A stretch of 64,000 bases of DNA from NCBI GenBank assembly GCA_004123355.1, contig SCHM01000001.1, positions 5,944,001 to 6,008,000 on the forward strand, written 5' to 3'. The position numbers and the translations under genes are program-made. Shown piece by piece: positions 1-64,000 of the stretch (within the stretch, counting starts at the first letter, position 1; each line of letters starts with the position of its first letter). Source of the DNA: Amphirosellinia nigrospora (Eukaryota > Ascomycota > Sordariomycetes > Xylariales > Xylariaceae). The notes under the pieces are model-generated. The model had not been told where the DNA came from, ran no database searches, and saw only the letters and a list, made by a program, of their open reading frames with translations.

Positions 1-343
1 TCTTGCTCAGGTTCGGCTCACCCTGTCCTCTCGTACGAGTACGGATTTGAATCAATAGCTGGATCGGTGCGGATTGGTTTTTTTTTGTTTTTTTGTTTTT
101 TCAATTTGGCCTAGACCTCCGTACAGAAAGAACTTCGAACTTTAGTTTCACTTGTATGCGGAAATAAATACGGTAGTGCAGCGCAAAGTTGTACGGCTTA
201 AGGTTTAGTGTCGTGATGACACGATTCGTCGAAGAACATTCGACCGGTTAGAAAAATCAGCTCGCCTTATGTAATCGATAAAGAGTTGGTTACCACCCGA
301 ATAAAAAGGCTTAATGAGCGGCATACCTGGAAATACCGTTGGA

Positions 344-560
344 TCATTTATGGTTGTGCTTTTTAGCGAGTTTTTCGGCTTCTTCGCGTTGGCGTTGCTC
401 GCTCAGCATACAACTTTCGGAAGTTTTATAACCAACTTCAGTTCCTAGGAAGTGGTTTATCACTACCTGCTACAAACGTTTCTTACGGTCTACAGTAGGT
501 ATGCAGCTGGGCTTGCGCAAAAGCGGGGCCAGCTCAGGCTTAAGGACATCATAGTAAAAC
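344..560 (-). pseudogene. Possible 3' end of an unrecognised gene
   Basis: Reading the minus strand from about 560 down to a TGA at 344-346 gives a protein-like C-terminus: a stretch with LKPELAPLLRKPSC, then VINHFLGTEVGYKTSE, then a charged tail SEQRQREEAEKLAKKHNHK. A CTTAG acceptor-like site precedes it at 561-562. The frame is broken by one in-frame TAG at 470-472. The composition and the basic coiled-coil-like tail look coding, but I recognise no family and no good upstream exons. It could be a decayed gene, a gene with a misread base, or chance. Confidence 0.3.
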
Positions 561-1282
561 CTAAGATGTCACAGTGAATAGCACTATAGGTATTTGTGGA
601 AGAAGGAGAAAAAGAACATTGAAGGCATTTACCCTAGCGTTTCCACGAAGAAGTAAAGAGAATGGGAAGAACAGCCGCAGGTTAACCCACCAACTGCTAT
701 CGGTACTCTAGAGTAAATACATCAGGTATTCATGGAAACCTACGTAGCAACTCGCAAATCACTAGGCATCAATATTCAGACATAGTAGGTTTTCATTCTA
801 GCATGTCATGATGTGGCGTAACAAGCCACATAAAAGCCATTGCAATCCAACGGCCGTTTCTAATGACGCGCAGTATAGGTAGTAATACATACCAACTTGG
901 TATGCCAGTACTATCACACGCTTGGCTCGCGTTGTTCCAAATGTTCTTTCCGTGAAGGGGCAAGGTCGAGGTGTATTGATTGTGATGTGTGATGTGGGGA
1001 ACAAGGTGTCGTGACACTTGGGGGGGGGAAGGGGGATTCCCTCGACCCTGGGGGGCCGGCTATCTAAAAAGCTGCCCGTTACTGTACCATAATCCACCAT
1101 GTGATACTTCCAGCATGCTCATAGCCCAGCTTCACCCTCTATAACTGTCTCCTGACTCTAACGAGTTCAGCGGCCAAGCCGGTCAGATACCTAAAGAGCT
1201 GAGGGAGACAGCACTAGGCAGGTTTGCCTCTGATGGAATCGGCCGCACCAGGACTTATTCTTCAAACTGTTTGCCATTCATT
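470..1282. other. Non-coding stretch
   Basis: No gene is supported beyond the fragment that ends near 560. There is a G9 run near 1020. The rest is 3' flank of the RanBP1 gene. Confidence 0.5.
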
Positions 1283-2215
1283 CTAAGAAGTAGCAGCGGC
1301 TTCCTCCTTCTTTTCCTCCTCCGCCTTAGGCTCTTCTTTAGCCTTAGCGGCTTCTTCCTCTTCCGCATCCTTCTCTTCCTTGCCGAAGAGAATCTCATTT
1401 TCCTGCTGAGCCTTCAGCCACGCATCCTTGAATAGCTGAGCATCTAAACCACCAAGTTAGCGACAAGGAAACTGTAGCCTGTCTCCAGTGCGTTACTCAC
1501 TTTCAGCATTGGCCAGGCGGACAGATACAGTGATGGCTTCGGGTTCGCCTTCGCTAACGTCGGCGGCAACGTTCCAGAGCCAGGCACGGTCGCTCGTAGA
1601 CATGGCTGCAATCTTCATGTCAGGGGTGACTAGATGATCAATGTTAGTATCGAGCTCAGGCGAACAACGTAGGGGGAGGTGGACGAACTATAGTGGTTGG
1701 CGCAGACCTTAAGTGTCTTATCACGCCGCATAACTAGTCGGGTCTTTCCGTTCTCCTTATGCTTGAGCAGGCGGAGAGGGCCGGTTCCGCGCTCCTTCCA
1801 CTCGCGAGACTCCTGGACAAATCTGAACATCTTGCATCGCATGTTGAAGACCTGTTCCTCGGATTCCTCGTGTGTAACTGTCTCAACCTGTTCGGTGAGT
1901 TTATGGACGGGCTCGAAGTTGACATCTTCAGACTCGGGGGCTTGTTCCTAGAAATAACGGCATTAGTTCCACATACTGTTATAATCAGGCAAAGCGAGAT
2001 ATAGTCAAAGCCGGAATAGCTCACATCCTCATCACCCTTGGCAGCAGCAGCCTCGCGCTGGGCCTTGGCGCTGCCAGAGACATCGCCACGGTCCTCATCC
2101 TCGTCCTTCTTCTCCTTTTTTGCGCCGCCACCAAACATGGAGAAACAGAGGAAGAGGCGATAGGCTTAGACTCAGCCTCCGGGGCCTTAGACTCCGTGTT
2201 CTCTGCAGAACTCAT
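1283..2215 (-). CDS. YRB1: Ran-binding protein 1 (RanBD domain)
   Basis: RanBP1 homologue that binds Ran-GTP and stimulates RanGAP-mediated hydrolysis in the cytoplasm during nuclear transport. Exons on the minus strand: 2215-2025, 1947-1689, 1629-1501, 1443-1283, with GT-AG introns and matching phases. The N-terminus is acidic and Ala/Lys-rich. The RanBD spans the second and third exons, with [19 protein letters not shown] and [18 protein letters not shown], followed by ITPDMK and the WLWN core. The C-terminal tail is Glu/Lys/Ala-rich. The start ATG at 2215 (MSSAENTES) is the only good one. Its frame is shifted by one base from [10 protein letters not shown] near 2139-2150, where a T run on the coding strand seems one T short. 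I read this as a sequence error because all exons downstream are well conserved. Confidence 0.9.
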
Positions 2216-5200
2216 CTTGGCGATCTTGTTGCGAACGCGCGAACGTGTATTCGGGGTAAATGCGGAATGTGTGAGGGAGCCTAACGCCCAAGAACAGATT
2301 TAGTAAGCTATCGTACCGATCCGGGTGTTGCTTTCGCTACCTGGATAGGCCTATGTCTGATCTGGTCAGGTAAAGGGAAAGTGAATCAGGGTAAACAGGC
2401 AAAATGACAACTAAAAAATAGCGGCGACAAGGGAAATGCCCCGCTCCCCTCAAGAACAGCCCGCGTCACAGAGTGAGACCATGACAGCGAAGACAGAGTT
2501 AGGCAGACATACCGTTTCCTTGTTGCGCTGCGCACGTACGCGAATGACGGTAGAGCTAGCGGTGGTACAGCTGCGGGTGCCTGGCTGAGCGAAGAAAAAA
2601 TAATGCTAGCTAAAGTGTGTACACAATGCAGATGATGAAGATCGTGGTGGGTGGATGGATGGGTTGTTTGTGGGTTGGTAAGGTAGGTATGCAAACGCGG
2701 GGGCGAAGAGGGCGGAACTTGAAATTGTTCAAATTGCCCCTCGTGCAATCGACAAATGGGTAAGAGGGGTAGGAGAGCCACTGATGCCGCTAATAGCTGT
2801 CCACTAGCAGGTGGCTACTCCTGCTGTACGCCATCATACATACAGTACCGAAGCAGGACCTAAGGCATGTACAGCCTATACCTAGGCGTAGGTGGGTCAC
2901 ATTTGGAGTGCTTGGGCAGCAAATTTTAGTGTTCCAGATCACACCTGGGCAGTTCGAATGGGTAATGATAGCAGTGGGGCACCATTCCTTATCGTTCCAA
3001 TTAGATTCCGCGATTTGTAGCCTTCCTCTGAAGAACCTGTTTATACCAAAATTGACCATTATCCTTGGCAATTGGATGCAAAGTGCAAATGGAAAAGATT
3101 ATATACTGTGTGACGGCTTGGCAAGCAGCTCTTCGGGCCGCTAACAGCCCGACAGCGTTAACAACAAGCTGGCCAGGCATCCACCCTACCTAGGTAGCAT
3201 GTCCTACCTACTTACTTACCTAGGCTAGGCCCTTAGCTGCGCTGCTAATAGTATACCTAGGTAGCTTTTATAGACCGCTGCCGGCCCCAACCACTGCGCT
3301 CTAAGCTGTCACACCGTATATAAGCTTTTATATTTGCACTTTGCATTATTGCTAAGGGCAATGGTCGATTTTATACAGAACCGAAGCCCAAAATCGACTC
3401 GTTCCTACTAGGTCTACTAGATCTACTGTAGTTCGATAGTTAAGTTTATCAACAACTTCGCTGGACATTTCAATTTGCCAATTTGATAGCAAAGGTATAC
3501 GTAGTAATTATCGTATGGTGACGTGTGGAATTTCTAATGTTCAACCCCGAGTGGGAGTTTTTAAAGGCAAGGAAGTCTCTTCAAAAACATGCACTATCCT
3601 ACCATTTCCCAACCAAACCCGTACCTTCTTGATAGCATCGCTAGTTTTAACTTATGTTTTCGTTCTGGTTCCGTAAATAATCGCTCGCATAGGCTGCGCC
3701 TTCCAATTCATCCCTATCCTTGCTGCCACGAATATGACAACATGCTGAGACTCGAGGAATAACTCGAAGAGAATAATAAAGAATCGTTCCGCGTTGTAGT
3801 AAGCTTGTCAGGTGTCAAGGGCGAAGTAGTCCCGTTATCGCTCGAGCGTAAGTAGTTTAACTTTGTCGGTGACTTTGTGAGTTTTCTTCCATTGTCCGCC
3901 ATCAATTATATGACTTTAAAATCCATGCCGTTGCCTGTCGGGTTTGGGATTTTGGGGGAAAAGCATCGTCTGAGTGAGGATGCAACAATATCGGTGGCGA
4001 GTTACTGTTGTCCAGTGGTAATTTCAGTTTGCTAAACAGGCACCTAACATTAATGAAATTAGCCGAATTACTCTCATTTTCTACAGTTAGCGACTCATAG
4101 GGCTCGATCGGTAGGACGTAGATAACGTTTCCGACAAATAGCATAACCCGTATTTCAACCACTTGTGTTGATCTTCTGATGTGTAAACATATTTGCAACT
4201 GTTTGAGGTAGATTTCGACCAAGAACCATTAATAAATAGCTAATCGCGTTGAGTAAATAAAGATGAAACGTATTAGTCAACAGCAGCAATTTATAAATAC
4301 TATTCCCAGCATATAGTCAATTGCAAATAATTGCTCGCGAAGGACTGCCACGTCTGGTATCCCGAGGAAGAGGGGCCGTGGGGAGCTTGACCGAGCTTCT
4401 GGGTTCGGGAATAACCGCATGCATGATTGACACCTGCCTACCTGAAATATAGCCTTGATTCAACCGCATACTACTATCGTGCTCGTATATTCAAGAAGGT
4501 TGAGAAGCCGGAGTTGGCTGCTCAGAATCTACTCTGGCAGTTCCGATAGCATGTGACAGCACACGAAACTCGTCAACGGTCATAGCGCAGCAGCAAGCAT
4601 ACCTAACCTGGTGCTGTATGGATTTTAGCATCTTCTAGTCTACCCCATGTAATACGGAAGAGGAGCCCGAGCGCCGAGGTTGCAGGATCAGCCACATGAA
4701 TTTTCCAGCAAGCTTATCTTCAGTGTCCCCATTCGCTGGGGCCGTGCCAGTAGCAAGTGGAACGTCGCCATGAGTTGAGATATATATACTTACACTACTT
4801 ATGTCGCGAGAGTTGGTCACTATTCAAGGTTGGTGACAAATCCCCTTAACCATGGATCGAAACACGATGGCCGTTGTCAGAATCGGACTCGGGGATCGTC
4901 AGATACCGACTTGAGTGGGACTTTCTCTGCTATCCGGGGCCTACCGGGGTTAGAGCTGGGTAGGTATTATTGGTTTTTACAGGCCCAGCTCAGCTCAATT
5001 GGATCATAATACCCATTACCAACGAATACTGGGGTAATAACGTGTGATGAGCCGTGTCAAGATCCAACCATTGTTTCACTGTTCTGGCACGCTTACTCGG
5101 AAGCTTCCTAGCAGGCTCCTCTTCCAGTACTTCATATGTAAGGTACCATTACCGGAATACCGGCCTCAAGTACTCCAGTTTAGCTACCGTACGCTAGATG

Positions 5201-6027
5201 GCATGTACCGAGGTATCTACGCCACCAGCCATCATACTAAGTAGGTAGATGAGGTGCCAAGTTCCCTCCCTCCCCAGGTTGTATCGAGGAGCTAGACTGT
5301 CAACTTCAACTTTCTTGCAAATATATCGTGGTCGAAATTCCACAATTGAATTGCCTCGGCCTGGCTTGTGCTCCACGTCTATTCAATTCATCCATCATCT
5401 ATCATCCGTCACACATCATCACACTGCATCGGCACGGTGATCATCGCAATCCCCCTGTATTGCGTACTTTATAAGTAACAACCCAAGCAAGCAATTGAGC
5501 GTTGTTGAGCTTAGGCTGTATGCCAGGCACCGTGTAGTACGCGCGAGGTTGCATCATCTAAACCGCTACAGCCATATTCATTGTGGTAAGGGCTCCCAAT
5601 CAGACGGCGAAACCCAAGTTGTGGTTCGTTGGTAAAGCACAATCGCCCTGTCGCGATACGGAATGTACAAAATCAAAATCGAGTAATTCAGCTGGGCAGA
5701 GGAGCAGAGGGGTAGGGCTGGTTTATTAACATCGGGCCAGCCGGGATCAGTCAGCTTGTCTTTTCCCTGCACCGCACCATGACCGGCGCTCATTTTACGC
5801 CTTTTCCACGATTCTCGAAATCTACGAATTGCTGTCCGCATTCGACGCTCAACGTAACGGTGCCCCTTCCCACCGTTCGATGGCTTGTGGAGGTGTCGGT
5901 CAGATCAGATATGTAATCTGAATAAGCCTTACCGTAACTACCGAAGCGAGCGCAATCCGTGCCTCTGATTTGTTACCCCTTACTGACACCGCGCTGGATA
6001 CTGAAAGCTGCTTAGCGTCCTTCCACT
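2216..6027. other. Long gene-free region with CCTAGGTA-type tracts
   Basis: No open frame here resembles a known protein. 2216-2780 is probably the promoter and 5' leader of the RanBP1 gene. At 3180-3260 there are repeated (T)ACCTAGGTA and CCTACCTA tracts, as at 10985-11050 and elsewhere. The remainder is of ordinary composition with no tRNA or transposon ends that I can see. Confidence 0.5.
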
Positions 6028-7968
6028 ATGGTATATTGTGGCAAGGCTTCGCAGGGTTGCCAAAGCTGTCGTACCCGCCGCATCAAGGTATGTGTCTCTC
6101 CAGTCCGCCTATATAGTGCGCCTCTCTTTCATTGTCCTATTTGCACTGATATGCCGACTCAACCTGTTCTCTTCCATGCCGTAATGTGCTGAAGCGGCGG
6201 GAGGGTGTGGCCATCCTATATCTCGCGATCCCTGACTATATTGACGAGCTACTAACATTTTGTCCGACCTCAAAAGTGTGATAAGAAAAGCCCGGAATGT
6301 TCCCAGTGCATTCGAGTAGGCAAGAGGTGTCCCGGATATCGCGACCAGTTGTCCCTCCTTTTTCGGGATGAAAGCAGCAAGGTCATCCAAAGGGCGCACG
6401 CCCAATGGGGAACAGGAACCCCAGGATCACCGCCCGACGGTGGCTCAGAATCCTCACCTCACTCAGAACCTGCCACCTCTATTCCGTTAAACCGTCGCAA
6501 TTCTTATGCACCGGCCGGGCCCGTGCCGCTGGCGCCTGCCGCTACGGCGCAGGATACTATAACGTCGAGGATACCCCGAAGAGTAGAGCCGAATTTAGAT
6601 CAGCGCGGCCTCAAATTTTACGTGGAGCGATATCTATTGAATCATCCTGATTCTCCACGAACACCAGAACTTATGGACCTATATTTCGGCAACGATGAAT
6701 CGATACGCAATGTAATGATTGCTGTAGGTTTGGCTGGTATGTCAAACTTACTCGGAAATAAGAGCATGAGTCTGGCTGCGCGGTCTAAGTATGTTACCGC
6801 TTTAAAGCAGACAGGTCAGTTGATCGCTGGTGCATCTCGTGACCCTCGATCTATCGTAAAACCTCTCAGGTCTATTGTGACACTTGCGCTATTCGAAGTA
6901 CGACATTTTTTCTAAATCTACAACGATAACATGCTAATCGACACAGGTTGTCCAAGGCAAAGGATCGAAAGTCTCGGCAGGCTCGGCAAACACTCATGTA
7001 CATGGTGCTGTCGCCCTCATGCGGTCTGTTCTACCCGTGCCAAACTCGCCTAATGGTGGTGCTCGCGGTGTGCTTCAACTCATGTTCTCCATGGTAAATC
7101 CGGTCACATAAATCAGTCGTAATGCTTCGCTCAATCTAATCTCAACATAGTTTATACCTTCTCAAATGACTGATACGCCTCTGCCTTCGGGTTTCTTTGA
7201 GTGCCTCAAGCTGTGCAAGTTGTTGCTTCAAGGCTGCTCCGAGTCTTGTGCTGTTGAGTTAGCATTCGCAACCGCTCGCCTCCTACAGTTGCTTCTTGCT
7301 GCTGATCGAGCAATCTCCCTCGACGACCAGCAAGAAACCGACGACCTAATCCAACAGTTTCTGACATTAGAGGCAGTATTCGACCACACTGAACAGAAAT
7401 TACACGCAGCCTATCCCTTCGTAGAGCATCAGAGCGATCAGTTCTCCCCGCACTTTTCCGGGGCAAGTGGCATAGCTATAGCGAGATATGGGGGGCCCGG
7501 ATATGGAACCATTTCCGGTGGGCTCGACTTCTGCTCGGGGAGTATATCATCAAATTCACGATTAAATATCCTCGCTCAAGCGCCCGGTGTATCCCGCCTC
7601 CACACAAAGTTCGGTGCTACTCTACCATCGAGCGAACAGCTGAGGAGATGCTGGTCAGCACGCCTTCCCATTGGCATCATCCCGCGCTCGACGAAGCTAC
7701 CGCGAAGAAATACGACGCCCCGGGACAAGGCGGTGCCGGCGCAGCAGGGCTACCCAGTCTCTTGTGGCATCTCAAGATCTCGGGCTGTGCGCCGAATGTA
7801 CCTCCGGAGTTTTGGAACTGGGCCTACGATCTTTTACAGGTAGTTTGGAAAAACATGGGGATGCAACACGCTCAGGCACTGGCAGAGGTCATGGAAGAAC
7901 ATCGAAAAACGCTCCAAACGCCGATGAGCGATAGACCGCCCATGGCTATTAACCGAGTGATGTTATGA
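6028..7968 (+). CDS. Zn(II)2Cys6 transcription factor
   Basis: Fungal-specific nuclear regulator. Exons: 6028-6087, 6277-6897, 6947-7093, 7151-7968. The binuclear zinc cluster is split by intron 1 and reads CQSCRTRRIK then CDKKSPECSQCIRVGKRCPG, near residues 10-40. A Ser/Pro-rich linker follows, then an all-alpha middle region of the Fungal_trans_2 type with LLLQGCSESCAVELAFATARL. The C-terminal part contains HSYSEIWGARIWNHFRWARLL, a hallmark of this class. A one-base frame break lies near 7454-7464 in a TTTTCCGGGG context. Without it the frame runs through to MAINRVML at the stop. Intron 1 has a CTAAC branch site at 6251-6257. Target genes are unknown. Confidence 0.85.
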
Positions 7969-8791
7969 CGACGGGGGTGTGGTTCCGGAATATTTGAACC
8001 TCGGTCTCAAACAGACGAGAACAAAACACAAAGAAAAAAAAGGAAGAAAAGAAAAGGAGGGAGTGTACTAAACAGTGTGAAACTAATGATTGGCACCGGT
8101 CGTTCATTTATAAAAAAGATAATAATAAAAAAGGAATACTCAGGCTGGGCCCCAGTCAGTCATGTAAAACTGTGTTGGATATACGGAATGTAGCTTAGCG
8201 ATAGGACGGGTTGTATTTTAGTTTGTGGATCAATACTCCATCTACCATCTATCTACTACTGATGGCACGTTCACGCACAACTAATGGCAAGATGTTGTGA
8301 GATGTTTTATTCCCGCAGTATTAGCTTTCATACTTTCGTCCTATACTTCTCGAGTAATACGAGAATTGCACATGAAATCCAGAGGCAAGTCATTTTTAGT
8401 CAGATGATTTTTCTGGGAACCCAGCATAGCTTCTCTGCAGACTTAATCACCAGCATACAACTCCTAGCTCGGCCTCAATGTATTGATACCCATATGAATA
8501 GCACAAATACAATAGAGGTGGAGGATCAGCACCAAACCTGTTGCGATTCTGATGTTCATCTAGTTCATACATAGCTGGTGCATTAGGCGTGGACGCCGCT
8601 GCCACCCAGTTCGGTTATTGTGCTCATGGTCAACCACGTGCAGTCGGGTACTTGTTTGTCATTGTAGACAAGGTTAGTCTGAACAGCATGTTCGTCTCAG
8701 AGCAGTTATTTTCGTTTACTTCGCGTCAAGTGCCCTATGCTCGAGGCAGACGATAGACACTTGATGTTATGCGAAGGTCCTTACACCACCT
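7969..8791. other. 3' flank, nothing recognised
   Basis: A-rich tract at 8020-8060, then AT-rich sequence. I see no gene, RNA or repeat. Confidence 0.5.
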
Positions 8792-9538
8792 TCATGGACT
8801 ATTCTGACCATACACAGGAGTCTCCTTGACATGTAATCTTAGGTGTGCCATATGGTCATCAGGAGGTGTGGGGCAGATGCGATGGATGTAGAGAAGAATA
8901 AGAGACAACAGCATGTCAACGCATCGGCAGCTGACACAGCAGATTATAAAAACAAGAGGTAGCAATAGACGAACGATGGTGTCTATGCCTTCCAATTCAT
9001 CTCTAGTAAGCATCCTCGTGAAGTTGGAGTTAGGTGTTGGTCCCTCGGCGCTCTCGGCGACTGGAGTACTCGTTGGCGGGAGGGCTTTCTCGGTCGACAC
9101 TAGCCCCAAACCTGATGGTGAATCAATAGTAGCCATGGACACCGTAGTTTCGAGCGTCGGCATTAAAAGGATACCTCTCGAGGCAGCCCGGGTGGCAGGG
9201 GTAGTACTGGGTGCAGATGTACAAGCCTCCCTGTGAGCTGGCGCGACTGCTCGTCAAGTATCGTACACACGGGGGCACCGTCATCAAGCTCGTCCAACGA
9301 AGCCTTGGGGATAGCACATGTTGTCGAAATCGCTTATCTCTTGACTCGTAGAGATGGCGATAATTTCTGGGGTATCCGTAGCCGGTGGACGGAGCTCGTG
9401 ACGCTGTAAGCCACAAGCAGTGTTCTCAGAGCAGCAAATGAGTGATGTTTCGCGAGTTGGCAGGATAGGTGTGATGTTGGCGCGGTAGCACATCTGGCTC
9501 ATGGCGAATGGCCAGCCGCTGTTGCTACACTGAGCCAT
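8792..9538 (-). CDS. Cys-rich fungal protein with one membrane segment
   Basis: The frame from ATG 9538 begins MAQCSNSGWPFAMSQMCYR and carries LICCSENTACGL, resembling the small Cys-rich N-terminal region of many uncharacterised fungal wall or membrane proteins. After a Ser/Thr/Pro-rich stretch (CTSAPSTTPATRAAS) comes a hydrophobic segment near the C-terminus with RLLLPLVFIICC and LLSLILLYI, then a short tail ending at 8792. Two frame changes, near 9300 (CCCCAAGG) and 9245, are needed to join the parts. They could be introns that I cannot resolve or base errors. No signal peptide is clear. I do not recognise the family. Confidence 0.4.
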
Positions 9539-11837
9539 CTTCTTCGTTACTAGGTGAAAGTGGTGGATAGTTGCTGGGCATGAATTTCCCTGTATTTGCC
9601 GAGTTGTGTTGGTATTCATATAAGAGCTAGCAAGCAGGCATAGGTCCCGGAACGAGCATCTACTAAAGCTATGCATTCTTCTAATTCTCTCCGTGGCCTT
9701 CCTAGCTTAGGCTTGTCTCATCTGTGTTTTAATTATATAAGTACCCTTTGTGTAGTACAGGATGGCTCCTGACATACTTCTTATATCTTAACGATATTCA
9801 TAAAGAACCTTATTATTTTATGACCGGAGGACTTACCATCCAGCATTGTATATGTAACTATTATGACACATGACCATATTCTGGAAGTAACAAGAGCTCA
9901 ATGCATAGTTTCTTTGAGTTCAACAGTACCGGCGAAGACAACTTATTCGTGTATATAATATAAAATACATGGTTAATACCATTTCGATGGAAGATTCTCG
10001 TTGTTCATTTGATTCAGGCGTAACCTTCTACTGTATAGAGTTCCTTCATTTCCCACATACTTGCCTCACAATGTAAGTATACCTAAAAGGGACACCGCGT
10101 CAAAGTCCAATAAATCCACTATATGTATCATATAGTATAGAGTAGACCTTTAACCGCATGTCAAGAGCCCCGTCCTTGAGGTAGGTTATATATACCTGTC
10201 ATTGGGTAAAGGTCTATTAAACCGTGCCTATGAACTAATTCGGCTATATAGGGAATACTATTTATTATCCAATTTCTCATTCGCCTTGTGAGGTGCGGTT
10301 TAACAGTTATCTTTTATTGTATTAGGATCAGCTAGGTCGGTTAGATGTCTGTCAACAGGATGGAAATAAGTCCTTCTATTAAATCACGTCAATTGTATGC
10401 TTGTCTAGTAAATACAATATCACTTATAAACAGTATTAGAAAGCTAGTATAACTACTACAGAAGAGAAACCGGGTGATGAAGAAGCTCGGGTCTACTCGG
10501 GCCTTGGCCCTAGGTATCAGGTTGCACACCATGCCTTGGCGGTAACTAAAACCCTTCCTACCTACCTAAAAGTAAACAAAGCTGGAGACATGGATTGGGT
10601 CAATTAAAGATGGCAAGCAAGCAGATAAATAATGTGAGCAATCAATTCTGGGTTAATTATGAGTTCTTTTTTTAGATGCGATGGGTTAATTCAGAACAGG
10701 TCTCATTTCTTTTACTCAAGAAACGCATGTCCCACATGCCGAAAATAACCCGACTGTGAACATCCATCTACACATTGAACTGTGGAGATAGTTCTTTCAT
10801 CCCACCTGGCAGCAATGCACGGCGCGCACGAGCAGCGCAAACGGACAGGTCAAGCAAAATGCCGGGGGTGGGGCAGGCATCCTCGAGACCTGATGCAGAG
10901 AGCTTCCGTAAACACCTGTGAACCTTGCCCTCGAGGAAAAAAAAACGTTCGGTACCTAACGTTCACTAACATTCGACCCCCATCACCTACCTAGGTAGGT
11001 ACCCTCCCCCCAACTCCTCCCCTACCTGTCTCTACCTTACCTAAAGTCCGTCCTGCCTTAGGTTAGGTACTTCCCCATCTCGGATAGATCTACCTATCGC
11101 CCACCCTGCTGCTTGCCTGCGTCGACCTCCCCCAATCTCGCGTCGCCACCACATTGCCCTCTTTGTGTCCAGATACACTAGATACCTACTTACCTACATC
11201 CCACAAGCCCCTTCTCCGTCGACTGATAGCAACACACAACTTCAAGTGTAAGCTTTGCCCGCGCCATCTCTCCCCTCCCCGTCGACCTTGCAACAGCGCG
11301 CCGTCGCGTTTTACGTTTTACCTGCTCCAACTCTATCGGCCCAATCTCCTTGCTACCTTCTTCATCCCGCCCTCTGCCGACCGTCACCCACACTCATCTA
11401 CTTTCCCCGTCTTTGTCTTTGTCTTTGCCTCCTCGACTCTAATTCTGATTCATCTCGCCCAGCCGACAGCTACGATTGCGGCTTCCATCTTTTCTTCACA
11501 TACTACAAGCTGAATAGCGGCGTATCTCTGTCCCGAGACATCTTTTCTTCCAATTTTCACCGCACTCTTTGCTTGTCCATTGTTTATCGTGAGGCGCCTG
11601 TTCCACTTGCCTGCGCTTCTATCTGCATCTAAACCCTGGGCCTAGGTATGTCTAGTTGTATAATTCGCATCGTCTTTTTCATGTGTAGCTTCTTATCTTG
11701 AATTGGAACTCATCAACTCTATTCTAGTTACTTGACGAGGCCATTAATAATCCGATATTCATCACCTGGATTTCGCAAGAGATCCCCCACATTCACTGAG
11801 CGCACGACCTCCCGAAACCCTCGCGGGCATCGCAATC
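9539..11837. other. AT-rich intergenic region and long CT-rich leader
   Basis: 9700-10480 is AT-rich with no coding potential. 10550-11060 carries repeated CCTACCTA/ACCTAGGT tracts. 11100-11640 is strongly pyrimidine-rich, as expected for the promoter and 5' leader of a highly expressed fungal gene. A possible 5'-UTR intron runs 11646-11727 (GTATGT...CTAG). Confidence 0.45.
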
Positions 11838-13629
11838 ATGGCCTCAACCGGTCCTACCACTCATAACGATCAGTACCAACCTAGCAGCGTCGCTGGAGTT
11901 GCAACCACCGCGACCGCTGATCAATCCAACTTGGGAAAGGATGAAGTCGCCTGGTTCTTCGTCGAGCAATATTACACCACCTTGAGCAAAAACCCCGAGA
12001 AGCTTCACGTATGTTATAAGACCCATTGAATCATTATAAAGTGCTAGGATGTTGACTATTTACTAGTTATTCTACGGCAAGCGCTCGCAGTTTGTGTACG
12101 GCCAGGAAGGTCAATCTGCCAACGTCAGTGTCGGTCGCCAGGTATGTACCTCTAGTTCCCAGTAGCACTCGCAGCTTTGTGGTACGCAGTCTCTAATTGA
12201 TCAAACAGAACATCCAAGAACGTATCAAGGACCTCGACTTCCAAAACTGCAAAGTCCGTGTCTCCAATGTCGATTCTCAGGCTTCTTTCGAGAACATTGT
12301 GATCCAGGTTATTGGCGAGACTTCTAATAAGGCGGGCGACCCTAAGAAATTTGTTCAGACCTTTGTTCTCGCCCAGCAACCATCTGGATATTTTGTCCTT
12401 AACGATATCCTCCGTTTCATTGACGAGGAGGGTGAGGAGGAACCAGCTGAGCAGCCTGAGACGGAGGCCCCAACCACCGAGGCGGAGGTGCCTGTCGCTG
12501 TTGAGGAGGCTAAGGAAGCTGAGCCTGTCGAGGAGGAGGCTCCGCCCAGGAGCAGGCTGTTACCCTTGATGCCGATGTTGTAGACAAGAAACTAGAGGAA
12601 GTCAGCGCCACGCCGCAAGAAGCCGCTTCTGTCAATGGTGATGCTGTCCCTGAGCCCGCCCCTGAGGAATCTGTGCCGACAGCTGAGGTTGGCACTAAAG
12701 CAGCCGAGGAGACAGTTCCCGACCCAGAGGCTGCTGTGCAAGAGCTGGCCGAGGAGACAGTGCAGCAGCCTGAGAAGCCGAAGGACCCGAGCCCTACCCC
12801 AGTCGCTACTCGCCAGCCTCCGGCCGCGGCCGCGGCACCTACTCCTGCTCCTGCTCCTGCTCAGCCACCTAAGCCTATGACCTGGGCCAGCCGTTTGGCT
12901 GCTACTGGACCCCCAAAGTGAACCCTGCGACCCCACTGCCCAAGGCCGCTCCTGTGCCCACTGCTGCGCGTCCTGCTGCTACATCGGGCCCTGTTGCTAC
13001 ATCCGCACCGACTGCGTCTCAGACTACTGCTACTGGCGCCCAGGTCACTGAGACTGCAACCTCTGCTGCAGCTCCAAAGGAAGTAGGCCCCGAATGGCAG
13101 ACGGCTGGAAGCGATTCCAAGCGTCAGAACAGGCCTCAATCTATATCAGCTCACCCTGCCGAGAAAGAGGGCACACTGGGTTACGTAAAATACGTGACGG
13201 ACAAAGTGGTTCGTGAAGACCTTGAGGCAGCACTTGCCCAATACGGCGAGTTGGCCTACTTCGACATCAACCGTCAGAAGGTACGTATTTTGTCTCACTT
13301 GACTCGCGGCGAAGTGCTAACATAATATATAGAACTGTGCCTTTGTTGAGTTCAAGACGCCTGCCGGCTATCAGGCTGCAGCGGCTGCTAACCCACATGT
13401 GATCAACGGAGAGAACATTGTTGTAGAGGCTCGTCGTCCTAAGGCTGGCGCTTACGGAGGAAGCAACTATAATGCTGGGCGAGGCAACATGCACAACCGT
13501 GGTGGACGTGGAGGATTTGATTCCGGCCGCTCCGGAAGTCATGGTAGCCGTGGTAGCTTCGGAGGCCAGAATCGTGGTAGAGGCGGTCTGACCCGCGGTA
13601 GAGGCGCGTCTCAGACAGTCAACGTTTGA
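11838..13629 (+). CDS. NTF2- and RRM-domain protein, G3BP/Nxt3/Bre5 type
   Basis: RNA-binding stress-granule protein. In yeasts the homologues Bre5 and Nxt3 are cofactors of the Ubp3 deubiquitinase. Exons: 11838-12008, 12067-12141, 12209-13280, 13333-13629. The NTF2-like domain covers roughly residues 30-150 (EVAWFFVEQYYTTLSKNPEK, LFYGKRSQFVYG, GYFVLNDILRFI). A long acidic Pro/Ala/Glu-rich linker follows, then an RRM split by the last intron (LGYVKYVTDKVVREDLE, YFDINRQK, NCAFVEFKTPAGY) and a C-terminal RGG/RG-rich tail. Two one-base losses, in C runs at about 12543-12546 and 12911-12915, break the linker frame. Restoring one C at each gives a continuous protein. The RRM and RGG tail are fully conserved, so I treat the gene as intact in the organism. 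Confidence 0.88.
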
Positions 13630-15058
13630 GTAAACATGCTCTCAAAAGTATTGCGCGAGTTGGAGCTTATGAAGTGTAATTTCGGAAACCCACGGATACA
13701 TAGGCTATGGAATTCATTTCCGTGGGCGCTGCGGAGCAGCGATAGGATTGATTTCGGTTGTGGAATAGGGGCTGGGTATAACTCCGAGGAGCTTAGGCAA
13801 CATACCATCCTAGGCTCCTCACATGTATTTGGCACGGGAAAAGCACACGGTGGTATGTGCTTAGACTAGCTAATGGTGTGGTTGTTGGGATGGTGTATAT
13901 GCATTCATACGGCTGGAAAAGTTCATGGCTCACAAGCATGGGAGGAGTCAAGCGGGCGATGTGGACTCTAAAATCGGAGTTTGTACGGTTGTACAATATT
14001 CCACGGCACACGATGCATGTATTAGTGTAATGCTACCTAGGCATAAGAACTCACGATTATGAACATCCTGTTCTTGTCACTACATTGATAACTTGTGATT
14101 GGCGAGGAAACCCGTCGTAGTGGATATGACTCCAGGAGAACGAACTAGCGGTAAGATAGGATATGACTGTAAATAACTGCCTGGGGGCAAATTAATATAT
14201 TACTGGCCTCAATGACGCGACGGTTGATTTTGTAGTTGATTATTGCGGTATGAAGGCTTCTTTCGTGTTTGGTAGTGGAGAAACTAACTTGGCCTTAATT
14301 AGGTATTTATTTTTGAGGAATATGGAGCGTCTTAATGGGATGGAGTATTGCCTTATGCAGACCGAATTAGCCAGATGACATGAACCATGACCTTGACAGT
14401 GGATGGTAGATAGATCTATGAGTTTTAGTTGGAATTCTACGGGATGGAGTGGCCTTGACTCTACATAGGTAGTCTTGTTATTGAATGTCATCTAATGGAA
14501 ATTGATACTTTGGGTATGTTCCCTTGTGCTTCATTAGCGCGAAGACTGATTCAGGTTTGTGTTAGATTCTTGTCTTTGGCCTTGACTTTTTCACCTTTCG
14601 TTTTAACTCCCCCAAGTAAGCTCCTATCTGCATCGAGGAGGGATGATGTAGATAAGTCTTGTTATACCTGCAATTGTACCATGTCCTGCTTTTATTGGTT
14701 TGGGAACTGCGGCTCTATACGTGTTTGCGCTATGCAATGTAAGCACATAGCATTTATGCCCCTGAGCCGTGATCTTGGTTACATGTGATTGTTTGAAAGG
14801 CTTTCATTCCCTTCGTCTTCAAGAAGATGTGACTAGTAAACCTACTCTACCTTGCTAGTAGTATTCTCCTCAAGTAGCAGCTCTGTGTCTATTTCTTGTT
14901 ACTATAGTCGTCTTAGGCTGGGTTCGACGATCTTTATCTGCACGATTAATAAGTACCCAGGTAATGACTATTATCTAGAACCCGTTTCGATACCTCACGC
15001 TTCCTTGCTATTGAAAGTTAGAGAGAAGGCAGCAACTATCGTTGTACACGTAAGGGGC
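13630..15058. other. Intergenic region
   Basis: 3' regions of two convergent genes. No protein-like frame or RNA gene recognised. Confidence 0.5.
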
Positions 15059-16368
15059 TCACGAATCAGCCATCTCGATCTCTATCGTCCTCGTCTCGCG
15101 GGCCACATTATCAACAACGCCATCCATCATCTGGTTTGTGTTGTTGACATCCTCGAGCACTTTTTCTAGTAGAGAGACTAGCGATTCTATCTCGGCACGT
15201 TGACGCTTGATATCTTCGAACAACTTAGCGTTATGGGCCTGTGTTGTTTGTAGTTTTGCATTGAGTTGAGATTGTTGTTGTGCTAAGTGAGGTGCTAGAT
15301 GTGCGTCTAAGACCTCATCTGGTGGTAGTGTATGTGGGCTTGAAATACAATCAGTAAAATATGTATTGGGATTGACTGATTTCGTAAAGAGTCTTGGGTG
15401 TTGCAAAGGCATAAAAGAGAGTGAAAAGCAAGAATCAATCACATAGTTTTTGTTCCAAAAGAAAAAAAGAAAAAAAAGAGAAAGACGGGAAAAACAAAAC
15501 GTACAACACCAGGGATTCGCTGGTCGTCACCGACCCAACTACTAATCTGGCGGTATCTGGCTTAGCTATGGGGAGCGGACGGGACCCCGTTCTCCAGATC
15601 CTATGGTCGTACGTGCTAAGATGCAGCTCAATTACAACTTATAATCGAGTCTCGAAGACAAATGCCCCACTTGACCGAATACCTGTTGGGTCGAAAATAC
15701 AGAAATGAAAGTGACGTGACTTACGGTACCGGAGGATCCGCCCCACCACCACCCGCCGCTTTCCGCCTGCGCTCCGCTTCGCTCACCAGAGTCTCGAGCT
15801 CATTGAGCTTCGCGACAACATTACGCGCTTCTTGTATAGAGTCGAATTCTTTCTGCAAAATGTTAGCAAGCAACCCCCGTGCTGTTTGTGTGTGTAATAG
15901 CATCCTCCTCTTTGTTCACGAATCACAGCGTTCATATGGAGCTCCCGACAACCCAATTCCGATCTTTATAGGTCGTTCGGGTCGAAAAAAAAATGAGAGG
16001 GCAGCAGAGGGCGGACAACACACCTTGCACAGCGAACGCAAGCGATCCACCATCTGCGACTGCACGGCCCGTAATGTTGCCGGCGCGTGCGCCGCGATGT
16101 GAGGGTAGCACGCCGCGAAGTTGTCCCAGCTGATCTTGGCCAGCGTGTGTGAGAGCGCCGAGTCGAGCGTCGCCTGGAACCGTGAGGCACGCGGGCCGGG
16201 GGTCAGTGCCGTGTGTCGTGCTGGTAGGGGTGGTGATGCGGGAGCTTCTTCTGGTTGTGGTTGTTGTGATTGTTGTTGCTCTTGCTGCTGTGGTTCGGTC
16301 GCCTCTTGATCGCCTTGCAGCTGGGGTTTTGGATTGATTTTCGGCACAGGTTGCGGTTCCGGCGCCAT
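15059..16368 (-). CDS. NNF1: Kinetochore protein Nnf1 (MIND/Mis12 complex)
   Basis: Subunit of the Mtw1/Mis12 complex that links centromeric chromatin to the Ndc80 complex. Exons on the minus strand: 16368-16024, 15852-15725, 15338-15059. The phases agree and there is no frame break. The N-terminus is Pro/Gln-rich. The Nnf1 core begins at about residue 60 (RFQATLDSALSHTLAKISWDNFAACYP), continues with MVDRLRSLCK and KEFDSIQEARNVVAKLNELE, and ends in a coiled coil (QQSQLNAKLQTTQAHNAKLF). Total length is about 250 residues, normal for the family. The first intron is 171 nt and the second 386 nt, longer than most here. Confidence 0.82.
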
Positions 16369-17218
16369 TTTACTTTATAATTTTCCCTCTCTTGAGTTCC
16401 CAATCGAAAGGATGTATGCACTTGTTCGTCGGAGAAGATTGGATCTGTGTCTGTATGTGTGTCTCTTTCGCGCGGTGTTGTATGTCGGGTAGCTTGGTCG
16501 ATCGCAAGAAAGGCGTATACGCAGTGTTGCAATCAAACCCGAATTGATAGAATAAAGGGATAAAAGCTCCTGGGTTGGACACTGAATAACCTGTCAATAG
16601 TTCTCCATGGTATTTAGGTTGGATAATTGATTCTAGACGCGCCTTGAGATGCATGCGACCCGCGATTCTAGGTATGATGCTTATCGATAAGGACATCTAA
16701 CACATAGCAGTTTGGTCACTGACATGTGCCAGGCTGTGGGGAAGGAAGGTTCAAATACAATCTCTCTGCCTACATATTTGTTCGCTGTTCAGTCCCGACA
16801 AGATGCGAAATCCATCTCATTTTAGGGGGCATACTGAGGCTCATTTTCATTCATGTTGAGGGTAAGGGTAAAGTGACATCATGAAATTTCCCTATTTACA
16901 ATTGGCCATCATGCTATCCACAGTTATTCCATTGGTTTCCTTGGCCGATATACTCATTCATAATTGATTTCTCGTTATAACTTGTACATAGAATCCCTAA
17001 TCACATCGTTTATAGAACGTTTCTTGGCACTGCCATATGTCGTCCTGTAAACACCCATCAAGTCCGACTCAAAACCATCGCCCTCATAAGATCTCCACCT
17101 CGGGACTGGAACTGGGTATGTTTGCTATGCTCGATTTTGAAAAGAATAGGAACATCATACATGAAAAAACGCCGTAACACCGTATCGTGGATTTACCTTT
17201 GTCTCGTGGGAGTGCGAA
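16369..17218. other. Spacer between two minus-strand genes
   Basis: Promoter side of NNF1 and 3' side of the b561-like gene. Nothing else seen. Confidence 0.5.
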
Positions 17219-19800
17219 CTAGCTATAGTCAACCGTTCCGGAGGTCTGGGGTCTTGTGTCCCGGTTCCTCTCTAATCGCCTTCTTCGTCTTCGCTCGGCT
17301 GCTGATGCTGCTACCGATGCCGGTGGTCTGTTCGTATGCCCCCCGCTCGTAGGTGGCCCGCTCGGCGTTGGACTCAAGGCGCTCCATGTTCCATGGCTGT
17401 CACTACCAACACTGGAAACTGTGGGCACGCCCAGAGGTGAGCCACCCGAGGGGCCGGGCTGGCCAGAGTAGTACGCTGAATCTTTGCCTCCTCGTTGTCC
17501 TCCGGCAAATGCAGGCATGGGTGGCGCTAGAGGCTCAGACACTAGACGTTCAGCCTCAGCTTCGTCCGGAGTCTTTCGTGCACTCCCTCTCGCCGGTATC
17601 GTCGGTGACCGGGTGTCTCGCTTTCTGACAAGCTGCTTACTGAGCCTGATCGGCCTCTGCGGTGCTCACGGCGAGCCTCCTCCTCTGTGAGCCGCCGTAA
17701 CGTCACATTTCTATCTCGATCATCGTGATATTTCACTTTGACGACGCTGAGTGGCTGACTGGCTCGACTACGATCTCGTTCTCTTTCTTCGTCTGCAGCC
17801 AACCCAGCAGCACTACTAGCTGCCGCAGCGGCTGCCTCTTCGCCGTCTCTACGTCGGCGTGAAGACTCTCGTCGCTGTGGCCGTCCGCCTCTAGATACGT
17901 ATGAATCGTTCTCCGATGCTGGATGTAAGGAATGCAACAGCCCTTGGGGATCTGGTGGCATTGGTGGCATAGCAACGTGGTCGCCATTGTGTCGAGACCT
18001 CGATCTGGACCTGGAGTGCGGGCTGGAAACTGGAGCAGCCACAGGTACAGGTGGTGCATTGCCTCCTGCTGCAAATGGCGGCATAGGCGGACCGCCGACA
18101 GAGGTGCCTAGGGTCGTGCTTCAATATACGATGATTCCGTGTCTTCTGACATGATGGTAGTGGCTGGCCCACCAACCGGAGCCTGTGTCGTGATGGTCGA
18201 GTAGGTGTTCCATATCCGTCGCCTGTGTATCTTGACCCGTGCCGCCCATCTCGCCGCTCGTCTTCCAACCTCAGTCTCTCCTCTTCTGCTTTCTTGTCTC
18301 GGCGGTCTTGCAGCTTCTTTGCAAACCAGCCCAGACCGAATCCAGCCAGAAGTCCCTTACCGGCTGTGCTAGGACGTTCATCCTCCCGTGTGCGCCTCGA
18401 GGGACTCACGTAAGACGAATAGTCTGAATAGATATTGCTATCTAATCCGGATGGTGCTGTCCGAGCATGGGATGCGCGAGGAGTTACTGGTCGAGTCCCT
18501 GTCGCACTCGAAGCGGCCGGACCTCCAGGTCCGGGTAGCAGTGGTGTCCGGGGTCGTGCAGCAAGCTCGGTCCTGTCTTCTGTGAATTCTGACTCGGTAT
18601 AATCATCTGCGCGTTTTCTTGTAGGCCGCGTACGGGGTGGGCCGTACTTGCTCGGCGTATCTGTCGCGACCGCCGAATACTCCTCGTCGTATCTCCGATC
18701 ATCTTTACGACCAGCAAACTTCTTGAACAAGGCTCCCGCTCCCACGAGGCCTCCTACAGCAAGTAACTTGTTCATCAACCCCCCTTTTGAGGCTCCGTTT
18801 TTTCAGAGTATTTGTCGTTTGTTGTCATGTAGTAACTTGTGGATGCTCTTCTGGAGGGAATGACCTCGGGCGTTCTCCCGCTTCGGGATTCAGATTCGCT
18901 ACTCCTAGATCCGTCATCGCGGCGTTTGCGTCCGCGGAGGAAAGCCAAGGTGCCAACTCCCGCAACGAGAGGGCCGAGCCATCCGAATCCTCGACTAGAT
19001 TTACGCTCGGAATGGGTGACACCAGATTCCGACCGGCCTCCGTATGAACGACCGCCATACATGGTCATGTTATCATCCCAATCGTTTTCATGTCGCCAAC
19101 TTAGGATAAAGTAGAGAAAAACAAGAAACCCCACCCAGAGGGCAAATAAGATGAAGGTGAATTTTGGGGAACCATATAGCGTAAGTCCGAGAGGAATTTG
19201 AATAACTCCCAGAATTCCCACAATCCCTCCAAACCAACGATGGATCATCAGCCTCAAAGATTTCTTGTAGATCTTCCTAACAAAGCTGCCTCCAATCGCT
19301 TGGGTTAGAACTAATACATAGATGGCCACGCCAATTCCATGATGGGGATTCGTCAAGCTACGGGACGGGCCCACGGCGAAGAATCCAAGGATGAATACTG
19401 CTGTGGATAGGCCAACGGAGAGAATTTGTAGGTACGCATGTATACGACGGCCCCTTCTGCGATCTGGATGAAACCTCGCGAACATAATGGCTATCGGAAC
19501 AAGGAATAGGAAGGTTATGGCCGCAAGGACTCCATGGCCAGTGACCAAGCTGTGATACTGGTTGACTGTTGCGAACCGATTTCCCATGCCTATGCAACGT
19601 TAGATTAGGTACCTTGACAACGAGCGCCGGTTGCAAGGGAACAGCATACCATTATACTGCATGGTCTCAAAATTGAGGCCGACCAAGTTTGGCAGCAGGA
19701 AAGTGTTCTTCGTAAAGTCCCATGTTCCGTCGCCGACCGTCATCGTACTCGAGTCATAGACCGCCGACCCGGGGGCTGACAGCCCCTCGGCGGGCGCCAT
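17219..19800 (-). CDS. Cytochrome b561-like integral membrane protein with long charged tail
   Basis: Exon 1 is 19800-19650 and exon 2 is 19589-17219. After a short lumenal part (SAVYDSSTMTVGDGTWDFTK) come six or so hydrophobic helices of cytochrome-b561/DUF type (HSLVTGHGVLAAITFLFLVP, LQILSVGLSTAVFILGFFAV, IHRWFGGIVGILGVIQIPLG), with His residues placed as heme ligands would be. A long Arg/Ser/Glu-rich cytoplasmic tail follows, including MNKLLAVGGLVGAGALFKKF, AGFGLGWFAKKLQDRR and RNVTLRRLTEEEARREHR, and ends SGTVDYS. The sequence could be taken for two or three genes, but the breaks at about 18774-18784 (G6), 18190, 18105 (CCC) and 17563 (GGG) are each one base, and restoring them gives one protein as found across filamentous fungi. 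Function is unknown. A transmembrane electron-transfer role is inference. Confidence 0.75.
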
Positions 19801-20711
19801 AATGGCGGTAGTTTGTCGTCGCAGGCGTTGTGAACTCGAGGTACCACGATTGATGTTGCCCAAGTAGGAATGCTTTTGGCTTGAGCAGAGCGGTGTGTTT
19901 GTTTTGGAATGTGGATGTTTCGCCTTAACTGGGTGTATCTTCAGCGGTGTATCAATATGCGAGGAATTGATATCGGTTTGCCTGTGTAAGCGCGGGGTTG
20001 TAAATCAGGTATCAATTACAGAGCATTTCGAATTGGCCCAAAAAAACAAAAGAAACCCAAAGTCATAACGCAACGTGAGTTCGTGTATAAACACAGGCTG
20101 AAAAAACAGAAATATGCACAGGTTCAGCTACTGGAGGAAGCAGGACATGGACAGCTGCACTCTGGCGGTGGAGATGCAAGCGCCCAGTGGTGACATGGCA
20201 CTGCAGAATTAGACTGGAGAACCCAAGTACGTAGCTGTAATTGGAAGGTTGTTTTTCTCTAGGTCCCGTCAGCGTTGCGGGGACGACGGGTGGGACCGGT
20301 GACCTGTTGTTGGGTGCCCAATCCGCTGTCACTGGATACTGCCATTCATTGGTGCTCTCACTTGGTGAGGTGGGCCATGTCCCATTGGTAGAGTCGGCCG
20401 GTGCTAGCCGGCCCGCTGGGCACATGCAACAGCTGTTGACAGAACTATTCTGATCTAGACTAACTCAGGTTAGTCTGTCCACCTGGCAGCACGACACCTC
20501 GCTGCCAAGGCCGAGGTGCCTGGCCTAACAGCCGCTATTTCGGGTACGCTATGAGATCACCTCCAATGGCCCACTGGGATGAATCGTGTTTGAGCACAAT
20601 TACTCCCGCTCATCTATTCATGTACCTACCTTGGAACGCACAAACTATGTCTCTTTTACTAGGGAGGTAATCACCGATCAACCCTCGCGCAAAGCCGCGA
20701 ACATAGTCGTC
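19801..20711. promoter_or_regulatory. Divergent promoter region with inverted repeats
   Basis: Shared upstream region of two divergently transcribed genes. It holds an 8-bp perfect inverted repeat AGACTAAC-4-GTTAGTCT at 20457-20476. Next to it is a G+C-rich nested palindrome at about 20483-20525 with arms CACCTCG/CGAGGTG and TGGCAG/CTGCCA. These could be operators or RNA hairpins. No binding protein can be assigned from sequence. Confidence 0.4.
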
Positions 20712-22004
20712 ATGTCGACAATTCGCCTCAGCTTCTTATACCCCCATCTCTACCGAGCTGCTCGCCTGGCTGAGTCGGCAACGCAATCTACAAAGACCCG
20801 ATATCGCAGCCGGCCCTGTCGATCCAACCCGCACACTCGTTTCATCTCAACGTCTACACGTGCGGCGCAGGCTGTCTTCGAGAGACACGGTACTGCCGTC
20901 GAACCTCTACCGGTGCTCCCAGATGTTGTGCAACTGCCTCAGCCAGACAAGATCGCCTCGCGATCGCCGGACCCATCGCCCAGCGAGCTTGAGAAGGCTG
21001 CGGCCGAGGACAATAAAGAGTCAGATGCGCCACGCGAGCCCGAGGCCCCTCCCGCTGATGCCACAAAGGGGACCCCGCCAGACGGCAAAGATGCGGCCTC
21101 TGCAGCGCCGCCTCACGCGGCCAAGGACGAGACGGTGCAGCAGGGTGGCCCCATGGAAGCTGTACTCCACATGCCACCACCAGATGCATCACAGCATCCC
21201 CACATTTCCAAGCCGACATACGTCCACCATTTCGATAGCTATACGCTTGTGAAGCAGCTCGAGGTTGGCGGCTACACGCAGGGACAGGCTATCACTATCA
21301 TGAAGGCCATCAGAGGCAACCTCGCGCAAAATTTAGATGTTGCGCAGGACGGTCTAGTAGGGAAAAGCGACGTTGACAATGTGGGTCAATTCTGATGCGC
21401 CCTAGCTGTCTATTGTTTCGCTCATTCGTGAATTATAGGAAACGTATCTCTTCCGTGCTGCTTGCTCGGAGCTCAGCTCTGAAGTTACGAATAATAGGAG
21501 AGTTGAGCGACGCAAACAGGTACGCCAACAACGTACACAGTTGCAACATGAGGTCGACAATCTCAGTCAGCGCATGTCTCAGGACATCTTGACCCTAAAG
21601 GATGATGTAAAGGGGATGTTTAATGATCGCAGGATGCATGTGCGGGAGGAGCAGAGGAACATGGAGAGTGCTGTGAGTAATCATCTACGCCGATGGCGGC
21701 AACGAGGACTAACGTCGAGGCCAAGATTCAACAAGTCAACCTTGAAATTAGCGTCACCCTCAACAGTGATTCACGGACCGAGATAGAAGGGCTACGATGG
21801 GTGTTGATCCAGCGATCGGTCTATGGGATCCTTTTTTTGGCGGTGCTAGCATTTGTCACTGTTCGATATTCAACATATGTGAGTAAACAGAAACAGAAGG
21901 AAGCAAAGGAAAAGCTACAGCAAGCCGAAGAGCTGAAGAGGAACGGCGGCAGGGAAGATCGTGCGCCGCCAGTAGATGCGGCAGAAATTCTAGCGGCAAA
22001 TTAA
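20712..22004 (+). CDS. Mitochondrial DUF1640/MCUR1-like protein (Fmp32 family)
   Basis: Inner-membrane mitochondrial protein of the MCUR1/CCDC90/Fmp32 family, linked in other organisms to cytochrome oxidase assembly and calcium uptake. Exon 1 is 20712-21380 and exon 2 is 21439-22004. An Arg/Ser-rich targeting peptide (MSTIRLSFLYPHLYRAARLA) comes first, then a low-complexity Pro/Ala region. The conserved domain follows: HHFDSYTLVKQLEVGGYTQG, ETYLFRAACSEL and a coiled coil (QLQHEVDNLSQRMSQDILTL). It ends with LRWVLIQRSVYGILFLAVLAF as the single membrane span and a Lys/Glu-rich tail. The start at 20712 is preferred to an upstream in-frame ATG at 20586 because it begins the targeting peptide. A one-base frame break lies near 21685-21692 within the coiled coil. 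Confidence 0.83.
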
Positions 22005-22272
22005 CCAAAAAGTATTATACCCATGGGCATAGACGGGGAAAGGAGAACATAGATAGTTATTAGCGATCGTAATTAATAAAATATCTCTTTGGTAATGAGA
22101 TATCATGTATTTTGCCCGGAATTATAGAGCCTGGGAACGTAGGGACCCCAATTCTAATAGCATGCCAATTTTTTTAGTTACGCCTGACGCCATGCGAAGA
22201 TGTCCATATTATGTATGTAGAGTATGCAATGAGGCGCGTCCAGCACCGTTCGAGAACCCTTCTGGTTTCCTC

Positions 22273-22889
22273 TCAATGCCTGTCATCCTTCTTCTCCGTG
22301 GACTCTCTGTCCACGGCTTTCCGTAACCGTTCCTCCTGCCTCTTCCAATGGCCCCCTTCTTCGTAGTCTTTGCTAATCTTTAGAGCATTTCGAAGACGCT
22401 CGCTCTCTTTGATCTTGGCGTCGGCCAGCTCGTGGACCTGATGCGCCTTAAGGCCCCTCCTGGGCCCTGACGCGCCGTCCCGTCCGGGCCTATTCATCTT
22501 CTCTTGTAGCTCCTTGCGCAGCGCGTCGCATCGTCGGTCAATCTCGTCCTCTTCGACACTATTACGAGCAGGGTTAGAGTGAATAAAACAAGCCTTTCTC
22601 TCTCTTCTCTCTCTCCAAACCCAAAATATTGATACCCGGGAGAATCGACATACCCTTCGTCCTCGAGCTGATCCCGCAGCTCGAAAACCTTCACCTCGAC
22701 CTCCCGCTTTCTATCGTGCTCGAGAATCCCCTTGTCGGGTAGCCGCTGGCGATGCTTCAGGTGGTCGAGGTCGCGTGGGTATGGGGCGCCCCGATCGCGG
22801 TCGCGAGGCCTCATGTGCGCTAGATTGCGCTGGACGTAACCGGACGTGCCGCTACCTCGCGGCGTTGATAGCCCTACGTTGTCTGACAT
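22273..22889 (-). CDS. CWC21: Pre-mRNA-splicing factor Cwc21 (cwf21 domain)
   Basis: Small spliceosomal protein that contacts Prp8 and Snu114 near the 5' splice site; metazoan counterpart is the N-terminus of SRm300. Exon 1 is 22889-22654 and exon 2 is 22558-22273, phase 2 intron of 95 nt. The N-terminus [20 protein letters not shown] and [10 protein letters not shown] is the family signature. The cwf21 domain ([19 protein letters not shown] and [18 protein letters not shown]) lies across the intron, and a Lys/Glu-rich helical tail ends at 22273. No frame break. It is convergent with the MCUR1-like gene and divergent from CDC123. Confidence 0.9.
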
Positions 22890-23272
22890 GGTTTCAAGGC
22901 TATGCTGGACTTCCGATGAGAAGTTGGCAAGCTGTTGGTGCTGGTAAGAGAAACGTCGCGATACAAATAAAAGAAGACGATGTTTGAAGATAGAAAGATA
23001 TATAAGGCGATGGTGGATGGTTAAAGCATGCATATAAGTGGGGTCCTCTGCAGTAGGTTCGGTCTAGGTACGTACTGGAGGGCAATGTTGCCCCGCCATA
23101 AATAACATAGAGTCACCAACATTTGCAGCTTGACTCATCTATGTTCATTTAAATAATCTCGTAAATATATTCCTGCGAGCTTTGAAATCTTTCAAATTCT
23201 TGTGTTGATAGTCTGAGAAAACTCCCGGTCTACATAATTTTAATTGAACCATAAGTTGAAGAATGCCTCCAT

Positions 23273-24579
23273 CCAGCCACGGTCGGACCCTGCGTCTGCA
23301 ACCCCACCAACACTACAGTTTCCACCCATCACAAGAGATCATATATTGAATTGTTCATATGACTCTTGGTTTCCGAAGTCTGTCTCCTTGCCTTCACCTA
23401 ACTTGTGTCTGTAACTGACTAATATTCAGGTATCGGGCATCTTGTATTAAGAGTCGTATCATTCCATTATCGCCAGAGTTTGTCGACTATATTCGTGAGG
23501 ATGGCATCATACTCGGCGACGAAGATGACGCCGAGTCTGATGACGACGAGGAGTGGCAAACCACCTCACCAGCCATACGGCCACCTATCTATGAGGTAGA
23601 ATCCGACTCGGATAGTGACGATGCAGATGAGCCGCCAAAGCTACCTCCAAATAAACGATTTCCTGAGCTACACCAGCTGATCAAGGATAAAATCGCCGAG
23701 CTAGGTGGCGCTGTAGCCCCGAAGCTCAACTGGACGGCGCCGAAGGATGCCATTTGGATGTCACCACATCAAAATACCATCAAGTGCACATCTCCTAATG
23801 ACGTGTACTTATTACTGAAGAGCTCCAACTTCGTAACATACGATCTAGAGCACGCGTTTGACGACTGTACGCCAACAGCCAACTCAGCTGTCCATCAAGC
23901 GTCCTTCAAACCGGTGTTAGTCTTACGGTCGTACTTCAATCCGCACACTGCCATGGAATTCCGGTGCTTCGTCAAGTACAGGAACCTCGTTGCCATATCA
24001 CAGCGGGACCTCAACTACTTCGAGTTCCTACAACCACTTAAGGCCGCTATTATCGCCAAGATCTATCATTTATTCAACAATAAACTACGTTATACATTCC
24101 CCGACGGCAACTTCGTGTTTGACGTGTACATCCCTGAGGGCGAAGACGAGCCTCTAAGCCGAGCGAGGCTAATCGACATCAATGCATGGGCACCTCACAC
24201 CGATAGCTTGCTCTTCGGCTGGCAGGAGCTCTTAGACTTGGAGGTTCCCGGCCCTATACTCGGTGTCGTCGGCGAGGATGTGGCCAAGAACCGGACCGCC
24301 ACCGATGCTGACGATACTGAAAGCAGCGAAGAGGAGGACGACGACGACTTTGCCCCTGAGCTCAGGCTGATTGACAAGGAAGATCCGGCGGCTTACAACT
24401 TTAGCTCGCCGCAGTACTCGGCGCACAAGTTGCCAAAGGATGTCGTCGATGCGAGTCTGTCGGGAGAAGGTGGTATGCGGGAGTTCGCCCGGAAATGGAG
24501 AGAGATGACGGGTATGGAGAACCCGGCGAATTGGGAAGCCAGCGGGAAGGACCAGACCTCGCGCGGCCGCTTAAATTAA
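23273..24579 (+). CDS. CDC123: Cdc123/D123 family, eIF2 assembly factor
   Basis: ATP-grasp-fold chaperone needed to assemble the eIF2 heterotrimer. Exon 1 is about 23273-23377 and exon 2 is 23430-24579. Typical blocks: ITRDHILNCSYDSWFPK before the intron, then YRASCIKSRIIPLSPEFVDY, an acidic stretch, PKLNWTAPKDAIWM, LVLRSYFNPHTAMEFRCFV, ISQRDLNYFEFL and RLIDINAWAPHTDSLLFGW. The C-terminus is acidic then basic, as usual. The 5' splice site is GTCTGT. From the ATG at 23273 the frame is off by one from the conserved block, with a likely missing G near 23281 (CACGGTCGG). The exact N-terminal residues are therefore uncertain. Confidence 0.9.
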
Positions 24580-24781
24580 CCTAAATATAGCATATCTTGT
24601 TGATATCGCCCCTCTAGACAAGAAGATCTAGCATAAAAACACTTAGCTGTCAAGTAACTGGATGGATATCTGCGAAAACCTCATATATATCTTATTCTGA
24701 GCTTAGTGGGTATTGAAAAAGAGATACTCAGGTCGGGCAGTATCTCCCATACCGCCGTCCTACCAGTCCTCCATAGATCTA

Positions 24782-24880
24782 CCCGTATGGACCCACAGTC
24801 TCATACATAAGCAGTAGTGGTCACTGACCCTTAGTATGGGTCTATGAATCGCATTTGACCAGGTGAATCGCATTAGCGCG
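24782..24880 (+). repeat. Left terminal inverted repeat of the MITE
   Basis: 99 bp beginning CCCGTATGGACCCACAGTC and ending ATTAGCGCG. It pairs with 25285-25383 with mismatches only in the inner third. Two internal copies of GAATCGCATT are spaced about 20 bp apart. Confidence 0.9.
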
Positions 24881-25284
24881 TGGTGACTTGCAAATAGGTG
24901 AGGTTGCCACTAAAATCGAAGTTGTTCCTAGTACCTGCGAATTCGCGTTAATTAATTAGCGTTTAATAAAATTATGTTAGCCGGTTTTATAGCTTTAAGC
25001 TTCTTAGGCTTTTTTGTTTAACGTGTTTATAGTTAGAATACGTAAATCGCGTCCTTTGATAGAAAATAATATATTTGTAGTATTGAAATAAGTGCTACAA
25101 CGGGTAGTAATCTATAATGGTGATCTATACCTATGGTATTGAATAGCAACAACGCGACCTCGGGAACTAGGTAACTAGCTGTAATTACATAAATAGCAAT
25201 ACTTGGCATTTCGTTAATAAAAAAAAGTACGTAAAGCAGAGATACATGGGGTTTTGGTATAATTTGCATGGCAGATTATGTGTC

Positions 25285-25383
25285 CGCGCTAATGCGACTC
25301 AACTGGCCAAATGCGATTCAAAGACCCATACTAAGGGTCAGTGACCACTACTGCTTATGTATGAGACTGTGGGTCCATACGGG
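25285..25383 (-). repeat. Right terminal inverted repeat of the MITE
   Basis: Reverse complement of the left arm; ends CCATACGGG next to a TA dinucleotide. Confidence 0.9.
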
Positions 25384-26270
25384 TACGACATTTCCTATTG
25401 ATCATATTGATAGGAGTCTGGAACTGTCTTGGCGCTTCATCGCATTCGCAATCCATTTCAGGCATAGCGTGGGATAGAATCTATCTGGGTGGTGATGCAA
25501 TCGAGATTTTGGCGCGGTATCAGCCTCCCTTGCGGTAGACGATAATGATAAAATCGCCAAAACCACGATTTGCAAGTTGGTGGTTACTTAGTCGGCTAAA
25601 GTAGCTGACTAGATGACAGTGCGAGGTCTCCCTATTGTAATCTAGCTCAGTTTCCTTGGGCGTAGGGCATCACGCCACTTCCTGTACCTAGTTCAAGAAA
25701 CGCCAATTGTTGAACTAGACCTTGTCGGTTCCTGTCACTAGGTACCGATTGTCCGCCGCAAGGCTTCCCGATCCTACCTTTCCTAAAACGTGAACCGAAT
25801 GCGAACCTCACACATCTCTGATTGGTCCGTTAATCGCATCCAGCAGTCCATATCTCCCCACGTAGTATGTATACCGCTCTCGCCCAGACTTCAATCCAGG
25901 CGACGATATTATAGTAATCTTGTAATAGGGTCATAGATTTCAATGCCAGGTCCCTGAGACATAACTAATACCCGATGATTTGCCAGAGGAAAATAACTGC
26001 ATGGGCTTCGTGTTCGATAGCGATGATGACGCCTCCATAGTCCCATCGAGAACCGAGGAGGCCGACTAGTGTTATCTAAATATGGCATATATGCCTGAGT
26101 ATAAAGGTCTACTGCTAGGAGTCTATAAAATTGGTATTTCTTGATAGATATATTCGGTGCTCACTGTTTTGACTTACACCCATCAGTGTTTCATCCTATC
26201 ATAATTGCCATCACCCTGAAGCAACTAATAATAGCCAAGGAATTCAGGTTTACTAAATACGACTGACACG
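25384..26270. other. Intergenic region
   Basis: No gene recognised between the MITE and the RTA1-family gene. The last 250 bp is the likely promoter of the latter. Confidence 0.5.
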
Positions 26271-27525
26271 ATGAACGCAACCGGCCAGATACCCATCATC
26301 CCCTTCGGCCCGGACGCGACATGTACGCTCCAGCTATGCCCTATCGAAATCTCCGTCTTCCATTACCGACCTTCCCTGGCGGCCAACGCCACCTTTGCCG
26401 CGCTACACTTCGTGCTGATGCTCATCCACCTCGGGCTGGGCCTTCGGCTGGGGCACTGGTGGTTCTCTGGGTGTGTGGTCGCAGGTTGCGTGTCGAATGT
26501 CATCGGTTATATCGCGCGGGTTCTTCTGTGGCAGAATCCGTTCAGCTTTCCCGGGTTTCTTTTGCAGATTAGTAGGCTTTTCTTTTATTCCTTCTTCGAC
26601 CTGGCCCGAAATATACGGAAGATGAAATCCAGCTAGCGGAGTGTCCATGATACTAACTTGTGTGGTGTAGTTTTCGTGGGCTCGGCTCCCGTCTTTTACA
26701 CCGCGGCAATCTACGTAACCATCACGAGAACGGTCGAAAGGCTCGATAGATCCCTCTCTCGCATTAAGCCGAAGCTATATTATTTAATCTTCATATTCTG
26801 TGACATAGGTTAGTCACTGCAGTCTTTGTTACCCTTTTCTTTTCTTTTTCTTTTTGCAATTCCGTATATTCTGCCTCTCCCCGCTATTCCCAGACGCTCC
26901 CAAAACGCCAAGTATCTCTTACGATAGATAATTGAGTAGAAATTACTGACTCAGGCATGGAAAAATAGGCGCCTTGACACTTCAGGCCGTAGGCGGTGCC
27001 GTCTCAACCGTCTCCAGCGGCTCCAACGACGCGGGTGTGGACCTCGCTCTCACCGGTCTCATTTTCCAAGTCTTCACGTTGCTGGCGTTCGTCGGACTGC
27101 TCGCCGACTACCTGGTCCGCTACTTCCGAAGCAAGCCCGTCGTTCCCGTTTCTCCGCGACTCAAGCTATTCCTCGGGTCTCTGAGCGTTGCTATCCTACT
27201 GATATTGACACGGTGCGCGTATCGTGTGGCCGAGCGTGAGTTTCTACCCTTCATCTTTACATTCATATCTGGTTGTAAATTCTTTACGATGATTGGTGCT
27301 GCTTGCTGACCAAATTTGGTGTCGCCCCTGATAGTGAGCCAAGGGTACAGTGGGAATCTATTCCATGACGAGTCGCTCTTCATCGGTCTTGAGGGTGTAT
27401 TGATCGTCCTCGCCGTCGTCGCGCTGTGTACTGGGCACCCGGGTTTCGTTTTCAACGTCGATCAGGTGAATCCGGTCAAGACCTATTCACCCCTCATACC
27501 GCTTGTTCACATACAGAGTGGTTGA
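26271..27525 (+). CDS. RTA1-family membrane protein (lipid-translocating exporter type)
   Basis: Seven-span fungal membrane protein related to Rta1/Rsb1, a family tied to sphingoid-base release and azole or toxicant tolerance. Exons: 26271-26571, 26671-26808, 26969-27235, 27335-27525. Conserved pieces: FGPDATCTLQLCPIEISVFH, NVIGYIARVLLW, APVFYTAAIYVTITRTVERL, LTLQAVGGAVSTVSSGSN, LILTRCAYRVAE and LSQGYSGNLFHDESLFIGLEG, then GHPGFVF near the end. Introns have good donors (GTAGGC, GTTAGT, GTGAGT). The acceptor at 26968 is chosen because the earlier CAG at 26952-26954 would run into a TAG. The short C-terminus after GHPGFVF differs from the usual tail. No frame break. Confidence 0.85.
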
Positions 27526-28699
27526 ACTTGTGGCCAAATGAAGGGAATTCGGCTTGGAAGAGGCGGGGTGTGACGGAGTAGTGCGTTATCTCATAGCATT
27601 TTATAATTAGGTTTCTTTTGCAGGTAAACTCTTCCTTAATCGATACTCTCATTCTATTCTAGTCATAAGGTTTCATCCTGCAAGTTCTTCTTTCGGTATA
27701 TAGTGCCCGCCCCAATCCATCATACACTATGTTCTCTGCGCCTATTTGTAACGGCCAGTTTCATGGCTCCATACCTCGTTGCCAGCATATCGGTACCCAA
27801 TCCCCTTGAAAAAAGCTTCCAAGGTAGTAGACGGGAACTTGCTGTCACAGGGCCTGTGTCAGGGGCTTGGAATGGCTTCAATTGAATAATAATCAACTAT
27901 GGTTCCAAAAGTTCCATGTAGAGCTATCTTTTCTCCATTCCCAGACAGGAGAATTACGTGCCTTTTATGCTCAAAATATCCTCCCACCTATCTTACAGCC
28001 TCGCGGACCTCAGTAAACCTTAATAGAGACCTGTGTAGCCGAAGTTTGTGTGTCTTGGTGATCTATCTCAGCCTTCGGTGAACGAGTCTCGATTTTGAGG
28101 CAGAGCCAGGCATGTTATTTCAATGGGGAAAGCCAGCTTTGCCAATTCGCTTTAGCAAAAAGGAAGGTCTGTGAATCCGGTTCGATAGTGGCAGTTTGCG
28201 CCGTAATTATTTCTCAAAGTAGAAAGTCAATAGAAGTAGGAATCAATTTATCATGTCTACAATGAACCCGCATTTTGAATAGACGGCGTTGCGGACAAAT
28301 AAAGCGCGGTCATCCTTATAGTGCAATTTTGGATATGAAACCGATTATCATGAATTAGTCTTAGTTTGTGAATCTTCAGCACCAACAGGTCGGAAGACTC
28401 CGAATAGAGGTAGTTTCGAAGCCATAGGCATAAACATATCGGCCAGGTAAGATGGGCGACGCCGTCAGCAGCAAAATTCGTAGAACGCAATAATCCTCCA
28501 TATCCAGCGACTACAGACCCCCGTCCCTGGCCTAAGTTATCAAGTTTTCAAAATATACTTTATCCCTTGATTAGAAAGTGTAATCCACGAAATTCTCTAC
28601 ATCTTCATTGAGCGCATAAGGCAGCTGCAAGCTATTGCTGCTAAGACCTGAGAACTCGGACAAATCATGATTAAGACTTTGTATGTCGGTCTGGGCGAT
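27526..28699. other. Intergenic region
   Basis: Nothing recognised. Confidence 0.5.
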
Positions 28700-29690
28700 A
28701 ACTCGGTCCAGGCGGGGTTTGCTATTGAAATTTGCAGTGCCAGAGGATCAGCATTTTCTGATTGGACAGCAGGAGAAGATAAATGGGGATACGGTAATGT
28801 TGTATGTGCTGCGGGAGAATCATTTTGGCTCTCGATATTATCTTCCGTTTGATCAAGTAATACTCAAGCTCGATTGCCGGTTGTTTCTTGGCTGTCGTGT
28901 CCTGGCGGGAGATTTTGATTAGACCAAAATACGCAATACATACCAACACCATGTGTTCCTTGTCACTGTTTGGTGTGTAGTCACTGCTTGCTGACATATA
29001 CTCCATCGTATAGGCTAGACCAGTAGCTGTATCTGCTTCGGCAGCAAGGAGTTGCCGAACCCATTCGGCACTCTTTTGGGTTAGAATGTCCGTGTTCCAA
29101 TGGCCGATGTCGTCAATATACTCCAGCATACGTTCTATCGGCTTCGTCGTTATTATGATTGTCTTTGTTATCTTCGAGGCTTGGCAGGGCTCGAGATCGA
29201 TGTTGGTACCTCGTATCGTCAAAACCGTGTAATGAAATTTGCATGCTCATTCCAGTTCTTCTTCGCATGTTCCTATTACGCCGTGGTTAGTATAAAATGC
29301 TCTATTACATCAACGCGAATGATTTCTATAGCGATTCAGTTCTGACATTAATAGATGTACTACCTTCCTATCTACTTTCAAATCTTCCACAACGTCAGCC
29401 CGACACAGTCAGGTGTACGCAACTTACCTCTGATTCCCTCACTCGGTTTATTTATCCTTCTGTCTGGTGGGTTCATAACTTCTACTGGTATCGCAACTCC
29501 ATTTCAGGTAGCCGGAGCTCTTATTGCAACTGCGGGTTGTGGTACACCCTATACCTTGAGTATTTGGACGGCAACAGGCCAATGGATTCGATACCAGCGC
29601 CTTTCTCTCGTATTTTTCTCTTCTTTTTCTTTAAAAAGCAAGAAGCTTGGAGTCTCTTTAAGTTATTTCCTAGATAGAACCTTGTAAACA
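28700..29690 (+). pseudogene. Relic of a DHA2-type MFS drug/H+ transporter
   Basis: 29354-29600 reads MYYLPIYFQIFHNVSPTQSG, then RNLPLIPSLGLFILLSGGFI and GQWIRYQ, the loop and helices 8-10 typical of 14-span fungal MFS exporters. A short upstream exon at about 29240-29285 (FQFFFACSYYAV) joins it through a GT-AG intron (29286-29353). A weaker piece at 28750-28850 (INGDTVML) matches the segment normally just upstream, with unrelated sequence between. No first half, no helices after number 10 and no start are present, so this is a truncated remnant, not merely a misread gene. Confidence 0.6.
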
Positions 29691-30470
29691 GTACTTGGCA
29701 TAAAAAAAGATCAGTTCATGCACAAGGCTCTAAGGTTAACCTGGTATAGTTAGTCGTTGGGCTATTGACCCAACGCAATGGTACGGCTTATACCCGAATA
29801 GGCAGTGCCAGGGGTCTCAATTCCCCGCGTCCCCACCTTCTCACTGTCGCTTGTAGATACCTATCTAGACCCAGACTGCAGCCAACTCATCTTGCCTAGA
29901 CTTACATGATGTAGGATCCGGCATTAGAGTTGAGTGATGCCCCTTTAACGCGCCTATGTTGTTATGGCGCTAGACCGCGTCTCATACTGGTGGAGGCGTC
30001 GAGATGCTGACGTACATAGTAGATGGCATGATCCAGTTGTTGTCAATAGATACGCCACTACTATTGGGAGCTTGGCGAGGGAGAGAGGTTGCATCACAAG
30101 CAGGTGCTTGATAATAAACCGCATCACAACGCTCTCTTGGGTTAGACCAATGTTTCAGGTGATACGCACAGAAGAAAATTAAAGGTGGAATATGAAGTTG
30201 GTACCAATTGTGACGTCGGCTCGGATCACAGATAGGCAGCAGCCACCCGGACAGGTCGGCAGGTCGGCAGGTGTCTGGCAACAGTCGGTTCAGGTAACCA
30301 AATTATTTGTCTGATTGCTTCTTCGTCGACCATTTCACGAGCTCACCTTCCGACCTTCTTTCCTTCTCTTCTGTCTTTCTAGGCATTGTAGTCTCCTAAG
30401 TCCCTCTACAAATCCAGTCTCGCCGAGTAAACAGCAATAATACCGTCTATCAGCTCATTCGACGTGAATC
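29691..30470. promoter_or_regulatory. Upstream region of beta-tubulin
   Basis: No gene. From 30340 to 30470 the strand is CT-rich (TTCTTTCCTTCTCTTCTG), consistent with a fungal promoter/leader immediately before the tubulin ATG. Confidence 0.45.
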
Positions 30471-32384
30471 ATGCGTGAAATTGTCAGTTCCTTCTCTTTA
30501 TTTCGAACCCGATTGTTTATGTTCACCTAAGCTAACAGGAACTCCCAATGAATAGGTGCATCTTCAAACCGGCCAATGTGTGAGTACTTTACAATGCTCT
30601 CGACCCAAGTTCCTCCACGTATCTGACTGCGACCTGTGCAGGGCAACCAAATCGGTGCTGCCTTTTGGCAGAATATTTCGGGCGAGCATGGTCTAAATGG
30701 TGATGGCATGTGAGTAGTTCTAGGCCAGATAGATATCTACCCGCAGGCCTTCCATGCTAACAATACTCCACGTCAAGATACGAGGGTACCTCCGATATAC
30801 AGTTGGAGCGTATGGATGTTTATTTTAACCAGGTGAGACCTTGGAATATCTAGGGACTGTCCAATTTTGAATCTGGAAATTCTTACCGTTGTAGGCGTCC
30901 GACAATAAATACGTACCTCGCGCTGTCCTGATTGATCTCGAGCCCGGTACGATGGACGCAGTACGGGCCGGCCCACTCGGCCAGCTATTTCGCCCAGACA
31001 ACTTCGTTTTTGGTCAGTCGGGTGCCGGAAACAACTGGGCAAAAGGCCACTACACTGAAGGAGCCGAATTGGTTGACCAGGTACTCGATGTCGTTCGCCG
31101 AGAGACTGAGGGTTGCGATTGTCTTCAGGGGTTTCAAATCACGCACTCCTTGGGCGGCGGCACTGGCTCCGGTATGGGGACACTGCTTGTCTCTAAAATT
31201 CGAGAAGGTATGTTGTGCTAGACAAACTGCTTGGGTTTCCCCTATAACAGCTATCTCTTTCCAAGAGGTTGATGTTAACATGTTATTGTTGAAGAGTACC
31301 CTGATCGTATGATGGCTACTTTCAGCGTCGTCCCATCGCCAAAGGTGTCCGACACTGTGGTAGAACCATATAACGCTACGCTATCGATCCACCAACTGAT
31401 TGAAAACTCGGAAGAAACTTTTGTAAGCGATGAACAGAATCATTTTCTTCTTGTTTCGGCGACTTTTAGGACACTAATATTATTTTGGGGGGACAAAAGA
31501 GAGCCTCGATGCGTCTTAAACTTTCATGAATCAGCTTCAAATGACGATAACTGACCCCTGAGTGTTGCAGTGCATCGACAACGAGGCACTCTACGATATC
31601 TGCCAACGCACCCTGAAACTTACCAATCCTTCATACGGCGATCTAAACCACCTTGTATCTGCTGTTATGTCGGGCGTTTCGACTTCTCTCCGCTTCCCCG
31701 GACAGCTAAATTCAGACTTGCGTAAGCTAGCTGTAAACATGGTATGCTATCATATCCTCCAACTTTATATACACACACTCCTTGACCAGATGAATGAAAC
31801 TGTTCACGAACAGGTGCCGTTCCCCCGCTCCATTTCTTTATGGTTGGGTTTGCCCCTTGACGAGCCGTGGTGCCCACTCGTTTCGCGCTGTTTCTGTGCC
31901 AGAGCTCACACAACAACTTTTCGACCCTAAGAATATGATGACCGGCTCCGACTTCCGTAACGGACGGTACCTGACATGCTCTGCAATTTTCCGAGGCAAA
32001 ATCTCCATGAGAGAAGTTGAAGATCAAATGCGGAACGTGCAGAGCCGTAATTCCTCCTACTTCGTAGAGTGGATACCCAACAATGTGCAGACGGCTCTGT
32101 GTTCCATCCCACCGCGCGGATTGAAAATGTCGTCAACATTTGTTGGAAATTCAACGGCCATACAAGAGATCTTCAAACGCGTCGGCGACCAGTTCTCTCT
32201 TATGTTCCGCCGGAAAGCCTTCCTACACTGGTACACTGGCGAGGGTATGGATGAAATGGAGTTTACCGAGGCCGAATCGAACATGAACGACCTCATATCG
32301 GAATATCAACAGTATCAAGATGCCACAATAGATGACGACGAGGAGGGAGAGTATTTAGAAGAAGAATACGACCAGTTCGAGTAG
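30471..32384 (+). CDS. Beta-tubulin (divergent paralogue)
   Basis: Eight exons: 30471-30482, 30556-30579, 30642-30709, 30778-30832, 30895-31207, 31295-31422, 31571-31741, 31814-32384. The autoregulatory start MREI is followed by VHLQTGQC, the GTP-binding [12 protein letters not shown] and [16 protein letters not shown]. Differences from the usual fungal Tub2 ([32 protein letters not shown], tail EEEYDQFE) suggest the divergent second isotype that many filamentous ascomycetes carry. The residues usually numbered His6, Phe167, Glu198 and Phe200 have the benzimidazole-sensitive identity. Two one-base losses at about 31818-31832 and 31852-31860, both in C-rich sequence, break exon 8 around [18 protein letters not shown]. 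Everything beyond is intact. Confidence 0.93.
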
Positions 32385-33428
32385 TCAAGGACCCGTCTTG
32401 TACCCTCTAACCTGTCTTCAACCTTGACAGCCTCAACTCCTTCACTGTCTCACAGTTCATAGACCCTTGTTACCAAACTCCAGAGTCTATCATGGAGAAA
32501 TATTAGGGTTATCCGATCAGCTTTTAGATAGATGTAGCATACCAAAGCAAATTACACTACACCTAATGTTAGTAGCCTCAATAAACTCGACCAGAAAAGT
32601 CTCAGTAACTGTAACAAGGGTTTTTGTGAAGGGTTTAGAAAGCATCAACCTATAGAGTCAAGAGTGTCATGAAGGCATATTTCCTCGTTTTATTTGAAAG
32701 CAGAGATTCTAGTCTATATACCCCAGGGCTTCCTCTCTGTCTTGGAGTACGGGGGCCAGAAGCCATACTCGGGTACTCCATAGAGTCCGAGACCTTTACC
32801 TATGTAGCCACGGGTAACACTGCCTGTGCAGATACATGTGACAGTAACATCGTTGAGCTCAACTTCAAAGGGGTGGTGGAGTACGTATGCTACACTAAGG
32901 CAAATAGTAGGCGAGAATGTTCAAAACCCTAGCCATCAACTTGTTCTAAATTGTGCGATATTCGGCTTTTATGCCAGTATTTAGCGGTAGGCGGGTTTCT
33001 TGCATACCTCTAGTTGGTCTCGATTATACACTACAATCTTATTTAGCCGGTGACCATCTACAACATAACACAAGACTTGCTCTATAACTTTCAATGTTTT
33101 TATGAAAACTTTATAGCTTGCCTCGCTTATTGACACCTTCAATTGAAGTCAGTAGGTACAGCACCGGCCCCTATTTTACGTCAACATGAATATGTATTTG
33201 CAGAGTGGAATTCTGTAAATGACATGCTTACAAATCCCTTGTCGCGGCAAATGCCTAGATACTTTGCACTGTTCTCTGTCGGGACCGAGGCATTGACTTA
33301 TTTTCAACCTTGCGACTGCGCGAATACAAGGAAGAAGAAATAAAAAAAAAAGAAAATAAAACTTGAGGAAAAAAAGAGAGAAAAGAAGAGGCTGCTATTC
33401 CCAGTGAGCTGGGAAGCATCAGGAATTG
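32385..33428. other. Intergenic region; Pol III terminator-like T runs near its end
   Basis: No gene recognised. On the minus strand, T4 at 33381-33384 and T7 at 33369-33375 lie 45-60 nt beyond the tRNA 3' end and could terminate Pol III. 33340-33390 is purine-rich on the plus strand. Confidence 0.45.
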
Positions 33429-33560
33429 AGCCCGATGCGGGGGTCGAACCTAGTCGAGGTCATCAGTATTTTTTTTACTCAAGTATGATCTGAATATCAT
33501 GTACTCACCCGCAACCTTGAGATTAAGAGTCTCACGCTCTACCGATTGAGCTAACCGGGC
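33429..33560 (-). tRNA. tRNA-Lys(CTT) with a 59-bp insertion in the T arm
   Basis: Minus strand, 5' end at 33560. Acceptor stem GCCCGGT/ATCGGGC, D stem GCTC/GAGC, anticodon stem TGAGA/TCTCA with loop CTCTTAA (anticodon CTT), and variable loop AGGTT are all perfect. The T stem begins GCGG, is interrupted by 59 bp (33450-33508), then continues GTTCGACCCCCGC. Removing the insert gives a 73-nt tRNA with a perfect 5-bp T stem GCGGG/CCCGC and a 7-nt loop. There is no normal intron at position 37/38. The last G of the insert recreates GGTTCGA, so the B box remains intact and the gene could still be transcribed by Pol III. Whether the RNA is spliced is unknown; otherwise this is an interrupted pseudogene. 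Confidence 0.85.
33450..33508 (-). other. Spliceosomal-intron-like insert inside tRNA-Lys
   Basis: 59 nt beginning GTGAGT and ending ACTAG, with TACTGATGAC (branch-point-like CTGAT) 14-20 nt before the 3' end. Length and all three signals match protein-gene introns in this window. It also contains an ATGAT/ATCAT hairpin and an A8 run. It lies between T-stem nucleotides 52 and 53. Confidence 0.7.
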
Positions 33561-34139
33561 GTCGTTGTGGATTTTTTCGCGGAAAAAAATGTTCATTTGC
33601 TTCCGACTAAACTAACCGGACGATTTAGCTCGTTTGGCGGCTGTGTCACGCCGAATATTCGTCCCGCTACGTATTACCACCAATTAAGAATTAAGCTGAC
33701 CGACAGGGAGACAGGATGTTGCACATAGTGTATTACATAATGAGAGCAGGGGTGAAAAGGGACCGTGCCTTGTGGGCCCACGGGGTAGGCATCTCAGCTG
33801 AAACTCAACACTCTGTGCCAAGCGTTGGTATGCCATATTATTATTGATGGTAGTGTACAACTCATTAGGTAAGATGAAATGGTCGATTGATTTTATGAGT
33901 CCATTTGCTACTATGCGAATAGGCCGAGATATCCATAATAGGATATCCAATTGACGCGCTAGGCTTGTTTGAACACCATGTTTCAAGCAACCCATGTGTA
34001 AGCTTTCCATCGAGCTTCTGTTTTTGACCGAGATGTTTCCAGGTCATGTTTTGGAAATATTCCAGGGGCGAGCATTCGCCGTGGTTTTTGAGCCTTAATC
34101 AAAGAATCGCGCGTAACACCGAGGATCCCGGCGAGCACC
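33561..34139. other. Intergenic region with a tRNA-like fragment
   Basis: At 33607-33627 the minus strand reads CCGGTTAGTTTAGTCGG, close to the 5' half of the neighbouring tRNA-Lys with C-to-T type changes. The rest has no gene. Confidence 0.35.
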
Positions 34140-35158
34140 ATGTCATCTAAGGAGAATAGAGATGCTATTCAAAAGGAGCCAATATCGCATACCAGAGAGG
34201 CTGCTGATCAAACCAACAACTCAACAGCTCCCTCATCTTGGCGACAGCGTTTTCTTACCCGGAAAAAGATCATCATCATCGGCATCATGGTTGGCACAAT
34301 CTCCCTCGCACTCGGGCTCGGGCTCGGCATCGGTCTCACACAGGCCCGGGCCTGCCCGGCTGCCACGGCAGCAACTTCAACCTCAACCTCGACCTCAACC
34401 TCGAGCACCTCTAGCAGTGCCAACGTCATACAGCCGGCCGTCGGCACGACATGGGACTACCCCTGGACTTCTCCCTGACGACTGCCAACGCCAACAAGAG
34501 CACCATCTTCTACCCCGTGGACCTCGAGAACACATCAAAGGACGCCATCGGGGCGCTCACGAGCGCCGGGCACACCATCGTGTGCTACTTCAGCGCCGGC
34601 AGCGTAGAGGACTACCGCCAGGACGCGGACGAGTTCCCGGCGGCGGCCGTCGGCAACACGCTCGACGGCTGGCCGGACGAGAAGTGGGTGGACCACCGCA
34701 ACGCCAAGGTGCGCGAGATCATGGCGGCGCGCATCCAGAGCGCGTCGGACAAGGGCTGCGTGGGCGTCGACCCGGACAACATCGACGGGTACAACAACGA
34801 CTCGGGCTTCGACCTCACCGAGGCCGACACAGTCGACTACGTCAAGTACCTGGCCGACACGGCGCACGCCGCCGGGCTGGCCTACGGCCTGAAGAACGGG
34901 GGCGGCATCGTCGACCAGGTCGTCGACGTCGCCGAGTGGGCCATCAACGAGCAGTGCGCCGAGTACAGCGAATGCGCCGACTGGGCCCCCTTCATCAAGG
35001 CCGGCAAGCCCGTCTTCCACGTCGAGTATGTCGACGACGACGACGCGACTACCGTCAGCGCCTCCGCTCTGTCCAAGGCATGCGCCGCCGATGGGCAATC
35101 TGGTTTCTCCACCATTATCAAGCACTACACGCTTGATAACTGGGTTGTGTACTGCTAA
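34140..35158 (+). CDS. Membrane-anchored GH114 endo-alpha-1,4-polygalactosaminidase
   Basis: Single exon. A cytoplasmic N-terminus of about 40 residues is followed by one membrane segment (KKIIIIGIMVGTISLALGLG), a Ser/Thr repeat linker and a GH114 TIM-barrel domain. Motifs: HTIVCYFSAGSVEDYR, GWPDEKWVDHRN, GCVGVDPDNIDGYNNDSG, AYGLKNGG and PVFHVEYVD, with the acidic residues of DPDN and HVEY in catalytic positions for the family. This is a type II, outward-facing topology as in the fungal enzymes that cleave galactosaminogalactan. Expected substrate is by family only. One C appears missing in CCCC near 34458-34462, just after the linker, and breaks the frame once. The gene body is unusually G+C-rich compared with its flanks. 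Confidence 0.85.
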
Positions 35159-36294
35159 GTGCACTTGGTTGCGGCGCCGGTGATATCGGTCTTGTCGCAC
35201 GCCTCCTGTCCACTACCTTCTTGTATATAAACCTACCTTGTAACTACCGTGTGCCTTATACTTGTACATATTCAGATAACATATCTTCAATTCGAAGCGC
35301 ATTCTTGTGAAATCGTATCGCTGTTACCAAGCATATCACTCTTCTCTATGTATTCTTATAACTGGTCCTAATTTCGTCAATAAGAAGGGAGACTCGTAGT
35401 CAACCTAAGTATATGTGGAACCCTGTGACATATGTGGTAGGTCAACTTTGTTGTTGTTGTGCGAAGGCCTAAATCTACTTCATATGGCTACGTACGGATT
35501 CTTGACATTCCTGGTCTCAAAGCCCCGGGTCTATCAAGATAAATTCGGGGATAGGATCCTCGCTGGTCCCCATGTAATCAGATACACCTTGCATCTACAA
35601 CCTTGTCCAGTTCTAGAGCCAGACCTTGTATATCTTACCCCAACGACTGTAATAGTCAATCGGGTAGTACTGGCAGGCTTTATTCTGGACCTTGGCTACG
35701 TGGCCTCGGGCTGCGATGCGCCAGAGAAGGGCGCCACCGTAAAGGAAACTTTGGGAAGGATCTTACTAGGGCAGAGGATTGCATAGAAGTCCCCAATGGC
35801 AATTAAAAGGGCCAAAATGCAATTGAATTTAATGATTTTCATCGGGGGTGTGGGTGACAGGGATCACGGCCGGCATGGGGTCGGCACACATGAGGTTGGT
35901 CAGCATTGGATACCATAGCATGTATCATAGCGGCTCTAGTTGGTGATTTGGACACGACGACATGCGGTATCAATTCCTGGTTGAGTAAAGTCTACATGCA
36001 TCATAAAGTCTCTTATTCGACTGTGTGACAACCTATTTGCTTGCATTAAGTCACAAAGAATCGGACGATTTCCATATCCCATGATAGATCCTTCCCAGCG
36101 CGACGTTGTTATCGCAAGGGCTAGACATTTCTTCCATTGGATCCCCAGAGCCTCATGTGGAGGCTGAGTTCTTTTTATCTTCACTTCTCTCGTATGCTTC
36201 TTCGAGTCCCAGGTTTGTTTGAGCTTCTCTCGTACCGTAATTCAATTTCCTTCCTAAACCAAACTCTTCCCACCTACCTCTAACTTGGATAAAT
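35159..36294. other. Intergenic region
   Basis: No gene recognised. Confidence 0.5.
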
Positions 36295-38251
36295 ATGAAC
36301 TCAGATACTCCTGTAGCCTGGAAGCCCAGCATCTGGAAGGCTTTCCCATGGTCAGCTATATGCGCCATCGTCATATTGTGAGTCTTGGTCTCGTACATTT
36401 GGCTTGTCTCTGATGGGATATGGTTTTCATTTGCTTATCGACGAGTTTTTAATAAGTCTCGCTACGGCCGGATCAATGGTGGCCGTCCTGTACGATTCGC
36501 ATGATAAAGATGTGGCATCGTGGCCGTCGTCAACACCCCCTATCTGTCCAAGTCATCCTATCGATCTTAGTGAACATCGCCAACCTGAGTCTTATGGTGG
36601 CTCTGAGCGAAGGTTACAAAATCAGCTGGTGGCTTAAGGCTCTTAAGGGCGCCCGTCTTGCGAACCTGCAGTTCGATCTCGGAGTACAGCAGAGCCCTAG
36701 CGCCTTCTTGCGGTCGTCATGCTCGCTTGACCGGTTCGCCGTCGCGGCTGTGGTTGCGCTGGTAGTTAGCGTCGCCGACGGCCCACTGCTTCAGCGCTCT
36801 ACGACAACTAAGTTGAAGGTTTCCACGGTGAATGACACGTTAGTCACAGTCTTTGTTTCTCCAGACATGTTACCAAACAACTTCAGCGGGTGGAATGGAG
36901 GAAACGGTCTCGTAACAAACGACGTGTACCCCGCCACTCTCCTCCTGCCAGTATTTTCCAATGTGAGTAAAGCTTATACTGCAAATGAAGACATCCGCCT
37001 GCCTTACATGGGCTGCGGGGGAAATAGTACCTGCGTCGCATCCATGCCAGGTCCCGGCTTCGATATCACTTGCGAGGAAACCCAAGTGCCCGCTAATTTC
37101 AGGGCCTTAAATTCTGCAAGACTTCCGAACAATATCACAGCATTCGAAATCGACTTCCAGTTTGGCGCGAATCCCCCTAATGTCTCGGTGTATAGTACGG
37201 TAAACTTCACAGCCACGTACAAGCTTGACCCGTCATGTATAGGCTCCCTCGTAAAAAAGCAGTGCTCCATGAAGCTTGCAACGGTGGGGTATCCCCTGAC
37301 TATCAGCAACGGCACGTCGACACTGGGGAAATGGCGGCCGTCCATGAATGAGACAATCGAGGTCCTACAGATCAACAACGAGGACGCTCTGTTCACGGCC
37401 GCCGCGGGAAAGATGGAGCGCGGGGTATTGCGGTTCCAATAGCCGGCAATTTTGTGTCGATGCTAGGGGGCATCGTATTTACCATGGAGAATATCTTCAA
37501 GTCTAGCGCCAACTTGCGGTTGCTGTCAGAGACGATTCTTCCCTATATCGTCAATGCCACCGGCCTGGCCTCGACCAATTACCTGACGTCGGATAGATTT
37601 TCGTACGGCAATTGCACCATGACATGGGAAGACCCGACAACCGACATCTTCAATGCGATGCGTGAGCTGATGTTTCGCAGCGCCATCGCTAATGCCGCCG
37701 CCAATTCGTCATACGCTACGCCGCAGGTGCTTCCTGCTATCAGCACCGAGATCAGCACGGCTTATCAGAGTCGGTACGAGTATCTGTGGATAGTCCTCGC
37801 CATCACAATTTTTGAGATGGTCGGAATATTCTTCCTGCTGAGCGGGTGGTGGCGCCTGGGCCGGAGTGTGTCATTAGATACCTTCGAGATCGCCAACGCC
37901 CTTGGCGCAACTACACTAGACGACGTCGGGTCCAACAGCACGATTAACGGCATAGTCAAGGTTGTGGGTAGCAAGATACTGAAATACGGCGAGGTGGAAG
38001 GCACAGGCGAGGGCACAGAATCAGAGGTCAAATCATCACTGCCTCTGCTCTTGCGTGAACATCATTCTGGTATCGCCTCAAAGGGAAGTATGAACGAGGA
38101 TGAAATAAAGATAAGTAGAATCTCACTGCATAATAGTGGTAAAGCCACAATCGACGAAGAGGACGCGGAGACCGCCGATGCGTCGCGACGGTTAAGACTC
38201 AGCGATGCTAGAGTTGTACGTGAAATACGGCCTGGGGTGGTATATTGTTGA
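36295..38251 (+). CDS. DUF3176-like fungal membrane protein
   Basis: Exon 1 is 36295-36377 and exon 2 is 36457-38251. An N-terminal pair of hydrophobic segments (PWSAICAIVIL joined to LATAGSMVAVLY, then LSVQVILSILVNIANLSLMV) is followed by a Lys/Trp-rich turn (YKISWWLKALKGARL) and AVAAVVALVVSVADGPLLQR. A large N-glycosylatable extracellular part (many NxS/T, paired Cys) comes next, then one more membrane helix (LWIVLAITIFEMVGIFFLLS) and a cytoplasmic tail. This layout is that of DUF3176 proteins, whose function is unknown. Two one-base breaks: the C5 run at 36532-36536 (one base extra or two missing), and a likely missing G near 37430 that creates a TAG. Confidence 0.72.
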
Positions 38252-38963
38252 ATATAAAGGCAGAGCTGTGGTTATTTTGTACGACAACCCTGACATCTTA
38301 GTCGACATAAGAGATGGCAGCCGGTTCGTAATTCGGCTCACATGAGCTATCCGGAGGGAGCTTTTCTCTTTTGAAATTCGGCCCCTTGAATGGGATTTCA
38401 CTCAAGGGACCAGGTTCATTAAGGGCTGTAAATAGTAGGCAGACTCGAATACCCCAAACCGCAACAGACTCAACAGTGTACGTTTGGTCTTTGACTAAAA
38501 GAAACTGAAGGATGCATAGATATATACGGTGTGATCTTCCTTTCAGAAACTATGTACAGATTAGTCCTTCTGTCTAGCAATGGATACACTGAAGTAATAG
38601 TCACTGGAGCACTCAAGATCGATAAGTCGTGGCCGAGTTTCTGCCGAGCGTACGACCCACATAAGCGGGCTTGGCACTAGATGGTACGTACCTTATCAAC
38701 GAAAGTGGAGCATAGAGCTTTAGAGCTTGGATCCAAAATTTTCAATTCTGGGCTTCACATTTAACCTCGCCCGTTCTGTATCGCAACAGCGAAAGATCGA
38801 TCCCACCGTATCCTGGCGCATCACCGACTCACCCTGTTGCCGCTACTCCGAGTTGCCGACATTGTTTTAACGCATAACGCCATTGCGCCAATTTGGCTTC
38901 TGACACCCATAAATCTACATCGGTGATCCAATCGGCCTATCGCGGTCAACGTTCGTTGCAACC
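38252..38963. other. Upstream region of NOP56
   Basis: No gene recognised; the last few hundred bases are the likely promoter. Confidence 0.5.
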
Positions 38964-41791
38964 ATGCCGCACATCGATTACGTTCTGCACGAGGTTAGCA
39001 CTTTGTCCTCTGTGGCGGAACCTGGCTGACCACTGACCCCGAGTTAGTCTGCGACCGGATACGCCCTCTTCAAAGTAGTGCACCAACAAGATGAGATCGC
39101 GTTGCGGATGGACGAGGTGAAGAAGGCTGCGAGGACTTGTCGAAGCTCGGCAAGATGATTGATCTTGCTAGCTTCACTCCCTGGAGATCGGCCCAAGAAG
39201 CGCTGGAGAACATTCATTCCATCTCGGAAGGCTTGATGTCCGACTATCTCAAATCCACCCTCGAGCTCAACATCAAGCACTCAAAGAAACAGAAGGTCGT
39301 GCTCGGTGTTGCCGATAAGAACCTCGCCGGAAATATCAAGGCCGCCTTTCCAGGCATTGAACCTGAGACCAGCGAGACATCCGACGCCGTCGCCTATCTC
39401 CTTCGTGGCATCCGTCTATTCTCGAGCAAATTGTTGAAGGGCCTGAACGAGGGAGATGAGGAGAAGGCGGAATTGGGTCTCGGCCATGCTTGTGGGTGTT
39501 GCTATGCCTCGGCCTCACCAATTGCATCCTGCTGACATTGCGTGCTAGACTCTCGTAGCAAGGTTAAGTTTAATGGTGAGTATCAAAAGCCTTTCTTATT
39601 CTTTCAATTGTAGCATGTACAGGGTGAAAGGCGCCAAGAATAAAAACCACTGACTCTTCATTAGTACACCGGAATGACAATCATAGTGAGTTCCCTATCA
39701 ATGACGTTTGCCAACGACGCTTCTGGAAGCTTGAACGGACTCGGGCATCTACCTCGAACAATAATGACTGACAATTTGCCTCTAGTTATCCGCTCTATTG
39801 CCACGTATGTGTGAATCCAAATACACTCTCTGACTAGACTATCGTTAACATTGAACCGCATAGCCTGGACAATCTCGATAAGGTAAACATCATGTTCCCT
39901 CTCCGTTTTAGGCGTTGGACAGCCAGTATCCGGTGTGAAATCATTCGTGCTTCCAACACTTCTGGATACACCCGTCGTGGTTACTAAGCTCTAATGTCAA
40001 TGACCATCACTAACTTGGTGTTTAGGGTATCAATCTTTTCTCTCAGAAGCTGTAAGTATTTCGAGGCTTCATTTTCGTTCTGTGGTAATCGAAATATGGA
40101 ACAAACCTCTGCTGGTTCCCTGGGGATTCACGACTTCCCATCCGACGAAGATTTGGCTCTAATGACTAACTCTTCATAGCCGCGAGTGGTACAGCTGGCA
40201 CTTTCCAGAGTTGGTAAGCAGTTTGAGTTCCTCTGCCACGACGACCACTGACTCTAGATATAGTACGCGATTTGCTCTGATAATCTCACGTACGCCAAGG
40301 TTGCGCGTTTCGTCGGAGATAAGAGTGAGTTAGGGGACGATAAACTGCACGATTTGGCTGCACTTCTAGACGATGACGAGGAGAAGGCGTCTGAGGTTAT
40401 CCTTAAGGCGAAAATGTCTATGGGTAGAGAAATAGGGGCTGCCGATCTTGAGAACGTTCTCACCTTTGCCGAAAAAGTCGAAAGTTTGGCAGGTAAGTGA
40501 TTTGGTCATACTTTGTTCGCGTGTACTAACAGTTTTGTCCCAATTTAGAATACCGCAAAACCCTATTCTCCTATTTAACGTGAGTATTTCTCAAGACCAT
40601 GTTCATGTTTTGGCAATTTTGAGAGCCAAAGGTTTCCTTCTGCGGCCATGATAGAGCCAAAAGCTTCCGAAATTTCATAAATTACAGCCGGAATAGAGAT
40701 AACTAACTCCGAGCGTTCTAGTGATAAGATGAATACCGTGGCGCCAAATCTTGCTACTCTAGGTTAGTAACCCTCGAATGTTTTCACATTTCACCAGTGT
40801 TGGCGCTCGCAATCTAAGCTGCTGCCATGATGCCGTCAATGACTACCGCTAACTCTTCCCAAACCAGTCGGGCAAGTAATTGGTGGGCGTTTGATCCAGA
40901 AAGCCGGATCCTTAACGAATCTCAGCAAAATGCCCGCATCCACAGTTCAGATCCTGGGTGCGGAAAAAGGTAATACCATCAATTTACTCATTAATCTTCG
41001 TATATTTGATTCCAAATGCTAACGATGCTTAGCTCTGTTCAGGGCCCTCAAAACGAAGAGGTGAGTATTTGTCTTTTCAAACCTTTTCTTATCGTTCTTT
41101 CTTTCTATAATATCTTAGGCTAGATTTCTTGGCCACAGAAAATTCGCTCCTGTTATCCCTTTTTAGAGCCCAATTGCTAACCTTTGGTCTCTTAAGCGCA
41201 ACTCCTAAGTACGGTTTACTATATCACTCGACTTTCATTGGAAAGGCAGCGCAAAAAGATAAGGGAAGAATTTCTCGATACTTAGCAAACAAGTGTGCAA
41301 TTGCGTAAGTTGCCCTTGTTCCTAATGCTTAGAGCTAGTTTTAAGCTAAAGCGCAATTATTGATATTTTCTAACATAGCGCACGTATCGATAATTTCTCC
41401 GAGGAACCTTCGAAAAAGTTTGGTGAGGTTCTGCGTGGCCAGGTTGAAGATAGGTTGGAGTTTTATGCGACTGGCAAGAAACCTACCAAGAACTCCGATG
41501 TCATGGTGAGTATAGTTGTAAATATCGTAGTGCTACCACTAACATATTGGTAGGACAAGGCTGTAGCAGATCTATTAGCCGAGGGCGAGAGCATGGCCAT
41601 CGATACTGAGATGATTGATGCTCCAATTCCCACCACCAAGAAAGAGAAGAAGTCAAAGGACAAAGAGGACAAGAAGGAACAAGAAGGACAAAAAGCGCAG
41701 ACACAGCGAGGTGAAGGACACGGTAGACGCCGACGCCGAGGTCAATGGCGAGAAGAAGAAGAAAAAGAAGAAGAGGCACTCTGAGGCGTGA
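38964..41791 (+). CDS. NOP56: Nop56, box C/D snoRNP core protein
   Basis: Nucleolar scaffold for 2'-O-methylation of pre-rRNA, partner of Nop58, fibrillarin and Snu13. Sixteen exons, starting 38964-38993 and 39048-39491, then very short ones: 39549-39575, 39665-39685, 39786-39804, 39864-39882, 40026-40051, 40180-40213. Then 40264-40492, 40549-40579, 40722-40762, 40868-40969, 41033-41060, 41197-41304, 41379-41505, 41554-41791. Conserved pieces: [100 protein letters not shown] and [13 protein letters not shown]. The tail is Lys-rich ([12 protein letters not shown]). Frame breaks: near 39128 (one base missing) and 41666 (one extra or two missing), the latter just before the Lys-rich tail. Confidence 0.92.
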
Positions 41792-42516
41792 TGAATACCA
41801 ACTCGTCAGCTCTCTTTCGGGGATGATGTCTCACGCACGGGCACTGGCGTTCTGGATCGGGGTGTTTTTCTTGCTGGGTATCTTCCTGTCTCTAACTAGT
41901 GTATACATATGTGGGATCGTGCCCGTATGTTTTTTCTACTTCTTTCGCCTCGCTCTAACACTTTATGGATTGCGAGTAGGCATGGATTTCCCATCCTTGT
42001 GTGAATTTGTGTGAACTATGAGTCTTGAACCTGTTTATTTTTGCAACACCCCAGTGTCAAAAGCGGCCGAGACGAGCTTGACGCGATGTTGAGCATAAGC
42101 TGGTAGGTATGTGGTATTAATGCAAATGACTTTCGCATCAAACAGACTCGCCCCTAGCTTTTGTCGGCATCTCCGCGTGCAGCACAGTCGACGAGTGAAT
42201 AACGGGGGATATTTCGCCAGCACGGATTGTGCTAAAATAATAGCTTGTGTCATGCCAATCATGAAGTCAGGTAGGTAGGTACATTCAGACACCCAACCCC
42301 GTCGGCCACGAGTCCCCGAAACGACGCCCCCTAACGCCGATGTAATGCCCGTCTCTGCTGCCCCTCCCGTTTTTCTTTGCGTGGGCGTTTCATATTTCTC
42401 ACGTCCGTCTCTCTTTACATCTCGTCCCTCATTCCGTGTCTTGCGCGAAGTTCTGATAAAGATAAAAGCGTTGTTGAATGCGTCTGTGTAGTAAGTGGGT
42501 GTGAATAAGCCAATTT
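41792..42516. other. Spacer between convergent NOP56 and VPS4
   Basis: 3' ends of two genes; nothing else recognised. Confidence 0.5.
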
Positions 42517-43947
<1,431 letters not shown>

Positions 43948-44566
43948 GGCGGTTGAAGGGTGGGCGGGCGAGCGACGGTGGGGAGGGAGTCGTGGGGAGG
44001 TGAGGTGAGCAGATAAGGGGTTTGTTGTCAGCAAGTATAAGGCCCCGAAGTAGTGGAAGTGACAACAGTGGTTGCCTAGGGGTTTTATGGCACGGGAGCC
44101 AACGCCGACGGGGATAGCAATTTCGAGGCGAGAACCTTAGCTGGGAGAAATAGGCGGGCTGATGTTGTGACGTGGGTATGCCTACACCTTGTGCTGTATT
44201 GTAGGGATTGTAGGGATGCCGTCGTCTGGGGAGCGACGGGTCTAGCCTGATTTGGCGGGTCATGGAGCCAGACAGCCAGACAGCCAGACAGCTAGGCAGG
44301 CAAGAACCCCAAGCCACGTCGTGAGTTAACACCAGCCACACAGCGACTGAGCATCCAGCCAATTCTTCCCCATTCGAAAATAACCAGGCTGGGCAGTTGT
44401 GGTGACCGACACAGTGTCTTGTGGAGGATACCTACTTATCTAAATCTATCTTGGGGGAAATATACGTAAATGAATCCTGGCGTTTCTTCTCCTTGAACTG
44501 GCCGATATCATCATTTGACCGACACCAACCTACCCTACCCCACATACAGCAAAACCCAAACCAACC
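43948..44566. promoter_or_regulatory. Divergent promoter between VPS4 and prefoldin 6
   Basis: 619 bp serving both genes. A short tandem repeat of CAGCCAGA (CAGACAGC unit) lies at about 44270-44295. No other element recognised. Confidence 0.45.
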
Positions 44567-45134
44567 ATGGCTGAAGTGCAAGCTCAGCTCCAGGCACTAT
44601 CTGAAGAGTACCAAAAGTTACAACAAGAACTCCAGACTGCCGTCGATTCTCGGCAAAGGATCGAAGCCCAGAGACAAGAAAACATTGGAGTGCAGAAAGT
44701 GAGTAGCCAGACATACCCTACCATTCACACCTGTCCTTCATATTCTATTTGCTCATTCTATTCATGCGCAAACAACTATCGAGACCGTTCGCTAATCAAA
44801 GAAAATAAAAGGAATTTGAGAGATTAAAAGATGGCGAGAGCATATACAAGCTCACTGGGCCCATCTTATTAAAGCAAGACAAGGTGGAGGCCGAGAGCAC
44901 CGTCAAGGGACGACTTGAATTCATTGGAAATGAGCTGTGAGTTATCGCATAATCATATAGTGAGCGTTGAGGATTCTAATTGACCTTTGATGTCCGTTGA
45001 ATAGAGAGAGGTCAGAGGGCCACATCAATGAGATACAGGAGAAGCTAGAGAAGAAGAAGGGCGAGATCATACAAGCCCAGGCTGGACTTCAACCTGCCGG
45101 CGGCGCCTCCGGGAAGGCTGCCATCAAAGCTTAG
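44567..45134 (+). CDS. YKE2: Prefoldin subunit 6 (Yke2)
   Basis: Beta-type prefoldin subunit that delivers unfolded actin and tubulin to the CCT chaperonin. Exons: 44567-44698, 44812-44936, 45005-45134. The first coiled coil (LQALSEEYQKLQQELQTAVD) and SRQRIEAQRQENIGVQK are followed by EFERLKDGESIYKLTGPIL, the beta-hairpin core LLKQDKVEAESTVKGRLEF, and the second coiled coil INEIQEKLEKKKGEIIQAQ. About 125 residues, normal for the family. No frame break. Good Kozak context (ACCATGG). Confidence 0.93.
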
Positions 45135-45982
45135 TTGGGTAGGGAGGGCCTCAGCAACTATTACGACGAGCAAGTTGTTCTGTCGTCCAAGATTGTCAGC
45201 TGCACCAAGGCGATTCAAAGAGCTTTGAGTAAATAAGTCGCGAAAACAGCTTTAATCAGCCTAGTGACAATGTAGCAAATGCAACTCACACTTACAGTAC
45301 AGCCTTTTCTTTTCTACACAATGGCTCATGACAACTTCCTTCAGACGCTCTAGCATTCTCGCAGATGTGAGCCAGTGTCAATATGGTAGCTTGCTCTACC
45401 CTTCAAGTCTAAACATATAGCCTTCATACTGATTGAGAGGTATCTGCTACGTTAATTATTTCACACCTTTCAAACCACAACAAGGTGAGATACCCCTGAA
45501 CAGGACCCTGGGTATATACATGCCGAAGTGGTATCTATATGTATGCGCCACATGCGTTCCTGGAAATGACGTAATTGGCTGTCTCAATGCCCCGCGATGT
45601 GGCTTCAACACACAAAATGAGGGGTGTGGAACCCCGACGGAACCTTGATGGCTACCTAATCCGACAGCGGTAGTGTTGTAGCTCGAGAACAACGCGCCGC
45701 TTAGCTTAGGTACTTGTACATATCCTTGTTAAAGTGTCTGCCTTCCGATTTACAAGTCAAATACAATAATACATCTAATAGGTAATACATCTACCACAGA
45801 CCTAGCTCTCTCATTGTTGTTAGGTAGTCCGACCATTCACTCACCCATCGAGCCATCCTCTACCGTCGTTCAAACTTTTATCCAACGGGTTTCCTCTCCT
45901 TTCCTTCTCGTCTCGAATACCGGCCATCGATGCTCTTCGTTCTATGCCCACGCCAACCGTGTTGCACCGCCGACCGACAGAC
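45135..45982. other. Spacer between YKE2 and the AMSH-like gene
   Basis: 3' region and promoter; nothing else recognised. Confidence 0.5.
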
Positions 45983-47797
45983 ATGGCGTCAAATACCACA
46001 AGTAATGAGGTCTCGGCCCGCCCGATGAGCGTGAAAGAGATATCGGCCCGCGCGGAAGCCTTCGAATTCACCTATAGCATCCCTTTCAAGCAATGGCTGC
46101 GCACATCACAGACAATTCAGCAGCAGGTGAGTAACCACTGCAAACCATACCAACCAACCTTAGACACTGGAGTTTGAAAAGTGAACTTCCGGATAGCGCG
46201 CTCGATACTGACGACACGCGACCAGGCCGACATGTATCTTCGCGATTGCAACCTTTCCCAAGCCTACCTCCTCTACCTCCGATACTCCATGCTCGTGATA
46301 AACTTGCTTAAGACACATCCCGAGGCCAAAACACCAGAGGCCAAAAAGGCTCTCCACAACAAATTTCTCACTATAGACGTCGTGTTCAAACATTTAGAAG
46401 CAATTAAGCCTATATTGGAACGGGAATTTGCAGCCTGGCAGGAAAATCAGGCCAAAAATAGGGCGCAATCCAACCACGACCAAGAGAGCTCTGTAGAGCT
46501 ACCCAGAGAGCTCTCCCCATACCAGCAGTATGCTTCCAAAGATCCCGCCTTGTCGTATGCTGGTCGGTTGTTGGATGCTGGTGAGAATCAAGACCTCGCC
46601 GTTGAATTGGCACAGAAGGAGATACAACGACGAGATGCAGAGAGAAGAGCGACCGAGAAAAACGGGGAGACCCGTCGCGGGCAACAACGACGCACGGCTG
46701 GGTTTTGGGACACCTGGTCCAACGACATCTTAGACAAGCAGGCCGAGGATGAAGAGGTTTTCCGCAAGCAGATGGAGTCGACGAGAAGGACTTTAGACCA
46801 AGATACGGACTCCCCACCTAGTGGCCTTAAACCCGCAGCGGATCGCCCTCTCAAGCCGCCGTCTGTGTCAAGCTACTCTTATCCAAAGATAGCTAGATCT
46901 GTCCCAATAGATTACACTCCTCAGCATCTCAGAAGCGATGAAAGCAAACCATCCCTACCACCTCTACCCCCTAAACGTGAGGTTGTGGACCGCCCACTCC
47001 TTATTCCCGAGCGTCCAGCGAAGACACCATACCCTCGCGAGTTTCCGCATGAGCTACCGTCCCGTCCTCCAAAATTGCAGGACTCAGTTCCAGAACCGCC
47101 AAAGAAGCAACAGCAGCGTGTCGCATTCAAGCCCGCAGCATACCTTGAGAACGGTGAACCCATTCGACCCATTTTCCTTCCACGACAACTCCGCCGCCGA
47201 TTCCTTGAACTAGCCTCTGAAAATACCAAAAGGGGTCTAGAGATGTGTGGGATTCTGTGCGGAACTGCTGTTAATAACGCGTTATTCGTACGGTGTTTAC
47301 TTATTCCGGAACAGAAGTGTACTTCGGATACATGTGAGACGGAGAACGAGAATACGATGGTGGACTATTGCATCGAAGAAGACTTACTGATGCTGGGTTG
47401 GATCCATACGCATCCCACACAAACTTGCTTCATGAGTTCCCGGGATCTGCACACACAATCTGGATACCAGGTTATGTTACCTGAAAGTATCGCAATTGTG
47501 TGTGCACCAAAGTTTGAACCTTCGTAAGTGAACATCTACAATTGTTTAGCCTCTATGTCAGTAGCTAATGTTTCATCGATCAGATACGGCATATTCCGAC
47601 TTACAAACCCGCCAGGGCTGTCACACATACTCAACTGCACGCAGTCCTCTACATTCCACGCCCACTCTGTAGATAACCTTTACACTAAAGCCGAGAATCC
47701 GCCAGGTCATGTATATGAGGACGATAACCTTGAGTTTTTCGTGCATGACATCCGACCTGGCGCTCGCAACGGCGCCGTTCCGAATAAGAATTTTTAG
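45983..47797 (+). CDS. AMSH-like JAMM deubiquitinase
   Basis: Zinc metallo-deubiquitinase of the AMSH/Sst2 type that trims K63-linked ubiquitin from cargo at endosomes. Exons: 45983-46126, 46226-47523, 47584-47797. The N-terminal USP8-dimer/MIT-like helical domain (PFKQWLRTSQTIQQQ, DMYLRDCNLSQAYLLYLRYS) is split by intron 1. I place its acceptor at 46225 because TGA follows the earlier AG. A Pro/Arg-rich linker follows, then the MPN+ domain: catalytic Glu in EMCGILCG and zinc motif WIHTHPTQTCFMSSRD followed by LHTQSGYQVMLPESIAIV, the AMSH-specific extension. No frame break. Its role complements VPS4 3 kb away, though the closeness may be chance. Confidence 0.9.
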
Positions 47798-49011
47798 GGT
47801 ATCAAATTTGAATGGCTCGGCCATGGCGCAGAGTCCTGCGGGCTGGCTCGATGCTTTATGTTAGACTACACCCCTAATCGAAGAGTGACGTGTTTCTGTT
47901 CCCGGCCCTATTTGTCCAAATCACGAAAGCCACGCAAGTTACGGAAGATGAGAAATGAGGATTGATACACTGGAGTTTCGTTTTTTTTTTTCTCTGTGCT
48001 TCCTTTTTCTGCTCGTTCATCGCCCAGCACGTCACAGCTGTCCGACCCACCGATTATTCATCGCATGGCATGGAGTTGGGAAGGGAAATTTTCGGTCTGG
48101 GCTTGGGCTTAGACCTAGACGCATTCGCTGGTGTTTGGTGATGACTTTGAACTTTGAGGGGACCGACTTTAACTCAACCAAATTAAACCGAACTTGACCG
48201 GTCTTTGTGAGAGTTGTTTTTAATGTATAAGAAGGGGGGATGCGGTCTTGTAGATACGAGGTTTTACGTTTGATCATCCGATTCAATTCAAATGGTTGAT
48301 TTGGTTTGTAACCTTGCTGAGCTTGTTGCCCAGTGCGAAGAGATGAATCAATAACGCCAACATATTGTGGATTGTCATTTTCCAGGCTACCTACCTAGGT
48401 ACTTATGGAATTCAATGTGCTCGTTGGCATTTCTTGGTTGGGCCACTATCCACCTAGGCAGGTTTATAATATTCTACTCTATATACTCCAAAGGCCGAGA
48501 ATTTTCTTGCTTCCTTATCGCTGTCATGGAGGTTGGTCCCTTGATTAACACCTTAGCAGAGAACTGCGTGTGGCGTATTTAGTGGGTTCATCTTCAATTC
48601 TAAATGGGACGGTCGGGCGGGTGTCCGATAGGACAACTATTCATATTGTTATAATGAGAAAACCCCTTCCGATCCCTTCTCACAGAAGCCCTTTTTACAG
48701 CAAGTCCAAATTTGTAGGGCAAGGATGACGTAAAGTACTGGGTTCAGTTAATGCAGAAGAACTACATCGTACAGGCAATTCAATCTCAGTTTAATAATCA
48801 CCACGCAAAGGAGCCTTTTCAATGCATTTACTTCAGACAACTTCAGCAGATAAATAGACTTATCATTATATATATGGGAGTATTAATAAACATCAAGATC
48901 CAGCAAGTCGAGACAAACCGCCGTTAACAGGTTTGTTGTCTGGTTCGTAGAGTTTACCATTGTTTCGTGTTCATAAAGCCGAGCCCTTGAAGATAGTATG
49001 CATGTAAGTAT
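47798..49011. other. Intergenic region
   Basis: No gene recognised. CTACCTACCTAGGTACTTA at about 48389-48407 is another copy of the CCTAGGTA-type tract. Confidence 0.5.
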
Positions 49012-51296
49012 CTATACGCTGACGGCACGATGCAGCACGGGGCGGTTTCCAGCAGGACGCATCGCGGGAACCGAATACATGAATTCGTCAACGAGCCGCC
49101 TCATATAGAAATCACTTTCGATCGACACGTCGTATATATTCCTCGGTGGGAGGTTTTGCTGCTGTCGCCTGGCGTTCTCCTCATTGTTTAAGTTCTGATA
49201 GTGCGCCTCGTCTTTGGTGTTGACCGCCTGCTGCACATACACGTCGAGCTCCAGTAGCCTCGGTCTCTGTTCGGGGTTGACTGCTAGACAAGCAACGACG
49301 AGGGATTTCATCTCTCTATCGATCCAGGGGCAATTGTTATAATTCGCAGTATAGACTCCGACGGTCTCTACTATGGTACTCATGAATGGCACATATGCCC
49401 CCACCGTCTCAGGTTTCTCGGGATATAGTGCTGATAATGCGTCCCATTGGTCTGGTGCCATCAGTATCGCCATGGTCTTGCCGATAGAAAAAATGTTACT
49501 ATTGTTAATAGAATTAGTAAAAGTTTACACACTTCATTAATACGATGAACAAGATGATCGCTTACTCTGTAACTCCTTCGGGAGGCGGACTGAGAATATT
49601 GTTAGTAAAAGTTGCTATTAAACGAGTTGTATAATTTAACATAGCGGTAACGGAGAATATAAGCTAGCATATATGAATATGGTAACTAAGACGTTTAAAA
49701 CTTAAATAGGATCAAATGGTTCATAGTATTAAAGCATTATTGTGATGAGACACAAAGGGGGAGGGGGGGGGGGGGGGGGGGGGTTGGCTCACCCTTCATC
49801 TCCTATCTTTTTCTTCAAGTCATCGTCTTTGGTTTCGGCTCCAGCAAAATCTATTACTTTTAAAACACTACAACACTCAGAGTTAGTTGTTTCTGCCTAG
49901 AGTGTAAATCGTGATAGTTTGAGAAACAAGACATCGTCGCGTCTCAAAGAGGAAATATTGTGCCCTAAAACTGGCCAAACAGGAGGGAAACGGGCCCCGA
50001 CAACTACGTACGGCACTAAGGAATGGCAATCTGGGTGGTACTCGTTGCCAAACATTACTATTATTCATTAGCACCCGAAGAATACTTGTTGTCACGATGC
50101 ACGTACGGTTTCCTTCGTGTATGTCGCCATGTTGTATACTTGTCATTGGCTTGTCTAATAGACACCTCTCCGGTGCATCACTTCGCGGCTGATTTGGCCA
50201 GGTTATTCCAACCAGTGCCTTAACGACTGAAATTCCAAGTTTAGTGTTCAAATTAATAAATATCTCTTTGGGTTGGTACGTACGGCAAAGGAATATTCTC
50301 CAAAGCATCCTATTGGGGAACCGTGCGGGGACGATGCCCCTTGCTCTATGCGCTGCGAGCAACTTATCGATTAAGTCTACGACCGTTCCATTTTCCAGGT
50401 ATTCTTCAAAAAACCGGTTGGTTCCGGTTAGGAGATGGGGGTAAGGTCATTCGAGGTCCTGGCAAGAGGATCATTGGGATTTGAATCAGTTTGACTATGT
50501 GCTGACAATTTTGCAAGCTCTGTTAAAGTGTTAGTGAGCGGGTGACGTTTTATATGACTTAAGGAAATTTCAAGTACCTGTAGATACTGCTTCTCTTTCT
50601 CGCAATTGTTGTCGGCGTCTCCGAAGTCACTACCCGCGAATTCAATTTCAAAGTAATCGCCAACTAGAGTATTTCAGTTTGAATATCTTATCGACTGAGT
50701 ATACAACTAATGAAAAAGGAAAGCCAGTATGGATTTTAAATGAACTATACCGATACCAGACACACGTACTAGCTAACAAGTCTATTTTCAGCACAATCCG
50801 TTTGCCATGGCTATCGTCGTTCCACCCCCCCCCTCCAGCGCCCCCTGGCCGCGGCTGGCGCCGTTCTGGGTCTCTCGGCAGCGTCCAGCGCCGATTGAGG
50901 CAGAAGAGCTAGCACGTCTACTTCGGGGATATCGGTGTCCATCTGATCGGGCGGTGCTAGTATTGTCGGAGATCTAGAGGTGTGGCGATTTGGCGCTGAA
51001 ACAGCCGCATATTGCGGCCTGCTTTGGATAAGATACTGCGAGAAATCAACTTAATGGATGTTAAAATACATAAGTTTGGCTCATTTCTCTATGGCAAAAC
51101 GACCCCGGGGGCTATGACCACTCACTACTGCCCCATCTTTGCCACTTTTGAGGAACTTTTCGAACACAAACCGGTGATCGTGATCGTGGGAAAAATAAGT
51201 CGATAGTACGCCGCCATATTCAATGAGTTGTTCTTTGGTTAATTCCTGGCCACCTTCGTCCGACCCCCAATCTTCTGGTGATCCTGCTCTAGACAT
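49012..51296 (-). CDS. Divergent fungal protein kinase-like protein
   Basis: Exons I can join with matching phases: about 51296-51115, about 50960-50745, 50663-50578, 50519-50284, 50226-50107, 50057-50012, 49867-49793, 49589-49566, 49498-49012. N-lobe: FVFEKFLKSGKDGAV as glycine loop and RIVLKIDLL as the Lys strand, with a Pro/Arg-rich insert between. Hinge FEEYLENGTVVDLI and LWRIFLCLVKALVGITWP. The catalytic loop is HGDIHEGNLMFG instead of HRDLKPEN, and the metal motif is IDFAG instead of DFG. PPPEGVTDNIFSIGK and a normal C-lobe end (LVVACLAVNPEQRPRLLELD) follow. The Asp and Asn of the loop remain, so activity is possible. Two homopolymer breaks: T6 near 50409 and G9 near 50825-50833. The exon 1/2 junction is not certain. 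It is one of the expanded fungal kinases of unknown role. Confidence 0.72.
49757..49783. repeat. G5-A-G21 homopolymer tract
   Basis: Plus-strand G run inside a kinase intron, 9 bp beyond its 5' splice site on the minus strand (so C21 in the transcript). The true length is likely uncertain in the assembly. Confidence 0.95.
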
Positions 51297-53037
51297 AGTT
51301 GAAAGCAATAACTGGCTGAGTGCGTACACGCGGGAAGTTTACGTCTACAAATCTAGGTTGATCTAATATCAAGAATATCGGTTGTGTCGAGTAAACTGTG
51401 GCTTTATAGCGGCCTGAAAACGGTCTCACTACGCTGCTTACAGATGCAAAGCACAAAGACAAAATTGACCATATATCCAGTACTTTCTTTGACGATGAGA
51501 TATATAACACTAAGTGTCTCAAATTGAAGTATGCCGGTAGATTCTGAAAGCGTCTCTTTGTCCTAACATTATATATCTAATAATATGAGAGATGGGCATA
51601 TTAGTTAGCCGACGCTATCTACAAATTCATGTCGGGAGCTACAGGAAACCGAGGCGCCCCAGCTAACGTAATAAAGCCCACCTAGTAAATCGAGTTCGGT
51701 GTAAAGTGTATCAACAGATAGAATATAGTTAAATCGAACACTTGCCCGTTTGCAGCCCTTATATGGATGCTGTGACCAATGACTACATATGTGTTAGGCT
51801 GAGATAAGTTCTAGTAAAGTAAACATGCCGTGCAAATTATATAGGTTCAGACCTCTTGAGTAAGAAGCTAAACTTAAGATAGCACAGCCATACTACACCT
51901 ATGTTGTCACGAAACACTAGAAGATAACTCCCAAGAACCAGGGGCAGTGGGCACGAGCTAGAGGCACATTTCACGATAGATCCTTGCTATATAATAATGG
52001 ATTCCGCCCCTATGCCGTAAAATAAGTTGATACTGGAACTACTAGCTGCGAGAGCAATCGCCCCTTCCATGTTATATACAATGTATAAGTATGGGTTGAA
52101 GCGGGAACTTCAATATTCCGAAGAGACATACCCAATAAACAAGCCACAGCGTAGCCGCGTTTTAGATGTCGTCTCTAGTTGAAAAATGAGCAGCGGACTG
52201 ACTCTTAGTAGGCAAAACAATTATAAGCTTAGGTTCCTTAGGCGCAGATGTATATTTCACAAGCAATATCATAGAGCAGGCCATTATCGCGGAAAGGGGA
52301 GCGAAGCTTTCTTCTCCAATATCCTTTAGTCGTGACGATAGACTCTGTGGTGCCGAAGATACTTACCTGAGCGAGCTTGGCCGATGTCTAATCCTAACGT
52401 GTGAGCTATCTGTATTTCTCCGCCTACTCTTTGGTCTCGTGTGCCAAGAATACTGAAGCCATGGCAAATAAAGAAACCCGCAGAAAATTCCACCAATTGC
52501 CATTTGATATTTGCGACCGGACAATCTTGACAGAGCGCAAGCTGGTGGCGGAATCTCGCAATCATCGTACGCGGCGAACCCACCGAACTCTCCATGAAGG
52601 AGGTGTTTACCAAAACTCGTGCTAATCATCTCAAAAGACAATAATATCTCGGCCCAGACACAGTGGTCGAAAACCACTTATACCCCACGGAAAAACCTGA
52701 CCCCAAGAGTTCTTGTGGAGCCGACGAATTTTCCACCCATTAAAGTACAAGCGATTTAGCAGTATGTATAATGTACTATATCATCTATCGGTATAGTATA
52801 TCGCTGCTACGAGATTGTGTTAGCCAGGATGTGCCAACGACAATCGTTTCTTTGAGTAGTGTTGCTATAACCTTCTCCGAATCTGTTATATCTCTCCTCC
52901 AAGACCATGTAATTGCGCAGCACGCCGAGTATCTTGGCGACTATGTAGAGTGAGATATATGAGAGCTGCACGAGAGCAGCCAGATACGAGGGAATGGTTG
53001 TTGTCACTCCCCTCTAAACCTAGCATCTATCACAATC
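51297..53037. other. Gene-poor AT-rich region
   Basis: No family recognised. Overlapping open frames at 52326-52677 (minus) have some Cys and Gly but no conserved motif and no splice-supported structure. The last stretch is probably the GH105 promoter. Confidence 0.4.
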
Positions 53038-54302
53038 ATGAAGTTTCATCTGCTCCCACTCGCTATAGGAGTGGCGACGGCCACCCCTTGGCCATCATGG
53101 CTGATTCGTTCATCAAGCGTGGAGTGCCTTCGTCAATCAGTTATAGTCAAATGACGCTGTACGGCGGTTTCGAACTGGCGTACAATTTCACCGGAAATGA
53201 GACGTACGCCTCGTGGTACCGCGGTCAGATCGACGCTCTTGTGCAAAGTGACGGCACGATCAAGGGTTGGGATAATGAGAAGTACTCGCTCGACAACTAC
53301 CGCATGGGAAACACCTCCTATATTGGTACGAGAAAACAGGCGAGGCCAAGTACAAGAGCGCTGCATCTATCGTACGCCAGCAAATCAACCGGCATCCAAG
53401 AACGCCGACCGGGGGTTGTGGCATAGGTCGCCCGAATATGCGAACCAGATGTGGCTTGACGGGATTTTCATGGCCGACTCTTTCTACGCCAGGTGGACGA
53501 GTCGGTTCGACAACGACAATACGACGGCGTGGGACGACATCGCCTTGCAATACGACAACATCGAAGCTCACACGCGGAATCCCGAGACCGGGCTGCTGGT
53601 ACACGGCTATGACGAGAGTAAGGTGGCGTATGGGCTGACCCGTGACGGGCGCGGCCCCTTTGGTATGGGACAGGGCCGTCGGCTGGTACTTCATGTCACT
53701 CCTAGAAGTGATCCCCTGTGGCCTCAGACACACCCGGCGCGAAAGAGGCTTGTTAACTACTTCACAACTCTCGCTGTCGCGCTCAAGAAAACGCAAGACA
53801 GCTCGGGTGGTTGGTGGTTGATCATGGATGAGCAATATGTGGGCGATGAAGACAACTACGTTGAGAGCAGTGGCTCAGCCATGTTCACGGTGAGCAATTT
53901 TCGGAATCATTATCTTCCAGCTCTAATGACTTTCGGGGCATGAAATTTCTTTTTTCGGGACAACAGATTGCCCCGGCTATTTCTATAACCCTCACAAGCC
54001 ACGCTCGGAATAGCGATAACTAACTTCGAATGTTGTAGTATGGCTTCTTGAAGGGTATCAAACTAGGGCTTTTGGATGAAGGAGAATATCTCGCGCCGGC
54101 ACAGAAGGGTTACGATTTGCTTGTTGACAAGTTCGTGGTGAAAAAGGACGACGGGACGGTAGACTGGGAAGGCACAGTCGAGGTGGGCTCGCTTAGTAGC
54201 GATGCTTCATACGAATACTATGTCTCGGTCCCCTTAGCAACCAACGATTATAAAGGCGCTGGACCCTTCATGTATGCTTCATACGAGATAGAGACATTGT
54301 GA
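53038..54302 (+). CDS. Secreted GH105 unsaturated rhamnogalacturonyl hydrolase
   Basis: Removes unsaturated uronic acid ends left by pectin lyases; YteR-like alpha/alpha barrel. Exon 1 is 53038-53889 and exon 2 is 54039-54302. Signal peptide MKFHLLPLAIGVATA, then MADSFIKRGVP. Family motifs: GWDNEKYSLDNYRMGN, YWYEKTGEAKYKSAASI, SPEYANQMWLDGIFMADSFY (the Asp in QMWLDG is catalytic in the family), LLVHGYDESKVA, WDRAVGWYFMSLLEVIP, GGWWLIMDE and DWEGTVEVGSLSSDASYEYY, ending GAGPFMYASYE. At least five one-base breaks, all in C or G runs (about 53090, 53308, 53412, 53625, 53643, 53722). That is more than any other gene here, so real decay cannot be excluded, but every motif is intact. Confidence 0.82.
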
Positions 54303-55755
54303 TGTCTTGCATATCTAGTTTCTAACGACGATACTCTGAACGTCAAATCATGGCATTCAACAGTTCTTATCAATGTATGAGGTTGAGTTCTCCCAACTGC
54401 TACTTAACTGCAGAAGTACTATGGTTGCTCTTGAACCCCTGCTACAAAAGTGATTAAACCTATAAAACAACATTCGATGGATTGCGCAGCTATCCGTATG
54501 CCATACTGTTCTCATATCGCCCCGGTGGCCCCGTATAGACGCTCTATTTGCATCGATGCGCTGTCATAGATGAGGGGGAGATTGCCACTTCACGATTGTT
54601 GCCCTTTCCATCCCCCACGTCTACGATTTCTACTGGAAGATACTGCAATTCTAGCGCGGGGAGCCAAGGCGATTCAACCTATTTGCGGAAATGTGTTTTC
54701 CTTGGCACTCCTAAATGGGATAAGGCTTCTTTCCGAATTTGGATACACAGTGTCGAGCTTCATCTTGCGTGAATATGATCTTGCCATTGGTCGACAAACA
54801 GCCCAGGATCAAAACAGAGAAGTCCCAAGAGCAGGTGCTACAGATATAGCTGAAGCCTGGAGATGGGCTATTCAAGAAGCCAGCGATCGATACATACCAC
54901 AGTCATATATGTTAAGATAGTGCATTTTAAGAAAAGCGCATTTACCGCATGATTAAAAGGTTTATGTGTGGGTTACTGTCGACTCTGTAGTGGACCCTGC
55001 CTTGGAGTGTGTCTATTTTAAGTTGTTGAGAAATGACGGCGCTTATTGCTCAGGATGTTACTCGATGCCGGCCGTGAAGTGTTGCCGCAACCGCTACTAA
55101 ACACGCCAAGAGCAGCAGCTTCAAACACTGCCCCCTTGCTCCTTTCTACATCCAAGTGATCTTACTTAGACAGGAACCTGCATAGTAGAGGAACAGTACA
55201 GAGCTGTTCTGTGTTTCTTCGTGTTGTTCATCGAGATGTCGGGCCCGTTGCAGCTTCTTTTTCATGGCGCGGGCGAGAAGAACGTCAGCGTTATTGTTGT
55301 ATTGGTTAGAAATGTACCCGCACCGCCTTTTTTCTATTTCATGTTTCTTAGTCAAGTTCTCTCTTCCGCGAGTTTCCATAAATATCAAGAAATGAGGTTC
55401 TGGCTGCTACAATTCAGACTCTTGGTGTTTTCAGAATGAATTTTTGTTTTACATGGAAGAAATCCCTGTTTACTTGGCAGGATTATACTGCAACCTTGAA
55501 CACCTCGGGCTCTTCACCCGATCTTTAGTCCGTGTAGTATAAACCCTGGCTCCGGGGTTGCCTTATACGGTTCCGTGGACCGGGGAGCATGGCCCCTTAC
55601 ATGATGATAATGGCCACAAGTATCTTTAAATAATTGTCTATATTTTATACTCCTACAGTATTCCACGTCAAAACTCGCGAGTAATAAATACGTCGACCGT
55701 TCTTCGTCAGTCCTATTGCGGCAGGGGCCACTGAACAGCCAGCTTTAAGTCTATC
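54303..55755. other. Intergenic region with one protein-like open frame
   Basis: A plus frame at 54570-54920 has AILARGAKAIQPICGNVFSL, LLNGIRLLSEFGYTVSSF and REVPRAGATDIAEAWRWAI. It reads like the C-terminus of a real protein but has no visible N-terminal part and I do not recognise it. It may be a gene remnant. The rest is featureless. Confidence 0.35.
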
Positions 55756-57908
55756 ATGTCTCTAAGCCAGTCGGTGTATATTGGCTTCTGGACCAATTGG
55801 TCCAAAGGACAAGTTTTGGGCTCAACCCTCACATTGTCTAGCTCAGATGCTAACTTGCTCATCGCTTTCTTGGCTTTCTGGGTCACAGTGGTCACCTCCC
55901 ATATCTGGAAAGTGGCCTGCTTTATACTTCACGCTTTTTTTCGTCCGCTTCGGAACCCCAAGATGGGTTCTACCATCAGCGACAGCTACTTCTTCGAAAT
56001 TCGAGCGGACCAGCTGGCGGAGTTTGGACGCTTTTGCAAATTTTATGGGCCTGGAGGAAACTTACCTGGAAACCCTACTCGAAAGGCCTCCCCTTACTGA
56101 CTATAGCAATCTTCCTTGCTCTCGGCTTTGCTGCAGTCTCGGGTTTTTCTTCGAGAGTCGTAACTGGAAGCGAGGTTTTAATATCGAACTCGGGGTGCGG
56201 TTTGATTCTACAGCCTCAGACCGAGCAAGATCGAGCGGCAACTTGGCTAGTATACGTTCCTTATCTTATGAATAATACCATTTCGTCGGCAATATACGCC
56301 CAGACATGCTATTCAAACGACTCGTCAAACCCTGCGGATTGTAGTATGTATGTACAACGCGCCATAGCACCTCATGATGTCGATTTCAACGCCAGCTGCC
56401 CTTTTGCGCCTCACATATGCCAGTCTCAAGATTCCAACCTTGTCGTCGACTCCGGGCTCTTAAACAGTGACGAGCATTTTGGTGTCAATACATCTCCGGA
56501 TCAACGAGTCCAACTACGTCAGGTCACCTCTTGCGCGCCACTAGTGACCGAAGGATACAATTCGTCTGCTTGGGAACCCGACGGGCGTCAGATCACACGA
56601 TACCACTACGGAACCTCCTTATCCTCGGACCCATCGGCTTCCGAAGACGGGGATGATTACACGTTTCAGTTTGCAAATGTTCGATCGAGGGATCTACTGA
56701 AACTAGCCAATACATACGGAACCCAAGACTATAACTTAGCGTGAGTACCTAGCGATTCGAAGATGGTTACAGAGCTATGCTGACCTCAATACGTGCAGTC
56801 CGTTTTCAGCCCATTTCCTGAATGGGTCCATCTACGGTCCGTTTAGCTTCATTCCTATTACTGAACTGCAACGAAACAACAGCGATATTGTCCTCGTTGG
56901 CCTTTCATCAGGCAATCTTAAGTTCCTAGAGAAAACAAACGATCCGTGGTATCGAGCAACGAAAGACTTGAGCGGCGCATTTCAGTCTGAAGAGGCAGGG
57001 CGAGCCCTAGGATGCAGTGTGCAGCAGCAATTCTGTCACAGCAGCCTTCCGAAGGGCCAAAACTGCACCTCTCTAGGCGCAGTCTATGATACATTTGTGG
57101 AGATGAGCGACATGTTGAGTGAGAATGAGGCAGAGCTACAACGGTTCCAATGGATATACGCAGCAGCCATTTCGGCCGGCTTTGACCTAAAGACGATGAT
57201 CCAGACCTTGGGGACCCAAGCTCTGACGGCAAGAACAACGCTTTCTGGCAATGTGCAGGGGCCGTTGTCAGATAATCAGTGGCAGTTGGACGTGTTATAT
57301 TGGTATTCCATACAGATGGCGCTGATCCAGAAAGCCTTTACCAACACAGCATTCGGGCCATCCGACCCGAGGCTAGTAAAGCTTGGTTACTACCAACCTC
57401 CAAACAGCACGGTAGAACACGAAATGTGCCGTAGCCAGGTATGTTCTCCCTCGCACTCCTCGAAATTGCTTCCTTGTAACTACGTCGTTTAGTACATATA
57501 GCAACTAACAAATAGCCACAGAAGATAATCAGCACAGCTTTTGTATCATTCAGCGTCTTAGGATTAGCAATTATAGCTTTCTTGGGCATTCTCATTGTGG
57601 CGATCTCAATGGCACTACTGCCTCTTGTCAACTTCGCTCTCGACTTACTACAAAAGGACGCTTCCCACCTTCGCGAATGGTGTGCTGGTAGCCCATATCA
57701 ACTCCACCGTCTCGCCAATGAAGAGATCGGTGCGGGAGTTTGGTCGCGGGCTGATGAAGATATTCCTGTCACTAATAAAGACGAGGCTCTAGCATTATTA
57801 GAATTTTCCGATCCAGTCCACACGCGACTTAGGCCGCCACCTCAGAAGTATTGCAGCTACTCGGAACACGGCAGAGAATATAGAGCTGCGCAGACAGGGG
57901 TCGAGTGA
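55756..57908 (+). CDS. Large fungal membrane glycoprotein, unknown function
   Basis: Exons: 55756-56740, 56799-57438, 57532-57908. N-terminal VYIGFWTNWSKGQVLGSTLT and a first membrane helix (NLLIAFLAFWVTVVTSHIW) are followed by a cytoplasmic loop with QLLLRNSSGPAGGVWTLLQI, LWAWRKLTWKPYSKG and a second helix (PLLTIAIFLALGFAAVSGF). A long extracellular part follows with many Cys and NxS/T sites. A third helix (VLGLAIIAFLGILIVAISMA) and a short tail that includes WCAGSPYQLHRLANEEIGAG end the protein. This layout is common in filamentous fungi; I know no function. One T appears missing in the T7 run near 55937-55943. The other joins are in phase. Confidence 0.72.
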
Positions 57909-58429
57909 AAGGGCACACTTTAAACAATACACAACCCTCCTAGCGAGGATAATGATGAGGCAGATGAGACGCCTCATATAATATGCGCGAGCCCTCGCGT
58001 CTTAACTACCTATCGCCCACTAGCAAATTTGCTGCAGAAGTTGCATCAGCGATGTCAATTAGCCACAAAGCGCCAATCGCCATTTTATAGCTTCTTGCGA
58101 AGCCACGAAGAGAGACATAAGGGGCAATGTTGCGGATTGCCTTATGTCATAGGGCCAGTTATTAGCTCATTAATCAGTCAACAGTCTTCATCCATGCACC
58201 AGAATAACGCCTAAGGATAGCCTTAGAAGTCATAAGTCTTGGGTTGGTGTTTGCCTACAAGTACACGTAGCTTGACCGCTCATCATTGAAGCCTCTCTCC
58301 AAGACTGGGTAGAAAAGGAGGGAAGGATATACCACTTCTATTATATAATTACCCAGTTCCTGTCTTTTCAGAACTCGTCCCGCATTGTGCATACTAACCG
58401 CTAGGTTAGTCTGAGACTTCCAATCTCGC
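57909..58429. other. Spacer between convergent genes
   Basis: Nothing recognised. Confidence 0.5.
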
Positions 58430-59376
58430 CTATTCCTCCTTGTCTGCTTTCAATTGCGTTTGGACCTTTCTTGTAAGATCCATAAAGCGAGCTGCACTCA
58501 TGGCAGTAAGAATGTGCCACCAACCATGTAACTCCAGGAGCCAGGCCCAAGGTAGCCCGAGGTATTCCCGAAGTTCCCTCAGCTCTGCGCAAAACTCGAG
58601 GTCTATATTCCATAGGATGTAGGCTACGCCCATCAAGATGAGAGCCGTGGCACCTTGAATCCTCCATTCAGCAACCTTGGCTTCCGGAAAGCCAGGCTTC
58701 CGCCAGTAGAACAAGTAGATGCCTCGGATTATGATGAGGGCGATCGCAAGGGAAAACTCAATCACGTGATAGATGATCTTTCCCGTCCAGACGTAAAAGA
58801 TTGCGAAAAGGGGGAAGACGATCGCTAGACCGACGTTGATGAGCTGATCGTAGGAGGACGAGCGTCGCACTGTTAGAAGACCCTGCAATATGGACCAGAC
58901 AATCCCAAGCATTGCGAGCTCATCTCCAAATTGAAGGTTTTGCCGAAGAGTCGCGTGGAACAAGAAAGACGCGATGCCGAGAACCAGCAGAGAAATCGAC
59001 ATAAAATCGAGTTTTGGCGCCAAGAGGCCGCGGCTGCCAGGGCCATACATGTACTGAAGAGCGAAGAAGACTAACAATGGCGACACGCAAGGGTTAGAAA
59101 TGAGACATATCATATCTACGAGCAGGGGTCGACTTCGGCGGCCGTACCATACAGTAAGTTTGTCAAAGTATTGATAAACTCGGCAAAATATCTGGTGACG
59201 GCATAATCTTCCTCGCAGAAGCTGTGTGTATATCAGTACCTCTATCTAGAAATCGATAAACCGGAGTAACTCAAGAAAGGTCGAGGTTTTAATTACTTTG
59301 CGGTGCTTGTTGGAGGACTCCAGGCTCCACTCAGCGCGTAGCGGTCGCCGGCGAAGTGACGGTTATGATGCCCCAT
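58430..59376 (-). CDS. Alkaline ceramidase (Ypc1/Ydc1 family)
   Basis: Seven-span ER enzyme that hydrolyses ceramide to a sphingoid base and fatty acid. Exons: 59376-59297, 59221-59148, 59070-58430, all phases consistent and no frame break. Family blocks: GAWSPPTSTANFCEEDYAVT at the N-terminus, AEFINTLTNLLY, SFLFHATLRQNLQFGDELAM (metal-binding His and Asp of the CREST site) and ELHGWWHILTAMSA (the two C-terminal His). About 264 residues. The intron-1 donor is GTAATT, weaker than the others. The start ATG at 59376 is supported by the conserved WSPPTSTANFCEEDY only a few residues on. Confidence 0.9.
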
Positions 59377-60088
59377 GTGGAGTGCGGGAACTAGTTTCTC
59401 TTTTGACTAAAAAGATAGGATCGTCTATTGTTCTAAAATCTTGTTTCGGTACCGTTGTGTTAGGTTTATATAGTAAAGAATTCTGAGATCAATAAAACTA
59501 GGGGTAAATCTAGGGATAGAAGGGAAGCTTAGTTTACATTGTATGGTGAGATTTGTTGTGGTAATAACCCGCACGGAGTGGGACACTGTGGCTTATGGTG
59601 TGGCTGGGCATCTCGTACCACGCACTGTAGAAAGGGTGTCATCATCAATGCAATTGAGTGTACCTCAAGTATCAAAAAACATTAGTTTTGACGCAATAAT
59701 CACTGCCGACTCTTGATTGTAGGAAAGGCACTTCGTGTTGATATTCGGGGTCGTGAGAGTAATTTTCTCTAATCTCATAACATAGACATTTTGACCACCA
59801 CGCCACGTAAACGCCAAACCAAATAAAACAAGAAAAAGGGGGCAACGAAGGCCCCATATGCACAACTGTGAGAAAGGTTCAAGCTAGATAGTTCGAATAA
59901 TAGAAAGACCTTATCCTCACAATAGAGGCAAGTAGATCCAAATTCCAAGCCAGTCCAAAGGTCATATTTCCCCTGAATCCTACGTAGCGATGTATGCAGT
60001 AATCAGCTGCAAAGTCTATAAGTCGAGGTTTACCCACGCAGTCAGGTGAATCTTCCGTGAATCCAGGAACTATAGCGCTCAACGTACA
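59377..60088. other. Intergenic region
   Basis: No gene recognised. Confidence 0.5.
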
Positions 60089-60400
60089 TTACTTTGCACG
60101 CAGACCACAGCCGAGCGTGACTGGTTCGTCGTAGGCATCGACCATATTGGCGCTCCCAACTAGACTGAACAACGTTGTTTCGCTAGCATTAAGCAACATC
60201 TTCCAAGGTCTTGCGATGATGGCGGCATCTAAATTCTAAATTGATCCAATTGTATCACCGGGCTTAGTCGCTGAGAAGACAAGTCCCATCACGTAGCCTG
60301 TGCCAAGACACATGCGCAATCCCGGGTTCCCAGAAGGCGTATGTATGACAAGGGCTTGTGTTCAAGTGCTTGGAATGCCGTGTTCTATTCAGCTAATAAT
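60089..60400 (-). pseudogene. Probable decayed gene end with nonsense codons
   Basis: One minus frame reads TQALVIHTPSGNPGLRMCLG, TGYVMGLVFSATKPGDTIGS, then an in-frame TAG, then NLDAAIIARPWKMLLNASET, LFSLVGSANMVDAYDEPVTL and GCGLRAK before TAA at 60089-60091. A TGA lies just upstream. Both stops could come from CAG and CGA by C-to-T change. It is protein-like over about 95 codons, but I cannot name the family. Confidence 0.35.
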
Positions 60401-60469
60401 CTTGTCCATAGGGTATCTGGTTTCTTATCTCTCTCTGCAATGTAACCTCGCCAGTGGCCCGTATTTGTA

Positions 60470-60650
60470 GACTGATCCGAGGGCCCTATCGGACCTCCGG
60501 TCCTAGGCTCCTCGAGAGGGGTCCGTACTACACGAGGCTATATTGACCAATATCCCTCTGAAATTTCAGCCCTTAGAGAGCCTATCGGCCATCTAGGACT
60601 CTAAGATGGCTATTAGCCCTATGGCTTATCGGTATGGCAGGCAAGTTCCA
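60470..60650. repeat. Cluster of small palindromes
   Basis: Contains GCCATCT-9-AGATGGC at about 60589-60611, and several CCTATCGG/CTTATCGG copies with partly complementary neighbours (GGACCTCC...GGGGTCC). It may fold as RNA or be a remnant of a foldback element. Confidence 0.4.
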
Positions 60651-60974
60651 TTTTCGGATATCATACCCTTTCCGATTCCTATAAGCTTCCACACCAAATG
60701 TTCAACATCTATATGTAGAATCGCTATAATAAGTCAGCAGTAGCCTTCCTACCGTGATATGTGTGGTAATGGGGAGAAAATAGACGCTAATGTTCAGGGA
60801 TTCGAATCGTGTACCGAAGTGGCGTTATGTCACGATACACTCCGCATAGGATGATGTACGACCAAAGCAGAGAGTCATCTTATACACTGGCTAGGAGTAT
60901 ATTCATCTGTAGAATTCAAACTCTTTGCCCAATAACGTATAAATAACACTCGCCTATACCAAATCTCGGAACAG

Positions 60975-62815
60975 TCATGAGCGTCTCTCGAGACGACAAA
61001 TCAACCCCTTCTGCCGTGGAAACCAGTTCCCACTACTTCCCATTCCCGGTCAATATCTACCAACTTGATCTTGAAGCTACTAATAAGTGTCGCCACGACC
61101 TTGTATACTTCCAGATATGCGATATGTCGGCCGATACACACGCGAGCGCCCCCACCAAAAGTGAGATCGGCAGCATTGAACAGTTTCATGCGTTCATGAT
61201 ATGCTGTATCGCTCTCCTCTGCACCTTGCAACCAGCGCTCGGGCCGAAATTCGTCGGCATCGGGGCCCCAGACCTTTTTATTACGACCTAAAACATATGG
61301 GTTTACCCCTACAGCTGTGCCTGCTGGGATAACATTGCCATCCGGCAGACTCAGGCCTGGCTCCGGTACGTATCTCTCGAGCAACATGCATACGGATGGA
61401 TGGATGCGCATTCCTTCACGAACGGCAGCTTCGAGATCTAGATATGCGATGTCAAAACACGGTTCAAATTAACGCATTGGGCACAGGTTATTACAAGGTA
61501 TAGCTCGAGATAAACGGTAAGAAGCCGGTTGCCCAAGCTCAGCTGCAAGAATGTCGCTTTCAAGCCGGCTGTAAACTTCTGGGTTTTTGAGCGCATAGTA
61601 GAAAATCGCGCGTATCGCGATTGCAGTCGTGTCGGCGCCAGCAATTAGGGTAGTCAGCAAATTAACTAGGACTTCAGTTTCGGTGACCTCCGGTTGTGAG
61701 TTTTTGGCGTCAACGAAGTGTTGGAGGAAGTCAGGGACATCAGCTTTTATGTGGTCATCTACTCCGTGTAGTCGATCTGCAAGGTGCATGGCAGCGATAC
61801 GGGTGATATTACCAAGATTCGGCGGACCAAGGCGCCTTATGGGATTCTTGTCCAAGAGGAGATCAAGAAAAGGCATCTGGCCAACTGCAGCGAAGCTAGT
61901 GATATGCTTGTCAGCCGATGACTGTGAGATAACATGGAAAGCCATACTAATCCAGTGCCTGGTCAGCAATTCTAATAGACCCGTCGAAGTCCCGACCGTT
62001 TTCCATATATCCAAAAGGCTGACCAAACACCATCATGCTAAGCATATCCCATGCACCTGTCCAATGCATAAGCTACTATTAGCAGTTGTACGACGAAGTG
62101 AGCTTACAGAATGCGATCCATTCTCCGAGATCGCAGTCTTTATCGTGAAAGGACATGCTCAAGTGCTGACACATGTCTTGAATAACCTTATCCATAAATA
62201 TCTCTTTAGAGAGCACATTACTTAGAGTAAAATATTTCACAATGGGCCGCTTTATACGAGCGTGGTTGACTGGATCGATTTCACTAAATAGCTGATAAGT
62301 AATTTTCCCGTCGATTACAGCACTGTTATTTTGATAGAATTCCGTCTGGTTGTCCTATTAGCGTACCTCGGGGAAATAGATCTTCTTCCATACCTTGCGC
62401 CAACTTGTATCGGAACTATACACAGTCTTGATCACTTCGGACATATCGATATCCAGTAAGTTTGGTCCGATGCGAACGACTGGGCCGTATCTATCGTGAA
62501 GCTCACGCATGTGTAGGTGATAGTGTCCGGTTCGTACTTTCGCAAACCTCCACCAATTAGTGCATCCTGTATTGATTTCGTTAGTCTAATTCAGCGTAAT
62601 AACTAATATGAGAGTCGTAATCTAACGCCGCATGATCTCTTAAAATACTCACTTGCTAAAACGGGACCTGGGTATGCCTTGAGAGGTGATGAAAAGTACG
62701 AAACTGCCCACCAGCCTAAAATAAAAAGACTTCCAGAGAGAAACAATCCCCAAATCAAGGACGCTTCGAAGAGTGCTGCGTAGCTGAGGGCACCCAAATT
62801 GAATACACGTGCCAT
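60975..62815 (-). CDS. Cytochrome P450 monooxygenase
   Basis: ER-anchored heme-thiolate enzyme; the substrate cannot be told. Exons: 62815-62653, 62566-62394, 62345-62108, 62056-61495, 61437-60975. N-terminal anchor ALFEASLIWGLFLSGSLFIL then SPLKAYPGP. Also TNWWRFAKVRTGHYHLH, SWRK/TEFYQNNSAVIDGKITY, I-helix LIAGADTT, K-helix IPYLEAAVREGMRIHP with ExxR, PERF-type DEFRPERW, and the heme loop FGGGARVCIGR. Intron 2 is placed at 62346-62393 because the alternative would leave a 21-nt intron. One frame break near 61950 (one base extra or two missing) and one near 60998 that, once allowed for, ends the protein WFPRQKGLICRLERRS. It resembles CYPs of pisatin-demethylase type. No biosynthetic cluster is seen nearby. 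Confidence 0.88.
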
Positions 62816-64000
62816 GTCGTAAAGTCTGATAAAGTCCAGTTTGCAATCAGCTTAAGAAAGCTACAGATGAGCATGTCGAAGCGAACGGCAGTTTTACATT
62901 ACGATCCGCTATCCCAGTGAAGAAAATGAAATTCCCCGCTCCGAGTTGCATGCTACGGCAGACGCTTCACGAGGACATGATCCAAAACATGTTCTGGCCC
63001 CGCTACTAGTACTACCAACACCGCTTTACCCTTGGGCTTTGTTTTTTTCTAATATTTGCCGAGAACCTTATCGAACTATAGATGTGTAGACCTAGGTACT
63101 TACTGTTTGCAATATGTACTAAACTGGCCCATGTGCTTTGGGCCCCTAGCTGAGGAGGTCATCTGGCTGTTACTCGTCCACAAGCTAAGCTTATTCACTC
63201 ATATGCTGGGGAAGCGTATGATCGGAACTCCATGAATAAAAAAAATATCGCACAGTTTGTTCATAACTAAGCACAAGAGCAAGATGTGTAACTACGTGTG
63301 GTGTCCTACGTTTCATTTTCTCCACCCCTACTTTTGCCCCTGTAGTTATCCCTGTTTCTCTTGGTTGATAGCGTACGTGTAATGCTACCCAAAGAAGCAG
63401 TACCTAATTGAGGCTTAGGATGGTTGCAGTGTATCTTCTTGTGGTGTCATGGATGACTGTTTATTATTTTATTGCTTGTATAAAATACTAATATTAAAGC
63501 AACCAAGACTTAGTAGTCTCGAGGTATATAGTCAGTCAGCGACCAAATCATAATGTTCAAAAGGAATGAGAGAAGAGCTTACTCCCTAGCCCGATTACAT
63601 AGAAAATAATATCAGGGTCTTAGAGGGGTCTCTGGTTATATACACGTAATATGCTCTTGCTCTAGGCAGGGTAAGACACAGCAACTAAAACTCGTGTTTA
63701 ATATTACGGACAATTAGTGACTTCGAAACTTGCCACATCCAGCACGATAACCGTAATCGCAGCTATGGCTGTCTAGCCTTCAGTACCCTCTAGTGTAGGG
63801 TTCTGGAAGGTATAAGAGAGGTACTAAGCGGCAAGCAAGTCGCCACATACAGCGATATTTTCTTCCCAATGTATCCCCAGATTAGGAGCAACTCGTACCC
63901 TCATCTATTCTTTAACTATTCATGTATGCAGAATCACCTCAGATGTCCTTACCATTAGTTATAACATAACTTCAAAGCTTTAAAAGATATTTAATAATCA
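62816..64000. other. Intergenic region to window end
   Basis: AT-rich with no gene recognised. The first part is the P450 promoter. Confidence 0.5.

Follow-up and report, generated by a model that had tools for sequence, protein, structure and literature searches.

Probable spliceosomal introns in nuclear tRNA-Lys(CTT) and tRNA-Ile(AAT) genes of the fungus Amphirosellinia nigrospora

Introns of the spliceosomal type occur in mRNAs and in some genes for U6, U3 and rRNA, and the introns of nuclear tRNA genes are processed by a separate endonuclease and ligase. Can a nuclear tRNA gene carry an intron of the mRNA type? The question is raised by a tRNA-Lys(CTT) gene of A. nigrospora, located on the minus strand at positions 33429..33560 of a 64,000-nt stretch of contig SCHM01000001.1 (the whole stretch is referred to here as the window). 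The gene consists of 73 nt of exon sequence and a 59-nt insert. We consider it very likely that this insert, lying in a nuclear Pol III gene, represents a U2-type spliceosomal intron, that the gene is one of five tRNA-Lys(CTT) genes interrupted in this way, and that a tRNA-Ile(AAT) gene carries another such intron between nt 28 and 29. This was the first of the readings offered in an earlier note on this DNA, and it is favored by the five paralogues, whose inserts are unrelated and have kept their signals, and by the similar insert of the tRNA-Ile gene.

The window gene was recognized by its match to the tRNA model RF00005 (cmscan against Rfam; 33429-33560, minus strand, 52.0 bits, E 5.2e-10, model positions 1-71) and by the identity of its exons with those of three other genes (L001-L003). 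In the model alignment every stem is paired and the surplus bases are placed in the T loop; no Rfam family besides tRNA matches the gene at E values up to 1. BLAST revealed that the 73 nt remaining after removal of positions 33450-33508 match three uninterrupted tRNA-Lys(CTT) genes elsewhere in the genome without a single difference, which bears out the claim of the earlier note, whose coordinates and sequence are correct, that all stems are perfect once the insert is taken out. ARAGORN (bacterial code) found no tRNA anywhere in the 64,000-nt window, and, if the inserts are introns, tRNA finders that expect them at 37/38 alone can miss genes of this kind. The scans of viral and of bacterial/archaeal contigs gave no match, as expected for a fungal gene.

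The 5′ exon (33509..33560, minus strand; tRNA nt 1-52), delimited by sequence and BLAST, contains (i) the 5′ strand of the acceptor stem, (ii) the D arm, (iii) the anticodon arm, (iv) the variable loop and (v) nt 49-52 of the T stem, and the 3′ exon (33429..33449) comprises nt 53-73. The putative intron between them (33450..33508), as read from the sequence, begins with the donor site GTGAGT (33503..33508), ends with the acceptor CTAG (33450..33453) and contains a branch-site-like ACTGAT (33462..33467) that starts 18 nt from the intron end. The start, the end and a branch motif 14-20 nt before the end had been described correctly in the earlier note.

The intron is located at the border of the T stem and T loop, and both its first and its last base are G. 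This placement and the initial G leave the T stem (GCGGG/CCCGC) able to form before splicing as well. The A-box region TAGCTCAATCGGTAGAGC (33536..33553) was found by exact pattern matching. The sequence GGTTCGACCCC (33440..33450), which we take to act as the B box of the promoter, has as its first G the last base of the intron; GGTTCGA is therefore complete at the DNA level in the split gene, and the B box survives as had been proposed. The site would be favored because the acceptor G regenerates this box. With all its stems, an A box, a B box and a downstream T-run, the window copy has the features expected of a Pol III tRNA gene. The window also contains a 5S rRNA gene (15498-15614, minus strand; 85.6 bits, full model).

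When the joined 73-nt tRNA was used as a BLAST query against the genome itself (48.1 Mb, 11 contigs), nine places were found: (i) three uninterrupted, mutually identical tRNA-Lys(CTT) genes (L001-L003), (ii) four loci (L009-L012, of which L011 is the window gene) showing identity over nt 1-54, where the BLAST alignment ends, and (iii) two diverged places (L013 and L014). Five of the eight complete genes found (L009-L013) are split between nt 52 and 53, each with a 3′ exon after the insert. The position, whose distance from 37/38 had been pointed out from the window gene, is thus the same in all five, and the proposed count of tRNA-Lys(CTT) genes comes to three uninterrupted and five split ones, the window gene included. 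One split gene lies a few hundred bases from tRNA-Ser(aga) and tRNA-Pro(agg), in a small cluster (L013 and L023; C5:3030425-3031146).

The exons of the split genes share 95-100% identity and are sound in three of the five. Those of the window gene and L010 carry no change, and L009 differs at a single acceptor-stem position, where a G-U pair is retained. One C of the CCCCC that follows TTCGA is missing from L012, and L013 has three changes (one in the D stem, a deletion and one in the T stem). L014 consists of a 5′ half that has decayed and continues into GTGAGT; the following 1.5 kb contain no 3′ exon. It could be argued from this damage that the split copies all go back to one interrupted ancestor and are pseudogenes, their inserts never being removed while the uninterrupted trio supplies the tRNA; indeed, the split genes may be dispensable, since three uninterrupted genes give the same product. 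According to the accessible part of the review of Yoshihisa (2014; PMC4090602), eukaryotic D- and T-arm insertions are found mostly in one of many synonymous genes and supposedly mark pseudogenes, except in nucleomorphs and a red alga. We nevertheless regard this explanation as improbable. Accumulated exon changes, seen in L012, L013 and L014, are absent from the window copy and from L010, and the one in L009 is compatible with pairing; the T-runs are retained; five copies of eight are more than one stray; and the tRNA-Ile gene has a similar insert. The earlier note had named as adverse signs the existence of several intact genes elsewhere together with mutations accumulating in the window copy; the intact genes exist (three), but the mutations do not.

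The inserts themselves also argue against decay, since their sequences have diverged to the level of shuffled ones and yet all three splice signals are held. The five Lys inserts (L009-L013) are 63, 59, 59, 55 and 63 nt long, respectively. The donor is GTGAGT in four and GTAAGC in one, a branch-like motif ACTRA(C/T) (ACTAAC, ACTGAC or ACTGAT) is present in all five, 18, 18, 18, 14 and 18 nt from the insert end, and every insert ends with AG followed by a G that is part of the B box. In pairwise comparisons the whole inserts gave z values of 1.0 to 4.4, and the interiors (ten pairs) gave values of -0.5 to 2.2, which is the shuffle level. The chance occurrence of the branch motif was estimated by shuffling the interior of each insert and searching 10-30 nt before its end. 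The strict motif appeared in 2.4-4.9% of shuffles per insert (product 6e-8, a figure that treats as independent loci which, being paralogues, are not), and the looser CTRAY in 7-12% (product 1e-5, independence again being overstated if the inserts share an ancestor). Splice motifs retained amid randomized interiors are a sign of selection, to judge from these comparisons, and the best reading of the inserts is as putative spliceosomal introns in tRNA genes that are kept under selection for splicing.

The first AG after the presumed branch site is also the presumed acceptor in L010, L011, L013 and the tRNA-Ile insert. There is a minimum distance from the branch site for the use of an acceptor; in L009 and L012 another AG precedes the presumed acceptor, only some 6-7 nt away from the branch A (distances counted by hand), which is perhaps too close for use. 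In L009, whose insert ends with GAAG, a CTTAG is located about 7 nt past the presumed branch A. Runs of at least four T are absent from four of the five Lys inserts and from the Ile insert; the insert of L010 contains a T5 run, which might stop Pol III. The L010 intron (C4:1512398-1512456, minus strand) also contains a second B-box-like sequence, CGTTCGACC, besides the B box at the junction.

The same inserts bear on the possibility that a mobile intron, or introner, was recently inserted into several tRNA genes. Intron families have spread in the related family Hypoxylaceae, as reported in the accessible part of PMC8469720. However, the five Lys inserts are unlike each other and none has a second copy in the genome, each matching only itself, which argues against a selfish element; the selfish insert suggested as one reading in the earlier note is accordingly disfavored. 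A single old gain, or a single loss in the uninterrupted group, fits better, and we consider a recent mobile insertion extremely unlikely.

Among other tRNAs with GT...AG inserts, for which the earlier note had recommended a search, is a tRNA-Ile(AAT) gene (L080 756-903 = C4:4204260-4204407, minus strand; a 148-nt tRNA match, read by eye) with two inserts. Its order is 29 nt, a 52-nt insert (GTATGTTCATCC...TTACTAACCCACCCTAG), GTACTAATA, 22 nt at 37/38 and the remainder. The 52-nt insert (GTATGT...TACTAAC...CCCTAG) separates nt 28 from nt 29, within the anticodon stem, and its branch motif ACTAAC lies 15 nt before the insert end. The ends of this insert can be slid by a few bases, with GTA on both sides, and the GT-AG boundaries are the chosen ones. 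By shuffling, the strict branch motif is expected in 4% and TACTAAC in 0.6% of cases. Without both inserts the gene yields a 74-nt tRNA with four stems and the anticodon loop CTAATAA (by eye); in the predicted free fold of this sequence the T and anticodon stems pair and the D arm differs. No second Ile(AAT) copy was found among the extracted loci with the 5′ start, the anticodon loop and the 3′ end as queries. The gene thus carries an ordinary 37/38 insert alongside one of the spliceosomal type. Taken together, the sequences make it likely that the T-arm inserts of tRNA-Lys(CTT) and the anticodon-stem insert of tRNA-Ile(AAT) are true spliceosomal introns that are removed from Pol III precursors.

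A GT donor, an AG acceptor and a branch motif at the usual distance, as in U2-type introns, are present in both the Lys and the Ile inserts. The Lys inserts (55-63 nt) have no group I/II catalytic core, and in L001 and L009 no Rfam family besides tRNA was detected at E values up to 5. The canonical site of the tRNA splicing endonuclease, 37/38, differs from that of the Lys inserts (52/53) and of the 52-nt Ile insert (28/29). We therefore asked how the endonuclease could account for them: it would have to remove inserts at a non-canonical position, as it does in nucleomorphs and in Cyanidioschyzon according to the accessible part of PMC4090602, where spliced T-arm inserts of nucleomorphs are described. 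In the predicted precursor folds of L009 and L011 (with the standard 3′ exon throughout) the T stem is paired, which counts in favor of this route. A full central helix is found in only one of the five Lys inserts (L009, with two wobbles; P 0.11) and in none for tRNA-Ile, which speaks against it. A strict bulge-helix-bulge has four pairs in one of the five Lys inserts, 2-3 in the other four and three in the Ile insert, a comparison with little power, since the 37/38 controls have three (Ile) and four (Lys-TTT). The stronger argument comes from the position and the splice signals, which outweigh this test; the endonuclease leaves the donor and branch motifs unexplained, and its involvement here seems very unlikely.

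For comparison with the introns of mRNAs, five introns in three genes of the window were placed with the aid of protein relatives (best matches 84-92% identical, from Xylaria species). These introns are 52, 60, 75, 77 and 99 nt long (one counted by hand). Their branch-like motifs lie 12-28 nt from the intron end, with an additional candidate at 33 nt; the intron AMSH_2 was read by hand. The lengths and branch distances of the tRNA inserts fall inside the range of these five. The mRNA donors are GTCTGT, GTGAGT, GTAAGT, GTAATT and GTACGG; three of them (GTCTGT, GTAATT and GTACGG) are of other types than those of the Lys inserts, and the local donor consensus is therefore loose.

A Pol III gene of the same genome provides a further parallel. 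A U6 snRNA gene (L043 1501-1651, minus strand) contains, as read from its sequence, a 51-nt insert after ACAGAGAAGAT, GTAAGC...GTACTAAC...CACAG, with the branch motif ACTAAC; it is by all appearances a spliceosomal intron of the same type as the tRNA inserts. A B-box-like sequence, AGTTCGAGTC, occurs within this intron. A second, diverged U6-like copy (L044 1501-1599, plus strand) is without an intron. No clear spliceosomal insert was observed in the U3 or the SRP RNA of the genome, and the 5′ part of U3 has no large insert.

How many more tRNA genes are split in this way? In the genome search with RF00005, 63 of 1644 candidates were scored and gave 58 matches, which do not include the window and Ile genes; 50 of these were read fully and the other eight (L029-L035) were judged by their length (70-74 nt) and 3′ ends. 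A custom tRNA model (built from 17 sequences, of which three had been stripped of inserts), run against 74 sequence sources with L096-L123 left out, gave 52 matches, none of them an additional tRNA seemingly split by a spliceosomal-type insert. Eleven loci (L016-L026) contain tRNAs of at least 91 nt, all with T arms intact by eye; ARAGORN, with introns allowed, assigned the additional nucleotides to the anticodon loop or the variable arm. They include a tRNA-Lys(TTT) gene, whose T arm is identical to that of Lys(CTT).

Two pattern searches were also performed. The pattern TCGAACCTN{38,68}ACTYAC gave 19 matches against 24 in the reversed control; four are the Lys genes and the other 15 showed no tRNA by eye. 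GTAAG or GTGAG, N{40,70} and AGGTTCRANYC gave four and ten matches, respectively (controls 16 and 3), five of these 14 being the Lys genes; the other nine include two ordinary-looking tRNAs, and the remainder were judged by the matched letters alone. Within these limited insert lengths and T-loop sequences, no tRNA split at 52/53 was found beyond the five Lys genes. A scan for the A box gave 37 matches (control 22), of which 30 have a locus: the eight known Lys genes and 22 others, in which 152 nt after the box were read. No further T-arm split was detected among these 30 loci, one of which is L014. Four loci (L075, L082, L087 and L092) and, presumably, six A-box matches on contig C9 represent dispersed tRNA-derived, SINE-like repeats; the four loci begin with GCCCGGTTAGCTCAGT, which nearly matches the first bases of tRNA-Lys(CTT), and two of them (L075 and L087) terminate in a B box plus GCGGCAGTAGATGAGACG. 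Since the census of tRNAs is partial and the Ile gene was discovered by chance, the genome may well contain more split tRNA genes.

The flanks of the Lys genes were also compared. In the window gene, the 3′ trailer up to the first T-run (33381..33428, minus strand; the structured region is given as 33381-33438), defined by alignment and pair counts in eight genes, contains CCTGATGC, a complement of the final part of the 3′ exon, the hairpin TTCCCAG-CTCA-CTGGGAA, GCAGC and T-runs. In all eight Lys genes the first run of at least four T lies 39-44 nt past the tRNA, compared with a median of 9 nt in 23 other tRNA loci, some of them uncertain as genes. The trailer sequence CCYGATGC, an 8-nt complement of GCATCGGG in the 3′ exon, is present in six of the eight genes, is one base off in L012 and is lost in L013. 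In the hairpin, which is followed by GC(A/G)(A/G)C, four of six pairs have changed on both sides, a value equalled in 8 of 500 shuffles, and standard pairs fill 91% of the pair cells, a share that falls to 33-51% if the 3′ partners are shifted by 1-3 columns. A comparison of the trailer with Rfam gave no family besides tRNA. Since genes with and without the intron share this structure, it does not serve the intron as such; it may promote termination by Pol III or slow the processing of the ends. A hairpin also follows six tRNA-Ala(AGC)-like genes (L031, L035 and L114-L117), where it is T-arm-like and reads GGAGG-TTCAATT-CCTCC or is a weaker remnant of this.

In all three uninterrupted genes the leader ends with GCT and the trailer reads CCCGATGCC...GCAACGA. 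The leader of the split genes ends with ACAAC or ACGAC in three of five (e.g. ...ACAACGAC, then GCCC), and CCTG occupies the corresponding place of the trailer in four of five. Some upstream similarity is shared by the uninterrupted copies (z 3.0-6.3, partly due to CAG repeats) and none by the split ones. Leader and trailer together suggest that the Lys genes form two groups, uninterrupted and split. Two histories could account for this pattern: a single gain that preceded the spread of the split genes, or a single loss that preceded the spread of the uninterrupted ones.

As far as titles, abstracts and passages of the open-access literature show, spliceosomal introns have not been reported from nuclear tRNA genes; the earlier note, too, knew of no described nuclear fungal tRNA with such an intron. 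Known systems resemble the present one in part. U6 introns of this kind are known from fission yeast (S. pombe) and other fungi; they too are short GT-AG introns with a branch site in a Pol III gene, but their host RNA is U6 and not a tRNA. A fungal U6 intron can itself carry a B box, whereas the Lys intron merely completes one. The spliceosomal introns known from ascomycete nuclear rRNA genes are likewise mRNA-type introns in non-coding RNA genes not transcribed by Pol II, but they interrupt a Pol I transcript and not a tRNA. The anticodon-loop introns at 37/38, present in other tRNAs of this genome and in the Ile gene as well, interrupt nuclear tRNA genes too; the Lys and Ile inserts differ from them in position and in their donor, branch and acceptor signals.

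Fungal U3 snoRNA genes, as described in the accessible part of PMC5832005, contain normal spliceosomal introns in a small structured RNA, though in a different host RNA, and the U3 of this genome is without a large 5′ insert; the same portion of this paper (Canzler et al. 2017) names U3 and U6 as the sole small structured RNAs in which interruptions are known to be frequent. The tRNA genes of nucleomorphs and of a red alga are also eukaryotic and split in the T arm or other unusual places, but there the tRNA endonuclease excises the introns, which have bulge-helix-bulge motifs in the red alga and are 3-24 nt long in Guillardia (PMC4090602, accessible part), against 52-63 nt and donor, branch and acceptor signals here. 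That part of the review contains no word beginning with "spliceosom".

The reading of the inserts as spliceosomal introns draws on their positions, their signals and the retention of these in five Lys inserts, on the promoter boxes, on the exons that are sound in three of five genes and on the U6 intron. Transcription, splicing, the order of the steps and the function of the product would then be as follows. Pol III would rely on the A box and on GGTTCGA as the B box, to which the intron of the Lys genes contributes its last G, and transcribe as far as the T-runs, which lie 39-44 nt beyond the tRNA. Donor, CTRAY branch site and AG acceptor would be recognized by the spliceosome, which would join nt 52 to 53 in tRNA-Lys and 28 to 29 in tRNA-Ile. 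Maturation of the ends and, for tRNA-Ile, the usual cut at 37/38 would come next, as in other tRNAs.

If this is true, the split arrangement is old enough for the intron interiors to have been randomized, and a Pol III transcript that folds fast and leaves the nucleus is still open to the spliceosome. One tRNA-Ile precursor would need both splicing machines. Such genes would offer a natural system in which to ask by what route a Pol III transcript gains access to the spliceosome and in what way an essential structured RNA acquires introns, and spliceosome-dependent tRNA families would join two splicing worlds. The sequences suggest that in A. nigrospora the mRNA splicing machinery also helps to make tRNAs, in which case part of the tRNA supply of this lineage would depend on the pre-mRNA spliceosome.
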